NCBI RefSeq assembly: GCF_038443385.1
Contig: NZ_CP151726.1
Location: forward strand, 2,232,001 to 2,296,000
Length of the DNA stretch: 64,000 bases
DNA from: Stieleria varia
GTDB taxonomy: Bacteria; Planctomycetota; Planctomycetia; Pirellulales; Pirellulaceae
Direction of reading: 5' to 3'
Position 1 is the stretch's first letter; every line of letters begins with the position of its first letter. The notes under the pieces were generated by a model. That model saw only the letters and a list, made by a program, of their open reading frames with translations. It did not search any database and was not told where the DNA came from. Made by a program: the position numbers and the translations under genes. Positions 1-64,000 of this stretch are shown piece by piece.

Positions 1-313
1 TGCCGCCGATCGACAAGGCGTCGCCGTCACCGGTGATGACCCAAACCATCAAGTCCGGGCGGGTGGATTTCAAGCCGGTTGCGAAGGTCGGTGCGCGACC
101 GTGGATGCTGTGCATCCCGTAGGTGTTCATGTAGTACGGAAAGCGACTGCTGCATCCGATGCCGCTGATGAACACGATCTTTTCGCGTGGCACGCCCAAC
201 TCGGGCAGCACCTTTTTCATCTGAGCCAGGATGGAGTAATCGCCGCAACCGGGGCACCAACGGATGTCTTGGTCGGACGCAAAATCGGCAGCTTTCAGAA
301 CGGGCAGAGACAT
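1..313 (-). CDS. korB: 2-oxoacid:ferredoxin oxidoreductase subunit beta (partial)
   Basis: This is the N-terminal 104 codons of the TPP-binding subunit; the gene continues past the left edge of the window. The ATG is the complement of 311-313. The translation carries the family hallmarks: WCPGCGDY near residue 20, SGIGCSSR near residue 51, and the TPP/magnesium motif [10 protein letters not shown] at the truncated end. With the alpha subunit, the enzyme makes or uses acyl-CoA and reduced ferredoxin (2-oxoglutarate or a related 2-oxoacid). It lies 83 bp downstream of the alpha gene on the same strand, so the two are probably co-transcribed. Substrate choice between 2-oxoglutarate and pyruvate cannot be settled from this fragment; the gene symbol follows the closest family. 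Confidence 0.9.
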
Positions 314-396
314 GATTGAACGTGGATGGATGGGATGGTGGTAGCTGTTGAAAATGAAACGGCAAAGCGGTCAGTTGTGACGCGGTAGCATTCGGT

Positions 397-2280
397 CTAC
401 CCGGCTTTGCTGACAGCAGCAGCGTTCTTGCTCGCGGCGGCGGGCATGTTGCTCTCGATGGCTTCGACCAGCTCACTGATGGTGAACGGCTTACCTTGGA
501 CTTTGTTGAACCCGATGCAATCGACCAAGTACTCCGCACGCAGGAGCATGCGTAGTTGGCCCATGTTCAACTCAGGCACGATGACCTTTTTGAAAGAACG
601 CAATAGGGTGCCGATGTTTCGTGGCATCGGGTTGATGTAACGCAAGTGGATGTGGCTGACGCTGTGTCCGGCCTCTTGGCAGCGTTTCGTTGCGGTGTGA
701 CAGGCACCGTAGGTACCACCCCACGAGACCACCAACAAATCGCCGCTCGTTTCGCCGAAGATGTCTTGTTCGGGGATTCGCTCGGCGATCTTGGCGACCT
801 TTTCGGCGCGTCGACGAACCATGTCCTGGTGATTTTTGGGATCGTAGCTGACGTTACCCGTCTCGTGTTCTTTTTCGAGTCCGCCGACGCGGTGCGTCAG
901 TCCTTCGGTCCCCGGGATGGCCCAGGGGCGCGACAGGTTTTCGTCACGCAAGTAAGGCAAGAACGGTTCGCCGTCGTTGGCTTCCGGATGCGTGATCTCG
1001 ATCTTTGGCAGGTCGGAAAGCTCGGGAATTCGCCATGGCTCGCTGCCGTTGGCGATGTAGCCGTCAGACAAGAGCATCACGGGGACCATGCACTCCGTCG
1101 CGATCCGCCAGGCTTCCACCGCGATGTCAAAGCAGTCTCCGGGCGAGCGAGGTGCCAGGATCGGAATCGGTGACTCACCGTTTCGACCAAACATCGCCTG
1201 CAACAAATCGCTCTGCTCGGTCTTGGTCGGCAAGCCCGTGCTGGGGCCGCCGCGTTGAACGTTGATCACGATCATGGGCAACTCAAGCATCATGCCCAAG
1301 CCCATCGCTTCGGCTTTCAGGGCGATGCCTGGTCCGCTGCTGGCGGTCACGGCCATGGTGCCTCCGAACGCCGCGCCGATGGTCGCGCAGACCGCAGCGA
1401 TCTCGTCTTCGGCTTGGAACGTCCTGACGCCAAAGTTCTTGAACCTGGTCAACTCGTGCAGAATGTCGCTGGCCGGTGTGATGGGATAGGTTCCATAGAA
1501 CATGTCCTTGCCACTGACCTTGCTGGCGGCAACCAATCCCAATGCGAGGGCTTGGTTGCCCATGATGTTGCGATAGGTACCCGGAGTCAGCTCGGCGGCT
1601 TCGACTTGATAACTCTCCCCGAACGCTTCGGTGGTCTCGCCGAACGCCCAACCGGCTCTCAATGCGGCTTCATTGGCGGCCGCGACATCGGGCTTCTTGC
1701 CGAACTTGTCCGAAATGAAACGCAGGGTGGGTTCGAGTGAGCGGCCAAAGAGCCAGTAGACGAGTCCCATCGCAAAGAAGTTCTTGCAGCGATCGGCGAT
1801 CTTGGGGCTCAAGCCGTGTTGGGAAACGGCGTCACGCGTCAAAGCCGTCATCGGGACTTTGAACACACGATAGGTTTCCTCGATCACACTGGCGTCCAGC
1901 GGATTGGACTCCACGTTGGCGAGCTTGAATTCTTTGTCGTTGAATCCGTCTTCGTTGGCGATCAGGATGCCGCCTTTGCGCAAGTCGCCCAGGTTGGTGA
2001 CCATTGCCGCCGGGTTCATCACGACGAGGGCGTCGAGGGTGTCCCCGGGTGTGAAGATCTCCTCGCGGGCAAACTGGACCTGAAATCCACTGACTCCGGC
2101 GCGGGTGCCGCGTGGGGCGCGAATCTCGGCGGGGAAATCGGGGAACGTGGCGACGTCGTTGCCGGCAAGCGCGCTCGTATTGGTCAACTGAGTACCCAGC
2201 AATTGCATCCCGTCGCCGGAGTCTCCTGCCAAGCGAACCGTGATGCCGGTAACCGATTTGACTTCTTTAGTGGTCGTCAT
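397..2280 (-). CDS. korA: 2-oxoacid:ferredoxin oxidoreductase subunit alpha (gamma-alpha fusion)
   Basis: A 627-residue subunit that pairs with the beta subunit just downstream. Residues about 10-200 form the gamma domain (GDSGDGMQ near the start, then FPAEIRAPRGT), and about 230-620 form the pyrimidine-binding and transketolase C-like alpha domains (YPITPASDILHEL, QAEDEIAA, SSGPGIALKAEAMGL, QRGGPSTGLPTKTEQSDL). The fused gamma-alpha layout is usual for the two-subunit KorAB type. The cytoplasmic complex links 2-oxoacid decarboxylation to ferredoxin, in an oxidative or a reductive TCA direction. The start ATG at 2280 is the first good methionine (MTTTKEVKSV). The enzyme class is clear; the exact 2-oxoacid is inferred. 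Confidence 0.92.
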   Translation of the reverse strand: MTTTKEVKSVTGITVRLAGDSGDGMQLLGTQLTNTSALAGNDVATFPDFPAEIRAPRGTRAGVSGFQVQFAREEIFTPGDTLDALVVMNPAAMVTNLGDLRKGGILIANEDGFNDKEFKLANVESNPLDASVIEETYRVFKVPMTALTRDAVSQHGLSPKIADRCKNFFAMGLVYWLFGRSLEPTLRFISDKFGKKPDVAAANEAALRAGWAFGETTEAFGESYQVEAAELTPGTYRNIMGNQALALGLVAASKVSGKDMFYGTYPITPASDILHELTRFKNFGVRTFQAEDEIAAVCATIGAAFGGTMAVTASSGPGIALKAEAMGLGMMLELPMIVINVQRGGPSTGLPTKTEQSDLLQAMFGRNGESPIPILAPRSPGDCFDIAVEAWRIATECMVPVMLLSDGYIANGSEPWRIPELSDLPKIEITHPEANDGEPFLPYLRDENLSRPWAIPGTEGLTHRVGGLEKEHETGNVSYDPKNHQDMVRRRAEKVAKIAERIPEQDIFGETSGDLLVVSWGGTYGACHTATKRCQEAGHSVSHIHLRYINPMPRNIGTLLRSFKKVIVPELNMGQLRMLLRAEYLVDCIGFNKVQGKPFTISELVEAIESNMPAAASKNAAAVSKAG

Positions 2281-2628
2281 TGAGAGATCAGGCGGTCAAG
2301 GACCGCCATCAGGGGGAGGTATGGGGAAAGCAAGTCCGCACGAAGACATCGGACTTTTAGGGTTGTATCGAGTGTTCCGGATCGGAAACTTCTTCAAATT
2401 CTATAAATCGGGGTCCAAAACGTAATGACCGCCTGAGGGGTTTCGGGGATTTTGGGCAAGAAATCGGGAGTGTGGTAAGTCATGCAGCGCTCTCAATCGG
2501 CTTTCAGCAAGCAAGCAAATTCCTGAGCAAGGCCGATTTACCGTAAACTGCCCAACCACACTGGGACGGATCTTGTGATCCGACCGCTGCCCCCGGACCC
2601 TTTCATCACGACTTTCCTGTTGCCCGCC

Positions 2629-4584
2629 ATGGACTTCTTTGCCGCCCCGCCCGATCCCGAATCACTGTTGACCTCTGCAAAGGGACCCCGTGGGCAATTG
2701 CCGCTGACCGACGAAATTCTTCGTGACTGGTCCAGTGGTGATCTGTTCGGATTGACCCAAAGCGTGGGCATGGGGTTCGACCCGCGACGCGTTTTGGGCG
2801 ATCAGTATTTGATTCTCAGCACGCAAGGAGGTTTGCGTGGCGAAGACGGCTCGCCGCTGGCACTCGGGTACCACACCGGCCACTGGGAGATCGGCTTGCT
2901 GGTTCGTGCGGCCGCCGAACAGATCACGGCGTTCGACGGCGTTCCGTTTTCGGCCTATTGCAGCGATCCCTGTGACGGTCGCAGCCAAGGAACCCGTGGC
3001 ATGTTTGACTCGTTGCCCTATCGCAACGACGCGGCGATCGTGATGCGGCGATTGATCCGTTCGCTGCCACGCCGCAAAGCCGTGATCGGGATCGCGACGT
3101 GTGATAAAGGTCTGCCGGCGATGATGATGGCGTTGGCCGGCACGGGGGGCACCGCCAACGTGTTGGTCCCCGGCGGCGTGACCTTGCCGCCCACGGTGGG
3201 CGAAGACGCGGGCAAGGTGCAGTCGATCGGTGTGCGTTACACACGTGGTGAAATGTCATTGGAGGAAGCGTCGCTGGAAGGCTGTCGCGCTTGCGGCACG
3301 CCCGGCGGAGGCTGCCAGTTCCTGGGCACAGCGGCGACCAGCCAAGTCGTCGCGGAAGCACTCGGGATGACGGTGCCGCATGCCGCGCTTGCGCCCAGCG
3401 GTCAGCCGATTTGGACACAGCTTGCCAGGAACTCGGCCGATGTGGCTCGCCAGATGGTCGCCACCGGCGTGACCATGCAGGACATCCTGACGGAAGATTC
3501 CTTGTACAACGCGATGCTGATTCACGCAGCGGTCGGTGGCAGCACCAACCTGTTGTTGCACATTCCGGCGATCGCTGCGGCGGCCGGATTGCCGCGGCCG
3601 ACGGCACAAACCTTTCGGCAAATCAATCAGCAAGTCCCGCGGTTCGTCGATTGTTTGCCCAATGGTCCGGTGGGTCACCCGACGGTGCGATTGTTCTTGG
3701 CCGGTGGTGTGCCGGAGGTGGCTTGGCACCTCCGCGAGTTGGGATTGCTGAAATCAAATGCGAGGACGGTCACCGGGATGACTTGGGATGAATTGTTGGA
3801 TCAATGGTATGTCAGCGATCGCCGGTCGGCTTGCCGAGAACGTTTGCAGCAAGCCGACGGGGTGGACCCGGACGAAGTCATCGTACCGCCCGCGACGGCA
3901 CGCCAGCGAGGCATGACCAGCACCGTGTGTTTTCCCTCAGGCAACCTTTGCCCGGAAGGCTCCGTGATCAAAGCGACGTCGATCGACCCCAGCGTGATCG
4001 ACGAAGACGACGTGTACCGCAAACGCGGACAGGCTCGCGTGTTCGTCAGCGAGCGGGACGCGATCGCGGCGATCAAGGGACAAACCGATTCGCCGATTCA
4101 TCCGGGCGAAATCATCGTCTTGATCGGTCGCGGGCCGCTGGGATGCGGCATGGAGGAGACGTATCAAATCACGTCCGCGCTCAAATACCTGTCTTTTGGC
4201 AAGGAGATCGCGTTGCTGACCGACGCGAGATTTTCTGGTGTCAGCACGGGCGCTTGCATCGGTCATATCGGTCCAGAAGCTTTGGCCGGGGGGCCGATTG
4301 CCAAAGTTCGCGACGGCGACTGGATCGAGATCAGCGTCGATCGCCGCACGCTCGACGGCCAAGTCGACTTGATCGAGTCGTCCGACGGCCAGCCTGCTGA
4401 AACGCTCTTGCGGGACCGTACGCCCCATCCGGACTTGGCAGTGGAAGCTGAAATGCCCGAAGACACCCGGTTGTGGGCGGCTTTGCAACGCGTCGGCGGC
4501 GGGACCTGGGGGGGCTGCGTTTACGATGTCGACGAAATCATCGCCACACTGGAAGCGGGGATCAAAGCTCGCGGCGGCTTGTGA
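2629..4584 (+). CDS. YjhG/YagF-family sugar-acid dehydratase (IlvD/Edd superfamily)
   Basis: About 651 residues, close to the 655 of E. coli YjhG, a D-xylonate dehydratase. Characteristic blocks are [62 protein letters not shown] and [15 protein letters not shown]. The conserved cysteines ([18 protein letters not shown]) are the expected Fe-S ligands. The enzyme would dehydrate a sugar acid such as xylonate to a 2-keto-3-deoxy acid. I prefer the ATG at 2629 because the family starts at about that point; an in-frame GTG at 2575 would add 18 residues. The divergent gene is korA; the aldolase that follows is about 145 bp away and has its own promoter-like sequence. The exact sugar acid is not known from sequence. 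Confidence 0.9.
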
Positions 4585-4654
4585 GGCGGCGGCAAACGTC
4601 CGTGATGAAACCCGTGCTCCTGCGTCTTACGATTCGCCCCTTGTGATTCAGCCC

Positions 4655-4682
4655 TTGCGATTCAGCCGATCAAGGGCATAAT
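4655..4682 (+). promoter_or_regulatory. Candidate sigma70-type promoter for the aldolase gene
   Basis: TTGCGA at 4655-4660 and CATAAT at 4677-4682 are separated by 16 bp, about 48 bp upstream of the aldolase ATG. A ribosome-binding sequence AGGAAG lies at 4717-4722, 7 bp before the ATG. Assigned by eye against the consensus only. Confidence 0.45.
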
Positions 4683-4729
4683 CGGATCAAAATTCACTGC
4701 CCGTTCTACCATTCTCAGGAAGCTCAACC

Positions 4730-5752
4730 ATGGCTTTGGTTCCACTTCGCGTTGTCCTCGATCACGCGGCCGAAAACAACTACGGCGTTGCCGCGTTCAA
4801 CGTCAACAACATGGAACAGATTCAGTCGATCATGGAGGCTGCCGAAGAGACCGATTCGCCGGTCATCATTCAAGCCTCGCGTGGTGCCCGCGCCTACTCG
4901 CAAGACGCCTACCTGCGTCACCTGATGCTGGCCGCGGTTGAACTGTACCCGCACATTCCGATCGTCATGCACCAAGACCACGGCAATAGCCCAGAGACTT
5001 GCTTGTCCGCGATCGAAAACGGATTCACCAGCGTGATGATGGACGGTTCGCTGATGGAAGACGGCAAGACACCTGCCGACTACGAATACAACGTCAAAGT
5101 CACCGCCGAAGTCGTCAAGATGGCACACGCCCGCGGCGTCAGTGTCGAAGGCGAATTGGGATGCCTTGGCTCCTTGGAAAGCGGTGAAGGCGAACAAGAG
5201 GACGGTCATGGTGCGGTCGGCGAGCTGACCCGCGATCAATTGCTGACCGATCCGGATGAAGCCGCACGGTTCGTCGAAGAAACCGGTTGCGATGCTCTGG
5301 CCGTCGCCATCGGCACCAGTCACGGTGCGTACAAGTTCACCAAGAAACCGACCGGCGAAGTTCTGGCGATGACCCGCATCGAAGAAATTCACGCCAAGTT
5401 GCCCAACACGCACCTCGTCATGCACGGCAGCAGCTCGGTTCCTCAGGAATTGCAAGACATCATCAACAAGTACGGTGGTGAGATGAAGCAAACCTATGGC
5501 GTGCCGGTCGAAGAAATCCAACGTGGTATCAAAAGCGGCGTTCGCAAGATCAACGTCGATACCGATTGCCGCATGGCGATCACCGGTGCGATCCGCAAGG
5601 TGCTGATGGAAGACAAATCGGCCTTCGATCCACGCGCCTATCTGAAACCCGCCCGCGCCGCAATGAAAGAAGTCTGCGTCGCCCGCATGACCGCGTTCGG
5701 CCAAGCCGGCAATGCCGCCAAGCTGCGTGCCAGCCTCGGCGTGACCGCCTGA
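4730..5752 (+). CDS. fba: Fructose-bisphosphate aldolase, class II
   Basis: A 340-residue class II (zinc-dependent) aldolase that cleaves fructose-1,6-bisphosphate to glyceraldehyde-3-phosphate and dihydroxyacetone phosphate in glycolysis and runs in reverse in gluconeogenesis. Visible signatures are [13 protein letters not shown] at the N-terminus, the metal/catalytic segment MHQDHGNS near residue 85, [15 protein letters not shown] near 145, the second metal segment [10 protein letters not shown] near 230, and [11 protein letters not shown] near 270, which binds phosphate. Length and motifs fit the CbbA/FbaA type IIB group. It stands alone, with a promoter-like sequence before it and a strong terminator after it. 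Confidence 0.96.
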
Positions 5753-5782
5753 TCGGCACCCGCAAGCTGAGAAAACAATTCA

Positions 5783-5817
5783 CCGAGGTCGGCAACCACG
5801 CCGGCCTCGGTTTTTTT
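5783..5817 (+). terminator. Rho-independent terminator after fba
   Basis: An 11-bp stem (5783-5793 with 5800-5810, one G-T pair) with a 6-base loop is followed directly by seven T residues. It lies 30 bp after the aldolase stop codon. Confidence 0.9.
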
Positions 5818-5892
5818 GTGCCCATGCTCAAGAGTCGGTACAATAAAAACTTGTCGTGCAGATGTTCAAGCATTGATTGACCAACGCACCCG

Positions 5893-5945
5893 TAATGGGA
5901 TTCGCCAGAATCCCCCCCCCACACGATTTCTGGCGAAACCCACGC
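5893..5945. repeat. REP-like palindromic element, copy 1
   Basis: Arms TGGGATTCGCCAGAAT (5896-5911) and its near-complement ending in ACCCA (5925-5941) flank a C-rich spacer. The same GATTCGCCAGAAT/ATTCTGGCGAA pair occurs at 38328-38380 and 61434-61488, always between genes and each time just after the end of a plus-strand gene. Confidence 0.8.
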
Positions 5946-6060
5946 ACCCCCGATCGATCATGCGTTCCCAGCCCGGATGATTCACGCGACTTACTATTAA
6001 CCTCGGAACAAGTTTGCACGAAATGGTTTGTGTGGATTGGTGCGAAAGCAGTCTGCGCAA

Positions 6061-6134
6061 ATCAGCCGCCACGCGATAGCGTCCGGTTCTCATGCCCGTA
6101 ATCAGGAACCGGACGCTATCGCGTGGCGGCTGAT
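6061..6134. repeat. Perfect 29-bp inverted repeat
   Basis: The arms 6061-6089 and 6106-6134 are exact complements, separated by 16 bp. It would form a very stable hairpin, ending about 43 bp before the msrA start. There is no T-run after it, so it does not look like a simple terminator. The intergenic stretch 5753-6177 otherwise holds only the terminator and the REP-like element. Confidence 0.85.
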
Positions 6135-6177
6135 AAACAGCTTGGACACCGGCGATTACGCACCTTCCGAAAGGCCG

Positions 6178-6822
6178 ATGATGTTTATCAAGATAGCGAT
6201 CAACCTGTTCACTTGCGGCGTCTTGATCTCGTGCACCGCATGCGCCCCTGCTCAGACTAGTAGCTCGACCAGCACCTCAACGGACAAGCCTGAAACCAAA
6301 GTGGCAACCTTTGCCGGAGGATGCTTTTGGTGCATGGAGCCCGCCTTTGACAAAATGCCCGGTGTGATCTCGACGACCTCGGGCTACACCGGCGGTCGCA
6401 CAAAGAACCCGACTTATGAACAAGTCAAAACGGGACGGACGGGGCACATCGAATCGATGAAGATCCAGTACAACCCAGCCGAGGTCACCTACGAACAACT
6501 GCTGACTTTGTTCTGGCACAACATCGATCCCACGCAAGCCGACGGCCAGTTTTGCGACGAAGGCAACCAGTACCGCTCGATGATCTTTTATCACGACGAT
6601 GAGCAAAAGAAACTCGCGTTGGCCAGCAAGTCCACCGTGGAGCAGGAGCTCGGGCAGCGAGTCCATACCGAGATCGAAAAGGCGGCGACCTTTTACGATG
6701 CGGAAGACTATCATCAAGACTATTACGTCAAGAATCCCACCAAGTACAAGTTCTACCGCTGGAAATGCGGTCGAGATCAACAACTGCAATCTGTTTGGAA
6801 AGACAAAGCCGGTAAGCCATGA
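6178..6822 (+). CDS. msrA: Peptide methionine-S-sulfoxide reductase MsrA, lipoprotein type
   Basis: A 214-residue protein that reduces methionine-S-sulfoxide in oxidised proteins. The catalytic motif GGCFWCMEPAF lies near residue 45. TSGYTGGRTKNPTYEQV, the HNIDPTQADGQFCDEGNQYRS block and the C-terminal HQDYYVKNP follow. The N-terminus has a short hydrophobic stretch ending in a lipobox-like sequence (LISCTAC), so the protein is probably exported and lipid-anchored. An in-frame upstream extension reaches 6028, but it would run through the 29-bp inverted repeat, so I chose the ATG at 6178 (6181 is also possible). The stop overlaps the next gene by four bases (ATGA). Confidence 0.95.
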   Translation: MMFIKIAINLFTCGVLISCTACAPAQTSSSTSTSTDKPETKVATFAGGCFWCMEPAFDKMPGVISTTSGYTGGRTKNPTYEQVKTGRTGHIESMKIQYNPAEVTYEQLLTLFWHNIDPTQADGQFCDEGNQYRSMIFYHDDEQKKLALASKSTVEQELGQRVHTEIEKAATFYDAEDYHQDYYVKNPTKYKFYRWKCGRDQQLQSVWKDKAGKP

Positions 6823-7751
6823 AACATCACACCTTCTGTTCGGCACTGTTCTGCATCGCGATTGTCGCCGCTGCGTGGAGTGCAACGCCAAGTACCGCCG
6901 CTGAAAACCCGTTCGGCGAAAACGTCAAGACTGTGCTCTTCCTGGGTGACTCGAACACCTACTCTGGGCATTACATCACGGTGTTGGAAGCTCAACTGCG
7001 AGCGGAGGGATATGAAAACCTGCCGACCATCATCAACTTGGGTTTGTCCAGCGAGACCACCAGCGGTTTGACGGAACCGGGGCACCCCTTTCCCCGCCCC
7101 TGTGTCCACGAGCGATTGGATCGCGCGTTAAAAAAGATCCAGCCGGACTTGGTCATCGCGTGTTACGGAATCAACGACGGAGTTTATGCCCCGTTGAGTG
7201 AAGAACGCTTTGCCGCGTACCGCGATGGCATCAGTCGCTTGGTCGAAAAGGTCACTGCATCGGGGGCAACCTGTGTATTGTGCACGCCGTCGACATTTGA
7301 TCCGTTGCCGATGAAAAAGAAGGGCAAGTTGATGGCGGCGGAAGCGGATGTGTTTTCGTGGCAGGGAATCTACGAAAAGTACGACGACGTGATGCAGCAG
7401 TACTCGGAGTGGCTCCAGCAGGAGTTTGGGAGCAAGCTCCGCGTCGTCGATGTCCACGCCGCTTTGACCGCCTATGTCGATTCTAAACGCAAAACGGATC
7501 CCGATTTTGCCATGTCGGGCGACGGTGTTCACTACAACCAGGAAGGCCACGAGGTGGTTGCTCATGCGATTTTGGACGCGTTTTCGATCCCGCACGAAAC
7601 CACGCCGGACGCGGAGCTGACCCAAAACGTTGGGAAGCGTCAACGTCTGCTGCGAGACGCGTGGCTCAGTGAGGTCGGGCACCTGCGGCCCGGTGTCAAG
7701 CCTGGATTGCCGATTGCCGAAGCGATCGAGATGGCGTCGAAACTGCCGTGA
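6819..7751 (+). CDS. Secreted SGNH/GDSL-family hydrolase
   Basis: A 310-residue protein with an N-terminal signal peptide (about residues 1-28, ending STAAEN). SGNH blocks are visible: block I FLGDSNTYS near residue 43 with the nucleophile serine, a block III-like ACYGINDGVY near 113, and block V SGDGVHYNQEGH near 229 with the catalytic Asp and His. Members are esterases or lipases acting on carbohydrate esters or lipids; the substrate is not predictable here. It overlaps msrA by ATGA, so the two are translationally coupled. The C-terminal 60 residues after the SGNH core have no motif I recognise. Confidence 0.85.
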   Translation: MKHHTFCSALFCIAIVAAAWSATPSTAAENPFGENVKTVLFLGDSNTYSGHYITVLEAQLRAEGYENLPTIINLGLSSETTSGLTEPGHPFPRPCVHERLDRALKKIQPDLVIACYGINDGVYAPLSEERFAAYRDGISRLVEKVTASGATCVLCTPSTFDPLPMKKKGKLMAAEADVFSWQGIYEKYDDVMQQYSEWLQQEFGSKLRVVDVHAALTAYVDSKRKTDPDFAMSGDGVHYNQEGHEVVAHAILDAFSIPHETTPDAELTQNVGKRQRLLRDAWLSEVGHLRPGVKPGLPIAEAIEMASKLP

Positions 7752-7977
7752 GAATGCGTTTTTTCGTGATAATGCGATAAAAATGGCCCCACCGGGGGTC
7801 AGCCGATTTGACTTTTCAGCCTCCGTTAGGCTTAATTGTCTGTAAGAGCGGACAACGCTCTGCCCGTCCCACCTTTCCCTGGCACCAAGATCCGGAGAAC
7901 GTTTTCTCCCAGCGACGTGGTTTGCCCAGGGCGTGCTGTTTTCCAATGAGCACGTCAACAACAATCGGAGACTTTGA

Positions 7978-8385
7978 ATGAAACGGTTTGCAATCTTGCT
8001 CGGATGTGTTTGCTTTTTCGTTTCCCCCGCGATGGCGATCAGCGAGTTCGGCAAGCAGTGGAAGAACGATTATCTCAGCGGTGATGATGTCAGTGACGAG
8101 TTCAAGAGTGCCGGCCGCAAGGCAGGATGCTACGTCTGCCACGTCAAAGATCACCCCAAGAAGAAAGAAGCACGCAACGAGTACGGACAAGCTCTGCACA
8201 AGTACCTCAAGAAGGAAGACTTCACCAAGGAATACATGAAGGAGCATCCCGAAGAGGCCAAGGCAAAGATGGTCGAGGCGTTCAAGAAGGTCAACGCAGA
8301 GCACAAGAGCAAGGACGGCACGCTGTTCGGTGAAAAGATCAAAGCAGGAAAGCTGCCGGCAGTCGACATGGAATACAAAGAGTAA
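7978..8385 (+). CDS. Small periplasmic c-type cytochrome-like protein
   Basis: A 135-residue protein with a clear signal peptide (residues 1-20, ending SPAMA). A single heme-attachment motif CYVCH lies near residue 51, followed by a Lys/Glu-rich helical C-terminal half. One CxxCH and small size suggest a monoheme electron carrier. A methionine axial ligand is possible, since several Met residues follow, but I cannot pick one. The start ATG at 7978 is directly followed by the typical positively charged signal start MKRF. It has its own terminator and stands between the SGNH hydrolase and the DUF1080 protein. No partner redox enzyme is adjacent. Confidence 0.75.
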   Translation: MKRFAILLGCVCFFVSPAMAISEFGKQWKNDYLSGDDVSDEFKSAGRKAGCYVCHVKDHPKKKEARNEYGQALHKYLKKEDFTKEYMKEHPEEAKAKMVEAFKKVNAEHKSKDGTLFGEKIKAGKLPAVDMEYKE

Positions 8386-8421
8386 TCCAGTCTCGGCATC
8401 CGCCGCCTTTTGACACATTCG

Positions 8422-8460
8422 CGCTCGTCGAATTCATTGATTCGCCGAGCGTTTTTTTTT
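8422..8460 (+). terminator. Rho-independent terminator after the small cytochrome
   Basis: CGCTCG at 8422-8427 and an inner CGAAT pair with ATTCG and CGAGCG ending at 8451, followed by nine T residues. Confidence 0.85.
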
Positions 8461-8531
8461 GATGGCGATCTCATTGGGACGCCACTGACTGACAAGTCAA
8501 ACCATTCCTCCCACAACCTGAGTCCCTGTAA

Positions 8532-9197
8532 ATGAATCTTTCACGTCGTTTGATGACACTCTCCTGTGCCGCGCTGGTTCTTTCCGCCGGTTTCGCACAT
8601 GCCGATCAGCCCAAAGCGGATGCCGACGCCAAGACGGAAACCGGTTTCGTCAGCCTCTTTGACGGCAAGACACTTGATGGCTGGAAAAAAGCCGAGGAAA
8701 ACCAAGATGCTTGGCACGTCGAAGACGGCAAGCTGATGTGTGACGGTGAACGTTGTCACCTGTTCTATGTCGGCGACCTCGCGCCGTTTACCGATTTTCA
8801 TTTCAAAGCAGAAGTGATGACGACACCGGGCAGCAACGCTGGCATCTACTTCCACACGAAATACCAACCAGAAGGCTGGCCCAAGTACGGTTATGAGTGC
8901 CAAGTCAATGTGTCGCACGGTGACCCGAAAAAGACCAGCAGCCTGTACGGCGTCGAAAACATCGCTGACCCAGGCGTGAAGGACAACGAATGGTACACGC
9001 AAGAAATCATCGTCACCGGCAAACGCATTCAGTTGATCGTCAATGGAAAGACGTTGGTGGATTTCACCGAAGAAGACAATCGCCAACCGTTTGACAGCAG
9101 CTTTGAGCGACGACTTGGCAAAGGCACCTTTGCCTTGCAAGCTCACGACCCCAAGAGCAAGGTCTACTTTCGCAACCTGCGAGTGAAACCTCTGTAA
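8532..9197 (+). CDS. Secreted 3-keto-disaccharide hydrolase domain protein (DUF1080)
   Basis: A 221-residue protein with a signal peptide (cleavage near AGFAHA, residue 25). The rest is one concanavalin-like DUF1080 domain: FVSLFDGKTLDGWK near residue 38, WHVEDGKLMC, a long stretch on crystal-like strands (SNAGIYFHTKYQ near 96), YGYECQVN, and a C-terminal FRNLRVKPL. The family is now called 3-keto-disaccharide hydrolase. It is very abundant in planctomycetes and likely acts on oxidised polysaccharide fragments in the periplasm. A single gene with its own leader; the substrate is not predictable. Confidence 0.9.
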   Translation: MNLSRRLMTLSCAALVLSAGFAHADQPKADADAKTETGFVSLFDGKTLDGWKKAEENQDAWHVEDGKLMCDGERCHLFYVGDLAPFTDFHFKAEVMTTPGSNAGIYFHTKYQPEGWPKYGYECQVNVSHGDPKKTSSLYGVENIADPGVKDNEWYTQEIIVTGKRIQLIVNGKTLVDFTEEDNRQPFDSSFERRLGKGTFALQAHDPKSKVYFRNLRVKPL

Positions 9198-9202
9198 GGA
9201 GT

Positions 9203-9664
9203 ATGTAGTACGTCAGGCTTTCTAGCCTGACATTTGACTCCCGTGCCTTGCCTTGGGCTGTTCAAGAACTGACGCTGCGGCGCTCCGCAAGTTTCACTCA
9301 CCTCTCCCGGCGCAGCTGGGGGAGGTCGGATCGAGCGAAGCAAGATCCGGGAGGGGGCCTGCACTGGGCAAACCGTGTTCAAATGCCCAACCGACGCGTA
9401 TCGCCCCCTCCCTCGCATTCGCCTAAACGGCTCTGCTCGACCTCCCCCAAGTTCCGTGGGGGAGGTGACAGCGGACAAGAAACGGCTCATGAAATAACGC
9501 CGAAACATCAAGTCAACGCCAAATTTTGAACAGCCCAGGCGTGCCTCGGTTTGGAGCAACAACTGTAAGCTACCGTTTTCTGTCGCCTCTCCCCGCGAAG
9601 CCCGTCGGCCCCGGGGCGGTATGTCAGCCTGGAACGGCTGACATGCGAAAGGCTGACGTACGCG
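9203..9664. repeat. Intergenic repeat block (three palindrome families)
   Basis: Between two convergent genes. 9206-9231 holds the short palindrome GTACGTCAGGCTTTC/AGCCTGACA, also seen at 21784-21917 and 30917-31030. 9301-9471 is a roughly 170-bp element with inverted ends (CCTCTCCCGGCGCAGC... and ...GTGGGGGAGGTGACAG), with copies at 17229-17293 (half) and 19904-20075 (inverted). 9620-9662 has a degenerate form of the first palindrome (TGTCAGCC...GGCTGACA). I see no gene here. Confidence 0.7.
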
Positions 9665-10471
9665 TCAGGGGTTGGTGAAGATGTGGCCTTTTTGAGGGCC
9701 GTCTTTGGTCAGCGTCAGGATCTCGGGGCCTTCTTCGGTCATCAGAATCGAATGTTCAAACTGAGCCGATGGCCGGTTGTCTTTTGTTCGCACCGTCCAA
9801 CCGTCCGCTTTGTCGCAACGCGTATAGCGTGATCCGGCGTTGATCATGGGTTCGACGGTGAAGCACATTCCGGGATAGAGCCGATCGATCCTGCTTTGTC
9901 GGTTAGGAAAGTGGGGGATCGATGGGTCCAAATGGAACTGTTTGCCCAGCCCGTGGCCGACGTACTCGCGGACCACGCTGAAGCCGCGATCCTGTGCTTC
10001 GGGCACAATCGTTTCCCCGATCACAGCCACGCGGCAGCCGGGAGACAACGCGTCGATGGCCAAATACATGCAGTCAAACGCACACTGGGTGACCGCCAAA
10101 CGCTCTTCGGAAACGGAGCCGATCAGGAACGTTTCGCTCTGGTCACCGTGCCAGCCGTCCACCACGGTGGTGATGTCCACGTTCACGATGTCACCATCCT
10201 GCAACACATAATCCCCGGGGATTCCGTGGCAGATGACTTCGTTGACACTCGTGCAGCAACTACGAGGATAATTCTGATATCCCAGTGTGGCCGGTTTGTG
10301 ACCGTTATCGATCGTCCACTGATGGACCATTTCATCGATCGCCCGCGTGGTGATGCCTGCTTTGACATGCGGACGCAAGTAGTCCATCAACATGCCGTTG
10401 ACGCGTCCGGCACGCCGCATTGATTCGCGTTGAGCGTCCGTGAGAATGAGTTTTCGTTGCTTTTGCAGCAT
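9665..10471 (-). CDS. map: Methionine aminopeptidase, type I
   Basis: A 268-residue metalloprotease that removes the initiator methionine from new proteins. Metal ligands are visible in order: the first Asp in VNVDITTVVDGWHGD near residue 100, a second Asp eleven residues later, His in EYVGHGLGKQFH, Glu in TVEPMINAGS and Glu in QFEHSI. The substrate-binding HGIPG is near residue 85. I start at the ATG at 10471 (MLQKQRKL), the normal family start. The longer reading frame to 10603 would add 44 residues without any family match. It is divergent from the secretin-type gene. Confidence 0.95.
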   Translation of the reverse strand: MLQKQRKLILTDAQRESMRRAGRVNGMLMDYLRPHVKAGITTRAIDEMVHQWTIDNGHKPATLGYQNYPRSCCTSVNEVICHGIPGDYVLQDGDIVNVDITTVVDGWHGDQSETFLIGSVSEERLAVTQCAFDCMYLAIDALSPGCRVAVIGETIVPEAQDRGFSVVREYVGHGLGKQFHLDPSIPHFPNRQSRIDRLYPGMCFTVEPMINAGSRYTRCDKADGWTVRTKDNRPSAQFEHSILMTEEGPEILTLTKDGPQKGHIFTNP

Positions 10472-10956
10472 CTTGGGCAAATGAGTGAGCAAGAGAAGTG
10501 ACTGATAAAAGGAAAAGTGCCGGAAATGCGGGTTCTCGCGGCCAGTGGAAACCCCGAATGGATCGCAAAATTCGCCATGTGTGCCGCCAGCTCGTCCGTG
10601 CACTTCAGGCCCTGCCCAAATATCATGAGCCTCGAAATCTTAGCAGCAAGGATCTGCCCGCCCAAGTATCTGATAATGGGATTCTTTGACCGTTTTTTGG
10701 GACGAGAAACTGGGGTTGGCAGCCAAGGAAGGCGTCGGGTCGGGCGAATCGAGTTGGAACACCCTGGAAAACGGCATTCCTCAGCAGAACTTGGGTGGAA
10801 TGCAGGGGTTAGAACGCATAGCAAACGGCTATTCTGACCACAATGCGGTCTCGCTGCTGTCCGCCAAAGCATCCTTTTTGCTGGCAACTAGGATGGAGCG
10901 GTTCGGTTTCGAACCCGCGCCGATCACATCGACTTATCTCAAGCAATTCACCGAAG
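10472..10956. other. Divergent intergenic region, no supported gene
   Basis: The 485 bp between map and the secretin-N protein. Overlapping short reading frames occur on both strands, but none has a motif, a convincing ribosome-binding site or family-like composition. It must contain the two divergent promoters; I could not pick either with confidence. Confidence 0.5.
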
Positions 10957-13900
10957 ATGCCCAACCACATTCGACTCTTTTCCGCTGCCCTGCTGGTCTC
11001 GCTTTGTTGCGGTCCGGTTGTTTGGTCTCAGGATACAGCATCGGAGCCCACTGCCAGCGAATCGGCCAGTGGGGCTACCGGCGAGTCCACAGACGGCGAC
11101 CAACCTGCGGATTCGGCCAGTGAATCGGCCAGTGATTCGGCCGCCCCCCAAGACGCATCTTCCCCACTGCCCGCCACCAATCCTCCCGCCGATACCAACC
11201 CTTCCGCCGACACGCCGGCCGAATTCCCCAACCCCAATGACGTGACGCCCCAAGAGGCTGCCCGAATTTTGCTTGAGCAGATGGACCGCCCAGACGAGTT
11301 TGCCTCGCAAAGACCTTCCGGCCTTCGCCTGAATTTCACGGGTGCGAGTTGGAAAGAAGTTTTGCAGTGGTTGGCCGAGGAAGCAGACTTGTCGTTGCAG
11401 GTTGATCAATATCCTCCCGGCAGCGTGAACTTCGTCGATACCGCCGACACCTACAGCGTCGCCGAAACGTTGGACTTGCTCAATCGCCTCTTGTTGGATC
11501 GTGGCCACGCATTGGTCCGACGCGGCCGCATGCTGTTCTTGATCGACTTGGAGGTCGAGAATGCAGCCAAGCTGATCAGCGAAATGGCCGAGTTGGTCAC
11601 GCTGGAAGAATTGGACAACCGTGCCCACAGCGATATCGTCAGCGCGGTGTTTTCACTCGGCAGCATGACGCCGGAACAAGCACGTCAACAACTGCCCGAG
11701 ATGGTGGGGCCTTGGGGACGCGTGATTGTGTTGGAAAGCGCACGTCAGGCCAAAGTCACCGAAACGGTCGGCAAGTTGCTCGCGATCCGAACGATGATCG
11801 CAGCCTCCAATCAAGAAGTCTTTGAGCTCGTCCTCAAGAATCGCGATGCGAATGAGATCTTGGAAGTCGCGCGTCCGCTGCTGGGTCTGGAGGCCGGCGA
11901 AAATGCGAGCGACGACATTCGCATTGCCGTCGGACTTTACGGAGACCGCATTTACGCGATTGGTTTGCCGGCAAAGATTTCGATCCTGCAAGGATTGGTT
12001 GAGAAAGCTGACCAGCCTTTGAAAACCGATGGCGAGGCGGATGACGAAGCGCTCGCCAAGCCTTTCTTTAAGTCTCATCCGGTTCGCACGGCAGACATCA
12101 CGACGGTGTTCGAAATCTTGCAAACGTTGCTGCAAGATGAACCCACCGCACGCATCGCGATCGAACCCGTTACGAGTTCCATTGTGGCGTTCGGTCGCCC
12201 ATCGACCCATCAAACCATCACCGACATCATTGCGCAGCTGGAAGGCAATGGTAGCGGCGAACGTCTGGAGATCATTCAGCTCAAACGATTGGAACCCTCG
12301 CAAGCACTGTTGACGATCAACAAGTACTTTGGCATCACCGAAGAAGAAGGTGGACCGGAAGGACCAACGGTCGACGGCGATCCTGCCACCGGCAAGCTGT
12401 GGGTTCGTGGAACCGAAGACGAAATCAAACAAGTCCAAGAGTTGATCGAAAAACTCGACGGAGACACCGAACTGGCATTGCTGGGCGGTCGCGTCCGTAT
12501 GCTGCCCTACTCGGGACGCGAAGCCGAACAGGCGCTGCAGCAACTGCAAATGATTTGGGAACGATCGGGCAACAACAATCGCATCCGCGTGGTCACCCCT
12601 TCGGGACGTGAGGTCCCAGGCGGCAGCGGAATCCCAGAGCGTCGAATTTTTCGCGAAGGTGAGTCGAATTCCGGGCCCACACGGGAACAACAAAACGATA
12701 CGGAAGAACAACAAAGCAGTGACCCGAACGATCAAGTCAAGCGATCGGGAAAACGTGGTTCCGATGCCGGTCGCTTTTATTACTTGACGCAGGCACCTGC
12801 AAATTCGGAAGCCGAGACTGCTGATTCAGACGAACAGGCATCGGGCAAGGGCGCCGATATCGTGATCCAATTCACGCCCAACGGCATGCTGATCGCATCG
12901 GATGACACCGAAGCGCTCAATCAAATGGAAACACTGCTGGGCATGTTGGCGACTTCCTCCGGAGCGGCCAGCGATGTCCCCACGGTCTATTGGCTCAAAT
13001 ACATCAAAGCGGATGCGACCGCTGAGTTTCTTGCCGAAGTCATGGGAGGTGCCGATTCCTCCATCTCGTCAGTGACCGATTCCTTGATGGGCGGCATGGG
13101 CGGTGGAATGCTCGGTGGCTTGATGGGAGGAATGATGGGCGGCGGAGGCGGCGGTAGCACTTCGTCGGCGAAATCCATTTTGACCAGCACCGGTTCGGTC
13201 AACATTGTTCCCGAAATGCGTCTCAACGCGTTGTTCGTTCAAGGCGGTCCGACTGACTTGCAGTTCATCGACATGATCTTGGAAAAGATCGATCGGATCG
13301 AAAGCCCCGAAGACATTGAGTTGGTCAACAAACCCCAAGTCATTCCCGTGCTATATCAAGACGCAGCGGAAGTCGCCAAGGTGGTCAAAGAGGTCTATCA
13401 AGACCGTATCGAAGGACAAGAACAGGGCGGCGGTCGTGGGGGTGGTGGCGGCGGTCAGCCATCGCCTCAAGATTTCATCGCAGCCCTACGCGGCGGCGGT
13501 GGCGGTGGTCGCGGTGGACGGGGCGAAGCCGCCAAGAGTGAACCGGCCAAGATCAGCATTTCCGTCGATACCCTGGGCAACTCACTCATCGTTCGCGCAC
13601 CCCCGCAAGATTTTGCTGAAATCCAGTTGCTGGTTCGTGCGCTGGACGACACGGGCAAAGAAAACGAAGTGACCACCTCCGTCATCACGATCCCCGGTGG
13701 CGTCAGCGGCGATGCCATGATCCAAGCTCTCTCCGCAGTCATGGGCCAAAACCAAAAGAAAACGGACTCAAACACAGCCAACAGCACGTCTGGTGCGACT
13801 CCGACGCCCGGCGCCGGTGGTGCTCCTGATGCTGCTGCGATGGACGCGATTCGCCAACGGATGCGAGAGCGGTTCGGTGGCGGAGGCGGTGACTCGGGTG

Positions 13901-14031
13901 GCCGGCCCTCGTTCGGTGGCGGAAGTCCCTTTGGTGGCGGCAGCCCGTTCGGTGGTGGACGTCCCGGTGGCGGGGGCGGCGCTCCTGGTGGTGGTGGCAG
14001 GCCTGGCGGCGGAGGACGAGGAGGTCGTTGA
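10957..14031 (+). CDS. Secretin N-domain repeat protein (GspD/PilQ-like), glycine-rich
   Basis: A 1024-residue exported protein with a signal peptide (residues 1-24, ending VVWSQ). A Ser/Ala/Pro-rich linker (about 25-90) follows, then an N0-like domain near residue 105-170 (LRLNFTGASWKEVLQWLAEEADLSL). Four or more secretin_N-type repeats follow (for example PVRTADITTVFEILQTLL, PTVYWLKYIKADATAEFL, PQVIPVLYQDAAEVAKVV). They are interrupted by Gly/Met-rich (about 708-735) and Gly/Arg-rich linkers, and the tail is very Gly-rich. I find no C-terminal secretin barrel signature, so it may be a periplasmic ring or scaffold protein rather than the pore itself. The GspE and GspF genes directly downstream support a role in type II secretion or a type IV-pilus-like machine. 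Confidence 0.8.
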   Translation: MPNHIRLFSAALLVSLCCGPVVWSQDTASEPTASESASGATGESTDGDQPADSASESASDSAAPQDASSPLPATNPPADTNPSADTPAEFPNPNDVTPQEAARILLEQMDRPDEFASQRPSGLRLNFTGASWKEVLQWLAEEADLSLQVDQYPPGSVNFVDTADTYSVAETLDLLNRLLLDRGHALVRRGRMLFLIDLEVENAAKLISEMAELVTLEELDNRAHSDIVSAVFSLGSMTPEQARQQLPEMVGPWGRVIVLESARQAKVTETVGKLLAIRTMIAASNQEVFELVLKNRDANEILEVARPLLGLEAGENASDDIRIAVGLYGDRIYAIGLPAKISILQGLVEKADQPLKTDGEADDEALAKPFFKSHPVRTADITTVFEILQTLLQDEPTARIAIEPVTSSIVAFGRPSTHQTITDIIAQLEGNGSGERLEIIQLKRLEPSQALLTINKYFGITEEEGGPEGPTVDGDPATGKLWVRGTEDEIKQVQELIEKLDGDTELALLGGRVRMLPYSGREAEQALQQLQMIWERSGNNNRIRVVTPSGREVPGGSGIPERRIFREGESNSGPTREQQNDTEEQQSSDPNDQVKRSGKRGSDAGRFYYLTQAPANSEAETADSDEQASGKGADIVIQFTPNGMLIASDDTEALNQMETLLGMLATSSGAASDVPTVYWLKYIKADATAEFLAEVMGGADSSISSVTDSLMGGMGGGMLGGLMGGMMGGGGGGSTSSAKSILTSTGSVNIVPEMRLNALFVQGGPTDLQFIDMILEKIDRIESPEDIELVNKPQVIPVLYQDAAEVAKVVKEVYQDRIEGQEQGGGRGGGGGGQPSPQDFIAALRGGGGGGRGGRGEAAKSEPAKISISVDTLGNSLIVRAPPQDFAEIQLLVRALDDTGKENEVTTSVITIPGGVSGDAMIQALSAVMGQNQKKTDSNTANSTSGATPTPGAGGAPDAAAMDAIRQRMRERFGGGGGDSGGRPSFGGGSPFGGGSPFGGGRPGGGGGAPGGGGRPGGGGRGGR

Positions 14032-14184
14032 TCTCCTGGAAATCACAACAGACCGTCCAACCACGACATTTTGTATGACGACCGACGACCTATTTCATGT
14101 CAAAATGAACTTCGTCGTTCTGTCGCCCAGCTTTCGCTGCCAAAGCAAACCCAGCCAGATCCCATCTCTCGGAATTCCCCACCC

Positions 14185-15879
14185 ATGATCATGCACGCCG
14201 GAGAAATCCTGAAACGTCGCGGACTGTTGACCGACGACCAACTGGAAAAAAGCCGTAGCGGTGACTCGACCAGCGTGGTTCAGTCAGCGATCGACAACGG
14301 TTTCGTTCAGGAACGCGAGGCGCTGCAGGCTTTGGCCGAAGAAGTCGGGCTGGAGTACATCGATCTACGCGACATCGAGATCGACCTGACTGTCTTGAAG
14401 GGGTTTCCGCAGAAACTGATCTATCGGCAGTCTCTGTTTCCCATCCGCTGGCAAGACGAGTCGATCGTCGTTGCCACGTCGGACCCCTTGGATTTGTATC
14501 CGCTGGACGAAGCCAGCGCGGCAACTGGCCGCAACATCATTCCCGTCGTCGCCGAACGCGCCGAAATTGCCCGGTTGGTCAAACGGCACTTGGGTGTCGG
14601 TAGCGAGACCGTCGAAGGCTTGATGGCGGCGAAGGTAGATGACGACGGCGTTGAACTGCTCGAACAGATCGAGTCCGATGGCAGCGAACTGAGCGAGATG
14701 GCGCAAGAAGCCTCCGTGGTTCGGCTGGTCAACGAAATCCTGCTCGAAGCGATCGAAACGCGAGCCAGTGACATTCACATCGAAACACAATCCGACGGGT
14801 TGGTGATTCGCTATCGAATCGACGGCATTTTGCATCCACAACCGGCGCCGCCGGAGATCAATCGCTTTCAAGCCGCGATCATCAGCCGCTTGAAGATCAT
14901 GGCACGATTGAACATCGCCGAAAAACGACTGCCCCAGGACGGGCGGATCAAACTGCGAGTCCACGGACGCGAAGTCGACATTCGTCTCAGTGTGATCCCC
15001 ATGATCCACGGCGAAGGTTTGGTGATGCGGGTCTTGGACAAATCTGCCATGGTCTTTGACTTGTCAAAACTCGGCATGTCAGCGGAGATCTATGAGCGAT
15101 TCAGCGAGCTGATCGAGCTGCCGCACGGGATCGTGTTGGTCACCGGCCCGACCGGTAGCGGTAAAACGACGACGTTGTACAGCAGCTTGCTGCAGATCCG
15201 CAGTCCCGAGACAAAGATCATCACCACGGAAGATCCCGTCGAGTATCAGCTCGATGGCATCAATCAAATCCAGGTCCACGCGAAGATCGGATTTACTTTC
15301 GCTGCATCGCTGCGGAGCATCCTGCGGCATGACCCCGACATCGTGCTCGTCGGCGAAATTCGCGACTTGGAAACCGCCGAGAACGCGATCCAAGCGTCGC
15401 TGACGGGGCACTTGGTGTTCAGCACCCTGCACACCAACGACGCATCGAGTGCATTCACTCGGTTGGGTGACATGGGCGTCGAACCTTTCCTCGTTGCCGG
15501 TACGGTCGAAGGCGTCATGGCACAACGACTGGTCCGTCGGCTTTGCAAGTCATGCAAAGAATCTTACCAGCCGACCAAAGATGAACTACCGAAGGATTTT
15601 CCTTGGGACCGCGCCGACAACGCAACGTTCTTTCGACCCGTGGGATGCCGCGAATGCCGCGGATTCGGTTATCAAGGTCGATTGGGTATCTATGAGCTGT
15701 TGACGGCCAACGAACGTATTCGTGAACTGGCCCAAAATCGGGCGAGCAGTTGGGACATCCGCAAAGCAGCAATCGAAACAGGAATGCGGACACTGCGAAT
15801 GGACGCATGGGACAAGACCATCGCCGGACACAGCAGTGTGGACGAAGTCTTGCGAGTGACGAAGGGTGAGACGCTGTAA
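14185..15879 (+). CDS. gspE: Type II secretion/type IV pilus assembly ATPase (GspE/PulE/PilB family)
   Basis: A 564-residue cytoplasmic hexameric ATPase. The N-terminal MshEN-type domain (about residues 1-150: GEILKRRGLLTDDQLE, LEYIDLRD) precedes the ATPase core. The core has Asp box ETRASDIHIETQ, Walker A GPTGSGKTTTLYSS near residue 320, Walker B HDPDIVLVGEIRD near 385, and His box TGHLVFSTLHTNDA near 410. Four cysteines in CKSCKESY and CRECRGFGYQGR form the zinc-binding module typical of GspE/PilB. The start is the ATG at 14185 (14191 is also possible). It ends two bases before gspF. Confidence 0.95.
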   Translation: MIMHAGEILKRRGLLTDDQLEKSRSGDSTSVVQSAIDNGFVQEREALQALAEEVGLEYIDLRDIEIDLTVLKGFPQKLIYRQSLFPIRWQDESIVVATSDPLDLYPLDEASAATGRNIIPVVAERAEIARLVKRHLGVGSETVEGLMAAKVDDDGVELLEQIESDGSELSEMAQEASVVRLVNEILLEAIETRASDIHIETQSDGLVIRYRIDGILHPQPAPPEINRFQAAIISRLKIMARLNIAEKRLPQDGRIKLRVHGREVDIRLSVIPMIHGEGLVMRVLDKSAMVFDLSKLGMSAEIYERFSELIELPHGIVLVTGPTGSGKTTTLYSSLLQIRSPETKIITTEDPVEYQLDGINQIQVHAKIGFTFAASLRSILRHDPDIVLVGEIRDLETAENAIQASLTGHLVFSTLHTNDASSAFTRLGDMGVEPFLVAGTVEGVMAQRLVRRLCKSCKESYQPTKDELPKDFPWDRADNATFFRPVGCRECRGFGYQGRLGIYELLTANERIRELAQNRASSWDIRKAAIETGMRTLRMDAWDKTIAGHSSVDEVLRVTKGETL

Positions 15880-15881
15880 CG

Positions 15882-17093
15882 ATGCCTACCTTTGCCTACA
15901 CCGCCCGCGACATGTCGGGCAAACAGGTCTCCGGGACACTCGAAGCACAGAGTGAACGCGAAGCAGCTTCGCTGTTGTCTGAACGCTCGCTGTTCCCGAT
16001 CAAAGTCAGCGATCACGTCAACACCGGTACTCGTTCACTCTTTGGCAACCGAAAGAAAGTCAAAGGGCAAACGATGGCTGTGTTTTACAACCAGCTCGCA
16101 TCGTTGCTCCGCAGCGGCGTGCCGATGATCCGATCGCTGACCGTGTTGAGCGAACAATCAGCCGATCCCGTTTTGGCGGAGGTCGTGCGTGAAGTCCGCG
16201 CCAAAGTAGAAGACGGCGAACCGATGGGCCAAGCGATGGCTCGTTTCCCGGGTGTGTTCAGCGAAATGGGGATCAACATGGTCCGCGCAGGCTCCGAAGG
16301 CGGTTTCCTGGAGGACGCTCTGGATCGCGTGGGCAACTTTACCGAACTGCAAGAGGACCTCAAGGGACGCACGATCAGCGCTCTGGCATATCCCGTGTTC
16401 CTGTTCTCAATCGGATCGCTCGTCATCACCGGATTGCTGGTTTTCATCGTTCCCAAATTCGATTCCATGTTCGACCGACTCCGGGACAAAGGCGAGATGC
16501 CCGCGTTGACCGAAGCACTGCTGACCGTCAGCGGTTGGCTCGGTTCTTACGGTTGGATTTTGGTGCCGGTGATGTTGGGATTGTTTTTCTTGGTGCGAAT
16601 GCAGCTCAGTACCGAAGAGGGCAAGACATGGTTTGACGGGGCGAAACTAAAGATCCCGGTACTCGGCGGCATTCTGATGAATTTGGCCGTCGCCCGATTT
16701 TGTCGCGTGTTGGGAACGCTGTTGGGCAACGGTGTCCCGATCCTCAAGTCGTTGGAAATCAGTCGCACCGCCGCCGGCAATCGCTTGTTGAGCCAATCGA
16801 TCTCCAATGCGACCGAGAACATCCGCGGCGGCGATGCACTTGCCAGCCCGTTGCGAACCTCGGGATTGTTTCCAGGACCTGTCGTGGAAATGATCAGTGT
16901 GGGCGAAGAAAGCAACTCGTTGGAACGCGTCTTGCCAGAAATCGCCGACTCGTTGGAGAAACAGACATTCCGTCGGTTGGATTTGTTCGTGCGTCTGCTG
17001 GAACCGATCATGCTGCTGATCATGGCCATCCTCGTGTTGGCCGTCGTCTTGGCACTGCTGATCCCGGTTCTCAAGAGCAGCTCATCCATCTAA
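15882..17093 (+). CDS. gspF: Type II secretion/type IV pilus inner-membrane platform protein (GspF/PilC)
   Basis: A 403-residue protein with two T2SSF domains, about residues 65-190 and 265-390, each with the family pattern (FYNQLASLLRSGVPMIRSLTVL and FCRVLGTLLGNGVPILKSLEIS). Three membrane segments are visible (about 170-190, 220-240 and 375-397). It anchors the assembly ATPase and pushes pseudopilins out of the membrane. It starts two bases after the gspE stop, so it is surely in the same operon. No pseudopilin gene (GspG-type) follows within the window. Confidence 0.95.
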   Translation: MPTFAYTARDMSGKQVSGTLEAQSEREAASLLSERSLFPIKVSDHVNTGTRSLFGNRKKVKGQTMAVFYNQLASLLRSGVPMIRSLTVLSEQSADPVLAEVVREVRAKVEDGEPMGQAMARFPGVFSEMGINMVRAGSEGGFLEDALDRVGNFTELQEDLKGRTISALAYPVFLFSIGSLVITGLLVFIVPKFDSMFDRLRDKGEMPALTEALLTVSGWLGSYGWILVPVMLGLFFLVRMQLSTEEGKTWFDGAKLKIPVLGGILMNLAVARFCRVLGTLLGNGVPILKSLEISRTAAGNRLLSQSISNATENIRGGDALASPLRTSGLFPGPVVEMISVGEESNSLERVLPEIADSLEKQTFRRLDLFVRLLEPIMLLIMAILVLAVVLALLIPVLKSSSSI

Positions 17094-17601
17094 GCAAGTG
17101 CCTTGGGCGTATGGTGACGTTCGTTTGCGACTTGGAATGTCGGCCGACCATTGTCGCTCGACTTTCCAAGTCGATAGCGTGTCCTGGCATCCGTTTCGCC
17201 AATTCCAAACGCTCAATTGCCCAGACGGCCCCCTCCCTCGCATTCGCCTGGACGGCTCTGCTCGACCTCCCCCAAGTTCCTTGGTGGAGGTGTCCAGGGA
17301 GTAGGAATAGCTCTAAAAAGGACACTTCTCGCTGATCGTCACCACTGGTTCCCAGGCTCCTGCCTGGGAACCCAATGATTAGCAGGCTCCTGCCTGCCGA
17401 TCTGCTGACAATTTCCAGGCCACGCTGACTTTCGCGAGGCAGAGACTCCATGGCAGTGCGTTCCCAGGCGTGAGCCTGGGAACGAGCGTTCTGCGGGGTG
17501 GCGATCAGCGAGAAATGTCCTAAAAAGCCTTGATGCATCGAGTACATTTCAAGGATTGAACTGCTCACTTTCCAACTGGGATCATTCATCAGCTGCGATC
17601 G
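17094..17601. repeat. Intergenic repeat block after gspF
   Basis: 17229-17293 is a half copy of the CCCCCTCCCTCGCATTCGCC element family found at 9301-9471 and 19904-20075. At 17346-17372 and 17460-17483 lie two copies of the palindrome GTTCCCAGGC/GCCTGGGAAC, and a shorter relative GCAGGCTCCTGCCTGC sits at 17382-17397. I see no gene or clear terminator in these 508 bp. Confidence 0.65.
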
Positions 17602-19842
17602 ATGACGCGGAGGGCTCGTTCAAAGAGATGTTTCGCAGCTCCACACCCGACACAAAGGAATACCCTCATTTTGCGTTCAACTAACTTGCCACATCACACT
17701 GCGATTGCAAGAGTCGTCATCGCCATCATGTTCGTGATCGCGGTGCTTGCCCAGTCGACAGTCAACTGGCATCACGCGTCTGGCGCAGAATCTCCTCTCG
17801 CTCTCCGCCCCGTCGGATCACTTCAACTCGTCGCTAGTAATCATCTGACAGTGACGGTCACTGACGACGTGATCACGCTGGTGACAACGGGATCGGACCC
17901 CTATTTGATCATGCAAATGATTCCGCGGGTCGATGGTGCCGAAGATCAGATTCTGGCCTGCGATTACTTTTGCCCGACGGGGATCAGCGCAATTGAATTT
18001 CGCATCGGTCCTCCGTTCCCGCACACGTCGGCTGCCTTGCCCGCGTTCTCGCCGGCGGAAGGATGGACAACATGGTCCGCGAACATCGGACGTTTGGCAC
18101 CGACTGCCTGGGATGGAAGCAAAACCAAACAGTGGCGAGTCGATTTCGGCAGTGAACCAGAGGTCCAGATTCAGCTCCGCAACGTCCATGTTCGCGCGCT
18201 AACGCCACAAGAAATCGAGTCGAGGGATCGGTACGACGCACTGAAAAAAGCAAAGCAGGATGACGCGGCCAATCTGCTGGACTATGTGCAGCGAATGATG
18301 CCCGCAAGGATCTCCAGAGTGATTCGTGTTGGTGATAACATCCAGGTGCAGGGTCAAGTCGACGAGCAGGAGCTACGCAACGATACCGTTGCTGTCGTTG
18401 TCAGGTCACCGGAACAATTGGCAAGCCGCGCGATTTCAAAAGTCGAGTTGGCGACGGCCAAACGCATCACGCCCGATGACAACGGTAACTTCGCCATCGA
18501 CGTGCCGGTCGACGGATGGCCTGGCAGCGAATCGGCGTGTGCAAGGTTTCAACTGGTGCGATTAAGCGGTGACACGGCTGATCGAGCAGTTTCACACTGT
18601 CGCTACATCGAGGCCACTGCTTTGAACTCGTCAAACGACTTGCCCGAGCCGCCGCCATTGCGGTCCGCCAAGGGACTGACATGCATCACATCCCGATTCA
18701 ATGCGGACCAACTACGTGATCTGGGGATTCGCCACTGCAGTGTCAACGTGTTGCTGGGCGGATTGGTCGATGACCAGCCTCGTCCGGGATACCAGCGTGT
18801 TGAACTGCCGTCGGGTAAGTGGTACGCGAATGTGAGGAGACTGTCCGGACTGGATCACGATGTCAGGATGGCCAACGAGGCCGGTGCGGTGGTCGCTGCG
18901 ATCCTCTTGATTCGTAATCGTTCCAAGGGCGACGAGTCGACGCTCGCACACCACGAGGCCGATCCGGCGGGCACCTATGCGATGCCGGATCTGACCACCG
19001 ACGAATCAATTCGCCGCTACAGAGCCACCTTGGAATTGCTGGCCGATCGATACGCGCGAGCAGACAACACGTACGGCAGGATCGATCATTGGATTGTGCA
19101 CAACGAAGTGGACTACGGATGGCAGTGGACCAATATGGGCCAACAACCGATGCCGCTGTTCATGGACCACTACATCAGCAGCTTGCGATTGGTCGACCAT
19201 TGCATGCGACGAGTCAATCCTCATGCCCGCGCGTTCATTTCACTGACCCATCGTTGGAACGTCCCAGACAACCAGCCGTGGAAAACGTACGCGCCACGCG
19301 AGATGCTGCATCATTTAATCGACCGGTGTCGCGTTGAAGGAGACTTTCCGTGGGGAATCGCCTATCACCCGTATCCAGAGAGTCTGTGGAAATCCGACAC
19401 ATGGAACGATCGCCAAGTCAGCGATACTTTGGACACACCATTGATCACGATCCGCAACCTGCCGGTGTTGGAGACGTTCATGCAATCGGATTTGGCAAGA
19501 ACCTCTGACGGCAAGGTGCGGCCGGTGTTGTTGAGCGAACAAGGGTTTCACGCGCCGATGGACGATCCCGAGGCGTTGCAGCGTCAATCGGCTGCGTTGC
19601 TGTACACATGGCAGCAGATGCGGAAATGCCCCTCTATTTTGGCATTCGACTATCACCGGCCCAGCGACCATCCAAACGAAGGTGGCTTGATGCTGGGGCT
19701 GCGTGGTTTGCCGACACCAACGAATCCCTTGGGCGAACCAAAACCTGCCTGGAGTGTGTATCGCGACATCGCAACACCGCGCGAGTCGGACCTGATGCGG
19801 CAATACAAGCCTTTTTGGTCCAACGCGAATATGGACCGCTAG
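17602..19842 (+). CDS. Exported DUF5722-like protein, putative glycoside hydrolase
   Basis: A 746-residue protein with an N-terminal membrane/signal segment (about residues 38-60). A beta-rich N-terminal half (about 65-330) is followed by what looks like a TIM-barrel hydrolase in the C-terminal half (about 360-740). HWIVHNEVDYGWQW near residue 500 and RPVLLSEQGFHAP near 640 fit the acid/base and nucleophile glutamates at the ends of strands 4 and 7 of clan A glycoside hydrolases. The domain resembles DUF5722, from memory. An alternative start would be the TTG at 17671. No neighbour indicates the substrate; it is flanked by repeat blocks on both sides. Confidence 0.6.
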   Translation: MTRRARSKRCFAAPHPTQRNTLILRSTNLPHHTAIARVVIAIMFVIAVLAQSTVNWHHASGAESPLALRPVGSLQLVASNHLTVTVTDDVITLVTTGSDPYLIMQMIPRVDGAEDQILACDYFCPTGISAIEFRIGPPFPHTSAALPAFSPAEGWTTWSANIGRLAPTAWDGSKTKQWRVDFGSEPEVQIQLRNVHVRALTPQEIESRDRYDALKKAKQDDAANLLDYVQRMMPARISRVIRVGDNIQVQGQVDEQELRNDTVAVVVRSPEQLASRAISKVELATAKRITPDDNGNFAIDVPVDGWPGSESACARFQLVRLSGDTADRAVSHCRYIEATALNSSNDLPEPPPLRSAKGLTCITSRFNADQLRDLGIRHCSVNVLLGGLVDDQPRPGYQRVELPSGKWYANVRRLSGLDHDVRMANEAGAVVAAILLIRNRSKGDESTLAHHEADPAGTYAMPDLTTDESIRRYRATLELLADRYARADNTYGRIDHWIVHNEVDYGWQWTNMGQQPMPLFMDHYISSLRLVDHCMRRVNPHARAFISLTHRWNVPDNQPWKTYAPREMLHHLIDRCRVEGDFPWGIAYHPYPESLWKSDTWNDRQVSDTLDTPLITIRNLPVLETFMQSDLARTSDGKVRPVLLSEQGFHAPMDDPEALQRQSAALLYTWQQMRKCPSILAFDYHRPSDHPNEGGLMLGLRGLPTPTNPLGEPKPAWSVYRDIATPRESDLMRQYKPFWSNANMDR

Positions 19843-19903
19843 CCTCGACTGCTCAAAGTTTGCTGTTGACACGTCTTGTTGAAGCCACTGCTTTATTCCC
19901 TGT

Positions 19904-20075
19904 GCCACCTCCCCCAAGGAACTTGGGGGAGGTCGAGCAGAGCCGTTTAGGCGAATGCGAGGGAGGGGGTATGGGTGAAGCAGTAGGTTCACCAACGCGG
20001 TTTGCGGCGCGTAGGCCCCCTCCCGGATCTTGCTTCGCTCGATCCGACCTCCCCCGGCTGCGCCGGTGGAGGTGA
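19904..20075. repeat. Approximately 170-bp intergenic element, inverted copy
   Basis: Same element as 9301-9471 but in the opposite orientation, with GGAGGTCGAGCAGAGCCGTT at the left and a GATCCGACCTCC segment at the right. The two ends of the element (CACCTCCCCC and GGTGGAGGTG) are themselves inverted. Confidence 0.75.
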
Positions 20076-20132
20076 CAGAAAACTTGCGCAAACCCTTAAT
20101 GACACAACACCAAACTTTGAGCAGTCCACCTT

Positions 20133-20263
20133 TAGTGCATCGTCCAGTCTTAGAACGTGGGTTCGGTAGATGAGCCGTTTTGGCGTTAGCCACGGTTTTC
20201 GTGACACAACCGTGGCTAACGCCAAAACGGCTAACCCCAAAATCAAGACCGGACGATGCACTA
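20133..20263. repeat. 131-bp element with nested perfect inverted repeats
   Basis: Outer arms TAGTGCATCGTCC (20133-20145) and its exact complement (20251-20263) enclose an inner perfect 25-bp inverted repeat (20173-20197 with 20208-20232, 10-base loop). The size and nesting suggest a miniature mobile or palindromic element rather than a terminator. Confidence 0.8.
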
Positions 20264-20346
20264 GCCTGGATAATTCATCGGCCGAAACGATTGACGTTAC
20301 AATGGCCTCTTCATCCCGACCATTGCCCCTCCTGGAGACCTGACCG

Positions 20347-21783
20347 ATGGCAGGTGGCTCAAACAATCGCTCCCGCAATTTACTGCCCTACCAGGGGCTG
20401 CCCGAATTGGCCGGACTCTGCTCCATGGACCGAGCGATCGATGCTTCCTGGAGTCTTGATGAAAGCGTTCAACGATTGAAACGGCTTCACTACGTGCTCA
20501 AGCGAATGCATGAGATCCTCACGTCGCGGATCACGGCGGAGCCCATCTACGAACTCAAAACGGCGATGAGTTATCACGCTTACTTGTTCGCCGAGCAAGT
20601 GACGCTGGTCCGCAAACGTGTCGCCGAGATGCGAGAGCCACCGCTGGAACTGGACAAGATTCCTCATCCGGCATTGGAGCTGCTGATGGATGAACTCCAG
20701 TCCGCTCCTGACACCGCTCACTTTCTGATGGGGGCGTACCAAGATGTTTTGCCAGCGATCATCGGTTGCTGTATCCGATTGAAACACGATGCGCACCCGC
20801 TTGCCGATGCACCTACGGTTCGTGTTGCGAAACTGATTGAATTCGAGTTGCAGGATCTGCTGGAGTTTGGCAACCACGCCGTTTATTGTCTTGTCAACGA
20901 ACCTGAGGTGGAACATGCCCAGCCTTGGCTGGGGCATTTGCGAAAATGCTTGGCTGCGTCAGGTCACATTGATGGCACGGAGCCGGAGAGTGATGAGGTC
21001 CCGCCACGTTTTTTTAGCAAACCAGTCGCTCAGTACGATCCCGAGCCGAAACGTGATCATCGGTTCCAGGATCGCTACAACGCGGGCGTGAATCCCGAAT
21101 CGTTTCTTTATGATGAACGCTTCTCGGCTCGCGACAAAACCCTGATGATGTACTACAAGCGGATTCGGGAACTGGATGTGCCTGAGATGATGGCCAGCAT
21201 CCTGGTCGAACTTCGTGACGATGAGCCGTGGGAGTTCCACATGGAAATGTCGCGTCAGCTGTGGGACGAAGCCCGGCATGCGATGATGGGGCAAGTCGGT
21301 TTTGTATCGCACGATATCGATTGGACACAAATTCCGATCAATTTCACGTGGTCCAAGAATCTCAATGAGCAACTCAATGCCCGCGAGCGTCACGGCGTTT
21401 TGTTCTTCATCGAACAAAACCTGATGCCCAAGAACGGCAAACGCTATGAATGGGAAGTTGCCACGCAAAGCGGTGACCCGCTGTCGAAACTCTTTCAGGA
21501 TTTTGACTGGGCCGACGAAGTCCTGCATGCTCAGATCGGCAGACGATGGTATGTGCCCCAATTCGGCAACTTAAGCGAAGCTCTCGCCTACGGTGACAAG
21601 TGCTGGTCGCAAGTGCTGAGTCACTGGCAGAGCTATCGTGACAAAGGACTGACCGATCACCGCAATTGGTGGCCCGACCTTTATCGTCAAGCTTGTCTCA
21701 AATGGGGTGTCCAGCCCGATCCCGAAGCCCTCGCCTTTCACGACACCTACGAAGAAAAACGAGCTGACCTGGAGTCCATCTGA
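20347..21783 (+). CDS. Ferritin-like di-iron domain protein, function unknown
   Basis: A 478-residue soluble, mostly helical protein without a signal peptide. The C-terminal half holds two metal-type motifs. EFHMEMSRQLWDEARH near residue 300 has Glu and ExxH in the spacing of ferritin-like helices. ADEVLHAQIGRRW near residue 393 has a second ExxH. These fit a four-helix carboxylate-bridged di-iron site. The N-terminal half (residues 30-200) is helical with no motif I know. Family members of this type include rubrerythrin-like, DUF455-like and oxygenase proteins, but I cannot assign the reaction. The start ATG at 20347 is preceded by GGAGACC. Confidence 0.55.
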   Translation: MAGGSNNRSRNLLPYQGLPELAGLCSMDRAIDASWSLDESVQRLKRLHYVLKRMHEILTSRITAEPIYELKTAMSYHAYLFAEQVTLVRKRVAEMREPPLELDKIPHPALELLMDELQSAPDTAHFLMGAYQDVLPAIIGCCIRLKHDAHPLADAPTVRVAKLIEFELQDLLEFGNHAVYCLVNEPEVEHAQPWLGHLRKCLAASGHIDGTEPESDEVPPRFFSKPVAQYDPEPKRDHRFQDRYNAGVNPESFLYDERFSARDKTLMMYYKRIRELDVPEMMASILVELRDDEPWEFHMEMSRQLWDEARHAMMGQVGFVSHDIDWTQIPINFTWSKNLNEQLNARERHGVLFFIEQNLMPKNGKRYEWEVATQSGDPLSKLFQDFDWADEVLHAQIGRRWYVPQFGNLSEALAYGDKCWSQVLSHWQSYRDKGLTDHRNWWPDLYRQACLKWGVQPDPEALAFHDTYEEKRADLESI

Positions 21784-21917
21784 GTACGTCAGGCTTTCCA
21801 GCCTGACATACCCCATGCAAGTGTCAGGCTAGAAAGCCTGACGTACGCGATGCAAGTGTCAGGCTAGAAAGCCTGACGTACGCGATGCAAGTGTCAGGCT
21901 AGAAAGCCTGACGTACC
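21784..21917. repeat. 35-bp tandem repeat of an AGGCTAGAAAGCCT palindrome
   Basis: One divergent unit at 21784-21814 is followed by three near-perfect 35-bp units (21815-21849, 21850-21884, 21885-21917), each starting ATGCAAGTGTCAGGC. Each unit contains the CAGGCTxxAAAGCCTG palindrome family also seen at 9206-9231 and 30917-31030. Confidence 0.9.
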
Positions 21918-21935
21918 CTCACGAAAGTCACTCCC

Positions 21936-23342
21936 ATGTCTGATCAATCTATCGGTCGTCGAAAGCTGCTGAAACTGTCCGGCATCTCCTTGGCAGGCGG
22001 GATGATGACCGTCTCCTCGATGCCCCGAGTCGTCGCGCAAGATCCTGTATCGTCTCCGATTGACGTGCGTGTCTTGAATGCTCGCGACCGTGTCCCGATG
22101 TCCTTCATCATCGATGACTCGACATGCCTGGTGAACATGGGACACTTTTGCATGCCGCAGTTTGCCGAAGCGTGGCCGACGCGGCCGATTTATCAGCAAC
22201 CCTGGCAAGAGTGGCCGCGTGAGATCCCCGACGCTTTTGTGCGAGAGTTTGGCGAGTGGTGCGCCGAGCAAGGAGTGCGGGGCAAGTACAGTATTGTCCC
22301 CTATCCGGCCTGCGTCGGTTGGATGGACCGAGGATTGCCGGGTTGGTCCAAACAAGCGTTGCAGGACAGCTTGTCGCTCGTGCGAGACTTGATGATGCCC
22401 CACTGGGACATTCATCCAGAAATGATCACGCACACACGCGTGATTGATTTGAAGACGGGTCGACCGATGGAATCCGCTGACGCGTCGACGATGGAAAACA
22501 GTTATCCGCAAACGGATATCAGCACGGACCATCTGGCCGAGTATCTGGCGTACGCTTTACAAATTTTGAAAAACTGCGGCCTTACCTGCGAAGGGATCAC
22601 GACTCCCGGAGGATTTGGCAATCGCGTCAAAGACAAATTGCCCATCGCGGTGCATCAAGCGGTGCGTGATGTGTTCTCCACTGAATTGCCTCACTATTTC
22701 AAATACGTCCATGCAGGTGATCAAAGCACCGATCCGAAATTGGAGTTCATCGGCAGCCAGCGGACCATCGACAACCTCACCGTGAATGTGCCCGCCGGGA
22801 CCGGCGACTGGTTTGGCGGATGGGAAGGCACGCAGGCGGTGGCCGGCGACAAGTACTGTAATGCAGACGCAACCGCAGGACGGATGGTGGAGATGATCCA
22901 GCGTGGACAGCCCGCCGTGATGCTGTGTCACTGGCCTGGACTCTATTGCAACGGAGCGAAAACAGGTTTCACCGCATTTCAAAAGGTCGTGCTGGCGTTG
23001 GCGGAGCGATACGGTGACCGCACGCAATGGATGAAGCTCAGTGAGATTGCACGCTACGCCGCGGCCAAGGAATTTGTCACGTTCTCAGGACCGACCGGCA
23101 TCACGGGACCAGGGGATTCGATTCTGGCAATCAAGTCGCCGATTCGCTGCGACGGATTCACTTTTGAAATCGCGACGCGAGCGAAGTCGACGACGCTCAG
23201 CATCACTCAAGCCGGTCAGATGCGAAATCTGAAGGAAGTCGCATCGAGGAAGGACTTGATACACGACTCCTTTACACGTGAAGCCGACAATACGGTGGTG
23301 TGTGTGAACATTGCCAAAGGCGACGCAATGCTGGTGCTGTGA
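21936..23342 (+). CDS. Tat-exported protein, polysaccharide-deacetylase-like
   Basis: A 468-residue protein with a twin-arginine signal (GRRKLLKLSG at residues 7-16, then a Gly/Met/Val-rich core to about residue 35). It opens with VPMSFIIDDSTCLVNMGHF, with an Asp-Asp pair typical of NodB-like deacetylase folds. It also has GITTPGGFGNRV near 218 and VMLCHWPGLY near 328. The Tat signal implies export of a folded, possibly metal-bound protein. The fold assignment is weak; no catalytic triad could be confirmed by eye. It stands alone after a tandem repeat. Confidence 0.5.
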   Translation: MSDQSIGRRKLLKLSGISLAGGMMTVSSMPRVVAQDPVSSPIDVRVLNARDRVPMSFIIDDSTCLVNMGHFCMPQFAEAWPTRPIYQQPWQEWPREIPDAFVREFGEWCAEQGVRGKYSIVPYPACVGWMDRGLPGWSKQALQDSLSLVRDLMMPHWDIHPEMITHTRVIDLKTGRPMESADASTMENSYPQTDISTDHLAEYLAYALQILKNCGLTCEGITTPGGFGNRVKDKLPIAVHQAVRDVFSTELPHYFKYVHAGDQSTDPKLEFIGSQRTIDNLTVNVPAGTGDWFGGWEGTQAVAGDKYCNADATAGRMVEMIQRGQPAVMLCHWPGLYCNGAKTGFTAFQKVVLALAERYGDRTQWMKLSEIARYAAAKEFVTFSGPTGITGPGDSILAIKSPIRCDGFTFEIATRAKSTTLSITQAGQMRNLKEVASRKDLIHDSFTREADNTVVCVNIAKGDAMLVL

Positions 23343-23408
23343 ATTTTCTCCATTGAAGGTCAATTTGAGATCGCAGCATTAGTGCCAAAATCGCGAGTCC
23401 AGCTTTGC

Positions 23409-23475
23409 TACCAGCACGACGCGCAAGCGAGTGATTCACGGAGTTTTATTCACTCGCTTGCGCTTCGTGCTGGTA
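23409..23475. repeat. 26-bp inverted repeat, one mismatch
   Basis: Arms 23409-23434 (TACCAGCACGACGCGCAAGC start) and 23450-23475 pair with one mismatch across a 15-base loop. It lies between two convergent genes and could act as a bidirectional transcription stop, though there is no T-run. Confidence 0.75.
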
Positions 23476-23516
23476 TTTGCGTTGTTTCCAATCAACGCCA
23501 ATTCACGATCGCAGCA

Positions 23517-23849
23517 CTAGACTTGCTCGTAGAGCATCCCCAGTTGGAACAGCCCCGAGGAATGGCCGTCGCTGAAGGCGATGTTGTAGGCATACGTGCC
23601 CACGGGACGCATGGCGGTGATCGTCAGCGGCAGGGTTTCCTGCATCGTCAGAACGGGCAATCCGATTGACTTGGCGGCTGGCTCACTTGCATCGGTGCCG
23701 GTTTCCTTGCTGCGTTTCTTTTCACGACAGGTCGCGCAGGGGCAGCGTTTGCGCAGCTCGGCAGCGGTCCAACGCGTGGTCTTGTCGTCGGTCCAGTGGA
23801 TAATGATTGCAGACGGGCCGTCTCGTTGAATCGACTGTGGGGTCGGCAT
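23517..23849 (-). CDS. DUF971 domain protein
   Basis: A 110-residue protein with the DUF971 layout: IIIHWTDDKTTRW, LRKRCPCATCREKK with three Cys, then GTYAYNIAFSDGHSSGLFQLGMLYE. The domain also occurs at the N-terminus of gamma-butyrobetaine hydroxylases and as a stand-alone protein near Fe-S or Mrp-type genes. The role is unknown. It lies upstream of nothing obvious, convergent with the Tat protein and followed on the opposite side by the polysaccharide set. Confidence 0.8.
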   Translation of the reverse strand: MPTPQSIQRDGPSAIIIHWTDDKTTRWTAAELRKRCPCATCREKKRSKETGTDASEPAAKSIGLPVLTMQETLPLTITAMRPVGTYAYNIAFSDGHSSGLFQLGMLYEQV

Positions 23850-23920
23850 GGCGTGGTTGGGGCGTGTGAACCTGGTTTGCAGAGACGTTCACTTGAACGT
23901 GGGTTGCAGAGCCGTTCACT

Positions 23921-24727
23921 CTACCCGAACTGGATTTCTTCGGAAGGCTCCACGCCGCCTTCGGTGCTGCCAGGCTTGAGTCCCAGTTTCTGCAACAACA
24001 ACCGAGTCACGAAGGCCGGGTTGGTGGTCAAATAGCGTTTCCACAGACGGCCGGGTTCTTTGGTCAGTCGGTAAAACCATTCCAATCCCCGCTTTTGCAT
24101 CCACGCCGGAGCTTGATCGAGCATTCCGGCGTGAAACGCAAATGCGGCTCCCACGGCGATCAGTGGCATCTGGATCCGACTCCGCATCTCGTAGGCGAAC
24201 ACTTCTTGGCGTGGGCAACCCAAGCCGACGAAGCAGATCCCCGCGCCGCTGGCGTTGATTTCCTCGGCCAATGAGTCTCGTTCTTCATCGGTCAAGGTTC
24301 GGAACTTGGACGCGCGTTTGCCGGCAATCCTTAGACCGTCAAATTTTTCACACAACCGCATCGCAAATTGATCGAGCATCTCATCGGTCGCGCCAAAGAG
24401 AAACACCGGGACGTCCTGTTGGGCTGCGGCGCGACAAAGTTCCAGCGTCAAATTGGGGCCGTAGACACGATCCGTCAGTCCACATCCGTGCAGCCAGTTG
24501 AGCGCCCATCGGACAGGTTGACCGTCGGGACAGACGAGATCGAATCGGTTCAAGCGATACTGATGAGCCGGGTCGCTGACGCCTGTCATCACTCCGTGAA
24601 CAGCCAATGCGGTAACGGCCATCGACTGATGTGCGTTACCCGCTGCGATGATTTTCGCCACTGCGGCTTCGTAATCGATCGCGCTGACGCCGATCCCTAG
24701 TACGTTGTGTTTGCCCAAATCGATCAT
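23921..24727 (-). CDS. WecG/TagA/CpsF family glycosyltransferase
   Basis: A 268-residue GT26-type enzyme that adds a (N-acetyl)mannosamine-type sugar to a lipid-linked intermediate. The family markers are VCPDGQPVRWALNWLHG near residue 66, DRVYGPNLTLELC, FLFGATDEM, and CFVGLGCPRQEVFAYEMRS near residue 166, followed by the GAAFAFHAG block. It is the last gene of the minus-strand polysaccharide set and lies 10 bp after the deacetylase stop. No signal peptide; probably membrane-associated through its C-terminus. Confidence 0.9.
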   Translation of the reverse strand: MIDLGKHNVLGIGVSAIDYEAAVAKIIAAGNAHQSMAVTALAVHGVMTGVSDPAHQYRLNRFDLVCPDGQPVRWALNWLHGCGLTDRVYGPNLTLELCRAAAQQDVPVFLFGATDEMLDQFAMRLCEKFDGLRIAGKRASKFRTLTDEERDSLAEEINASGAGICFVGLGCPRQEVFAYEMRSRIQMPLIAVGAAFAFHAGMLDQAPAWMQKRGLEWFYRLTKEPGRLWKRYLTTNPAFVTRLLLQKLGLKPGSTEGGVEPSEEIQFG

Positions 24728-24737
24728 GGTTTCATGG

Positions 24738-25733
24738 TCAGGTGGTGAGAGCGGCGTGCATAGGTGAGGTGACCGTTGTCAATTGGCTTCGTTTGATCGA
24801 GTTCGGGTCCAGTGCGGCGACTTGATCGATCATGCAGTGGACGTCGAATCGCTGAGCAAGTTGACCGAGCGCCCATTTGACGAGCGAGATTTTCTTGTCT
24901 CGCGGCATCTTCATTCCGGGGAAGTACGCCATGTCGGCGTCGTCTTCGCGGCCGAGAAAATCCGGCGGGTGCAGCAGGATCGACGGCGATGTCCCCGTCA
25001 ACGTGCACAGTCGCAATGCGGTACGAAAGTACGATTTGGCCGTGGCCGTCGAGAAACCGGCCAGGAATGTAAAGTAGCTGAAGTGGATCGGCGTGCGTGT
25101 CAACGGCATGACCGTCACCGGCAGTTCCCAAAGGGCAGCGTTATCAATCTCACGACGATAGGGTCGATTGGGATTTCGCATCGCGGCAAATCCGCCATAG
25201 AGTTTCTTGGCACGCTCGCGTTGCTCGCCTTGCAGTTTGGTTCGCATCAAAAAAACGGCGCGGGCGATGGGGGCCATCGACGTGGGAAAGATCGACGCGT
25301 CGTAAACGTAGTCCAGCCTGCTCAGCACCCGCAGGACTTCGTCGGGACAACTGAACCCGGGACCACGAAACCCGACGCAACGTTGCCCCGTGACTTGCTC
25401 GATCGCATCGTGCGTCTGGGCGACTTCGTCATGGATCTCGTCGTCATCCATCGTGTGCATCCACGGCAGATGATTGAGTGAATGATTGGCGTATTCGCAA
25501 ATGGGCAACCGTCGCAGCGACAGAATCGCGTCGCAATCGGCGTCACTTTGCAAATCGCGTCCGACGATAAAAGCGGTCAAGGGCAAGTTCTTTTCGCCCA
25601 GGACATCGACGATGCGATCCGCTGCGAGCTGCAAGTAGCTCGACGCGTCTTGCCAGTCTTCCCGCCCGGCGGCTCTCAAGTAAGCCCATTTGTTGTCGAA
25701 GTCCAGCGACAAGCTCGCGATCGGCTTGCTCAT
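24738..25733 (-). CDS. Polysaccharide deacetylase family protein
   Basis: A 331-residue NodB-homology protein. SLSLDFDNKWAYL near residue 7 gives the first acidic residues, ICEYANHSLNHLPW near residue 83 supplies the His-His metal site (HxxxH), and RGPGFSCPDEVLRVL near 128 is the following motif. ILLHPPDFLG near residue 252 supplies the late His. It likely removes acetyl groups from a cell-surface polysaccharide. The start ATG at 25733 overlaps the preceding glycosyltransferase stop (ATGA), so they are translationally coupled. The frame upstream of 25733 is an extension inside that gene. Confidence 0.85.
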   Translation of the reverse strand: MSKPIASLSLDFDNKWAYLRAAGREDWQDASSYLQLAADRIVDVLGEKNLPLTAFIVGRDLQSDADCDAILSLRRLPICEYANHSLNHLPWMHTMDDDEIHDEVAQTHDAIEQVTGQRCVGFRGPGFSCPDEVLRVLSRLDYVYDASIFPTSMAPIARAVFLMRTKLQGEQRERAKKLYGGFAAMRNPNRPYRREIDNAALWELPVTVMPLTRTPIHFSYFTFLAGFSTATAKSYFRTALRLCTLTGTSPSILLHPPDFLGREDDADMAYFPGMKMPRDKKISLVKWALGQLAQRFDVHCMIDQVAALDPNSIKRSQLTTVTSPMHAALTT

Positions 25734-26983
25734 TGCCCGGACTCCGATTTCACGCCGGCAACCGCAGTTTCGCTGTCCACGCGAGCGGGCCACAATTCTC
25801 GAATGGCTTGTACCGCACCGGATGCCGCCCAAGCCGGCGTGCGTTCCTCGACACTGTCGCGGCATTCGTGACGCATCTCGGTGAGCCGGTCGGCGGAGAC
25901 GCCAAAGTAGGCGTTGAGGCTTCGGGCGAGCGAGCTTTCGTCGGCTGGGTCGTATTGCCAGCCGTTGATTCCATCGCGAATCAGAGTGGTGACCGCTTGA
26001 GCGTATATGCTGCCGATCACCGGAGTGCCTGCCTGCAGCGATTCATTGACCACCAGCAGCCATTCGTCGGCCAAGGTCGGTGCGATCACCGCACCACAGC
26101 TGCGCAATTCTGTGGAAAGTTCTTTGGCAGGCACGTTGCCCAACAAGGTCAGGGTCAAATTGGTCGGCAGCGAAAGTGACTGCAGCTGGTCTCGTAACGG
26201 TCCGTCACCGGCAAGTCGCATTTCGATGGATTGCTCTGGATGATCGATGCAGTAGCGTTGCAACTGCGTCATCATGGGCAGGACGCCTTTGCGTTCACTG
26301 AGTTGACCGACACAAAGCAGTCGATGGCGGGTCTGTCCGTCTACACGTTCGACCGGTCCCATGTGCAGCGTGCGATCGTCCGCGGCGTAGGGAAAGTGAT
26401 ATAAGGCATTGTCGGGAACGCCGAGTTGTTGCAAATAGCTTTGGCAGGAGGGACCGTTGTAGGTCAACGCGTCGGCGCGGCGGACCAGTCGTTTACGAAG
26501 GGTTTGGCGAAGCCAGCCGCGGTGCCGCTCGGTGTGCTCGCTCATGTAGGTGCACAAGATGCTCTTGGTGCCTGGGTTTCGGCGACAGTAGTGTGTCGCG
26601 CCCAGCGAACGCGCACCCAATTCCAACGACATCACCACGTCGGGACGCAATTGCCGTAGTCGACGCTGAGTATCGTAGGGGATGTGAACATAGAGTTCGT
26701 CATTAAACTTCGTTCCCTTGCTGTCACGATGCTTCCACCGTCGACGAACCGTCCAAGTATTTTGCACGGTGACGTCCAGCCCACCCCAGTCCGGAGTGAA
26801 GTCCCGATTGGGTTCGATCGGGGTACTCAGCAAGACGTGGAAATCACGAACGCAGGCAGCGATTTCTTGCAACACACGGACTTGATAGAGCGGGATGTAG
26901 TGCGTCAAGAATACGACTCGCGCATCGACAATCCCATCGTCAAGCGACGCGGCAGCGAATGTCGATGGGTCACGCAATAACAC
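25730..26983 (-). CDS. Glycosyltransferase family 4 (GT-B fold)
   Basis: A 417-residue protein. The N-terminal Rossmann half begins VVFLTHYIPLYQVRVLQEI. The C-terminal half has LLCVGQLSERKGVLPM near residue 232, MRLAGDGPLRDQL, and the EX7E-type nucleotide-sugar site in LADEWLLVVNESLQAGTPVIGS near residue 315-335. It transfers a sugar to a growing lipid-linked oligosaccharide. It lies between the initiating sugar transferase (17 bp upstream) and the deacetylase (4-bp overlap). The donor sugar cannot be predicted. Confidence 0.88.
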   Translation of the reverse strand: MLLRDPSTFAAASLDDGIVDARVVFLTHYIPLYQVRVLQEIAACVRDFHVLLSTPIEPNRDFTPDWGGLDVTVQNTWTVRRRWKHRDSKGTKFNDELYVHIPYDTQRRLRQLRPDVVMSLELGARSLGATHYCRRNPGTKSILCTYMSEHTERHRGWLRQTLRKRLVRRADALTYNGPSCQSYLQQLGVPDNALYHFPYAADDRTLHMGPVERVDGQTRHRLLCVGQLSERKGVLPMMTQLQRYCIDHPEQSIEMRLAGDGPLRDQLQSLSLPTNLTLTLLGNVPAKELSTELRSCGAVIAPTLADEWLLVVNESLQAGTPVIGSIYAQAVTTLIRDGINGWQYDPADESSLARSLNAYFGVSADRLTEMRHECRDSVEERTPAWAASGAVQAIRELWPARVDSETAVAGVKSESGQ

Positions 26984-27000
26984 GTTCTTTGCAGCTCAAG

Positions 27001-28131
27001 TCAGTCACCTCCGCGTCCAGTCATCGGCACCAGGACGGTACTGAAGATAAGACGGAGGTCTTGCCAGAAATTGTTTCGATCGACGTATTGTAAATCCATC
27101 CGCATCCAGTCATCAAACGTTTCGGCTTTCGCCTTGTTGATTTGCCAATGACAGGTCATGCCAGGACGGACATCCAATCGACGACGATGCCATCGGTTGC
27201 AGGCGCGGCTTTCGTGCCACGGCAGCGGTCGGGGACCGACCAACGACATATCGCCTCTGAGCACATTGATCAGTTGAGGCAATTCGTCAATGCACGAAGC
27301 GCGTAAAAAATGGCCGACTCGCGTCACTCGGGGGTCATTTTTGATTTTGAACGCAGGACCGTCACGATGGCTCTCCGCACGCAAAGCCGCTTGTTTGGCC
27401 TCGGCGTCGACCACCATCGATCGAAACTTGTAGATGGTGAACGGTTTCCCGCCGCGACCTTCTCGGGTTTGGCGAAAGAAGATGGGGCCGGGACTGGTCG
27501 CTTTGACCGCGATCATCGCCGTGATCAAGACTGGACTGGCCGCAATCAAGCCGGCGCCGGCTCCCACGATGTCGACGACACGTTTGGCAAGTCCCTGCGA
27601 GAGTGACCGCGAGACCATCGGCTTTTCCGCCGTGACCTCGACCTCAGCGTGATCTACCCGCAACCACTGTGCGACGCCATCATCGCCCACGCGTCGACGT
27701 CCACCGGACCCACCGCTGTGGTCGTCCGAATCGGATCGAAATCCATCCGGATCATGGACCCGCAACGATAGCTGCACTGCAAGGTTGGCCGCATCGCACA
27801 GTTGTGACATGCGGTCCAGCACCGAGCGCCCGCCCATCTCAGGCGTGTCGACCAACAGCACCGCAAACTCATGTTTGCCCAAGTCCGCTTTTTGATCGGT
27901 GATCCGCAAATGTCGGTGCAGGATTCGGATCAACGCGTTGCGTCCTTTGCGGCGGCGGCTGGCACCGAGCAATCGGATCGTCACGATACAGAATGGAAAC
28001 GAACGCCGCGTGGCGCGAATTCTCTCTCGCGAAACTTCGCGGTTGAATTCCGTCAGCGTCAACAACAGCGAATCACCGTCGTTGCCGACGGGCCAGACGC
28101 CGCTCAATGGTCTCAACAATGCTCCTAGCAT
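27001..28131 (-). CDS. Initiating sugar transferase with degenerate GGDEF-like N-terminal domain
   Basis: A 376-residue protein. The C-terminal half (about 165-370) is a bacterial sugar transferase (WcaJ/EpsL type): one membrane hairpin, KRVVDIVGAGAGLIAASPVLITAMI, then SPGPIFFRQTREGRGGKPFTIYKFRSM and the active region SCIDELPQLINVLRGDMSLVGPRP. It would load the first sugar-1-phosphate onto undecaprenyl phosphate. The N-terminal 130 residues look like a diguanylate-cyclase fold without the catalytic signature (LGKHEFAVLLVDTP stands where GGDEF would be). This half is a likely sensor or regulatory domain; that reading is an inference from pattern alone. Confidence 0.88.
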   Translation of the reverse strand: MLGALLRPLSGVWPVGNDGDSLLLTLTEFNREVSRERIRATRRSFPFCIVTIRLLGASRRRKGRNALIRILHRHLRITDQKADLGKHEFAVLLVDTPEMGGRSVLDRMSQLCDAANLAVQLSLRVHDPDGFRSDSDDHSGGSGGRRRVGDDGVAQWLRVDHAEVEVTAEKPMVSRSLSQGLAKRVVDIVGAGAGLIAASPVLITAMIAVKATSPGPIFFRQTREGRGGKPFTIYKFRSMVVDAEAKQAALRAESHRDGPAFKIKNDPRVTRVGHFLRASCIDELPQLINVLRGDMSLVGPRPLPWHESRACNRWHRRRLDVRPGMTCHWQINKAKAETFDDWMRMDLQYVDRNNFWQDLRLIFSTVLVPMTGRGGD

Positions 28132-28272
28132 TGGGGAATCACCTTAAAAGGACGGTCGCCGCGAATCCAAACGTGCTGCGAACGATCCGTCTCATCATGT
28201 GGGCGAAGACTCCGTGTCTTCGCGTTGTAAATCAAGTTGTCACGTCAAAAAAGCTAAATGCCCACGAATCGT

Positions 28273-29907
28273 TCAGCGAGGAATGACCCCGCCGCCCGAT
28301 GAGACCAAGACATCGTCTTGGTCATTGGAGTTTGTCATCTGCTCTCGGGAGCTGCCCGATCGCTCAGACTGTTTAGGTACAGACGAATCATCACCGTCAG
28401 TACGGTATGTCTTTATTCGTTGATTGCCGTCCGATCGCGGATCAACCGGATTGTCCCGTACGATCGCTTGGAACAGGCCCAGTGCCAATCCAAGGCATAC
28501 GCCGACTCCCGCAAGCATCGCTCGCGGTGGACCGACTTTCTTTAGGTTCAGCGACGCGTTCTGGATCACCGTCACGTCAGACATGCTCTGCTTGTCCAGC
28601 TCGCGAATGATCCGCGCCTCCTCGAGGCTCTTGGAGTGGTCCAAGAAATTTTGTTGTCCGATGTCCGCTTGCCATTTCAAATTGGCCAGAACGATCGAAT
28701 CGCTGTTCAGACGCTGCAGGTCTTTCTTCGCACGTGCTAGGCTCTCTTGCAGGGCATCACGACGGCTGGCCAAACCGGCTGCTTTCGCGGTCGCCAACAG
28801 GTACTCGCTCTCCAGCGACTGATACACGGGATTGATCGCTTCGGTCGTCTGCGTGCGTTCGTCGGATTGGTCCCCGACGATCTGCTGACTGCGAGTCATC
28901 TTCCCTTGCATCATCTGGTAGCGAGGATGATTCGGTTTCAGCTTCGCCAGCTCTTCGCTTTCGGTGACCTGTTCGCTGAACAATCGCGTTCGCATGTCAT
29001 CGGCCGCCGCGCTGGCAATGCCGCTGGTGATTTCCATCGGCACCCAAGGTTTCAAGCTGGCCAGTTGCTTGCTCAGTCCATCGGCCCGGCTCTGGGCTTC
29101 GGCATAGCCACTCTCGGCTTCGTTCAACGCGATTTCGATGGCCACCAGACGCTCTCGAACCGTCGACTCGGCGGATTCGACACTCATCCAGCCTTTCTCG
29201 CTGCGTGTCTTTTGCAGTTCTTCGTTGGCGGCAATCGCTATTTTGCGACTCTGCTCGACCTGCTCCTCAAAAAACTCAAGCGACCCGTTGGACTGGTGTG
29301 CTTCCACATGATACTGACCGTACTCGTTCATCGCGGATTGAACGACACGCTGGATCAATAACGGGTCGGACCCCCGGCCACTGATCGCCACGGTATAGCC
29401 TTTCTTGGGCAACTCGACCTTCAACCACGCGGTGACCATTCGGATGGCTTCCTCGCGGGCGATCTGCACCTCGTATTCTTCCTGGGTCATCGTGTCCCCA
29501 GGAACGCCGCCGCTGGGGACCAGTTCACTGACCCAGATTTCTGCACGATCGACCCAGTTGCGGGGACGAACGATTTCATCAACGCCTATCGCGTCGACAA
29601 CTCGTTCGGCGATTTCGCGACTGGCCATCATCTCGGCAACACTCATCACCTCCGATGACCGATTCTCCTGCATCGAGACGCCTTCGGTACTCTGTGTCGT
29701 CGGATCCACCGTCAACGCACCACGACCCAAACGGACATACATCATCCCGTCGCTGCCGTATCGATTAGGCCATGCGATCAAAAGGCCCACAACGATGGCC
29801 GTCACCAACAGCGTCGTGAAGCAGACGGAGGGCAGTCGACGAAGGACGCATCGGAAAAGATCCGCTGGCGTCACCTGGGCCCATGACTCTGGATTGGTAT
29901 GTTGCAC
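28273..29907 (-). CDS. Wzz/GumC-type polysaccharide chain-length determinant
   Basis: A 544-residue inner-membrane protein. A first membrane segment lies at about residues 32-50 (CFTTLLVTAIVVGLLIAW), a long periplasmic region with coiled-coil helices at about 200-420, and a second membrane segment near 475-495 (RAMLAGVGVCLGLALGLF). It lacks the C-terminal tyrosine-kinase domain found in fused versions, and ends in a Ser/Asp-rich cytoplasmic tail. It sets polymer length or forms the export channel base together with the polymerase. It is the first gene of the minus-strand polysaccharide set, about 140 bp upstream of the sugar transferase. No outer-membrane exporter or polymerase is present in the window. 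Confidence 0.85.
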   Translation of the reverse strand: MQHTNPESWAQVTPADLFRCVLRRLPSVCFTTLLVTAIVVGLLIAWPNRYGSDGMMYVRLGRGALTVDPTTQSTEGVSMQENRSSEVMSVAEMMASREIAERVVDAIGVDEIVRPRNWVDRAEIWVSELVPSGGVPGDTMTQEEYEVQIAREEAIRMVTAWLKVELPKKGYTVAISGRGSDPLLIQRVVQSAMNEYGQYHVEAHQSNGSLEFFEEQVEQSRKIAIAANEELQKTRSEKGWMSVESAESTVRERLVAIEIALNEAESGYAEAQSRADGLSKQLASLKPWVPMEITSGIASAAADDMRTRLFSEQVTESEELAKLKPNHPRYQMMQGKMTRSQQIVGDQSDERTQTTEAINPVYQSLESEYLLATAKAAGLASRRDALQESLARAKKDLQRLNSDSIVLANLKWQADIGQQNFLDHSKSLEEARIIRELDKQSMSDVTVIQNASLNLKKVGPPRAMLAGVGVCLGLALGLFQAIVRDNPVDPRSDGNQRIKTYRTDGDDSSVPKQSERSGSSREQMTNSNDQDDVLVSSGGGVIPR

Positions 29908-30220
29908 GACGAAGGCTCACGTCCCTAAGGAATTGGAATTTTCCAACTGTCGAGCAAAATTTTCGACAGGAAACGAGTTCGGGGGCATCACAATTCACGC
30001 GACCCGACACGCCGAACCAGATTAGCCAAGCAGTGTATTCGGTCCACCCGCCTGATTCCGGAATCTTGTTGTAGTCCAGGACTTGGGGTATGTGGTAGCA
30101 GTTAGTTTGCTTTTTCCGGCAATGCCGCACTTGCCACCCCAAACACCGCCTAAAGATCCCTCAAAATTCGTTGCCATTCGAGCATTCGTTCACCGAAATC
30201 CCCTCTTTTGGAGGAAGCTA

Positions 30221-30910
30221 ATGATGATCCCTCGAACCCTGGAGCCCGAGTCGATGGACACGGCAGAGGAAGCCGATGAGTACCGTAAGATGAACCACGA
30301 AGCGGTGAACGCTTGTTTCGTGCACGATTTGTTCGCCGGGGGCGCTGTGGGCCCTCGCGTTCTGGACCTGGGAACCGGCCCCGCCCACATTCCGATCCTG
30401 ATCTGCGAAAAGGATCCTGAGGTCGAGATCATGGCGGTGGACAGCTCGATCGAGATGCTGGAGGTCGCCAAGATCGAGATCGAACTCTCCGGCATGATCG
30501 GACGCATCCAACTGGAACACGGTGACGCAAAGAATCTGAGCGGATTTGAACAAGCCGCTGTCGATACCGTGATCTCCAACACCCTGCTGCATCACTTGGC
30601 CGAGCCGGGCATCGCGATCGCCCAGGCCGTGAAATTGCTGCGTCCCGGCGGACGGCTTTTCCTCAGAGACCTGTTCCGCCCGGAGTCCGATGACGAAGTT
30701 GAGCGATTGGTGACCTTGTACGCCGATGGAGAGTCGGAGCAGGCCCGCCAGTTGTTTCGTCAGTCACTGCATGCTGCGTTGACCCTGTCTGAAATCCAAA
30801 GTTTGGTGAACGACCTACCCGGGGGTCTTGGAATCCCGGCCCAGAACGTTCAAATGACAAGCGACCGCCACTGGACGATCGACTGGGTCATGCCGGCATC
30901 AACCACGTAG
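30221..30910 (+). CDS. SAM-dependent methyltransferase, class I
   Basis: A 229-residue protein. SAM-binding motif I is RVLDLGTGPAHIP near residue 44, the acidic end of strand 2 is IMAVDSSIEMLEVAK near 68, and motif III is ISNTLLHHLAEPG near 118, followed by LLRPGGRLFLRDLF. The reading frame is open from 30083, but a strong GGAGG at 30210-30214 sits 6 bp before the ATG at 30221, so I start there. The substrate is unknown. It is divergent from the Wzz-type gene and followed by repeats and thyA. Confidence 0.8.
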   Translation: MMIPRTLEPESMDTAEEADEYRKMNHEAVNACFVHDLFAGGAVGPRVLDLGTGPAHIPILICEKDPEVEIMAVDSSIEMLEVAKIEIELSGMIGRIQLEHGDAKNLSGFEQAAVDTVISNTLLHHLAEPGIAIAQAVKLLRPGGRLFLRDLFRPESDDEVERLVTLYADGESEQARQLFRQSLHAALTLSEIQSLVNDLPGGLGIPAQNVQMTSDRHWTIDWVMPASTT

Positions 30911-30916
30911 GACCTT

Positions 30917-31030
30917 GTGTACGTCAGCCTTTATCTACGTCAGCCTTTCCAGGCTGACATAACCACCGCCTCAAGTCAGGGCAGTATGTCAGGCTAGAAA
31001 GCCTGACGTACAGAGAGCCTGACGTACGAG
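30917..31030. repeat. Palindrome cluster of the TCAGGCTxxAAAGCCTGA family
   Basis: Two to three copies of the TACGTCAGGC/AGCCTGACGTA palindrome in tandem, alternating orientation. They belong to the same family as 9206-9231 and 21784-21917. Confidence 0.8.
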
Positions 31031-31063
31031 GATGCTCCACCAACAACCCTCTGCGAACCGAAC

Positions 31064-31858
31064 ATGCTGCCCTACCTAAAACTACTGGACGATGTCCTCG
31101 AGAACGGAGTGGACCGGGGCGACCGGACCGGAGTGGGAACCCGCAGTTTGTTCGGCAGGCAAATGCGGTTTGATCTCTCGCGTGGTTTCCCGTTGGTGAC
31201 GACTAAGAAACTGCACACGCGTTCGATCTTTTACGAGTTGCTGTGGTTTCTGCGAGGCGAAACGAATATCGCTTGGCTGAAAGAAAACGGGGTCAGCATC
31301 TGGGACGAGTGGGCCGACGAGAACGGCGAACTCGGCCCGGTCTACGGATACCAGTGGCGATCGTGGCCGACACCCGATGGTGGTGCGGTGGACCAGATCC
31401 GCTGGGTGCAAAATGAAATCCGCACCAATCCGATGTCGCGACGCTTGATCGTCTCGGCGTGGAATGCCGCCTGCGTTAACGACATGGCTTTGCCGCCCTG
31501 CCACGTGATGTTTCAATTTTACGTCTCCGACGGTCGGCTCTCCTGTCAGCTCTATCAACGCAGCGCGGACCTGTTTCTCGGAGTGCCATTCAACATCGCC
31601 AGCTATGCGTTGCTGACGATGATGATGGCCAAAGTCACGGACCTTGAGCCGGGGGATTTTGTGCACACGCTCGGCGATGTCCACTTGTATCAGAACCATT
31701 TCGATCAAGCCCGTGAGCAACTTGCTCGGGAACCCAAGCCTTTGCCTACGCTGACCCTACGCTCACGTCCCGATTCGATCGACGAATTTGTCTACGAAGA
31801 CATCCAGGTGATGGGCTACGATCCTCATCCGCACATCAAAGCCCCTGTGGCAGTCTGA
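31064..31858 (+). CDS. thyA: Thymidylate synthase
   Basis: A 264-residue ThyA, the same length as E. coli ThyA, which methylates dUMP to dTMP with methylene-tetrahydrofolate. Motifs are [12 protein letters not shown] near residue 20, the active-site cysteine block [12 protein letters not shown] near 146, [20 protein letters not shown] near 165, and the C-terminal IKAPVAV. It is followed 21 bp later by dihydrofolate reductase, which regenerates tetrahydrofolate from the dihydrofolate that ThyA produces. Confidence 0.97.
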
Positions 31859-31879
31859 ACGAAAGTGAGCTGAAGGAAC

Positions 31880-32407
31880 GTGAATGCCGTGTCGAGTCCC
31901 CAGGCCATGTCAAACTCCTTGCCCAAGTTGACCGCCGTGGTCGCCGTCACCCCCGACGGCACCATCGGTCGCGACGGCGACATGCCGTGGAGGCTCCGCG
32001 AAGACCTACGCAGGTTCAAACACTTGACCATGGGCGGAGTGCTGCTGATGGGACGCCGCACCTACGAATCGATCGGCAAGCCGCTGCCTGGACGCCGAAC
32101 GGTCGTCATCACCCGCAACCCGCACTGGTCAGCCGATGGCGTCGAACTGGCCCCCGATCCCGATGCCGCCGTCGCCCTGGCCGGCGATCAAAACGCCTTC
32201 GTGGTCGGCGGCGCCCAGATCTATGAGGCCCTCCTGCCGAGGTGCGAACAAATTTTCTTGACCACCGTTTGGTCCAATGTGGTGGGGGATACGACCCTGA
32301 AATCCGACTGGACACCCTTTCAAATCGTCTCCCGGACGAGGATTCCCGCAGGTTTACGCGATGATGTGCCCACCGAGTTTGTTCAGATGGTGCGAAAAAA
32401 TTCCTAG
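31880..32407 (+). CDS. folA: Dihydrofolate reductase
   Basis: A 175-residue (or 166-residue) DHFR. VVAVTPDGTIGRDGDMPWRLREDLRRFK near residue 15 supplies substrate-binding residues. GGVLLMGRRTYESIGKPLPGR near residue 52 and FVVGGAQIYEALLP near 110 bind NADPH. The start is uncertain: GTG at 31880, GTG at 31889 or ATG at 31907 are all in frame, with GAAGGA at 31872-31877 favouring one of the first two. It follows thyA closely and the pair forms a functional folate module. Confidence 0.93.
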   Translation: MNAVSSPQAMSNSLPKLTAVVAVTPDGTIGRDGDMPWRLREDLRRFKHLTMGGVLLMGRRTYESIGKPLPGRRTVVITRNPHWSADGVELAPDPDAAVALAGDQNAFVVGGAQIYEALLPRCEQIFLTTVWSNVVGDTTLKSDWTPFQIVSRTRIPAGLRDDVPTEFVQMVRKNS

Positions 32408-32428
32408 AAAAATGCGCCAAAGTGCCCA

Positions 32429-32458
32429 TTGAGCAAAAAGGGGGCCAGCCGCTATATT
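32429..32458 (+). promoter_or_regulatory. Candidate promoter of the rpsM ribosomal operon
   Basis: TTGAGC (32429-32434) and TATATT (32453-32458) with an 18-bp spacer, about 93 bp before the rpsM start. The ribosome-binding sequence TAGGAGC lies directly before the ATG at 32552. By-eye call. Confidence 0.4.
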
Positions 32459-32551
32459 TCGGGATTCTTGGCCAGAGCCTCTGGTCTCGACAGGTCGATC
32501 TCGCTAGATCGTCCTTTGCTATCAATTTGATGACATTTTAGGAGCATCGCC

Positions 32552-32935
32552 ATGCCCCGTCTGTTGGGCGTTGACATTCCAAACGACAAACAAGTGCAGT
32601 ACTCGTTGACGTACTTGTACGGCGTCGGACTGTATACCGCACGTGAAGTCTGTGAAAAGCTGGGCATTGATCCCCATCGCGCCGCCAGTGATCTGGGCGA
32701 AGACGAGTTGGGTCAGATCGCCGCCATGCTGGAGCGTGACTACACCTGTGAGGGTCCGTTGCGTCGCTACGTGACCCAAAACATCAGCCGTTTGCGTGAA
32801 ATCAAGAGTTACCGCGGCATGCGGCACCGAATGGGCCTGCCCGTTCGTGGCCAACGCACCAAGACCAACGCTCGGACCCGCAAGGGACCCAAGAAGACGG
32901 TTGCGGGCAAAAAGGGCGTCAAGGACTTGCGCTAA
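32552..32935 (+). CDS. rpsM: 30S ribosomal protein S13
   Basis: A 127-residue S13 with the normal layout: [24 protein letters not shown] at the N-terminus, a helix-hairpin region, then [28 protein letters not shown] and a Lys-rich tail. It binds 16S rRNA in the head of the 30S subunit. First gene of an alpha-type operon; no infA or rpmJ lies before it as in many bacteria. A 291-bp spacer with tandem repeats separates it from rpsK. Confidence 0.98.
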
Positions 32936-33062
32936 GTTTGACGTTTGGACAGCAGAGCTGGACGCGAAGGGCGTCCCGGCATGTTGGCCGAACGGAAACT
33001 CACGCCTGTCGCGAGTCAGCTCAGGCGGCTCGTACTGGCTAGGTCATTTGCATCGCCGCTCG

Positions 33063-33137
33063 TTTGTTCGCCAAGAATTTGTTCGCCAAGAATTTGTTCG
33101 CCAAGAATTTGTTCGCCAAGAATTTGTTCGCCATTCA
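33063..33137. repeat. 15-bp tandem repeat between rpsM and rpsK
   Basis: Four perfect copies of TTTGTTCGCCAAGAA (33063-33122) plus a degenerate fifth (33123-33137). Although the unit length is a multiple of three, no supported protein reads through it. Confidence 0.95.
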
Positions 33138-33226
33138 TTTGATCGCCCGGCAGTGACATGCTGCCTCGGCACCCATCCAAATTCCCAATCCATCGTCCCA
33201 CTTCGTAACCAGACAAAGAATCTGCA

Positions 33227-33610
33227 GTGGCAAAGACCAACAAAAAGAAACGCGTACGGCGTAACGTGAGCAACGGGATCGCTCACATTCACGCCACGTT
33301 CAATAACACCACCGTCACGATCACCGATGCCAAAGGTGACACGTTGTGCTGGGCAAGCGCCGGAACCAGCGGTTTCAAAGGCTCGCGGAAGAGTACTCCT
33401 TTCGCCGGTCAGTGTGCCGCCCAGCAAGCAGCCGAAAAGGCAACCAAGTTCGGCATGCGAGACGTCGAAGTCCGCGTTAAGGGGCCTGGTTCGGGACGCG
33501 AAAGCGCCATCACGGCTCTGCAAGCCGCTGGTCTGAACGTGAAGTTGATCGAAGACGTGACGCCGATCCCGCACAACGGTTGTCGCCCCAAGAAGAAACG
33601 TCGCGTTTGA
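33227..33610 (+). CDS. rpsK: 30S ribosomal protein S11
   Basis: A 127-residue S11: [36 protein letters not shown], then [17 protein letters not shown] and the C-terminal [17 protein letters not shown]. It uses GTG as its start at 33227; no ATG is available before the first conserved residue. It binds 16S rRNA at the platform. In most bacteria rpsD follows, but here rpoA comes next. Confidence 0.97.
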
Positions 33611-33777
33611 TCTGACCTGACTGATCCTACGCATTGCCCGCCGGCAATGCTCGGTGTCGCCCCCTGTGGCGATACGGTACGCCGGCGATTCACCCAATCA
33701 ACGACCTCGCTCTGGCTGCTTTCCCACCTGGCGAGTTCCCACTGAGCACGACCCCACAGACCCAAGGGTTCAACACG

Positions 33778-34767
33778 ATGCATATTCGATGGCGTGGAAT
33801 GGAACTTCCCAGCAACCTGGAAGTGGACCGCGATTCCCTTTCGGAAACCTACGGCAAATTCATCGCGGAACCGTTTGAACGCGGTTTCGGCGTCAGCATT
33901 GGTAACAGCATTCGCCGTGTCTTGCTGAGCAGCCTGATGGGCAGCGCCGTTACCCAAATCAAGATTCGCGGCGCGCAGCACGAATTCACGAACATCCCCG
34001 GCGTCGTCGAAGATGTCACGGATTTGGTCTTGAACGTCAAGAGCTTGATCGTTCGCAACCACAGCGATGCCACCCGCGTGATCACCGTCGAGCGAAACAC
34101 CGCCGGCGAAATCAAAGCAGGCGACATCCAAACCGATTCCGACGTCGAAGTCATCAACAAGGAACTCGTCCTGGCAACCCTGTCCAGCGATACCCCGTTC
34201 ATGATGGAAATGGTCGTCGAGAACGGACGTGGCTATGTGCCGGCAACGGAACACTCCACCGCAGACCACGAAATCGGTATCATCCCGATCGACGCCGTGT
34301 TCAGCCCGATCACCCGCGTTCGTTATGACGTGGAAGAAACCCGCGTCGGTCAAAAGACGAACTTCGACAAGCTGATCTTGGAAATCTGGACCGATGGTTC
34401 GGTCAACCCCGAGATGGCTCTGGTCGAATCGGCAAAGATTTTGCGAAAGCACCTCAACCCATTCGTCCAATATCGTGAACTCGGTCCAAGTATCTTCTCT
34501 GCCGCTCGCGGTGGTGCAGGTTCGCCCGAGGCACAATTGGAAGCCAAGTTGAACATGACCCTCGCCGAATTGCGTCTTTCCGTGCGAGCAAACAATTGCT
34601 TGGAAAGCGAAAACATCCAAACGGTTCGCGACTTGGTGCAACGCACCGAAGACCAACTTCTGGAAGTCCGCAACTTTGGCGATACCACGCTCAACGAAGT
34701 GCGTGAGAAACTCGCTCAGTACGGTCTGCACTTGGGCATGCGAGTGCCCAGCCAACCCATGTTTTGA
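33778..34767 (+). CDS. rpoA: DNA-directed RNA polymerase subunit alpha
   Basis: A 329-residue alpha subunit. The N-terminal dimer domain carries [27 protein letters not shown], and the C-terminal domain (from about 255: [27 protein letters not shown]) binds UP elements and activators. A longer frame reaches back to 33634, but the N-terminal 48 residues do not look like RpoA; the ATG at 33778 begins the conserved sequence. Follows rpsK by 167 bp and precedes rplQ by 103 bp. Confidence 0.97.
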
Positions 34768-34870
34768 TTCCTGCTCGGTCGCACGCGGCGTCGCCCCCAC
34801 GCGGCGTCCCAAACGTCCGGCCAGCCCCCATCAGTAAAAAGTTTAACGACGAAACGACGGATTCTCCGCC

Positions 34871-35560
34871 ATGCGACACAGAAGACACGGCCGAACCCTG
34901 GGACGCAGCCCCAGCCACCGAAAAGCACTGCTGAAGAATCTTGCCAGCGCTCTGTTCCTGACCGAGCGTGACGCGAGCCTCGATGAGAATGCACCCAAGG
35001 TGCCCGGTCGAATCACCACCACGCTTCACAAAGCGAAAGAGGTTCGTCCGCTTATCGAGAAATGTATCACCATCGCCAAGAAGACGCTGCCTGCAGCTGA
35101 AGAAGCACGTAAGTACGAAACGACCGCGGATCGCGGCTCCGATGAGTACCGAGCGTGGCGTAAAAGCGAGAACTGGCAGAAATGGGCCGCCGCTCGCGCA
35201 CCCATCGTCACCGCACAACGTCGAGTGATCCAATTGATCGGTGACCGACAAGCCACCGCAGTCCTGTTCGACACCGTCGCCGAACGCTTCGCCGAACGTC
35301 CCGGTGGTTACACCCGCATCATGCGACTGGCCACTCCCCGTCTTGGCGATGCCGGCGAACGTGCGATCTTGGAACTGGTCGGAAAGAACGACCGCGTGAC
35401 CGTCAAGAGTCAACGGCCTGCATTCGAGGATGATGCCGACACAACGGACTCGCCCGAAGCGACTGCTGATGAGCCCGAAACCACGACTGAAGAAGTCGCC
35501 TCGGAAGAAACCGCATCGGAAGAAGCGACCACCGAGCAAAAGCCAGAAGCTGATTCCTGA
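34871..35560 (+). CDS. rplQ: 50S ribosomal protein L17 with acidic C-terminal tail
   Basis: A 229-residue protein; bacterial L17 is normally about 120-130 residues. RHRRHGRTLGRSPSHRKALLKNLASALF at the N-terminus and RPGGYTRIMRLATPRLGDAGERAILELV near residue 145 are typical. An insertion lies in the middle (about residues 65-125: AEEARKYETTADRGSDEYRA region), and the last 45 residues are nearly all Glu, Thr, Ala, Asp and Ser. Last gene of the operon before a strong terminator. Confidence 0.95.
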   Translation: MRHRRHGRTLGRSPSHRKALLKNLASALFLTERDASLDENAPKVPGRITTTLHKAKEVRPLIEKCITIAKKTLPAAEEARKYETTADRGSDEYRAWRKSENWQKWAAARAPIVTAQRRVIQLIGDRQATAVLFDTVAERFAERPGGYTRIMRLATPRLGDAGERAILELVGKNDRVTVKSQRPAFEDDADTTDSPEATADEPETTTEEVASEETASEEATTEQKPEADS

Positions 35561-35616
35561 TCCCTCTCTCAATAGCAGCATGATCGCACAAACGGCGATC
35601 GGTCTCCGTCACAACA

Positions 35617-35640
35617 ACGGCGACCGGTCGCCGTTTTTTT
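35617..35640 (+). terminator. Terminator of the ribosomal operon
   Basis: The palindrome AACGGCGACCGGTCGCCGTT at 35617-35636 runs straight into a T-run ending at 35640. The rest of the 316-bp gap to the next gene shows nothing I can name. Confidence 0.9.
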
Positions 35641-35876
35641 GTTCTCGTATCAGCCAACCCAGGCTGGATCTGCGAGCCCGCGTTTGACCCGTAGCCAAAG
35701 GCGCAGGCGGCAGCGGCGATTGACACTGCGGTGCAAGCCGTTTGGTAGTGGCTCCTGCGCCTTCGGCTGCGGGGCCGACAATGTCCCACAGCTTCGCCAA
35801 GAGATCGCGCCAGCGAGTATCATGGCTGGATTGCTGTAACGACTCCCACCGGACACGTTCCCACCAACGTCTTGCG

Positions 35877-38303
35877 ATGCACACCTTCCCGCCGCCGCTC
35901 GCCCTCCGCTTTTTGATCTCATGCACGTTTCTCTTCGGCATGCGTGATTGCGTCGCCGAAGTTCCCGTGTTCATCCAACAACACTGCGCTGACTGTCACG
36001 ACGGCGGTGAAAGCGAAGGGGGCTTTGAGTTTACACAGCTCAATGGCCCCCTGGCCGACGAAGCCGTCTTTGCCAAATGGGAACGCGTTTTTGATCGTAC
36101 CGAACAACACGAGATGCCCCCAGCGGATGCCGTCCAACCCAGTCAAGCAGAGCGTGATGTGTTCTTGGATGAGTTACGCAAGCCGCTCGCCGAAGCTCAC
36201 GCGAAAGAAAAGGCGACTGTCTTTCGACGTTTGAATCGTCAAGAGTACGAGAACACCGTCAACGACCTCTTTGGGACACATCTGGATTTGATCGATCGCT
36301 TGCCAGAGGACGGTCGAGCAGATGAATTCGATAACGTCGGCGCCGCGCTAAACCTGTCATCGATACAGCTCGATGCCTATCTACAAACGGCTGAGCTGAT
36401 TCTCGACGAGGCGATCGAGAAACACTTGGAGAAACCATCGATCGAGACCATCCGCGCCAATTACGCCGACATGCGCGGTGCCGAAAAATTCTTGGGCAAT
36501 CAATGGCTTCATCGCGATGACGGCGCGGTTGTGTTCTTTCAAAGACTCGGATACCCATCCGGCATGCTGCGTGAAGCGTCACCCAGGCGAGCTGGTTGGT
36601 ACGACGTGAGCGTGACGGGCTACGCGTTCCAGTCCGACGAACCGGTGACCTTTTCGATCGAAGCAACCACGTTTGCTCGCGGGGCGGAAAAACAACACTA
36701 CGGATTCCGTCAGTTCCTGCCCGGTGACCCGCAAACAGTAACGCTGCGAGCCTGGATTCCTGAACGCTACATGATCGAACTGACGCCGTGGGGAATCTAT
36801 GACCCGGATTATTTGATCAAAAAGAATGGGATTTCGGCGTACAGCCGACCTGGCTTGGCGATCCAGCACGTCGAGTTGCGTGGTCCGATCGTTGAAACCT
36901 TTCCTTCCCGCGGCCATCAACTGTTGTTCGCTGAGTTACCACGAACAGAAATCGTTCCGAGAAATCCCGCCGACCGCAAGAAGTCATGGTACGTCCCCAA
37001 GTTTGAAATCCAAGAGGGTGCGGAGACCAGTTCAAGTGTCGACCAAACACTGATCCGCGTCGCGACCGCCCTCTATCGTCGTCCTGTTGGGCCGACTGAG
37101 ATCACTGCGTATCGGAAACTATTCGATGCGGAACACGACTCCGGAGAATCGATCGAGTCGGCATTGCGCACGGCGGTTTCGGCGATGCTGTGTTCCACCG
37201 ATTTTTTATTCTTCTCTGAATCGGGACCATGGCTTGATCACCATGCCATCGCCAACCGCCTGTCGTATTTCTTAAATCGATCGTGCCCAGATGCCGAACT
37301 GCGTGCTGCAGCAGACAGTGGCAAACTGGCGACCGATCCCGAGTTGCTCAAGCAGCAGACACAACGACTTCTGCTGCATCCACACGCATCGAGATTCATC
37401 AACGACTATTGTGACGCTTGGCTGGGCCTACGCGATCTTGATTTCACGACACCCGATGCGAAGCTGTTTCCTGAGTACGACGTTTATCTCAAGAGTTCGA
37501 TGCGAGATGAAACACGAGCATTCCTTTCACACATGATCAGCAACAATTTGCCGATCAGAAATCTGATCCGCAGTGACTTTGCGATGCTGAACGAGCGGCT
37601 CGCCCGGCACTACGGTATCGAGGGCGTCGATGGCCCCGAAATTCGTCCCGTCAAGCTGCCCGCTGACAGCTTGCGAGGCGGCGTGTTGAGCCAAGCGAGT
37701 ATTCTGAAGATCACCGCGAACGGAACCAACACGTCGCCCGTGTTGCGAGGCGTCTGGGTGAACGAACGGATTCTGGGGCGTCACCCCCAGCCTCCACCTC
37801 CTGGCGTGCCAGGAGTGGAACCCGATATTCGCGGCGCACAAACGCTGCGTCAACAACTTGCGTTGCACCGCGACTCGGACAGTTGCCGTGCCTGTCACAA
37901 CATGATCGATCCACCAGGATTCGCATTGGAATGTTTTGATCCTGTGGGAGGCTTCCGCGATTTTTATCGCACCCTCGGTGGCGGCGGCGAACGGGTGGAT
38001 CGCAAGGTCGAAGGACGCAAGGTGGTCTATCAGCAGGGGTTGCCAGTGGACGCGTCGGGAACCACTCCTGAGGGATTTGCGTTCAGCGGGTTCAATGATT
38101 TTCGCGAGCACGTGGCGTCCGACGAAGATCAAATCGCGGAAGTGGTCGCGACGAAACTGTTGACGTTTGCCACCGGTCGCGAAATGGGATTTTCCGATCG
38201 CCAACCCATCGCCGACATCGTCGAGCGTTCACGCAAGTCCGGCCATGGGATCGCCGACCTGATCGTGTACATCACCCAAAGCCCGCTGTTCCGCCAGAAA
38301 TAG
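35877..38303 (+). CDS. Exported DUF1587/DUF1592/DUF1588/DUF1585 cytochrome-type protein
   Basis: An 808-residue exported protein typical of planctomycetes. The signal peptide is at residues 1-27. The planctomycete cytochrome (PSCyt1) site CADCHDGG is near residue 37, DUF1587 follows (TVFRRLNRQEYENTVNDLFG near 112), then DUF1592 and DUF1588 (GGVLSQASILKITANGTNTSP and NERILGRHPQPPPPGVPGVE near 600-650) with a second CRACH heme site near 670. DUF1585 closes the protein (KLLTFATGREMGFSDR). The start is the ATG at 35877 just before the signal peptide; the frame is open from 35742. The usual partner gene (DUF1552) is absent next door. The role is unknown, presumably periplasmic electron transfer or oxidation. 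Confidence 0.9.
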   Translation: MHTFPPPLALRFLISCTFLFGMRDCVAEVPVFIQQHCADCHDGGESEGGFEFTQLNGPLADEAVFAKWERVFDRTEQHEMPPADAVQPSQAERDVFLDELRKPLAEAHAKEKATVFRRLNRQEYENTVNDLFGTHLDLIDRLPEDGRADEFDNVGAALNLSSIQLDAYLQTAELILDEAIEKHLEKPSIETIRANYADMRGAEKFLGNQWLHRDDGAVVFFQRLGYPSGMLREASPRRAGWYDVSVTGYAFQSDEPVTFSIEATTFARGAEKQHYGFRQFLPGDPQTVTLRAWIPERYMIELTPWGIYDPDYLIKKNGISAYSRPGLAIQHVELRGPIVETFPSRGHQLLFAELPRTEIVPRNPADRKKSWYVPKFEIQEGAETSSSVDQTLIRVATALYRRPVGPTEITAYRKLFDAEHDSGESIESALRTAVSAMLCSTDFLFFSESGPWLDHHAIANRLSYFLNRSCPDAELRAAADSGKLATDPELLKQQTQRLLLHPHASRFINDYCDAWLGLRDLDFTTPDAKLFPEYDVYLKSSMRDETRAFLSHMISNNLPIRNLIRSDFAMLNERLARHYGIEGVDGPEIRPVKLPADSLRGGVLSQASILKITANGTNTSPVLRGVWVNERILGRHPQPPPPGVPGVEPDIRGAQTLRQQLALHRDSDSCRACHNMIDPPGFALECFDPVGGFRDFYRTLGGGGERVDRKVEGRKVVYQQGLPVDASGTTPEGFAFSGFNDFREHVASDEDQIAEVVATKLLTFATGREMGFSDRQPIADIVERSRKSGHGIADLIVYITQSPLFRQK

Positions 38304-38327
38304 TGAACGTCGCTTTGCCGGGTGACG

Positions 38328-38380
38328 TACTGGATTGCGCCAGAAAACCGTCTCGCAGGTAATTCTGGCGAATTTCATTA
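38328..38380. repeat. REP-like palindromic element, copy 2
   Basis: The GCGCCAGAAAA (38337-38347) and ATTCTGGCGAA (38362-38372) arms belong to the family at 5893-5945 and 61434-61488. It lies between the convergent ends of the DUF1592 gene and the ect operon. Confidence 0.75.
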
Positions 38381-38394
38381 CGGAGCTGAGCCTC

Positions 38395-38958
38395 TCATTG
38401 GCTGATGCGATCATCGGGATCGACATGATTGGGGCTCACCTCCAAATCAGGGATCAAGATGGGAGCGGCATCGATCCCTTCTGCATCCATCAGTTTGACA
38501 ATTCTTTCCAATGCCTTCAGCAGACCAAGGCATTCGATTGGATCGAGAGTCTCCAGACGCGTCAAGAATTGTTCGTGCAATGGGGTGGGCAAACTATTGA
38601 GCCGTTGCCTGCCTTTATCCGTCAGCGACACACAGACTCGTCGACGATCCTTGCTATTTCGTTCCCTCGCGACGTATCCGTCTCCGTCCAGCTTGTCCAG
38701 GATGCGTGACACGGTCGGAGCCGAAAGTTGTACCGCATGGGCGATCATGGCGACGGTGACTTCCGTATTTTCTGGAAATTCCGAGACCGCTTTCAAGCAC
38801 AGCATTTGCGGGACACTCACACCGCCATGCTTGCCCACATTGCGCGAGTGGTCAGACGTACGACGAATGATTCGTCGAATCGCTCGTAAGATTTGAAACC
38901 CGATCGAATTGTCCTGTCGCAATTCGATCTCGGAACCATCCAATTCAGTAGGTTTCAT
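38395..38958 (-). CDS. MarR-family transcriptional regulator, ect operon
   Basis: A 187-residue winged-helix regulator. The recognition region is VTVAMIAHAVQLSAPTVSRILDKLDGDGYVARERNSKDRRRVCVSLTDKGR near residues 68-118. MarR-type regulators (EctR, CosR) control ectoine genes in several proteobacteria, usually from a separate or upstream gene; here it is the last gene of the same operon, 12 bp after the marC-like gene. Direct regulation of the ect promoter is an inference from location. It reads about 25 residues past the usual MarR end. Confidence 0.85.
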   Translation of the reverse strand: MKPTELDGSEIELRQDNSIGFQILRAIRRIIRRTSDHSRNVGKHGGVSVPQMLCLKAVSEFPENTEVTVAMIAHAVQLSAPTVSRILDKLDGDGYVARERNSKDRRRVCVSLTDKGRQRLNSLPTPLHEQFLTRLETLDPIECLGLLKALERIVKLMDAEGIDAAPILIPDLEVSPNHVDPDDRISQ

Positions 38959-38970
38959 GATACGAATGCA

Positions 38971-39588
38971 CTAATTTAACGGACGCCACAGATCGATGCC
39001 TTTGAGAATCATGTCGACCGCAATTGTACCGATAATCAGGGCGGATGCACGCCCGATAGCTTCAAGATACCGCTGAAGCAGTTGCTCGTTACGGAGTTTG
39101 ACATAGTTAAAAAGAAACTTAACCGCGATCAACAGCAGGCAACTGATGATTAGCGATACGGCGATTGCCAACCATGCAAAACCGACTGGGAGTTTCAGGC
39201 CAACCAAGACGCTCGCGCTGACGGTTCCCGGGCCGATCATGAACGGCATGGCGATGGATCCGCTCAAGTGAGTTGCGTCGCCCCGCAGCTCACCGAGCAT
39301 TTGGGCACCAAAAACGATGTAGCGCACCGCGATGACAAAGAACACGAGGCCGCCAAAAATCAGGAATGCGGCAAAGCGAACTTGGATGACATCGACAAAG
39401 AAGCGTTCTCCTGCCCAAGCAAAGAACGCAAACGCAGCGGCACTGATTAGGAATGCTCTCGAAATGACATTGATGAACGTTCGTGAGTCCAGGCTTGCCA
39501 TGACGTCGTGCAGATAGACACTCATCAACAGAGGGTTGAACAGCACTAGCATCAGCAGCATGGAATCGAAAAAGGCCTTGACGTCCAT
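38971..39588 (-). CDS. MarC-family integral membrane protein
   Basis: A 205-residue membrane protein with six likely helices. Family patterns are SMLLMLVLFNPLLMSVYL at the N-terminus, MPFMIGPGTVSASVLVGL near residue 120 and IIGTIAVDMILKGI near the C-terminus. The start ATG at 39588 follows the methyltransferase stop by 5 bp. MarC proteins have no proven substrate; in this position it could export or take up an ectoine compound or respond to osmotic stress, but that is only inference. Confidence 0.8.
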   Translation of the reverse strand: MDVKAFFDSMLLMLVLFNPLLMSVYLHDVMASLDSRTFINVISRAFLISAAAFAFFAWAGERFFVDVIQVRFAAFLIFGGLVFFVIAVRYIVFGAQMLGELRGDATHLSGSIAMPFMIGPGTVSASVLVGLKLPVGFAWLAIAVSLIISCLLLIAVKFLFNYVKLRNEQLLQRYLEAIGRASALIIGTIAVDMILKGIDLWRPLN

Positions 39589-39593
39589 TGAGA

Positions 39594-40388
39594 TCAGGCC
39601 TTTTCGAAAATGGCGACGTCGTACTGATGCAGGAACGGGAACCACTGGTCTCCATCAAACTGTTCCGTCAGCTCATCAACGGTCCGCGTGATTTCGTCTG
39701 CATCGAGGGCAGAGAACACCGACCATGTGTCGCGGTCTCGAATGCCATCGAGCCACTCCGAAACAGGCGTGCTGACGTATTTTTGCCAACGAGTGATCTC
39801 TACCTCCCGCCAGTGAGAAACTTCCCGCATGGACCGCAGCAACTCATCGGCAGACGTGTACAGAGAATGCCATTTATTCGCCGCCAACCGTCCGACCGGA
39901 ACGCAATCATGATCCGGCGGCGTTCGAACGACCATGGCATACCTACCGCCCGGGGCGAGCGAGTCACAGATTCCCTGATGAATCTCCGTCAACGTCTCGC
40001 TCGCAAAGTGATGGGCTGTGTCTTTGGTGTAGATCAGGTCAAAGTGTCCGTTCGGAGCATACTGGGCAAATTCGATCGCGCTGCTACAGGTCGCATCAAT
40101 ATTGTCGTGCTCCAGTGCCGCTTCCAGTAGCGAGGCAACCGGTTCATAGCAAACCACGGGCTCGCTCGCACTGAGCTTTTTGCCCAACAAAGACGCAAAG
40201 ATGCACGTGCCAGCGCCGATCTCAGCAATGCGTTGGGCGGAAGGATGGATCGCGGCAATGCGACTGAGAATCCATGTGGTGAAGTCGTTGTCGGCTTGCG
40301 TGAAGTGTTTGCTGCCGTAGTCCTTTCCAACATCCGCGTAGTGCTGCAGTTGCCAATCGTGGTCGGTGGAGACAGGGATTTTTGTCAT
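39594..40388 (-). CDS. SAM-dependent methyltransferase of the ect operon
   Basis: A 264-residue class I methyltransferase. Motif I is RIAEIGAGTCIFASLLG near residue 53, the acidic strand-2 end CYEPVASLLEAAL near 79, the post-motif DLIYTKDTAHHFAS near 116, then SLAPGGRYAMVV. The start ATG overlaps the ectD stop by four bases (ATGA), so it is translated with the hydroxylase. I know of no standard step in ectoine synthesis that needs a methyltransferase. It may modify ectoine, hydroxyectoine or another compatible solute (for example a betaine). Confidence 0.85.
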   Translation of the reverse strand: MTKIPVSTDHDWQLQHYADVGKDYGSKHFTQADNDFTTWILSRIAAIHPSAQRIAEIGAGTCIFASLLGKKLSASEPVVCYEPVASLLEAALEHDNIDATCSSAIEFAQYAPNGHFDLIYTKDTAHHFASETLTEIHQGICDSLAPGGRYAMVVRTPPDHDCVPVGRLAANKWHSLYTSADELLRSMREVSHWREVEITRWQKYVSTPVSEWLDGIRDRDTWSVFSALDADEITRTVDELTEQFDGDQWFPFLHQYDVAIFEKA

Positions 40389-41281
40389 CGAGAGTCCAAA
40401 TGCAAGGCGACGGGTTCAATATTTCGTTCCGCGAGATACTCGGGACGCGGCGGACGATCGCAGAACGGTTCTTTCACCACGTTCTCGACGCTGTTGTAAA
40501 CCGCGAACAGATTCACACGAGGCATCGGGCTGAGATTGCCGTTGGAGCCATGCATGGTGTTGCAGTCAAAGAAAACCACGGATCCCGGCGGGCCTTTGGG
40601 CGCGATGATCTCGCGTCCATGGAGCAGCGTTTCAAGTGCTTCTCGTGACGGAACACCAAACTCCTGGCGACGCAAAGACTGTTCATAGTGATTCTCCGGC
40701 GTTTTGCCTGAACATCGGATGAACGTCTCGTGCGATCCAGGGATCAACATCAATGGACCGTTGAACTCATGGCTCTCGGTGAGAAACACGGACATGCTGA
40801 GCGCCCGCATCCGTGGCATCCCGTCTTCGACATGCCAGGTTTCAAAATCGGAATGCCAAAAGAACTCTTTGCCGTCCATCGGTGGCTTGTAGTTGACCCG
40901 CGACTGATGGATGTACACCTCCGTTCCGATCAACTGTTTTGCTCGGTCCAGTAGTCTCTCATCAGCAAAGAGTCGTTGGAACATGTCGCTGATCCGATGC
41001 AATCGAAAAATCGATCGGACAGTGTCACATCCCGGTTCGCGAACAATCCCCGGTCGTGACGGCGGCCAGTTCTCCGCAAGCGACTTCGCTTCTGCAAGCA
41101 TCTCATCGACTTCGTCCTGAGAGAACAGGCTCTGAGCAAACAGAAAACCGTCGTGAGCATAATTCCATACTTCGTCGGTCGTCAGCGGCCCTGGGCAGTC
41201 CGACGCGGTGGGATCGACTCGCGGAGCAGCCTCCCAGGTGTCGGAGGTTCGTGAATAGTAGGGGTCGATTGATTCGCTCAT
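40385..41281 (-). CDS. ectD: Ectoine hydroxylase (Fe(II)/2-oxoglutarate dioxygenase)
   Basis: A 298-residue EctD that hydroxylates ectoine to 5-hydroxyectoine. The diagnostic block FFWHSDFETWHVEDGMP near residue 144 contains the first His and Asp iron ligands, and LIPGSHETF near 187 region leads to the later part of the site. YIHQSRVNYKPPMDGKEF and RMRALSMSVFL are also as expected. It follows ectC by 83 bp and overlaps the methyltransferase. The presence of EctD implies the cell makes hydroxyectoine as well as ectoine. Confidence 0.95.
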   Translation of the reverse strand: MSESIDPYYSRTSDTWEAAPRVDPTASDCPGPLTTDEVWNYAHDGFLFAQSLFSQDEVDEMLAEAKSLAENWPPSRPGIVREPGCDTVRSIFRLHRISDMFQRLFADERLLDRAKQLIGTEVYIHQSRVNYKPPMDGKEFFWHSDFETWHVEDGMPRMRALSMSVFLTESHEFNGPLMLIPGSHETFIRCSGKTPENHYEQSLRRQEFGVPSREALETLLHGREIIAPKGPPGSVVFFDCNTMHGSNGNLSPMPRVNLFAVYNSVENVVKEPFCDRPPRPEYLAERNIEPVALHLDSR

Positions 41282-41364
41282 TGTTCTTTGTTTTGCCTGT
41301 TACCTTGCTCTTTGCATTTGGGCAAGCAGTTGCTCGCCCAGTCCGTCACTCCGTCCGCTACTGA

Positions 41365-41748
41365 TTACTCCAACAGCGGATAGACGCCGTTCTCATCATG
41401 CGTCTCCGGCCCCACAATCGGAGGATTGAATACACAGATCATCCGAAGCTGTTCTTCTGCAATCAGGATGTGATGTTCATTCCCGCTGAGGGCATACATG
41501 GTTCCCGGTTCGATGGCGAACTCTTGGTCGTTACTCAAGTCCTTTAACCGACCTTTTCCTTCGATGCAGTACACTGCCTCGAGGTGGTTCTGGTACTCCA
41601 TCTTGGTCGTCGTCCCCGCGTACAAGATGGTGTCGTGTAGAGAGAATCCCATCCCGTCTGCCTTGAGCAACAGCCTGCGACTGACCCACGTTTCCGCGTT
41701 CGTTTCGCGATCCGTTCCGGAGATTTCACCGAGTGTTCTGACAATCAT
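41365..41748 (-). CDS. ectC: L-ectoine synthase
   Basis: A 127-residue cupin, the usual EctC length, that cyclises N-gamma-acetyl-diaminobutyrate to ectoine. MIVRTLGEISGTDRET at the start, WVSRRLLLKADGMGFSLHDTILYAGTTTKMEYQNHLEAVYCIEGKG in the middle with the metal-binding Glu, Tyr and His, and NEHHILIAEEQLRMICVFNPP at the end are all EctC signatures. It lies 18 bp after ectB. Confidence 0.97.
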   Translation of the reverse strand: MIVRTLGEISGTDRETNAETWVSRRLLLKADGMGFSLHDTILYAGTTTKMEYQNHLEAVYCIEGKGRLKDLSNDQEFAIEPGTMYALSGNEHHILIAEEQLRMICVFNPPIVGPETHDENGVYPLLE

Positions 41749-41766
41749 GTCCGTATTGATCTCCGA

Positions 41767-43071
41767 TTAGTTGACACACACAGGAACGTTCGTGACCGCA
41801 GCGGTGCTTTCACCGAGGATCTTCAATCCGCGATTCAGCAGTTCATCGGCGATTGTCAACGGAGGCAACGTCTTGATGACTTCGTCATTGGGACCCGCCG
41901 TTTCAATGATCAGGCCGCGTTTGAAGGCTTCCTTGGAGATGGCAGATGCGATCGAATGATCCGCAAACTCGATTCCCTGAATCATTCCCCGGCCACGAAC
42001 CACGGCATCGTGGTCGACGGCAATATCCAACAAGGCATCTCGTACGGTACGCGCGTTACGATTGACCTTTCGCGTCAGCTCATCATCTTGCCAATACTCT
42101 CGCAGTGCCGCTGTCGCCGTCACGAAGGCGGCGTTGTGTCCACGAAACGTTCCGTTGTGTTCCCCGGGCGAAAAGACATCCAGTTCCGGTTTCATCAACG
42201 TCAACGCCATCGGTAGCCCGTAGCCTGAGATGGATTTCGACAAACAGATGATGTCCGGCTGGATGCTGAACGGCTCAAAGCTAAAGAAGGGTCCCGTGCG
42301 ACCACATCCAACCTGGATGTCATCAATGATCAACAAGACTTTGTATCGGTTGGCCAACTCAGCCAATGCCTCCAACCAACCGCGAGTGCCGATGTTGACT
42401 CCACCCTCGGCCTGGACCGTTTCCAGAATGAATGCCGCTGGCAAATCCATTCCGCTGCTGGAGTCCATCAGGTAGCGTTCCAGCGCCGCGATGGTGTCCG
42501 TTTCTGTTCCCAGAAAATCGCAAAACGGCATATGAGTGACGTTGTTAAGCGGCACGCCCGCCCCAGCCCGCTTGCCGCTGTTGCCGGTCAAGGCCAGCGA
42601 GCCAAGCGTCATTCCATGAAACCCGTTGGTGAATGAAACCACGTTGTGTCGCCCCGTGACTTTACGGGCAAGCTTCAGTGCCGACTCCACCGCGTTGGTG
42701 CCCGTTGGACCCGGAAACATGATCTTGTAGGACATGTCGCGTGGCCGCAGGATGACTTCGTCAAACGTCTGCAGAAATGTCCGCTTGGCACTGGTTGACA
42801 TGTCCAGTGCATGTACCACGCCGTCGCCAGCCAAATACTCGATCAACGCGGATTTCAGGGCGGGATTGTTGTGCCCATAGCTCAACGCACCGGCGCCTGC
42901 AAAGAAGTCGATGAACTCCTCGCCCTCTTCGTTGACAAGCGTTGCACCTCGTGCGCTCGAAAAAACCGTGGGGAAACTGCGGCAATATCCGCGAACGTTG
43001 CTTTCCAGTCGATCAAAGGTATCCAAGTTTTTACTTCCATTGAGTTGCTGTGACGCCACAAAAGGCTCCAC
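41767..43071 (-). CDS. ectB: Diaminobutyrate--2-oxoglutarate aminotransferase
   Basis: A 434-residue class III aminotransferase that turns aspartate-4-semialdehyde into L-2,4-diaminobutyrate, the first step of the ectoine path. The EctB-type start (FDRLESNVRGYCRSFPTVF), GPTGTNAVESALKLAR near residue 124, DDIQVGCGRTG near 247, and the PLP-lysine block ICLSKSISGYGLPMAL near 270 are seen. HNGTFRGHNAAFVTA closes the core. It follows ectA by 48 bp. No ask_ect aspartokinase gene is in the cluster. Confidence 0.97.
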   Translation of the reverse strand: MEPFVASQQLNGSKNLDTFDRLESNVRGYCRSFPTVFSSARGATLVNEEGEEFIDFFAGAGALSYGHNNPALKSALIEYLAGDGVVHALDMSTSAKRTFLQTFDEVILRPRDMSYKIMFPGPTGTNAVESALKLARKVTGRHNVVSFTNGFHGMTLGSLALTGNSGKRAGAGVPLNNVTHMPFCDFLGTETDTIAALERYLMDSSSGMDLPAAFILETVQAEGGVNIGTRGWLEALAELANRYKVLLIIDDIQVGCGRTGPFFSFEPFSIQPDIICLSKSISGYGLPMALTLMKPELDVFSPGEHNGTFRGHNAAFVTATAALREYWQDDELTRKVNRNARTVRDALLDIAVDHDAVVRGRGMIQGIEFADHSIASAISKEAFKRGLIIETAGPNDEVIKTLPPLTIADELLNRGLKILGESTAAVTNVPVCVN

Positions 43072-43119
43072 AGGAAAAAAGGCGGGGGGCCTTACGAAAC
43101 GGCCAACCCCTCGTGATGC

Positions 43120-43662
43120 TCATTCGCCCGGACTGCACCGAACAAATGGGCCGATCCGTATACGAGGCTCCGCTTCGTGTTCACTGGACTCGTGTTCGCT
43201 GCAGGGAAAGTCAGCCACACTGAAACCATCGTGAGGATGATCGGTGATCGGCAGATCAAGCGATCGTGCCAGAGATTCGAAAAGCAGCCGTGATGCTGTG
43301 TTGGTCGAAGCAATGGTCGCTTCAATGGCCGTCAGCTCACCTTGACCACATCGGCTTACCAACTCTCTTAGCAATGCCGAGGCGACTCCTCTCCGCTTCA
43401 CTTCACCAGCCACGCCGATTTGCCAGACGAACAGGACGCTAGGGTCCCGAGGCATTCGGTAGCCAGAGACGAAGCCGACCACAGCCTCGTTCTGACACGC
43501 CACCAAGCAGGTGTCGCGGAAATCTCGGCAGAGAAGCAAATAGAGGTAGGCCGAATTCGTGTCCAGGACGCCCGAATTCTGCACCAAACGCCAGATTTGC
43601 GATGCGTCATTCGTTTCAGGGGCACGTATCTCGATGCTCAGCTTGTCTGCCTTGGTGGAAAT
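43120..43662 (-). CDS. ectA: L-2,4-diaminobutyrate acetyltransferase (probable ATT start)
   Basis: A GNAT-fold acetyltransferase that acetylates diaminobutyrate with acetyl-CoA. GVLDTNSAYLYLLLCRDFRDTC, GFVSGYRMP, LFVWQIGVAGEVKRRGVASALL and the C-terminal IRIGPF are typical of EctA. The first ATG/GTG/TTG codon in frame is at 43587, which would cut off the conserved start of the fold. Upstream the frame stays open to 43704, and the sequence IRAPETNDASQIWRLVQN is a normal EctA beginning. An ATT at 43660-43662 sits 6 bp after AAAGAGG, giving a 180-residue protein of usual EctA length. A CTG at 43641 is the main alternative. First gene of the ect operon. Confidence 0.85.
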   Translation of the reverse strand: MSTKADKLSIEIRAPETNDASQIWRLVQNSGVLDTNSAYLYLLLCRDFRDTCLVACQNEAVVGFVSGYRMPRDPSVLFVWQIGVAGEVKRRGVASALLRELVSRCGQGELTAIEATIASTNTASRLLFESLARSLDLPITDHPHDGFSVADFPCSEHESSEHEAEPRIRIGPFVRCSPGE

Positions 43663-43752
43663 GTCGTGCCTCTTTATCGAAAAACCGCGACCCTGCGACC
43701 GGTTTCAGTCAGTGCTGTACCAATCGTTGCCTATGAAATCATTGCTCATGAA

Positions 43753-43780
43753 AGTATATTGCGGTGGATCTCCACGTCAA
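43753..43780 (-). promoter_or_regulatory. Candidate sigma70-type promoter of the ect operon
   Basis: Reading the minus strand, TTGACG (43780-43775) and TATACT (43758-43753) are separated by 16 bp, close to the E. coli consensus. A short inverted repeat GTGG-AGAT-CCAC lies between the two hexamers and is a candidate operator, perhaps for the MarR regulator encoded at the operon end. The predicted RNA would have a leader of about 85 bases before the ectA ATT. Confidence 0.55.
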
Positions 43781-43813
43781 CCGCAACCGCTTCTGCAATC
43801 ACGGACCCCCTGA

Positions 43814-45238
43814 ATGACAACTGTCATTGTCAGCTTTCTTTTCTTTCTCGCCGTTTTCGTCGTGATTGGGGTCTCATCCGCTCTGGCTCGCAAAAACACG
43901 ACGGATGACTACCTGCTTGCGGGTCGCGATGTGCCTCCTTGGCTTGCCGCGCTTTCGGCAGTGGCCACCAATAACAGTGGATTTATGTTCATCGGCCAAA
44001 TCGCCTACACCTACCGGGTCGGAATCGAATCCGTCTGGATGATGATTGGCTGGGTACTCGGGGACCTAGCGGCTTGGTGGCTGGTCCATCCACGGGTCAG
44101 ACGAGAGTCGGAAAACATGAATGTGGCAACCGTTCCGGCTCTTCTAGGGACCACTCGGGACGGCGAAAAACGGATCATCATCATTTTGGGCGGTCTGATG
44201 ACTTTCATCTTGCTGGGAGTCTACGCAGCGGCTCAGCTGAAAGCCGGCAGCGCGGCGCTGCAGACCCTGTTCGGCTGGCAGCCGCAGGTAGGTGCCGTGA
44301 TCGGCGCCATCATTGTCGTGCTTTACTGCTTTTCAGGCGGAATCCGTGCATCCATCTGGACCGATGCCGCACAATCCTTTGTCATGATCTTGGCCATGGG
44401 GGCTCTGCTGATCGCTGCGAGCTTGGAAGTCGGGTCGCCGAGGGATGTTTGGAACAATCTGCAATCGCAAGACCCCGACTTGGTCGGCTGGTTTCCCACG
44501 GATCTGAAATTTGGTTTTGCGATGTATTTGCTGGGAATGACTTTCGGCGGATTTGGGGCAATCGGCCAACCGCATATCCTCGTTCGTTTCATGGCCATCC
44601 GGTCCGTCGACCAACTGCAGAGGGCAAAGTGGATTTATTTCCTCTGGTTCATTCCATTCTTTATCGCCAGCATTGCTGTCGGCCTCTACGCACGAGCGTA
44701 CATGCCGGATCTGCTCTCCATCCCGCTAACCGAGGGACTCACTGAGGCACAAGCAACAGAGTTGGCGATGCCGGAGATGGCGAAGAGACTGCTGCCCGAT
44801 GGGCTGATCGGACTGACATTAGCCGGACTATTCGCAGCAACGATGTCCACTGCCGATTCGCAAATCCTGGTCTGTTCGGGCGCGATTACTCAGGACATTA
44901 ACCCAAAGTGGAAGAGCTCGTACCTCGCATCCAAGATTGCCACGCTTGCCGTGACTGGATTGGCGCTAAGCGTCGCCCTCTTCGCAGGCCAGGGAGTGTT
45001 CGCACTCGTTCTCATTGCTTGGTCCGCTCTGGGAGCCGGACTCGGACCTCCTTTGTTGCTGCGATTGCTGGGAGTAAACCTTTCATCGCTGACCATTTGC
45101 TTGATGATGACAGCAGGTGTAACAACGGTGGTCGCGTGGAACATGATCGGATACGACGGTGATGTCTTCAAACTATTCCCGGGAATGGTGGCCTCGTTCC
45201 TGATGTGGCCGGTGGGCAATCTGTTTCGTAGAACGTGA
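43814..45238 (+). CDS. Sodium:solute symporter (SSS family)
   Basis: A 474-residue transporter with about 13 membrane segments. TTDDYLLAGRDVPPWLAALSAVATNNSGFMFIG near residue 29 matches the first two helices of PutP-type symporters with the sodium site, and QPHILVRFMAIRS near 255 and GLFAATMSTADSQILVCSGAITQDI near 337 are the core signatures. Probable substrates include proline, ectoine or another osmolyte. It is divergent from the ect operon over about 150 bp that contain the ect promoter, so uptake and synthesis of osmolytes may be co-controlled. Confidence 0.9.
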   Translation: MTTVIVSFLFFLAVFVVIGVSSALARKNTTDDYLLAGRDVPPWLAALSAVATNNSGFMFIGQIAYTYRVGIESVWMMIGWVLGDLAAWWLVHPRVRRESENMNVATVPALLGTTRDGEKRIIIILGGLMTFILLGVYAAAQLKAGSAALQTLFGWQPQVGAVIGAIIVVLYCFSGGIRASIWTDAAQSFVMILAMGALLIAASLEVGSPRDVWNNLQSQDPDLVGWFPTDLKFGFAMYLLGMTFGGFGAIGQPHILVRFMAIRSVDQLQRAKWIYFLWFIPFFIASIAVGLYARAYMPDLLSIPLTEGLTEAQATELAMPEMAKRLLPDGLIGLTLAGLFAATMSTADSQILVCSGAITQDINPKWKSSYLASKIATLAVTGLALSVALFAGQGVFALVLIAWSALGAGLGPPLLLRLLGVNLSSLTICLMMTAGVTTVVAWNMIGYDGDVFKLFPGMVASFLMWPVGNLFRRT

Positions 45239-45496
45239 AGAACCTTCCGCCGTGGTTCATGAGTCGAGCGGCCACCGGAAAAGCTTGGTGTTGCGATGGG
45301 CAGCTGCCAGTTGTGATCCAACTGGGGCAAAACAGGCTGTGCCCCGGGCTGTCTTGTTCAGTTCCTCGGGGCGCACGTTCGCTCAGACGCCGACATTGTT
45401 CACGCCTAGCCACAGGCGACAGTGCCCTGGCAACCGGAATGCGCCCCAGAACAGGGTCTCTTGAGACTAGTGGTCTGGGGCAACTTATCTCTAGGG
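45239..45496. other. Intergenic region, no supported gene
   Basis: Between the symporter and the rRNA 3' end. No gene or clear terminator for the symporter is seen before the inverted repeat at 45497. Confidence 0.4.
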
Positions 45497-45550
45497 TAGT
45501 GGATCTTGTTAAAGATCCTGTAGCGGTGGGATCTTTAACAAGATCCACTA
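45497..45550. repeat. Perfect 22-bp inverted repeat
   Basis: TAGTGGATCTTGTTAAAGAT start, arms 45497-45518 and 45529-45550, exact complements, 10-base loop. It lies 22 bp from the rRNA terminator and between convergent units. Confidence 0.9.
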
Positions 45551-45570
45551 CTGCGGGCGTCGGCGCATAA

Positions 45571-45608
45571 AAAAAGCCCTTTGATGGAGAACCATCAAAG
45601 GGCTTTTA
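45571..45608 (-). terminator. rRNA operon terminator, bidirectional
   Basis: AAAAGCCCTTTGATGG pairs with CCATCAAAGGGCTTTT around a short loop, with A/T-runs on both sides. It lies directly after the 5S gene 3' end, and could also stop the symporter transcript from the other side. Confidence 0.9.
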
Positions 45609-45612
45609 AAAA

Positions 45613-45720
45613 TTTGGCGATACCTACTTTCACGCTTGTGGGCACTATCATCGGCTCAGAAAGCTTGACTTCTGTGTTCGGGATGGGAACAGGTATAACC
45701 TTTCTGATATGTTCGCCAAA
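45613..45720 (-). rRNA. rrf: 5S ribosomal RNA
   Basis: On the minus strand the sequence begins TTTGGCGAACATATCAG and ends GTAGGTATCGCCAAA, so the two ends pair as in 5S rRNA. The conserved loop CCCATCCCGAACACAG is present. Ends are placed by the pairing and are good to a few bases. About 130 bp after the 23S 3' end. Confidence 0.95.
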
Positions 45721-45849
45721 AAGACAACAAGCACGGTATTTCGCATGCTTGTCGCCGTCCCCGGAGGGACAATGACAATTATGTTCGGTAATCAGCAGTT
45801 TTCTACGGAGTCGTCAACAAACCTGACAAGTTTGAGTGCGGGATATCGA

Positions 45850-48770
<2,921 letters not shown>

Positions 48771-50384
48771 AAGCAACCCAGCTGAATACGCAATTTCGTT
48801 GGATCTATCCTAACGATATCACATTTCGCCATTCACTCGACTGAATCGAAGTCTGCCGAAGCAAACTCTTCAACACCCAAGCAATTGACTAGCACAGAAT
48901 CCTGTCAGATTCGTTATTCTAATGTGTCGACCACAACTACCCAGCCAGCAAGCTGACTCGAGCAACCGCAATCGACAACGCTTCCGAAGAACTATTTGTA
49001 GTCACCAAATTCAATTACCTTGCAACGCTCTTGCGAGTACTGCGGTGGTAACTAAACGTGGCGATCAATAGATGCCAATTACCGAACAACCAAATTGTCA
49101 AAAATCAATGCCTTGTCGGGCCTCCGTTGGGAGGCAAAACAAGGGACGCTGCTGATGGGCAGCCGTTCGACACAAGAGCCATTGATGACTGGTGTGTCGG
49201 GCGGTCGCTCACAAGCGAGGGCGAAGATTAGCGACGGCGAATGTTGCCGTCAACCGAGCTTCGCATGAAATCTGAAAGAAAGTTTTCTCTCCGATTTCAA
49301 CCCTCCCTGGCGGTCTCCAACGTGCGTCGGATGATGTCTGCCAGCGAGAAAGGAAAGATACCGGGGAAGTTCTGCCGGTCAACCGCTGATGGCCAAAAGT
49401 TGGCAAATTTTTCAGCAAGTCGTTTTTCGGCACGTTTTTCGCGTCAAAGGACACTTTCCGTTCTCGTCTCTCCCGGCTCAACCGACCGTTTTGGCCTCGG
49501 GAATCTAGTTCATCGGTCCCGCAGATCGGTTTCGTGAGTTCATTTCTGCTCAATTCACTCTGCACTCTGAGTCGCTGCAGTGAGCGGAATCCTCCGCTGC
49601 GCCGGCTTCATTGGCCAAAGATGAGAGTGAAGGTGTCCTGGGCAATTTCGGGAGCAGCCGGATTCTCCACGTCTTTGTACCATCCATTGGTCACCAAAGA
49701 TTTGCATCAGTGATTGCTATTCACTGAGCTGATGTTCTGAAAACTCCGTCCGAATGAGAGGCAGGTAGGGAATCATTTCGAGCATTTGATCTCTTTGTTC
49801 TGTCATGAGCTCAGAGCGATTGGTCGCGTTTCAGCCGGCGATCCAGGTCAACCAGGATCAGTTCAGCCAGATTCGCGAGGAGCGTTTTGTACTCGATTGG
49901 GAGAAAGGTCGTCGATTGAAGCAGAGCTACCCGATTCCCAAGCCGCAGCTCCCAATCGCCTGCAGATTCGCCTTAGATACCGGTGTATTTCGGAGAATTG
50001 GTCTGAGCGAGTGTCTTGCAAATGCATGTCAGATCGCATGATGAAGCGATACGTTGGCAACCAAAACGATCAGTGGCCCCCCGTTCGCCGCGGTTATTCA
50101 TGAGAAAAGCCGCTGGACGTAAGGCCATGGGTTTTTCACACGGTTAGCCCGAATCATTCATGCGGATGTTTGATTTTAGCGCAAACAGATTCTTGACAAT
50201 GAGTTGTGACATCGTCGGGTTATGAATCATCTGGGCTAGCACAGTGAGGCCATGGCGTGGCCGAAAGTATCGGTAGGGAAACTGCGTCCAGAATGTCTTC
50301 AACGCTGGTCGAGGATTGGCCGAATTGCGGCGTCACAGACGCGTATTGTCGCGAGAATGTTCCCGATTGACGCCGGTGTAAACG
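48771..50384. other. Long spacer upstream of 23S, no supported gene
   Basis: About 1.6 kb between the 23S 5' end and the tRNA terminator. It should contain the rRNA promoter and leader on the minus strand. Short frames (for example 49241-49537 plus and 49209-49565 minus, which overlap each other) have no motif and poor composition. I could not identify a 16S remnant, a tRNA or a clear promoter. Confidence 0.5.
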
Positions 50385-50424
50385 AAAAAAGCCATTTGTC
50401 ACCTGGTGACAAATGGCTTTTTTT
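50385..50424 (-). terminator. Terminator after the tRNA pair
   Basis: GCCATTTGTCACC pairs with GGTGACAAATGGC, with A-run and T-run on the two sides. On the minus strand it lies 4 bp after tRNA-Ala, so the tRNA transcript ends here and does not reach 23S. Confidence 0.9.
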
Positions 50425-50427
50425 AGA

Positions 50428-50500
50428 TGGAGGTAGACGGACTTGAACCGACGACATCCTGCTTGCAAAGCAGGCGCTCTCCCAACTGAGCTATACCCCC
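50428..50500 (-). tRNA. tRNA-Ala (anticodon UGC)
   Basis: 73 nt, starts GGGGGTATAGCTCAG and ends TCTACCTCCA; CCA is not encoded. The anticodon stem-loop CTGCTTTGCAAGCAG gives TGC. The acceptor stem pairs fully, allowing one G-T. Confidence 0.97.
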
Positions 50501-50590
50501 TCCTGCACCCGCGAACGGGTACACTTGAGACTCCTAGAATCTCACAATTCTTCTTCGCCGCCAAGGGCGAAACCGCCAATGAAGGCGAGA

Positions 50591-50664
50591 TGGGCGTGCC
50601 AGAACTCGAATCTGGGACCTCGTCGTTATCAGCGACGCGCTCTAACCAACTGAGCTACACGCCC
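50591..50664 (-). tRNA. tRNA-Ile (anticodon GAU)
   Basis: 74 nt, starts GGGCGTGTAGCTCAG and ends GGCACGCCCA; anticodon loop CTGATAA gives GAT. It lies 90 bp upstream of tRNA-Ala in the same direction. In most bacteria this tRNA-Ile/tRNA-Ala pair sits inside the 16S-23S spacer. Confidence 0.97.
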
Positions 50665-50921
50665 GAATCCTGAACTGCTTTGCGTCGGCCCACAAGTGGA
50701 CTTTCTCAAATCAGTTCCCCACACCAATTCAGGTGTGAATCGCAGAGTGTACGCAAAGTCGTTTTCCTGTCAAAGGGAAGACGCCAAGAGTTTTTCGCCC
50801 AATCTCTGTCGAAGTTGTTCTTTCGGCACGCTACCCATGTTTGCTTAAATCGACATTTTCCTGAACCCCCAGGTTCGTGCAAAATAGCGACTGGGCCGAG
50901 AATCCTGTTTGAGGCCCGAAA

Positions 50922-50949
50922 ATTGACGCGTCAATCAACGCGTCAATCA
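50922..50949. promoter_or_regulatory. Palindrome plus 12-bp direct repeat, possible operator
   Basis: The 14-bp perfect palindrome ATTGACGCGTCAAT (50922-50935) overlaps a direct repeat of ACGCGTCAATCA (50926-50937 and 50938-50949). It lies 100 bp before the thioredoxin-like gene and about 260 bp before tRNA-Ile on the other strand. Nothing else is seen in 50665-51048. Confidence 0.4.
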
Positions 50950-51048
50950 GCACTGAAATCAACGTTTTTCCCTGTTTTGGATGGCTTGCGAGCTGCTTCA
51001 CAACCGGGTTCACCCTTTCGAGTCACTTCACTACCGGACAAAAACTTC

Positions 51049-52980
51049 ATGACGGATCGAAAAAAAAGCCGCTGCACCGCCCGGTTCCCGCTGGCCTCTA
51101 CCGCCCGGCTCTCGCTGACATTGCTGGCCGGCCTACTGGCTTCCACGGCCGGATTTGCCGCCCCGCCCTCGGCTGCGGAGGCCCTGAAATTGACGCCGGT
51201 TCAAGCGGACGTGCGTTACGAACAGGTCCCCACAGAGGAATTGTCCACCTGCGTCGTACGCGATATCGACATCAAAGGCTGGACGGGCTGGGAAGTGGCC
51301 AGCGGTGACGGCACCGTTTTGCGACGTTTTGCTGACACCAACGCCGACAACAAGATCGACTTGTGGTGCTATTTCAACCAAGGCATTGAGGTCTACCGCG
51401 ACATCGACGGCAACTACAACCGCAGCCCCGATCAATATCGCTGGCTCGGCACCGAAGGCACCCGCTGGGGCTTGGACGAAAACGAAGACGGAAAGATCGA
51501 TCTGTGGAAGCGGATTTCCGCCGAAGAAGTCACGGCCGAATTGGTGCGTGCACTGGGAGAAGCCGATCCGGTTCGCTTCACACGTCTGCTGGCCACCCCC
51601 GGAGACCTGACCAACGCCGGCGTCTCTGCGGACGCGGCCGAGCGTTTGGTCGATCGCATGAAACGTGCCGCAGCTGATTTCACCGGCTTGGCGAAACGTC
51701 AAACGACCATCGGGCCGGAGACCCAGTGGGTGCAGTTCGCCGCTCCCGCCCCCGCCGTGATCCCCTCGGGAACCGATGGCGCTACGTCAGATCTGGTGGT
51801 CTACGAAAATGTCGTTGCGATGTACGAAACGAAGAAAACGCCTGGCCAGTTGCTGGTCGGTTCGATGATCCAAGTCGGTGACGCATGGCGATTGGTCGGG
51901 CTGCCCAGTATCGGCACCGATGGCGAGCCCGTCGCACAGTCCGCTGGCGTTTTTCTGTCTCCAGGTCTCTCCTCCGGCGGCACCGGCGCGCTCGGCTCGC
52001 CGGCCGACGACGCGACACAGCGATTGGTCGCCACCCTCGAAAAATTGGACCAGCAACTCCTGACCGCTGGCGACAGCGACGCGTCTAAACTGCACGCCGC
52101 CCGCGCCGATGTGGTGGAGCGATTGATCGCCGCGGCCGGCAACAAGCTCGATCGGGAAACGTGGACACGTCAGTTGGTCGACACCGTCAGCGTGGCCACC
52201 CAAAGCGGCAAATACCCCGAAGGCTTGGCTCGATTGGCCAAGGTTTCGGCAACCTACTGCGAGGGCAACGAGACCCTGGCGGCGTACGCGGACTACCAGA
52301 CGATCGCGACGGAGTACGTGACCCGTCAAACGAAGGACGCTGATTTCGAAAAAGTGCAAACCTGGTACTTGGAGTCCCTGGAAAAATTCGTCAAACGCTA
52401 CCCACGCACCAATGAGTCCGCCCAAGCGATGTTGCAATTGGCGCTCAGCAAAGAGTTCGAGGACAAAGAACGCGAGGCCCTGGGGTACTACAAAACGGTG
52501 GCCACGGAGTTCACCGGCACCGACATGGGTAAAAAGGCCGCCGGCGCGGTTCGCCGCTTGGAGTCGATCGGTAAACCTGTCGAATTGCAAGGCAAGACGA
52601 TCGGCGGCGACGCGTTTCAACTTTCCAAGTACCGCGGACGCCCCGTGGTGCTGCACTACTGGGCGACCTGGTGTGAGCCATGCAAACAAGACATGGTTCT
52701 GCTGCGTCGCCTGCAAGCACGCTACAAAAGCGTCGGTTTGACCTTGGTCGGTATCAACGTCGATGCCTCTCGCGCCGACGCGGAAGGATTCCTCAAGGCC
52801 AACCCGTTGACTTGGGTGCAGTTGTTCGAGGAAGGCGGCTTGGAGTCGAGCCCACTGTCCAACGCGTTCGGCGTGCAAACGTTGCCGACGATGATGCTGA
52901 TCGACAAGCAAGGCAATATGGCCCGGCACAACGTCCGTGCCGCCGAATTGGACGCGGAAATCGAAAAGATCGTGAAGTGA
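51049..52980 (+). CDS. Exported TlpA-type thioredoxin-fold protein with EF-hand-like loops
   Basis: A 643-residue protein. The signal peptide is at residues 1-38 (STAGFA end). Two calcium-loop-like motifs, DTNADNKIDLW near residue 97 and DENEDGKIDLW near 144, follow. A helical middle section (about 325-500) looks like TPR-type repeats. The C-terminal 140 residues are a TlpA/ResA-like thioredoxin domain with WATWCEPCK near 540 and the cis-Pro region FGVQTLPTMML near 610. It would reduce or exchange disulfides outside the cytoplasm. The frame is open from 50680, but the ATG at 51049 directly precedes a normal signal peptide. Confidence 0.85.
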   Translation: MTDRKKSRCTARFPLASTARLSLTLLAGLLASTAGFAAPPSAAEALKLTPVQADVRYEQVPTEELSTCVVRDIDIKGWTGWEVASGDGTVLRRFADTNADNKIDLWCYFNQGIEVYRDIDGNYNRSPDQYRWLGTEGTRWGLDENEDGKIDLWKRISAEEVTAELVRALGEADPVRFTRLLATPGDLTNAGVSADAAERLVDRMKRAAADFTGLAKRQTTIGPETQWVQFAAPAPAVIPSGTDGATSDLVVYENVVAMYETKKTPGQLLVGSMIQVGDAWRLVGLPSIGTDGEPVAQSAGVFLSPGLSSGGTGALGSPADDATQRLVATLEKLDQQLLTAGDSDASKLHAARADVVERLIAAAGNKLDRETWTRQLVDTVSVATQSGKYPEGLARLAKVSATYCEGNETLAAYADYQTIATEYVTRQTKDADFEKVQTWYLESLEKFVKRYPRTNESAQAMLQLALSKEFEDKEREALGYYKTVATEFTGTDMGKKAAGAVRRLESIGKPVELQGKTIGGDAFQLSKYRGRPVVLHYWATWCEPCKQDMVLLRRLQARYKSVGLTLVGINVDASRADAEGFLKANPLTWVQLFEEGGLESSPLSNAFGVQTLPTMMLIDKQGNMARHNVRAAELDAEIEKIVK

Positions 52981-53026
52981 GATTGAACTGATTTCAGTCA
53001 AGCGTCCACCACGCGTCGCAACGTCA

Positions 53027-53056
53027 AGCGGGAGCCTCCACGGCTCCCGCTTTTTT
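53027..53056 (+). terminator. Terminator after the TlpA-type gene
   Basis: AGCGGGAGCC and its complement around a 4-base loop, followed by T residues, 47 bp after the stop. Confidence 0.92.
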
Positions 53057-53174
53057 CATGGAAGCGTTTAGCGTGACTCGGTGGTCTACACGGGGATCTC
53101 GGGAAAGACCGCCGTGCCCATCATTGATCAATGCGACGTCCAAGCCAACGTGAAAGGAAGCTTTTTAGCTTTTT

Positions 53175-53490
53175 GGTGCCACCCACCAATCTTATAGGCT
53201 CGCCATGGCTTTGGGGTTCGAAAAGGGGAAGGGGGTTTTAAAACGAGTTTCGTTTTGTGGGTCGCACCATTTGGCCTTAAGTTGGAGTCTAGCCTTTAGG
53301 CGATTGAGCACTGGACTCCAACATGACTGGATTCTTTGGATGCGGTGAGTCGTTGAGATTGTTTGGGCAGCATTGGTTCCCGCCGGCCGGTAGCAAACGT
53401 CTTGGCTCACTGGCGAGGCCGACTACCTGTGACGCGATGAACGAGAGATCTTTTAGGGAAAGTATTTTAACGCGCGAGATGAGTTCGAGA
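53175..53490. repeat. 480-bp TIR element, rearranged copy A
   Basis: The left terminal repeat GGTGCCACCCACCAA (53175-53189) is intact, but part of the interior is missing or replaced around 53215-53270 and the right end is missing. At the break points a polypurine sequence GAAAAGGGGAAGGGGG is present (53220 and 53490). The remaining sequence matches copies B and C closely (for example TTTAGGCGATTGAGCACTGG). Confidence 0.75.
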
Positions 53491-53774
53491 AAAGGGGAAG
53501 GGGGTTTTAAGGCAGTTCACGCAGAAGCCCCGCGGGTTGCCAGTCACACTCCCTCGATGTTTAACACGATGGACGACCGCACAAAAACTGGCAAAAACGA
53601 AAAGATGTTTCACAAATCCGCGTTGGAAATGTGGGTAAAGACAAGGCTGTCGCCGTCGGCTCACAATTGATAAACAGTGCCTAACGTAGCGACACCCCAA
53701 CTCTTGAACTGCACGATGCACTATAATTTGCGTTTTGTGAATTCTAGCGTTCCTATTTGGGTCCTATCAGCGTG

Positions 53775-54365
53775 ATGACAACAAAAGTGATTCGTTGCCC
53801 GTCCTGCGAGAACGTCATGCGAATTCCCAGTGGCAGCGAAGACCGAATACGGTGTCTGACGTGCCAAACCTTGCTGCAAATCCCTGATCGACAGACGAAC
53901 CTATTGCCAGTGTCTGGTCTCGATCACCCTGCAGAAGTTCAGCCGGTCCAAAACCCCTATGCGACAGGTTCGACGACTCCAGAGATTCCGAATGGACAGC
54001 CTCCCTCGGTCTCTTACTGTTGGAGTCTCGTTGCGTTCACATTCGTGGGATCGACTGTGCTTACCGTCGTGGTCTATTTGCTTTCTTCTCAGCTAGCCGT
54101 TGTCCTCGCGGCAGCCGTGATCGGTATTGGTAGCGTGGTCACGATCGTCTCCGCTATTCGTATTGTTGTCCTCGCGTTCAAACGAGATGTGTCTCAGGGG
54201 CTAATGTGCGTTGTATTTCCTTTCTACGTCATGAAGTACATGTTTCGCGACTGGCAACGGACTTGGTTTACGAGCATGTTTCTATTGTGTGCGACCATCG
54301 CAATGCTGGGTTGCGCCTCGGGTATGATCCTCGGCTTCCTTGTTGATGTCGTCATGCATCACTGA
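53775..54365 (+). CDS. Membrane protein with N-terminal zinc ribbon
   Basis: A 196-residue protein. Two CxxC pairs (RCPSCENVM near residue 7 and RCLTCQTLL near 26) make a zinc-ribbon-like head. Three or four hydrophobic segments follow (about 85-105, 107-135, 145-160 and 165-190). No function can be given. I start at the ATG at 53775; a TTG at 53757 is in frame. It sits between repeat copies A and B. Confidence 0.6.
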   Translation: MTTKVIRCPSCENVMRIPSGSEDRIRCLTCQTLLQIPDRQTNLLPVSGLDHPAEVQPVQNPYATGSTTPEIPNGQPPSVSYCWSLVAFTFVGSTVLTVVVYLLSSQLAVVLAAAVIGIGSVVTIVSAIRIVVLAFKRDVSQGLMCVVFPFYVMKYMFRDWQRTWFTSMFLLCATIAMLGCASGMILGFLVDVVMHH

Positions 54366-54455
54366 GTCCTGTGTTTTCAGAATCGCAAAAAGGGGAAAGA
54401 ACGCGAAAAGGGGAAGGGGGTTTTAAGACGAGTTCGCTGACGAGGCCAAAAAAAA

Positions 54456-54827
54456 CTACGGTTCCAAACGCTCGTTCGAATTAGTTGACAGGACGACATT
54501 TGATTTGCTCAACTGACCAAAATCGCTATCTGATCTAACCGTATCTTGAACAAGGTCGACGAGGTTGTCGGCGTATTTGTCAGGTGGCGAGCTAGCTAAA
54601 TTAATTTTCCATAGGTATAAGTGAACGCGTTCACTAACTGTCAACAACCGTGCACCGTTACGCTCCGCCACATCGATCGGGGGCAAACGCTTGTTCTGCC
54701 AAACGGTTTGCGATAGGCGGCACAGACATAGCACAGCGGTGAGCAAAAGCAGCATACCAAATCGAATTTTGAATTCGTATTTCCTGCTTCTACTGTCTTT
54801 CGTTTCTCTACTCGTCATCATCATCAT
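54456..54827 (-). CDS. Small hypothetical protein with one membrane segment
   Basis: A 123-residue frame: a basic N-terminus, one hydrophobic segment (about 25-40), then a soluble tail. No family recognised. Length and composition are acceptable for a gene, but there is no independent support. Confidence 0.35.
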   Translation of the reverse strand: MMMMTSRETKDSRSRKYEFKIRFGMLLLLTAVLCLCRLSQTVWQNKRLPPIDVAERNGARLLTVSERVHLYLWKINLASSPPDKYADNLVDLVQDTVRSDSDFGQLSKSNVVLSTNSNERLEP

Positions 54828-55229
54828 CCGGTAAAGCAGGCAAATCAGTGGTTATGACCGAATTGTCAATGACGCCGCCCAGTTTCCACTTATAAGCCTT
54901 CGTCGTTTCCAGTCTATCATCCTTGCTTTTTGGTGCCACCCACCAATCTTATAGGCTCGCCATGGCTCTGGGTATTTGTGTGCCGACTGCGACGCATCGC
55001 ATTTCCACCGTGTGCCCACATCGGTCACCACGAGACAGGCCTTCAATCGCTGTTGACGATCAGCCTCTCAAACATCCGTTTTGTGCGTGGCACCAACTGG
55101 CCTTTAGTTGGAGTCTAGCCTTTAGGCGATTGAGCACTGGTGCAGTTCAGGTTCGAGCGGCTCAAGCCTGGACTCCAACATGACTGGATTCTTTGGATGC
55201 GGTGAGTCGTTGAGAACGTGTTTTGAAAT

Positions 55230-56024
55230 TCAGTTTTCGGCCCTTGCCAGCCGTCGGGTCATGAGGTCGATCATTGCGATGTAGATGGCTGCTTCGGAAT
55301 TTTCAGTGAGTCTTTCGTAGTCTTTTGAAAGCCGACGATGTCGATTTAACCATGCGAATGTGCGTTCAACAATCCATCTCTTTGGTAGGACAACGAATCC
55401 TTTCACATTGACCGGACGGAGTACTGTTTGCAGTACCACTCGGCAGGTTTCTTTCGCCCAAGCCGGCAACCCACATTTGCCGTAGGCACTGTCGGCAAAG
55501 ACAACCTTCAAACGTCGATACGTTTCTTTGATGCGATGAAATACGAAATGTGCTCCTTCGTAATCCTGAAGATTTGCAGCATGAACAACGACCACCAGAA
55601 CCATCCCAAGCGTATCGACAGCGATGTGGCGTTTTCTCCCGGTCACCTTTTTCCCCGCGTCGTATTCGCATTGCTCACCACCCTCAGCGGATTTGACAGA
55701 CTGGCTGTCAATGATGGCGGCAGTTGGCGTGGGCTTCTTCCCAGCAGCTTTGCGTACCTTTTCTCGAAGTTTGTCGTGGATCTTTTTCCAGGTGCCGTCG
55801 ATTCGCCACCGTCGGAAAACCCCGTACACAGTATTCCAGTTGGGAAAATCACTCGGCAAGTATCGCCATTGGCACCCAGTCCGATTCCAATACAGAATCG
55901 CATTGATGATCTCTCGTCGATTAATTGGCTTTCGCCCAAGACGTTTGGGCTTCGGCAAAAGACGACGAATCAATTGCCATTGTTTTTCAGTGAGGTTACT
56001 GGCATATTCCTTGCCTGGTGACAT
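55230..56024 (-). CDS. IS5-family transposase
   Basis: A 264-residue DDE transposase. The N-terminal DUF4096-like region (LTEKQWQLIRRLLPKPKRLGRKP, then NAILYWNRTGCQWRYLPSDFP near residue 42) is followed by catalytic Asp in AIIDSQSVKSAE near 105, Asp in VVFADSAYGKCGLP near 175, and Glu in RWIVERTFAWLNRHRRLSKDYE near 215-235. Intact, in one frame. The ribosome-binding site GGAG lies 9 bp before the ATG and sits in the arm of a hairpin (56023-56036 with 56061-56074). Confidence 0.95.
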   Translation of the reverse strand: MSPGKEYASNLTEKQWQLIRRLLPKPKRLGRKPINRREIINAILYWNRTGCQWRYLPSDFPNWNTVYGVFRRWRIDGTWKKIHDKLREKVRKAAGKKPTPTAAIIDSQSVKSAEGGEQCEYDAGKKVTGRKRHIAVDTLGMVLVVVVHAANLQDYEGAHFVFHRIKETYRRLKVVFADSAYGKCGLPAWAKETCRVVLQTVLRPVNVKGFVVLPKRWIVERTFAWLNRHRRLSKDYERLTENSEAAIYIAMIDLMTRRLARAEN

Positions 56025-56074
56025 CGCTACAGCTCCATCCTTGGGATTTAAATTGCACCCGGAGCTGTAGCGAT
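56023..56074 (-). promoter_or_regulatory. Hairpin covering the transposase ribosome-binding site
   Basis: ATCGCTACAGCTCC and its exact complement around a 24-base loop. One arm includes the transposase start codon region, and the other the upstream part; the SD-like GGAG falls in the arm. RNA coming from outside the element would fold this way and hide the start. Confidence 0.55.
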
Positions 56075-56359
56075 TTTTATGCGCTCAACGCAATTTCAAA
56101 ACACGTTCTGAGATCGTTTGAGCAGCATTGGTTCTCGCCAGTCGGTAGCGAACGTCTTGGCTCACTGGCGAGGTCACACTACGTGTGACGCGATGAGCGA
56201 GAGATCATTTAGGGAAAGTGATTTTGGCGTGCGATATGAGTTGAAGCGAAGCGGATTCCTGTCGGGAGCGCTCGGCCGATTGGGTGAATGTTCAGTTGGT
56301 GGGTGGCACCATTTGGTCGCACCATTTGGCCCGTATCGGCGTCCGACTTCTTTTCCCGT

Positions 56360-56695
56360 TCACGCAACAAGAGAAAGTACGATGACTGCGCAAACCAACA
56401 CTGTGTTGAATATCCGAGAATCGTAGATGCTACCTTGACAGAAAAGCGAAGCAAAAAAAACAACGATCGTTAGAACAGCGCCGACAAAGCCAGCTCGCAG
56501 AATATGCATTTGAATTGATTCTGCTCGAAAAACTCCAAGGCAAGTTTCAACAAGGCTGATATCTGCAAACGTTTTTCCGCCTCTCCCTGCAGATGCAACA
56601 AAGATATGTATCATCAAGAACGCACACAAAGTGACTCCAATCAACGCATACACAGCATCTTGTATCGCTTTTAGCAGGTTATGATGGATTTTCAC
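56360..56695 (-). CDS. Small membrane protein, function unknown
   Basis: A 111-residue protein with three hydrophobic segments (about 13-35, 64-84 and 92-110). It follows the WD40 gene by 47 bp on the same strand and could be co-transcribed with it. No family recognised. The end is close to the right end of repeat copy B. Confidence 0.45.
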   Translation of the reverse strand: MKIHHNLLKAIQDAVYALIGVTLCAFLMIHIFVASAGRGGKTFADISLVETCLGVFRAESIQMHILRAGFVGAVLTIVVFFASLFCQGSIYDSRIFNTVLVCAVIVLSLVA

Positions 56696-56742
56696 GGGTA
56701 CGCGAAAAAAGGGAGGGCAGGAGTTAAAGCGGGCACTATACG

Positions 56743-58785
56743 CTACTCAATCTCAGGAAGTTTCCACTCAACACCAGTGCCATCCGTGCAGCCGCCTGCA
56801 AGAAACCGGTTGTCAGATGAGAACACCAAGTTGCTGGACGAAGGGGCTGAATCATTGACGATTGGACGCTCCCAGATTTTTTTGAGACTGATCATGTCCC
56901 ATAGTGTGACATCTGCATCAAATTGACTGCGGGGAGATGTCACAGCGAGCATTGCGCCGTCGTGTGACAGAGTTAAATCTGATGCTGCAAGAGGCAATTT
57001 GAATGGCTCTCCAATGGGTGACCAGTCCTTTGTCGACCAAATACGACCACTTCCTTCGTATTGTGAGACTATAATTGACTTCCCTCGCTCCGCGAATTCA
57101 AAGGCACCCCCATCCAATGTATGAATGAGTTCGCCGGTCTCTAGATCCCAAAATTTAATCAACCCTCGCCCACTTGGACCCACTTTGGTCGCAGCGATGG
57201 TGCCGTCCGGAGACACTTTAAGTCCGCTGGAAAAAATCCCAAGGTTCTTGATCTCCCATTCGACAGCACCGTTTTTGGCCTCATAACAGCGAAGTCTGGT
57301 ATCATAACGATCTATGTCTGACGGCTTTGCAACCTCTTTTTCTTTTACAAGACAGAAAAGCTTATCGCTCGTTTCCGAGAATTGAAATGAATACGGGGCT
57401 CCTTCTCCTGCAGCGAAACGGGCTATTTCGCTCCCATCCATCACGTTGAGTACGATGATCTCCGAAGCCTTTCTCGAAAACAGTCGGCTTCCATCAGCTG
57501 ATACCGAAAAGGGCGGCGAATGGAACTCAGGAAACACTCGTTTCGCAACTCGCAGATTAGCTATTAGTCCTCCGCTTCTTGTATCCCACACGCGAATCGT
57601 TCCGTCGGTGCTAGATGTAACAAGTCGCTTCCCTTGTGCAGCGTAGCTCACCTTTTTTACGATAGACTCGTGTCCCTGAAGCGGATCAATCTCCTGTCCG
57701 CTATCGAGACTCCAAAATCGAATTTTTCGGGGTTCATCTTCCAAAAGAACCGCGAGCCTGCTCCCTCCTGGTACACAGTCGATATCAGAGACTGGCCTTG
57801 GGTGTCCAGTATCGATACTTGACTTCTCGGCATTGTCGATGAGATCCCAAATGAGTATCCGACCCTTAGAAACAGCATGGGCAATCAACCGATTGTTCAA
57901 AAAGCAAACTGGAAGCCTCGTGGCACCAGTGTGCAATGACGCCGGAGTTAATTTTAAGGTCAGCGAAAGCTCCGCTGTAACCGTATTCCAAACCTTCGTC
58001 ATTTGACCTGGGAAGCTAACTGCCAGGAATCGATCGTCGGGTGAAAAACACATTGCTGCGGAAGCAAGTCGCAATGTGCCGCTGTCTGCGGAGACGATCT
58101 TCGCCCCTTTCATGGACAGCACATCCCAAAGCACAATACCTGCGTCACCTCTCACCGCTACAAACCTACCGCGTGAAACGCAAATGTCTTCTATACTTCC
58201 TACATTTGGGTGAAACTCATCGACCTCAAGGCCGGTAAACAGACTCCATGATCTTACCGATCCATCTGCAATTTGGCTAAGTTCTGGTTCCTTACTGGCG
58301 AGTCCCAGATAGAGTTGCTCTTTAATTGGTGAGAATGCCGCGGCACCCACGGCGAGGTTTGGGCTCACTCGAAAGGTTGCAGGCATGCTGCTATGTGTGA
58401 CAACTTTTTTGGACTGATGGAACGTTGCGAGATGGCTGTCCCCCGTAAAGCCACAAGAAAATATATTAGATGCCTGTGTTAAAGGAACTAGACTTAAATC
58501 CTGCATATCATAAAGGCGGGCGACTTCTCCCCAGCTCACGAGCATCCTTCCATCCCCGGAAAAGCGGAGGTGCCTATAGTCGCCATGAAACTGAAAACAG
58601 GAGCCTCCGAATCGATGGGGATACTCGTCAAAAAACTGCTGAGTCTCTTTCAAGTCGGTCGCAGCGTTTCCGGACTCGGTCTGACGAACTTGCCGATGAC
58701 TTGAATGGATCGAATGCAAGTACATAGCAACAGAAACCGCCGAGATTATCAGCACCGCAGCAATAAGAATTAAATATCGCTTCAT
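56743..58785 (-). CDS. Membrane-anchored WD40-repeat protein
   Basis: A 680-residue protein with an N-terminal membrane anchor (residues 5-25). WD40-type blades run through the rest, for example GIVLWDVLSMKGAK near residue 218, GTIRVWDTRSGGLIANL near 395, GLIKFWDLETGELIHTL near 550 and ADVTLWDMISLKKIWE near 630. It likely forms one or two propellers on the outer face of the membrane. Such stand-alone WD40 proteins occur in planctomycetes, often near kinases, but none is adjacent here. The gene lies in the repeat-rich accessory stretch. Confidence 0.8.
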   Translation of the reverse strand: MKRYLILIAAVLIISAVSVAMYLHSIHSSHRQVRQTESGNAATDLKETQQFFDEYPHRFGGSCFQFHGDYRHLRFSGDGRMLVSWGEVARLYDMQDLSLVPLTQASNIFSCGFTGDSHLATFHQSKKVVTHSSMPATFRVSPNLAVGAAAFSPIKEQLYLGLASKEPELSQIADGSVRSWSLFTGLEVDEFHPNVGSIEDICVSRGRFVAVRGDAGIVLWDVLSMKGAKIVSADSGTLRLASAAMCFSPDDRFLAVSFPGQMTKVWNTVTAELSLTLKLTPASLHTGATRLPVCFLNNRLIAHAVSKGRILIWDLIDNAEKSSIDTGHPRPVSDIDCVPGGSRLAVLLEDEPRKIRFWSLDSGQEIDPLQGHESIVKKVSYAAQGKRLVTSSTDGTIRVWDTRSGGLIANLRVAKRVFPEFHSPPFSVSADGSRLFSRKASEIIVLNVMDGSEIARFAAGEGAPYSFQFSETSDKLFCLVKEKEVAKPSDIDRYDTRLRCYEAKNGAVEWEIKNLGIFSSGLKVSPDGTIAATKVGPSGRGLIKFWDLETGELIHTLDGGAFEFAERGKSIIVSQYEGSGRIWSTKDWSPIGEPFKLPLAASDLTLSHDGAMLAVTSPRSQFDADVTLWDMISLKKIWERPIVNDSAPSSSNLVFSSDNRFLAGGCTDGTGVEWKLPEIE

Positions 58786-58830
58786 CTTAAGCTCTTGGAC
58801 TTAGTAAACCTACATCCGTCAACATTTACC

Positions 58831-59322
58831 TTACGAGAAAAGCGGGTTCTCGCCTTTCCTCTCGTCCAGAATTCGTAGCGTTATGCATAATAGCTTCGAG
58901 CCAATTCGCGAAAAATGATCCAAGTTGGTGTGCCTTGATCTCAGGTGAATATCCAGAATCAACTCACGACGTATTTTCCAGGTGTGTAGGCACTTTGAAG
59001 AGTGCAGATGAAGTTCAGCGCCAGGATGAATTTCGGTGAAGACGCTAAACAGGTCTTCAACCATGGGTTCAATCGAATGCCAAACTTTACATGAAACCGC
59101 CGGCGCCACAGAGCGAGAAACCCACGCTTCACCGAACGAAGACGATTCGGCCAGAATCCGCCACTTCAACAATGGGATCCCACACCAGGGTAGTAAAAAC
59201 TTAGTCCGAATTCCATATCCAACGAGAAGGTCTAGGTGTACGCGTAATTCGATAGGGGAACGTACTCGCCACCACGGATAGGGCCCCTTTTTCAACCAAC
59301 GGAAATCAGGATTCATGAACAA
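58831..59322 (-). CDS. Hypothetical protein
   Basis: A 163-residue frame rich in Trp, Leu, His and Arg, with no motif I recognise and no signal peptide. It lies 45 bp upstream of the WD40 gene on the same strand. Alternative start at 59316. Coding status is uncertain. Confidence 0.35.
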   Translation of the reverse strand: MFMNPDFRWLKKGPYPWWRVRSPIELRVHLDLLVGYGIRTKFLLPWCGIPLLKWRILAESSSFGEAWVSRSVAPAVSCKVWHSIEPMVEDLFSVFTEIHPGAELHLHSSKCLHTWKIRRELILDIHLRSRHTNLDHFSRIGSKLLCITLRILDERKGENPLFS

Positions 59323-59418
59323 ACCTCGTGTATTTCGATCTACGAGCTGATTCAGACAGCCTGGTTTTCTCGAACTGCGTTATCTATCGCAGTCCCTCAA
59401 ATCAAGCGATGGCTTTTT

Positions 59419-59902
59419 GGTGCCACCCACCAATCTTATAGGCTCGCCATGGCTTTGGGTATTTGTGGTGCCGACTGCGACGCATCGCATTTCCACCGTG
59501 TGCCCACATCGGTCACCACGAGACAGGCCTTCAATCGCTGTTGACGATCAGCCTCTCAAACATCCGTTTTGTGCGTGGCACCAACTGGCCTTTAGTTGGA
59601 GTCTAGCCTTTAGGCGATTGAGCACTGGTGCAGTTCAGGTTCGAGCGGCTCAAGCCTGGACTCCAACATGACTGGATTCTTTGGATGCGGTGAGTCGTTG
59701 AGATCGTTTGAGCAGCATTGGTTCTCGCCAGCCGGTAGCGAACGTCTTGGCTCACTGGCGAGGTCCACTACCTGTGACGCGATGAGCGAGAGTTCATTTA
59801 GGGAAAGTGATTTTGGCGTGAGCGAGATGGGTTGAAGCGAAGCGGATTCCTGCCCGGGGGTGCTCGGCCGATTGGGTGCATGTTCAGTTGGTGGGTGGCC
59901 CC
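59419..59902. repeat. 480-bp TIR element, intact copy C
   Basis: The left terminal repeat GGTGCCACCCACCAA (59419-59433) and the right TTGGTGGGTGGCCCC (59888-59902, one mismatch). An internal hairpin is formed by TTGGAGTC and GACTCCAA around 59595-59665. No open frame longer than about 85 codons, so it is noncoding and probably moved by another element's enzyme. Confidence 0.88.
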
Positions 59903-59968
59903 ATTTGGTCCGTTACCTGCGAGAAGATCAAAAACGAAAACCAAATCTGGCCTGCCGCGTCAAAGAGG

Positions 59969-60021
59969 CCTGACCCCTTTGATCCTTTGCCCCTTTGATC
60001 CTTTGACCCCTTTGATCCTTC
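59969..60021. repeat. 18-bp tandem repeat, three copies
   Basis: Three imperfect units of the form CCCCTTTGATCCTTTGAC. The rest of 59903-60214 shows no gene. Confidence 0.8.
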
Positions 60022-60214
60022 AGCATTTGGGCCCAACAGTCCGTACCGCCCTCTGTGCCAACCAAGTTCACCCGGCCCCCAAAACGTTCACCTCAGGCGG
60101 AGAACCGCGTTGACGTGCGTCAATCTTGCCACGGAGAAACCAGGCGTCAGGTCGACGGATTATCATTAAAGGGCTGATCGTCCCGCCAAATCTGCCACCT
60201 TCGCAACATCCATC

Positions 60215-61411
60215 ATGACTGAAAAAACATTTGACTCTCGTGGGAATTCATCCCAAGTCCGCTTTTCTCATCGCATCGTCTCAGCGGTAATCTTTAGTCT
60301 CGCGGCGGTCATGCCTTCGGTCACGTTGAGTGCCGACGAGCGTGAGTACCAAGGCGACATCTTTGACGTGACCACGATCGACACGCTTGAGCCCGATGGG
60401 CCGTACGGCAAAATCTGGGAACCGTACATCGCAAAGTGGGGAGCGAAGCACTTTGTTGCCGTGTATGGATTGGAAGTGCGCGGCAAAGGAGACATGGGTG
60501 ATATCGTTTGCTCGATCTCCCGCGATGCCGGCAAGACGTGGGGGCCTCGCGTCATGGTGTTTGATCACCGCCAACGAAATGGGACGGTCCAGTATGCGTA
60601 CAACAACGCGATTTTGTTTCGACCGCCCAACCAGGATTTGATTTGGATGTTTGCGATGCGTGCCCCGCTTCACTATCGCGACAGCGAGAACGCTGACTTG
60701 GTCGCGGCCTACAGTGCCGACGGCGGATACTCATGGCACCACGTCGAAATCGCCATGGACTACCAGGGATCGCTGATCATCGTCGCTGGGATTGAAGCGA
60801 TCGAGCGTGACGGAGTGACTTATTACCTGTTACCGGCACACCGCAACTCTTTGCGCCGTGATCCGCACGGGGATCGTCGACAATTTGTTTTGGAAAGCAC
60901 GAGTTTGCTGCATTGGAAATTAGCCGGCTATGTTCCCTACGCCGAAGAAGATGCGGTTTTTCTTCACGAAGGTGGGATCGCCCCCACCGACCGCGCCGGC
61001 GAACTGAAAATATTGATGCGGACCGCGACGTTGGATCGCGAACGCCCATTGCCCAATCCACTTGCCTATTCGTCGACCAGCACAGATGGCGGCAAAACAT
61101 GGTCGGTCGCCAAGCCTGAACTCGAATTGCCCAATTATCGCTCCAAGAGTTTCTTTGGAAAAAACAGTGACGGTGTGCAGATCTGTGTCTACGGTGACTC
61201 CGTCGATCGACGTGGGTTGTATTACAAGACGCGGGCAGAAAATGGCCAGTGGTCGCAGCAACGTGACTTCTACGTCGCCGACAATCGCAATAGCTACCCG
61301 ACGCTGATCGAAGACAAGCCGGGTCAATGGCTGGCCGTATGGGACAGTTCCAATTCGCCGGACGAAAAGCGAACCGCCATTCGATTTGGACGAATCAAGT
61401 CAAAGCCGTAG
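60215..61411 (+). CDS. Secreted sialidase-like beta-propeller protein
   Basis: A 398-residue protein with a signal peptide at about residues 20-40. Asp-box repeats mark a six-bladed sialidase propeller: SRDAGKTWGP near residue 102, SADGGYSWHH near 167 and STDGGKTWSV near 287. An Arg in LIWMFAMRAP and in KILMRTATL, and a Glu in FLHEGGIAP, fall where catalytic residues occur. It may act on sialic-acid-type or other sugars outside the cell; the substrate is uncertain. Several ATG choices exist at the start; the first gives a long n-region. Confidence 0.75.
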   Translation: MTEKTFDSRGNSSQVRFSHRIVSAVIFSLAAVMPSVTLSADEREYQGDIFDVTTIDTLEPDGPYGKIWEPYIAKWGAKHFVAVYGLEVRGKGDMGDIVCSISRDAGKTWGPRVMVFDHRQRNGTVQYAYNNAILFRPPNQDLIWMFAMRAPLHYRDSENADLVAAYSADGGYSWHHVEIAMDYQGSLIIVAGIEAIERDGVTYYLLPAHRNSLRRDPHGDRRQFVLESTSLLHWKLAGYVPYAEEDAVFLHEGGIAPTDRAGELKILMRTATLDRERPLPNPLAYSSTSTDGGKTWSVAKPELELPNYRSKSFFGKNSDGVQICVYGDSVDRRGLYYKTRAENGQWSQQRDFYVADNRNSYPTLIEDKPGQWLAVWDSSNSPDEKRTAIRFGRIKSKP

Positions 61412-61433
61412 GTACGCCTCATCAATAGGTGGC

Positions 61434-61488
61434 GTAATGGATTTCGCCAGAAATCCGGTCCGAAAGGAATTCTGGCGAATCCCACTAC
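61434..61488. repeat. REP-like palindromic element, copy 3
   Basis: TAATGGATTTCGCCAGAAAT (61435-61454) and ATTCTGGCGAATCCCACTA (61469-61487). Same family as 5893-5945 and 38328-38380. Confidence 0.85.
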
Positions 61489-61495
61489 CAGATGC

Positions 61496-62079
61496 GTCAG
61501 GTAAATGAATCGACGCTGCTAACGAACACTGATCAGCAAACGCCTGACCCTAGTCGTCGGGGAACGTGAAGTTTATCGCTGACATCTTTGACTACCTATC
61601 AGTATGGGTGCTGATTCGGGAAAGCGAAATTGGATCCCGCGGGGGATCGCAGAAGGTAGCGACGGGGCGCCGAAGGCGCACCCGTGGTATGCGACGACCA
61701 TGTTGAATCGACCCCGCAGGGTGTCGCAGACTTCTCGGAATCTGGGCTGCGACCGCCTCCGGGGTCGGTTCGCGTCAGGCCGAATCAACCGGCGATGATC
61801 GCAGCGCTCTATCGCCGGCTACCGTCTGAGACCGCTTCACGGTCCTATGCAGCAACAATTCTTTTCACTTTCCGAGGCGATGGCGGTATTAAGCATGACG
61901 TGTGGAAAAGATGCCGTTGGGACGGGCCATCAGGGCCCCCAGGGCTGCTCGACGAACCGGCAAAGATGCTGTGTCCCCAATTCTACCCATTTGGGCTAGG
62001 ATATTGCGCTTCACAACTTGATTCGAATGATGCGGTTTTGGGTGGTCTGCCCTTGGCCTGCATCGCTGGATACCCACTC
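61496..62079. other. Intergenic region upstream of the sigma factor
   Basis: Contains a repeat-like stretch with partial inverted symmetry (AATCGACCCCGCAGG near 61705 and CCGGGGTCGGTTCGCG near 61757). The sigma-factor frame is open through most of it, but the translation is low-complexity and does not look like protein before 62080. Promoter not identified. Confidence 0.45.
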
Positions 62080-62676
62080 ATGTCACTGGGATTTCAACCG
62101 TCCGATCCGTCTGTCACTCGTTGGCTGCAGGAACTGCGTCAGGGCGATGAACGTGCGGCCCGTCTGCTGTGGGATTTTTTCCGTACTCGAATGCTGAATC
62201 TTGCGAGGAAGCAGATAGGCCAAGGTGGGGCGGCCGCTTACGACGAAGAAGATGTCGCTTTGAGTGCCTTTGCCGCTCTCTGTGATCGTGTTCGTCAAGG
62301 CTCGTACGAGATGCTGGGTGACCGCGTCGAGCTATGGCAGTTGATTTCCGTCATTCTGATGAACAAGGGGCGTAACCGAGCTCGTTCCGAAGCCCGGACT
62401 CGTCGAGGCGGTCGTCTGACACGGCAGGAACTGTCCGAAGAACTCTTGGCGAGCATCGGTTGCGACGATTCGGATCCGGCGCTGACATTGTCGATGCAAG
62501 ATGAATGTCGTCGCCTACTCACCATGTTGGAGCGACATGAAGTTCAATTGGTTGCGCTTTTGCGAGTCGAAGGATACACGAATGAGGAGATTGCAAAGCA
62601 ACTGGGGTGCACGAGACGTTCCGTACAACGCAGGATCAATTTGATTCGCAAGCTCTGGTCTGGGGAAATCGAATGA
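62080..62676 (+). CDS. ECF-type RNA polymerase sigma factor
   Basis: A 198-residue sigma factor of the planctomycete type. Region 2 covers about residues 10-95 (VTRWLQELRQGDERAARLLWDFF, then YDEEDVALSAFAALCDRV). Region 4 covers about 140-195 (LLTMLERHEVQLVALLRVEGYTNEEIAKQLGCTRRSVQRRINLIRKLW), including the helix-turn-helix. The ATG at 62080 starts directly before region 2. Its stop overlaps the kinase start by four bases (ATGA), so sigma factor and kinase are made together, as in planctomycete pairs where the kinase controls the sigma factor. Confidence 0.93.
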   Translation: MSLGFQPSDPSVTRWLQELRQGDERAARLLWDFFRTRMLNLARKQIGQGGAAAYDEEDVALSAFAALCDRVRQGSYEMLGDRVELWQLISVILMNKGRNRARSEARTRRGGRLTRQELSEELLASIGCDDSDPALTLSMQDECRRLLTMLERHEVQLVALLRVEGYTNEEIAKQLGCTRRSVQRRINLIRKLWSGEIE

Positions 62677-64000
62677 GTGATCGTTCGAGTGAAAGGATCA
62701 GACGTCAGAGCCTGGAACTGGAGGATCTTTGCAGCGACTTCGAAAATCAGTGGAAGCCCGAGATGCCGTTCGGCTCGCTCGTTGCTGAGTTTTTGGAGCT
62801 TGCCGATCCGTCCTTGAGAGACGAGTTGGCCGTCGAGCTTTTTGCTTGCGACATCGAGTTGCGGTCGGCACAGGAGCAAGTCTTCAGTCGCGAGGACTAT
62901 CACGAGCGATTTCCGGATCGGGAATTGGCAATCGACAGCGCGTTCCGCTTGCTCGATGCCGAGTGGGATTTGGCAGATTGCGATGCCCAAGCACAACCGC
63001 CGACTCAACTAGGTGACTTTCAAATCATCCGTGAAATCGGCCGAGGCGGCATGGGGATCGTCTACGAAGCCTCGCAGCAATCATTGGGCAGACGCGTCGC
63101 AATCAAGACTTTGTTTGTGCATCCGATGCTCCACTCAGATGCCGTTAAGAGGTTTTCGCGTGAATCTCGCACGATCGCAACGCTGCACCACACCAACATT
63201 GTTGACGTTTTTGGCAGCGGGGTGGATTCCGGCGTGCATTATTTTGCGATGCAGCTTGTCGAAGGCAGCAGCTTGCGAGGGCTGATTCGTCAGCGGCAAC
63301 GGCAACGCGGCGAGCTAGGCTTGCCGTCGCAAGGTGAAAAGAGTCATCACAGGGAGACTGCCAGGATCGGTTGCCAGGTTGCCCGGGCCTTGGCATATGC
63401 TCATGGCCAGGGCGTTCTGCACCGAGACATCAAGCCATCTAATTTGCTGTTGGGTAAGGATGGTGAAGTCAAAGTGACTGATTTTGGATTGGCAAAACTT
63501 GGCCAAGAAGACGACGGCTCGACGAAAGTTGGTGACGTCATCGGGACTCTTCGCTACCTGCCGCCAGAGTCGATCGATGGACAATGGGATCAGCGTGGTG
63601 ACGTCTATGGACTGGGCGTCACTCTGTATGAAATGCTCACGTTGCGGCCGGCATTCAACGAAGGCAATCGAGCGAAGACGCTGGATCAGATCTCAAGCGG
63701 GAACGTGGTTCGTCCGCGAAGTATTGATTCGAGCATCGATCGGGACTTAGAGACCGTCGTGATGAAGGCAATGGCACGCGAACCCGGGGACCGTTACCAA
63801 ACGGCGCAGGCGATGGCGGACGACCTGCAGCGATTTCTCAATCTGGAGACCATCCGTGCTCGACGCGCCGGATATGCCGAACGATTGTGGAAATGGTCTC
63901 GTCGAAGCCCTGCCATGGCGGCTCTGTGGGCGCTTTTGATGTTCGTCGCGGTGATCGGCGTTCCCGTTCTGTCCACCTTGTGGCACCGCGCAACGTTGGC
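62673..64000 (+). CDS. Serine/threonine protein kinase (partial)
   Basis: The first 442 codons; the gene runs off the right edge. An N-terminal helical region (about 1-110) is followed by a PknB-type kinase domain: GRGGMGIVYEA near residue 126, the ATP lysine in VAIKTLF near 145, catalytic loop VLHRDIKPSNLLL near 250, DFGLAKLG near 271, and GTLRYLPPESIDG near 291. A membrane segment begins at about residue 415 (SPAMAALWALLMFVAVIG). Start ATG at 62673 overlaps the sigma-factor stop. The outside part beyond the membrane is not seen. Confidence 0.95.
   Translation, partial: MSDRSSERIRRQSLELEDLCSDFENQWKPEMPFGSLVAEFLELADPSLRDELAVELFACDIELRSAQEQVFSREDYHERFPDRELAIDSAFRLLDAEWDLADCDAQAQPPTQLGDFQIIREIGRGGMGIVYEASQQSLGRRVAIKTLFVHPMLHSDAVKRFSRESRTIATLHHTNIVDVFGSGVDSGVHYFAMQLVEGSSLRGLIRQRQRQRGELGLPSQGEKSHHRETARIGCQVARALAYAHGQGVLHRDIKPSNLLLGKDGEVKVTDFGLAKLGQEDDGSTKVGDVIGTLRYLPPESIDGQWDQRGDVYGLGVTLYEMLTLRPAFNEGNRAKTLDQISSGNVVRPRSIDSSIDRDLETVVMKAMAREPGDRYQTAQAMADDLQRFLNLETIRARRAGYAERLWKWSRRSPAMAALWALLMFVAVIGVPVLSTLWHRATL

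Follow-up and report, generated by a model that had tools for sequence, protein, structure and literature searches.

What do a methyltransferase (MT) and a MarC-type membrane protein do in an operon for ectoine synthesis? The question is raised by a locus of the planctomycete Stieleria varia, examined here in a window of 64,000 nucleotides from a single contig of 9.72 Mb (NZ_CP151726.1), in which ectA-ectB-ectC-ectD-MT-marC-marR follow one another in this order, all on the minus strand (Table 1). The parts of the module are already known singly. The explanation favoured here, which has roughly even chances of being right, is a module of EctI-like importer, ectABCD and ectR with inserted marC and MT, in which MarC would move osmolytes, likely outward.

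Layout and control of the locus

EctA, EctB, EctC and EctD all score above curated NCBIfam cut-offs, and their genes are adjacent and co-oriented; by domain scores, adjacency and orientation, ectABCD is an ectoine/hydroxyectoine biosynthesis operon. The ectA frame holds no ATG, GTG or TTG upstream of the conserved domain, and AAAGAGG lies six bases 5' of an ATT at 43662, which is probably the start codon. Intergenic gaps are 48 bp (ectA-ectB), 18 bp (ectB-ectC), 83 bp (ectC-ectD), -4 bp (ectD-MT), 5 bp (MT-marC) and 12 bp (marC-marR), with the marC start taken as ATG 39588. All seven genes of the initial annotation were found by domain searches and coordinates in the order and on the strand it had given, and a recount returned its three values for the gaps from ectD to marR. 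Its description of the unit as running without a break holds from ectD onward, where it is best applied, since 83 bp separate ectC from ectD. The divergent sodium:solute symporter (SSS), absent from that annotation, is part of the module. Among 14 genomes of the genus, EctC was found in one, that of the window itself.

Table 1. Coordinates within the window of the genes and control elements of the ectoine module
Feature	Position	Strand	Score or basis
ectA, diaminobutyrate acetyltransferase	43120..43662	-	TIGR02406 149.5 bits vs cut-off 120.6
ectB, diaminobutyrate-2-oxoglutarate transaminase, GTG start	41767..43071	-	TIGR02407 629.2 bits vs cut-off 552.2
ectC, ectoine synthase	41365..41748	-	PRK13290 189.2 bits vs cut-off 128; PF06339 above cut-off
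ectD, ectoine 5-hydroxylase	40385..41281	-	TIGR02408 339.2 bits vs cut-off 336.5
Class I SAM-dependent methyltransferase (MT)	39594..40388	-	Pfam Methyltransf_23/_25/_11
marC, MarC-type membrane protein, osmolyte-linked subfamily, candidate ectoine exporter	38971..39588	-	PF01914 43.2 bits vs cut-off 23.9
marR, EctR-like regulator	38395..38958	-	PF12802 44.5 bits vs cut-off 27
Sodium:solute symporter (SSS), EctI-like importer, divergent from ectA	43814..45238	+	PF00474 210 bits
Promoter-like TTGACG-16-TATACT 5' of ectA	43753..43780	-	
Possible EctR operator: palindrome-like element directly following the -10 box	43722..43742	-	

The MarR protein fits the known EctR/CosR type, as judged by its PF12802 domain and its tie to ect clusters: marR is the gene directly after ectD in six related loci (L094, L095, L096, L097, L098 and L103), which agrees with its proposed role as regulator of the unit. 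The symporter appears EctI-like from its PF00474 domain and its divergent place beside ect in relatives, a place matched in L094, L095, L097, L098, L099 and L103; the contig of L096 begins inside ectB, so the symporter is not visible there. A promoter scan returned 4 sites overall against 3.1 expected by chance, which is not above chance level, and the evidence for the promoter and the palindrome is therefore their recurrence: promoter-like elements stand at the equivalent place 5' of ectA in L094, L097 and L103, and the palindrome-like element is kept after the promoter in the same three loci. EctR may repress the unit from this promoter.

Clusters of this kind have been described in a 2026 survey of ect clusters in 163 planctomycete type strains, in which, of the Pirellulaceae type strains that carry ect, Stieleria varia alone is credited with an EctI-type symporter (PMC13342039). 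The clusters of that survey share with the window ectABC(D), a MarR-type EctR and an SSS importer, whereas the available part of its text contains no MarC or methyltransferase in an ect cluster, and the window has both.

The nearest relatives were drawn from a scan of the best 80 EctD loci among the matches listed, where the EctD of L094 is 81% identical to that of the window. In the EctD tree the two pair with a support of only 85/65, and the window lies inside an 8-row clade supported at 100/99. Within the available DNA, as several contigs of metagenome-assembled genomes (MAGs) end close to the cluster, and with open reading frames (ORFs) called by simple scripts, neither an MT nor a MarC gene lies between ectD and marR in L094, L095, L096, L097, L098 or L103, and in the seven other members of the clade no MT immediately follows ectD. 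A search of the L094, L097 and L103 genomes, which are MAGs of unstated completeness, found no member of the MarC subfamily discussed below. The simplest reading would be that MT and marC were gained in the lineage of the window by insertion between ectD and ectR. An ancestral MT in this ect lineage was considered and rejected because the gene would then have to be lost several times over the EctD tree. The module itself may have arrived by horizontal transfer.

The methyltransferase behind ectD

The MT is assigned by Pfam domain to the class I SAM-dependent methyltransferases, with scores of 30.5 for Methyltransf_23 and 29.8 for Methyltransf_25 (cut-off 27 for each), and with Methyltransf_11 also a few bits above its cut-off. 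Curated NCBIfam families gave no match at E 0.001, and PDB sequences gave eight, all limited to the core (E 4e-6 to 0.003). The predicted structure, with a pLDDT of 39, is too poor to use, and no relatives were found in viral contigs. When 296 genomes of the order were searched with the protein, 36 contained a match, most of them to the core only. The best non-self match (genome G041, E 3.6e-10) spans residues 15-258 of 264, and the next longest spans residues 27-205. The best-matching protein is encoded in Planctomycetales bacterium 10988 (L099, CP043547.1), 36 bp after ectD.

The initial annotation suggested that ectoine or hydroxyectoine is methylated by the MT and that MarC could carry the resulting compound, a reading that we regard as distinctly unlikely. 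The ATGA overlap of 4 bp between ectD and MT speaks in its favour, as does the position of the best match among the 296 genomes, likewise behind ectD; both proteins also contain K-[DE]-T-x-H-H and P-P-x-x-H stretches. The two MTs, however, are only 21% identical, against 75% for EctB, 75% for EctC, 69% for EctD and 79% for the symporter of the same two loci (EctA, 48%). The MT of strain 10988 is closer to MTs on actinomycete plasmids (32-34%), whose plasmid neighbourhoods show no recognisable osmolyte context, and the MT of the window is no nearer to it than to those same three plasmid records (25%). Two separate gains are thus likelier, and each protein seems to have been recruited independently out of a single broad family.

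A scan of 116 ect loci with 32 seeds (E 1e-5; ORFs of at least 140 residues), which left out the window and included some loci twice, returned the MT of strain 10988 as the sole one lying 1.5 kb or less from an ect gene; L094 carries a different MT 1.6 kb from ect, behind marR. The initial annotation had named absence of the extra genes beside ect in all close relatives, together with a lack of co-transcription, as evidence against its proposal, and the lack of an MT after ectD in the nearest relatives by EctD bears out that objection in part. The position of an MT behind ectD in two lineages is nevertheless a hint that the function has to do with hydroxyectoine, which the MT overlapping ectD may methylate. 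A literature search for names of methylated ectoines returned only homoectoine among the matches listed. Should a methylated hydroxyectoine exist, it would add a new compound to the natural osmolytes.

A MarC subfamily beside osmolyte genes

The MarC protein of the window belongs by Pfam to the MarC/NAAT family (PF01914), which includes E. coli MarC and YchE and Thermococcus SnatA and with which it shares a MarC domain above the Pfam cut-off. Its score of 25.2 bits against the NCBIfam NAAT model TIGR00427 is well under the cut-off of 99.2, and it also falls far under the NCBIfam YhgN cut-off. By these scores it belongs to a distant subfamily of MarC/NAAT. Members of the subfamily score 42-76 bits with PF01914, compared with 148-179 bits for the canonical MarC of ect genomes; in the tree they split from the canonical copies with full support, and they often lie beside osmolyte genes. 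An identity as the ordinary housekeeping MarC was rejected because the canonical copies form a separate group in both scores and tree. A fold search with the structure model gave no clear structural relative, and the only PDB sequence matched was a flagellin-motif chain (E 0.038).

A PF01914 search of 36 ect-bearing planctomycete genomes placed the subfamily in 22 and found none in 14, the latter including four genomes of the same family (G031, G396, G508 and G512). In 14 of the 36, from seven genera and four families, the gene lies within 6 kb of ectC (G000, G202, G231, G262, G364, G384, G390, G437, G493, G516, G520, G566, G574 and G597); eight of these 14 belong to one genus (g48), and the 36 genomes are not independent. 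The remaining copies lie far off on the same contig (G210, G238, G356, G441 and G445) or on a separate contig (G407, G236 and G237). Two further PF01914 matches in G574, one of 93.5 bits and one a fragment, were kept out of the subfamily count. The canonical MarC genes of 13 of the 36 genomes are separated from ect by more than 0.8 Mb or lie on a different contig. A profile (A3) was built from the ect-linked MarC proteins.

The linked gene often abuts importer genes of the ABC, TRAP or SSS type. In L048 a solute-binding protein, two permeases and an ATPase are followed after a 7-base gap by marC; ABC genes, named by eye, precede it in L056 and a symporter gene in L042, and L086 has the order dctQ-dctM-marC-dctP in a TRAP operon. 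In G032, outside the 36 genomes (L211), ectCBA is divergent from ABC importer genes (ehu) and marC. L057 has marC and then directly a MarR gene, about 3 kb past ectD. Among the best 80 EctD loci of the matches listed, the subfamily is visible in the available DNA of only two, neither of them among the nearest relatives of the window: an acidobacterial MAG with ectABCD-marC-symporter (L109) and a burkholderial MAG with marC divergent from ectA (L119). Since MarC is tied to ect clusters that have no MT, it would not be specific to a methylated product; the proposal that MarC transports a product of the pathway thus survives in a wider form, through its linkage to ect, and loses its specificity for a methylated compound.

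In a MarC tree of 37 rows, comprising four of the eight copies from genus g48 and leaving out G407, G445, G057 and G321, the window groups at 99/99 with two copies from another family (f7) that adjoin TRAP and ect genes, and the label linked or unlinked needs at least five changes on well supported branches. Co-occurrence was counted in a draw of 392 genomes from the phylum, taken as one set for both proteins: EctC is strong in 23, the MarC subfamily is present in 24, and 16 have both, eight of these with marC within 6 kb of ectC. The subfamily is thus found in 16 of 23 ectC genomes versus 8 of the remaining 369 (Fisher p 1.4e-17), and by genus in 9 of 13 ect genera versus 8 of 254 others (p 9e-10), tests in which kinship above the genus remains. 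There were 25 EctC matches in all, the weak ones in G351 and G439 being counted as ect-negative. Near the subfamily genes of the eight ect-negative planctomycetes no osmolyte gene was recognised.

These results bear on the view that MT and MarC are mere passengers with no role in ectoine metabolism. Both genes are missing in the nearest relatives, and most ect clusters are without them, as that view would have it. Against it stand the tight spacing with marR intact behind the pair, GC3 values of 0.64 and 0.65 like those of the neighbours, the grouping of the window's MarC with ect-linked MarC of another family, and the co-occurrence of the subfamily with ectC. We regard the passenger view as very unlikely.

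Beyond the planctomycetes, 274 genomes of the class to which L119 belongs were searched, and the subfamily turned up in three at E 1e-20: the L119 genome itself and two gammaproteobacterial ones with unlinked copies, one of which adjoins a serine dehydratase-like gene. Eight records of a plasmid collection match MarC, all from Acinetobacter, with some 50% identity across 64% of the query. Neighbourhoods were opened for four of the eight; a choline transporter gene lies directly before marC in all three that are annotated, and the fourth carries no annotation. The Acinetobacter pair resembles the ect-linked arrangement in placing a subfamily MarC directly behind the gene of a compatible-solute importer, but concerns choline and glycine betaine where the window concerns ectoine. 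No literature was found on MarC with Acinetobacter and a choline, betaine or osmotic context.

Export, import and the missing carrier

That MarC is repeatedly linked both to genes for osmolyte synthesis and to importers of unrelated types speaks for a role in osmolyte transport; from this linkage, the subfamily is a putative compatible-solute transporter and probably an exporter. It would carry ectoine and hydroxyectoine, or osmolytes generally, across the inner membrane. Export is favoured because an importer is already present, and MarC would most likely act outward as a controlled leak working against the importer encoded beside it.

The main rival to export is that MarC imports ectoine or helps the importers, which we consider unlikely. 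The gene abuts three kinds of importer genes and in one case lies inside a TRAP operon, and a mutant E. coli MarC took up threonine, in a report whose available part places E. coli MarC and YchE in a neutral amino acid transporter family (PMC12003319). Set against this, by argument and not by test, are the importer already encoded in the clusters examined and the position of the window's marC in the synthesis operon, apart from the symporter.

Physiological work provides a setting for the export reading. H. elongata without its four mechanosensitive channels is described as still exporting about 80% of its ectoine (PMC7174268), and hydroxyectoine as leaving E. coli independently of channels (PMC4955205). 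In the available part of PMC9453808, the carrier for ectoine export is called unidentified and export is presented as a target for industrial secretion.

To judge by its title, the work of Czech et al. 2022 is concerned with exporters and channels of the MscS type within ect clusters, and the likeness to the window would be that parts for efflux are encoded beside ect. Ectoine and the MarC family were not found together in the literature searched; that study of exporters in ect clusters may contain the link.

Read most broadly, and tentatively, since we lean against so wide a claim, the MarC subfamily could be the long-sought compatible-solute exporter that acts without mechanosensitive channels. 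It would then have been recruited repeatedly, to ect synthesis operons, to three unrelated types of ectoine importer and to a choline/glycine betaine locus, bleeding osmolyte to balance uptake. Genome context thereby picks out a family with which the channel-independent exit of ectoine and hydroxyectoine in H. elongata and E. coli becomes testable.

Neighbourhoods of subfamily MarC genes

Members of the osmolyte-linked, low-scoring MarC (PF01914) subfamily, to which the window protein belongs, lie directly behind a choline transporter gene in three Acinetobacter plasmid-collection neighbourhoods (see table). In genome G042, the subfamily gene is followed, after 138 bp, by another class I methyltransferase-like gene. 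The gene next to a gammaproteobacterial member was assigned by eye as serine dehydratase-like, and this neighbour hints at a role for that MarC in amino acid transport.

Coordinates of the features described
Locus	Coordinates	Strand	Feature
L268, Acinetobacter	3803-4420		MarC gene behind choline transporter gene
L269, Acinetobacter	3812-4420		MarC gene behind choline transporter gene
L270, Acinetobacter	3803-4417		MarC gene behind choline transporter gene
L214, G042	8603-10126		MarC and methyltransferase-like genes
L238, gammaproteobacterial	7828-9986		MarC and serine dehydratase-like genes
L103, Rubripirellula MAG	2723-5291		Split ectB and ectD
Window	35742-38303	+	Gene convergent with marR, coding for a large planctomycete protein that carries PSD and cytochrome c domains
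Window	43662-43675	-	AAAGAGG, six bases, ATT (putative ectA start)

Interrupted reading frames

The MarC copy of genome G057 (loci L206 and L212) carries four TGA codons within the matched stretch and is possibly a decayed gene. In the Rubripirellula MAG, ectB and ectD are each split into two frames, reflecting either decay or an assembly error.

The ectA start codon

The putative ectA start in the window is ATT, and ATT likewise occupies the matching place upstream of ectA in two relatives (L094 and L103), preceded by GGAG or GAGG; a third relative, L097, has ATG there instead. EctA may be tuned by a conserved AUU start.
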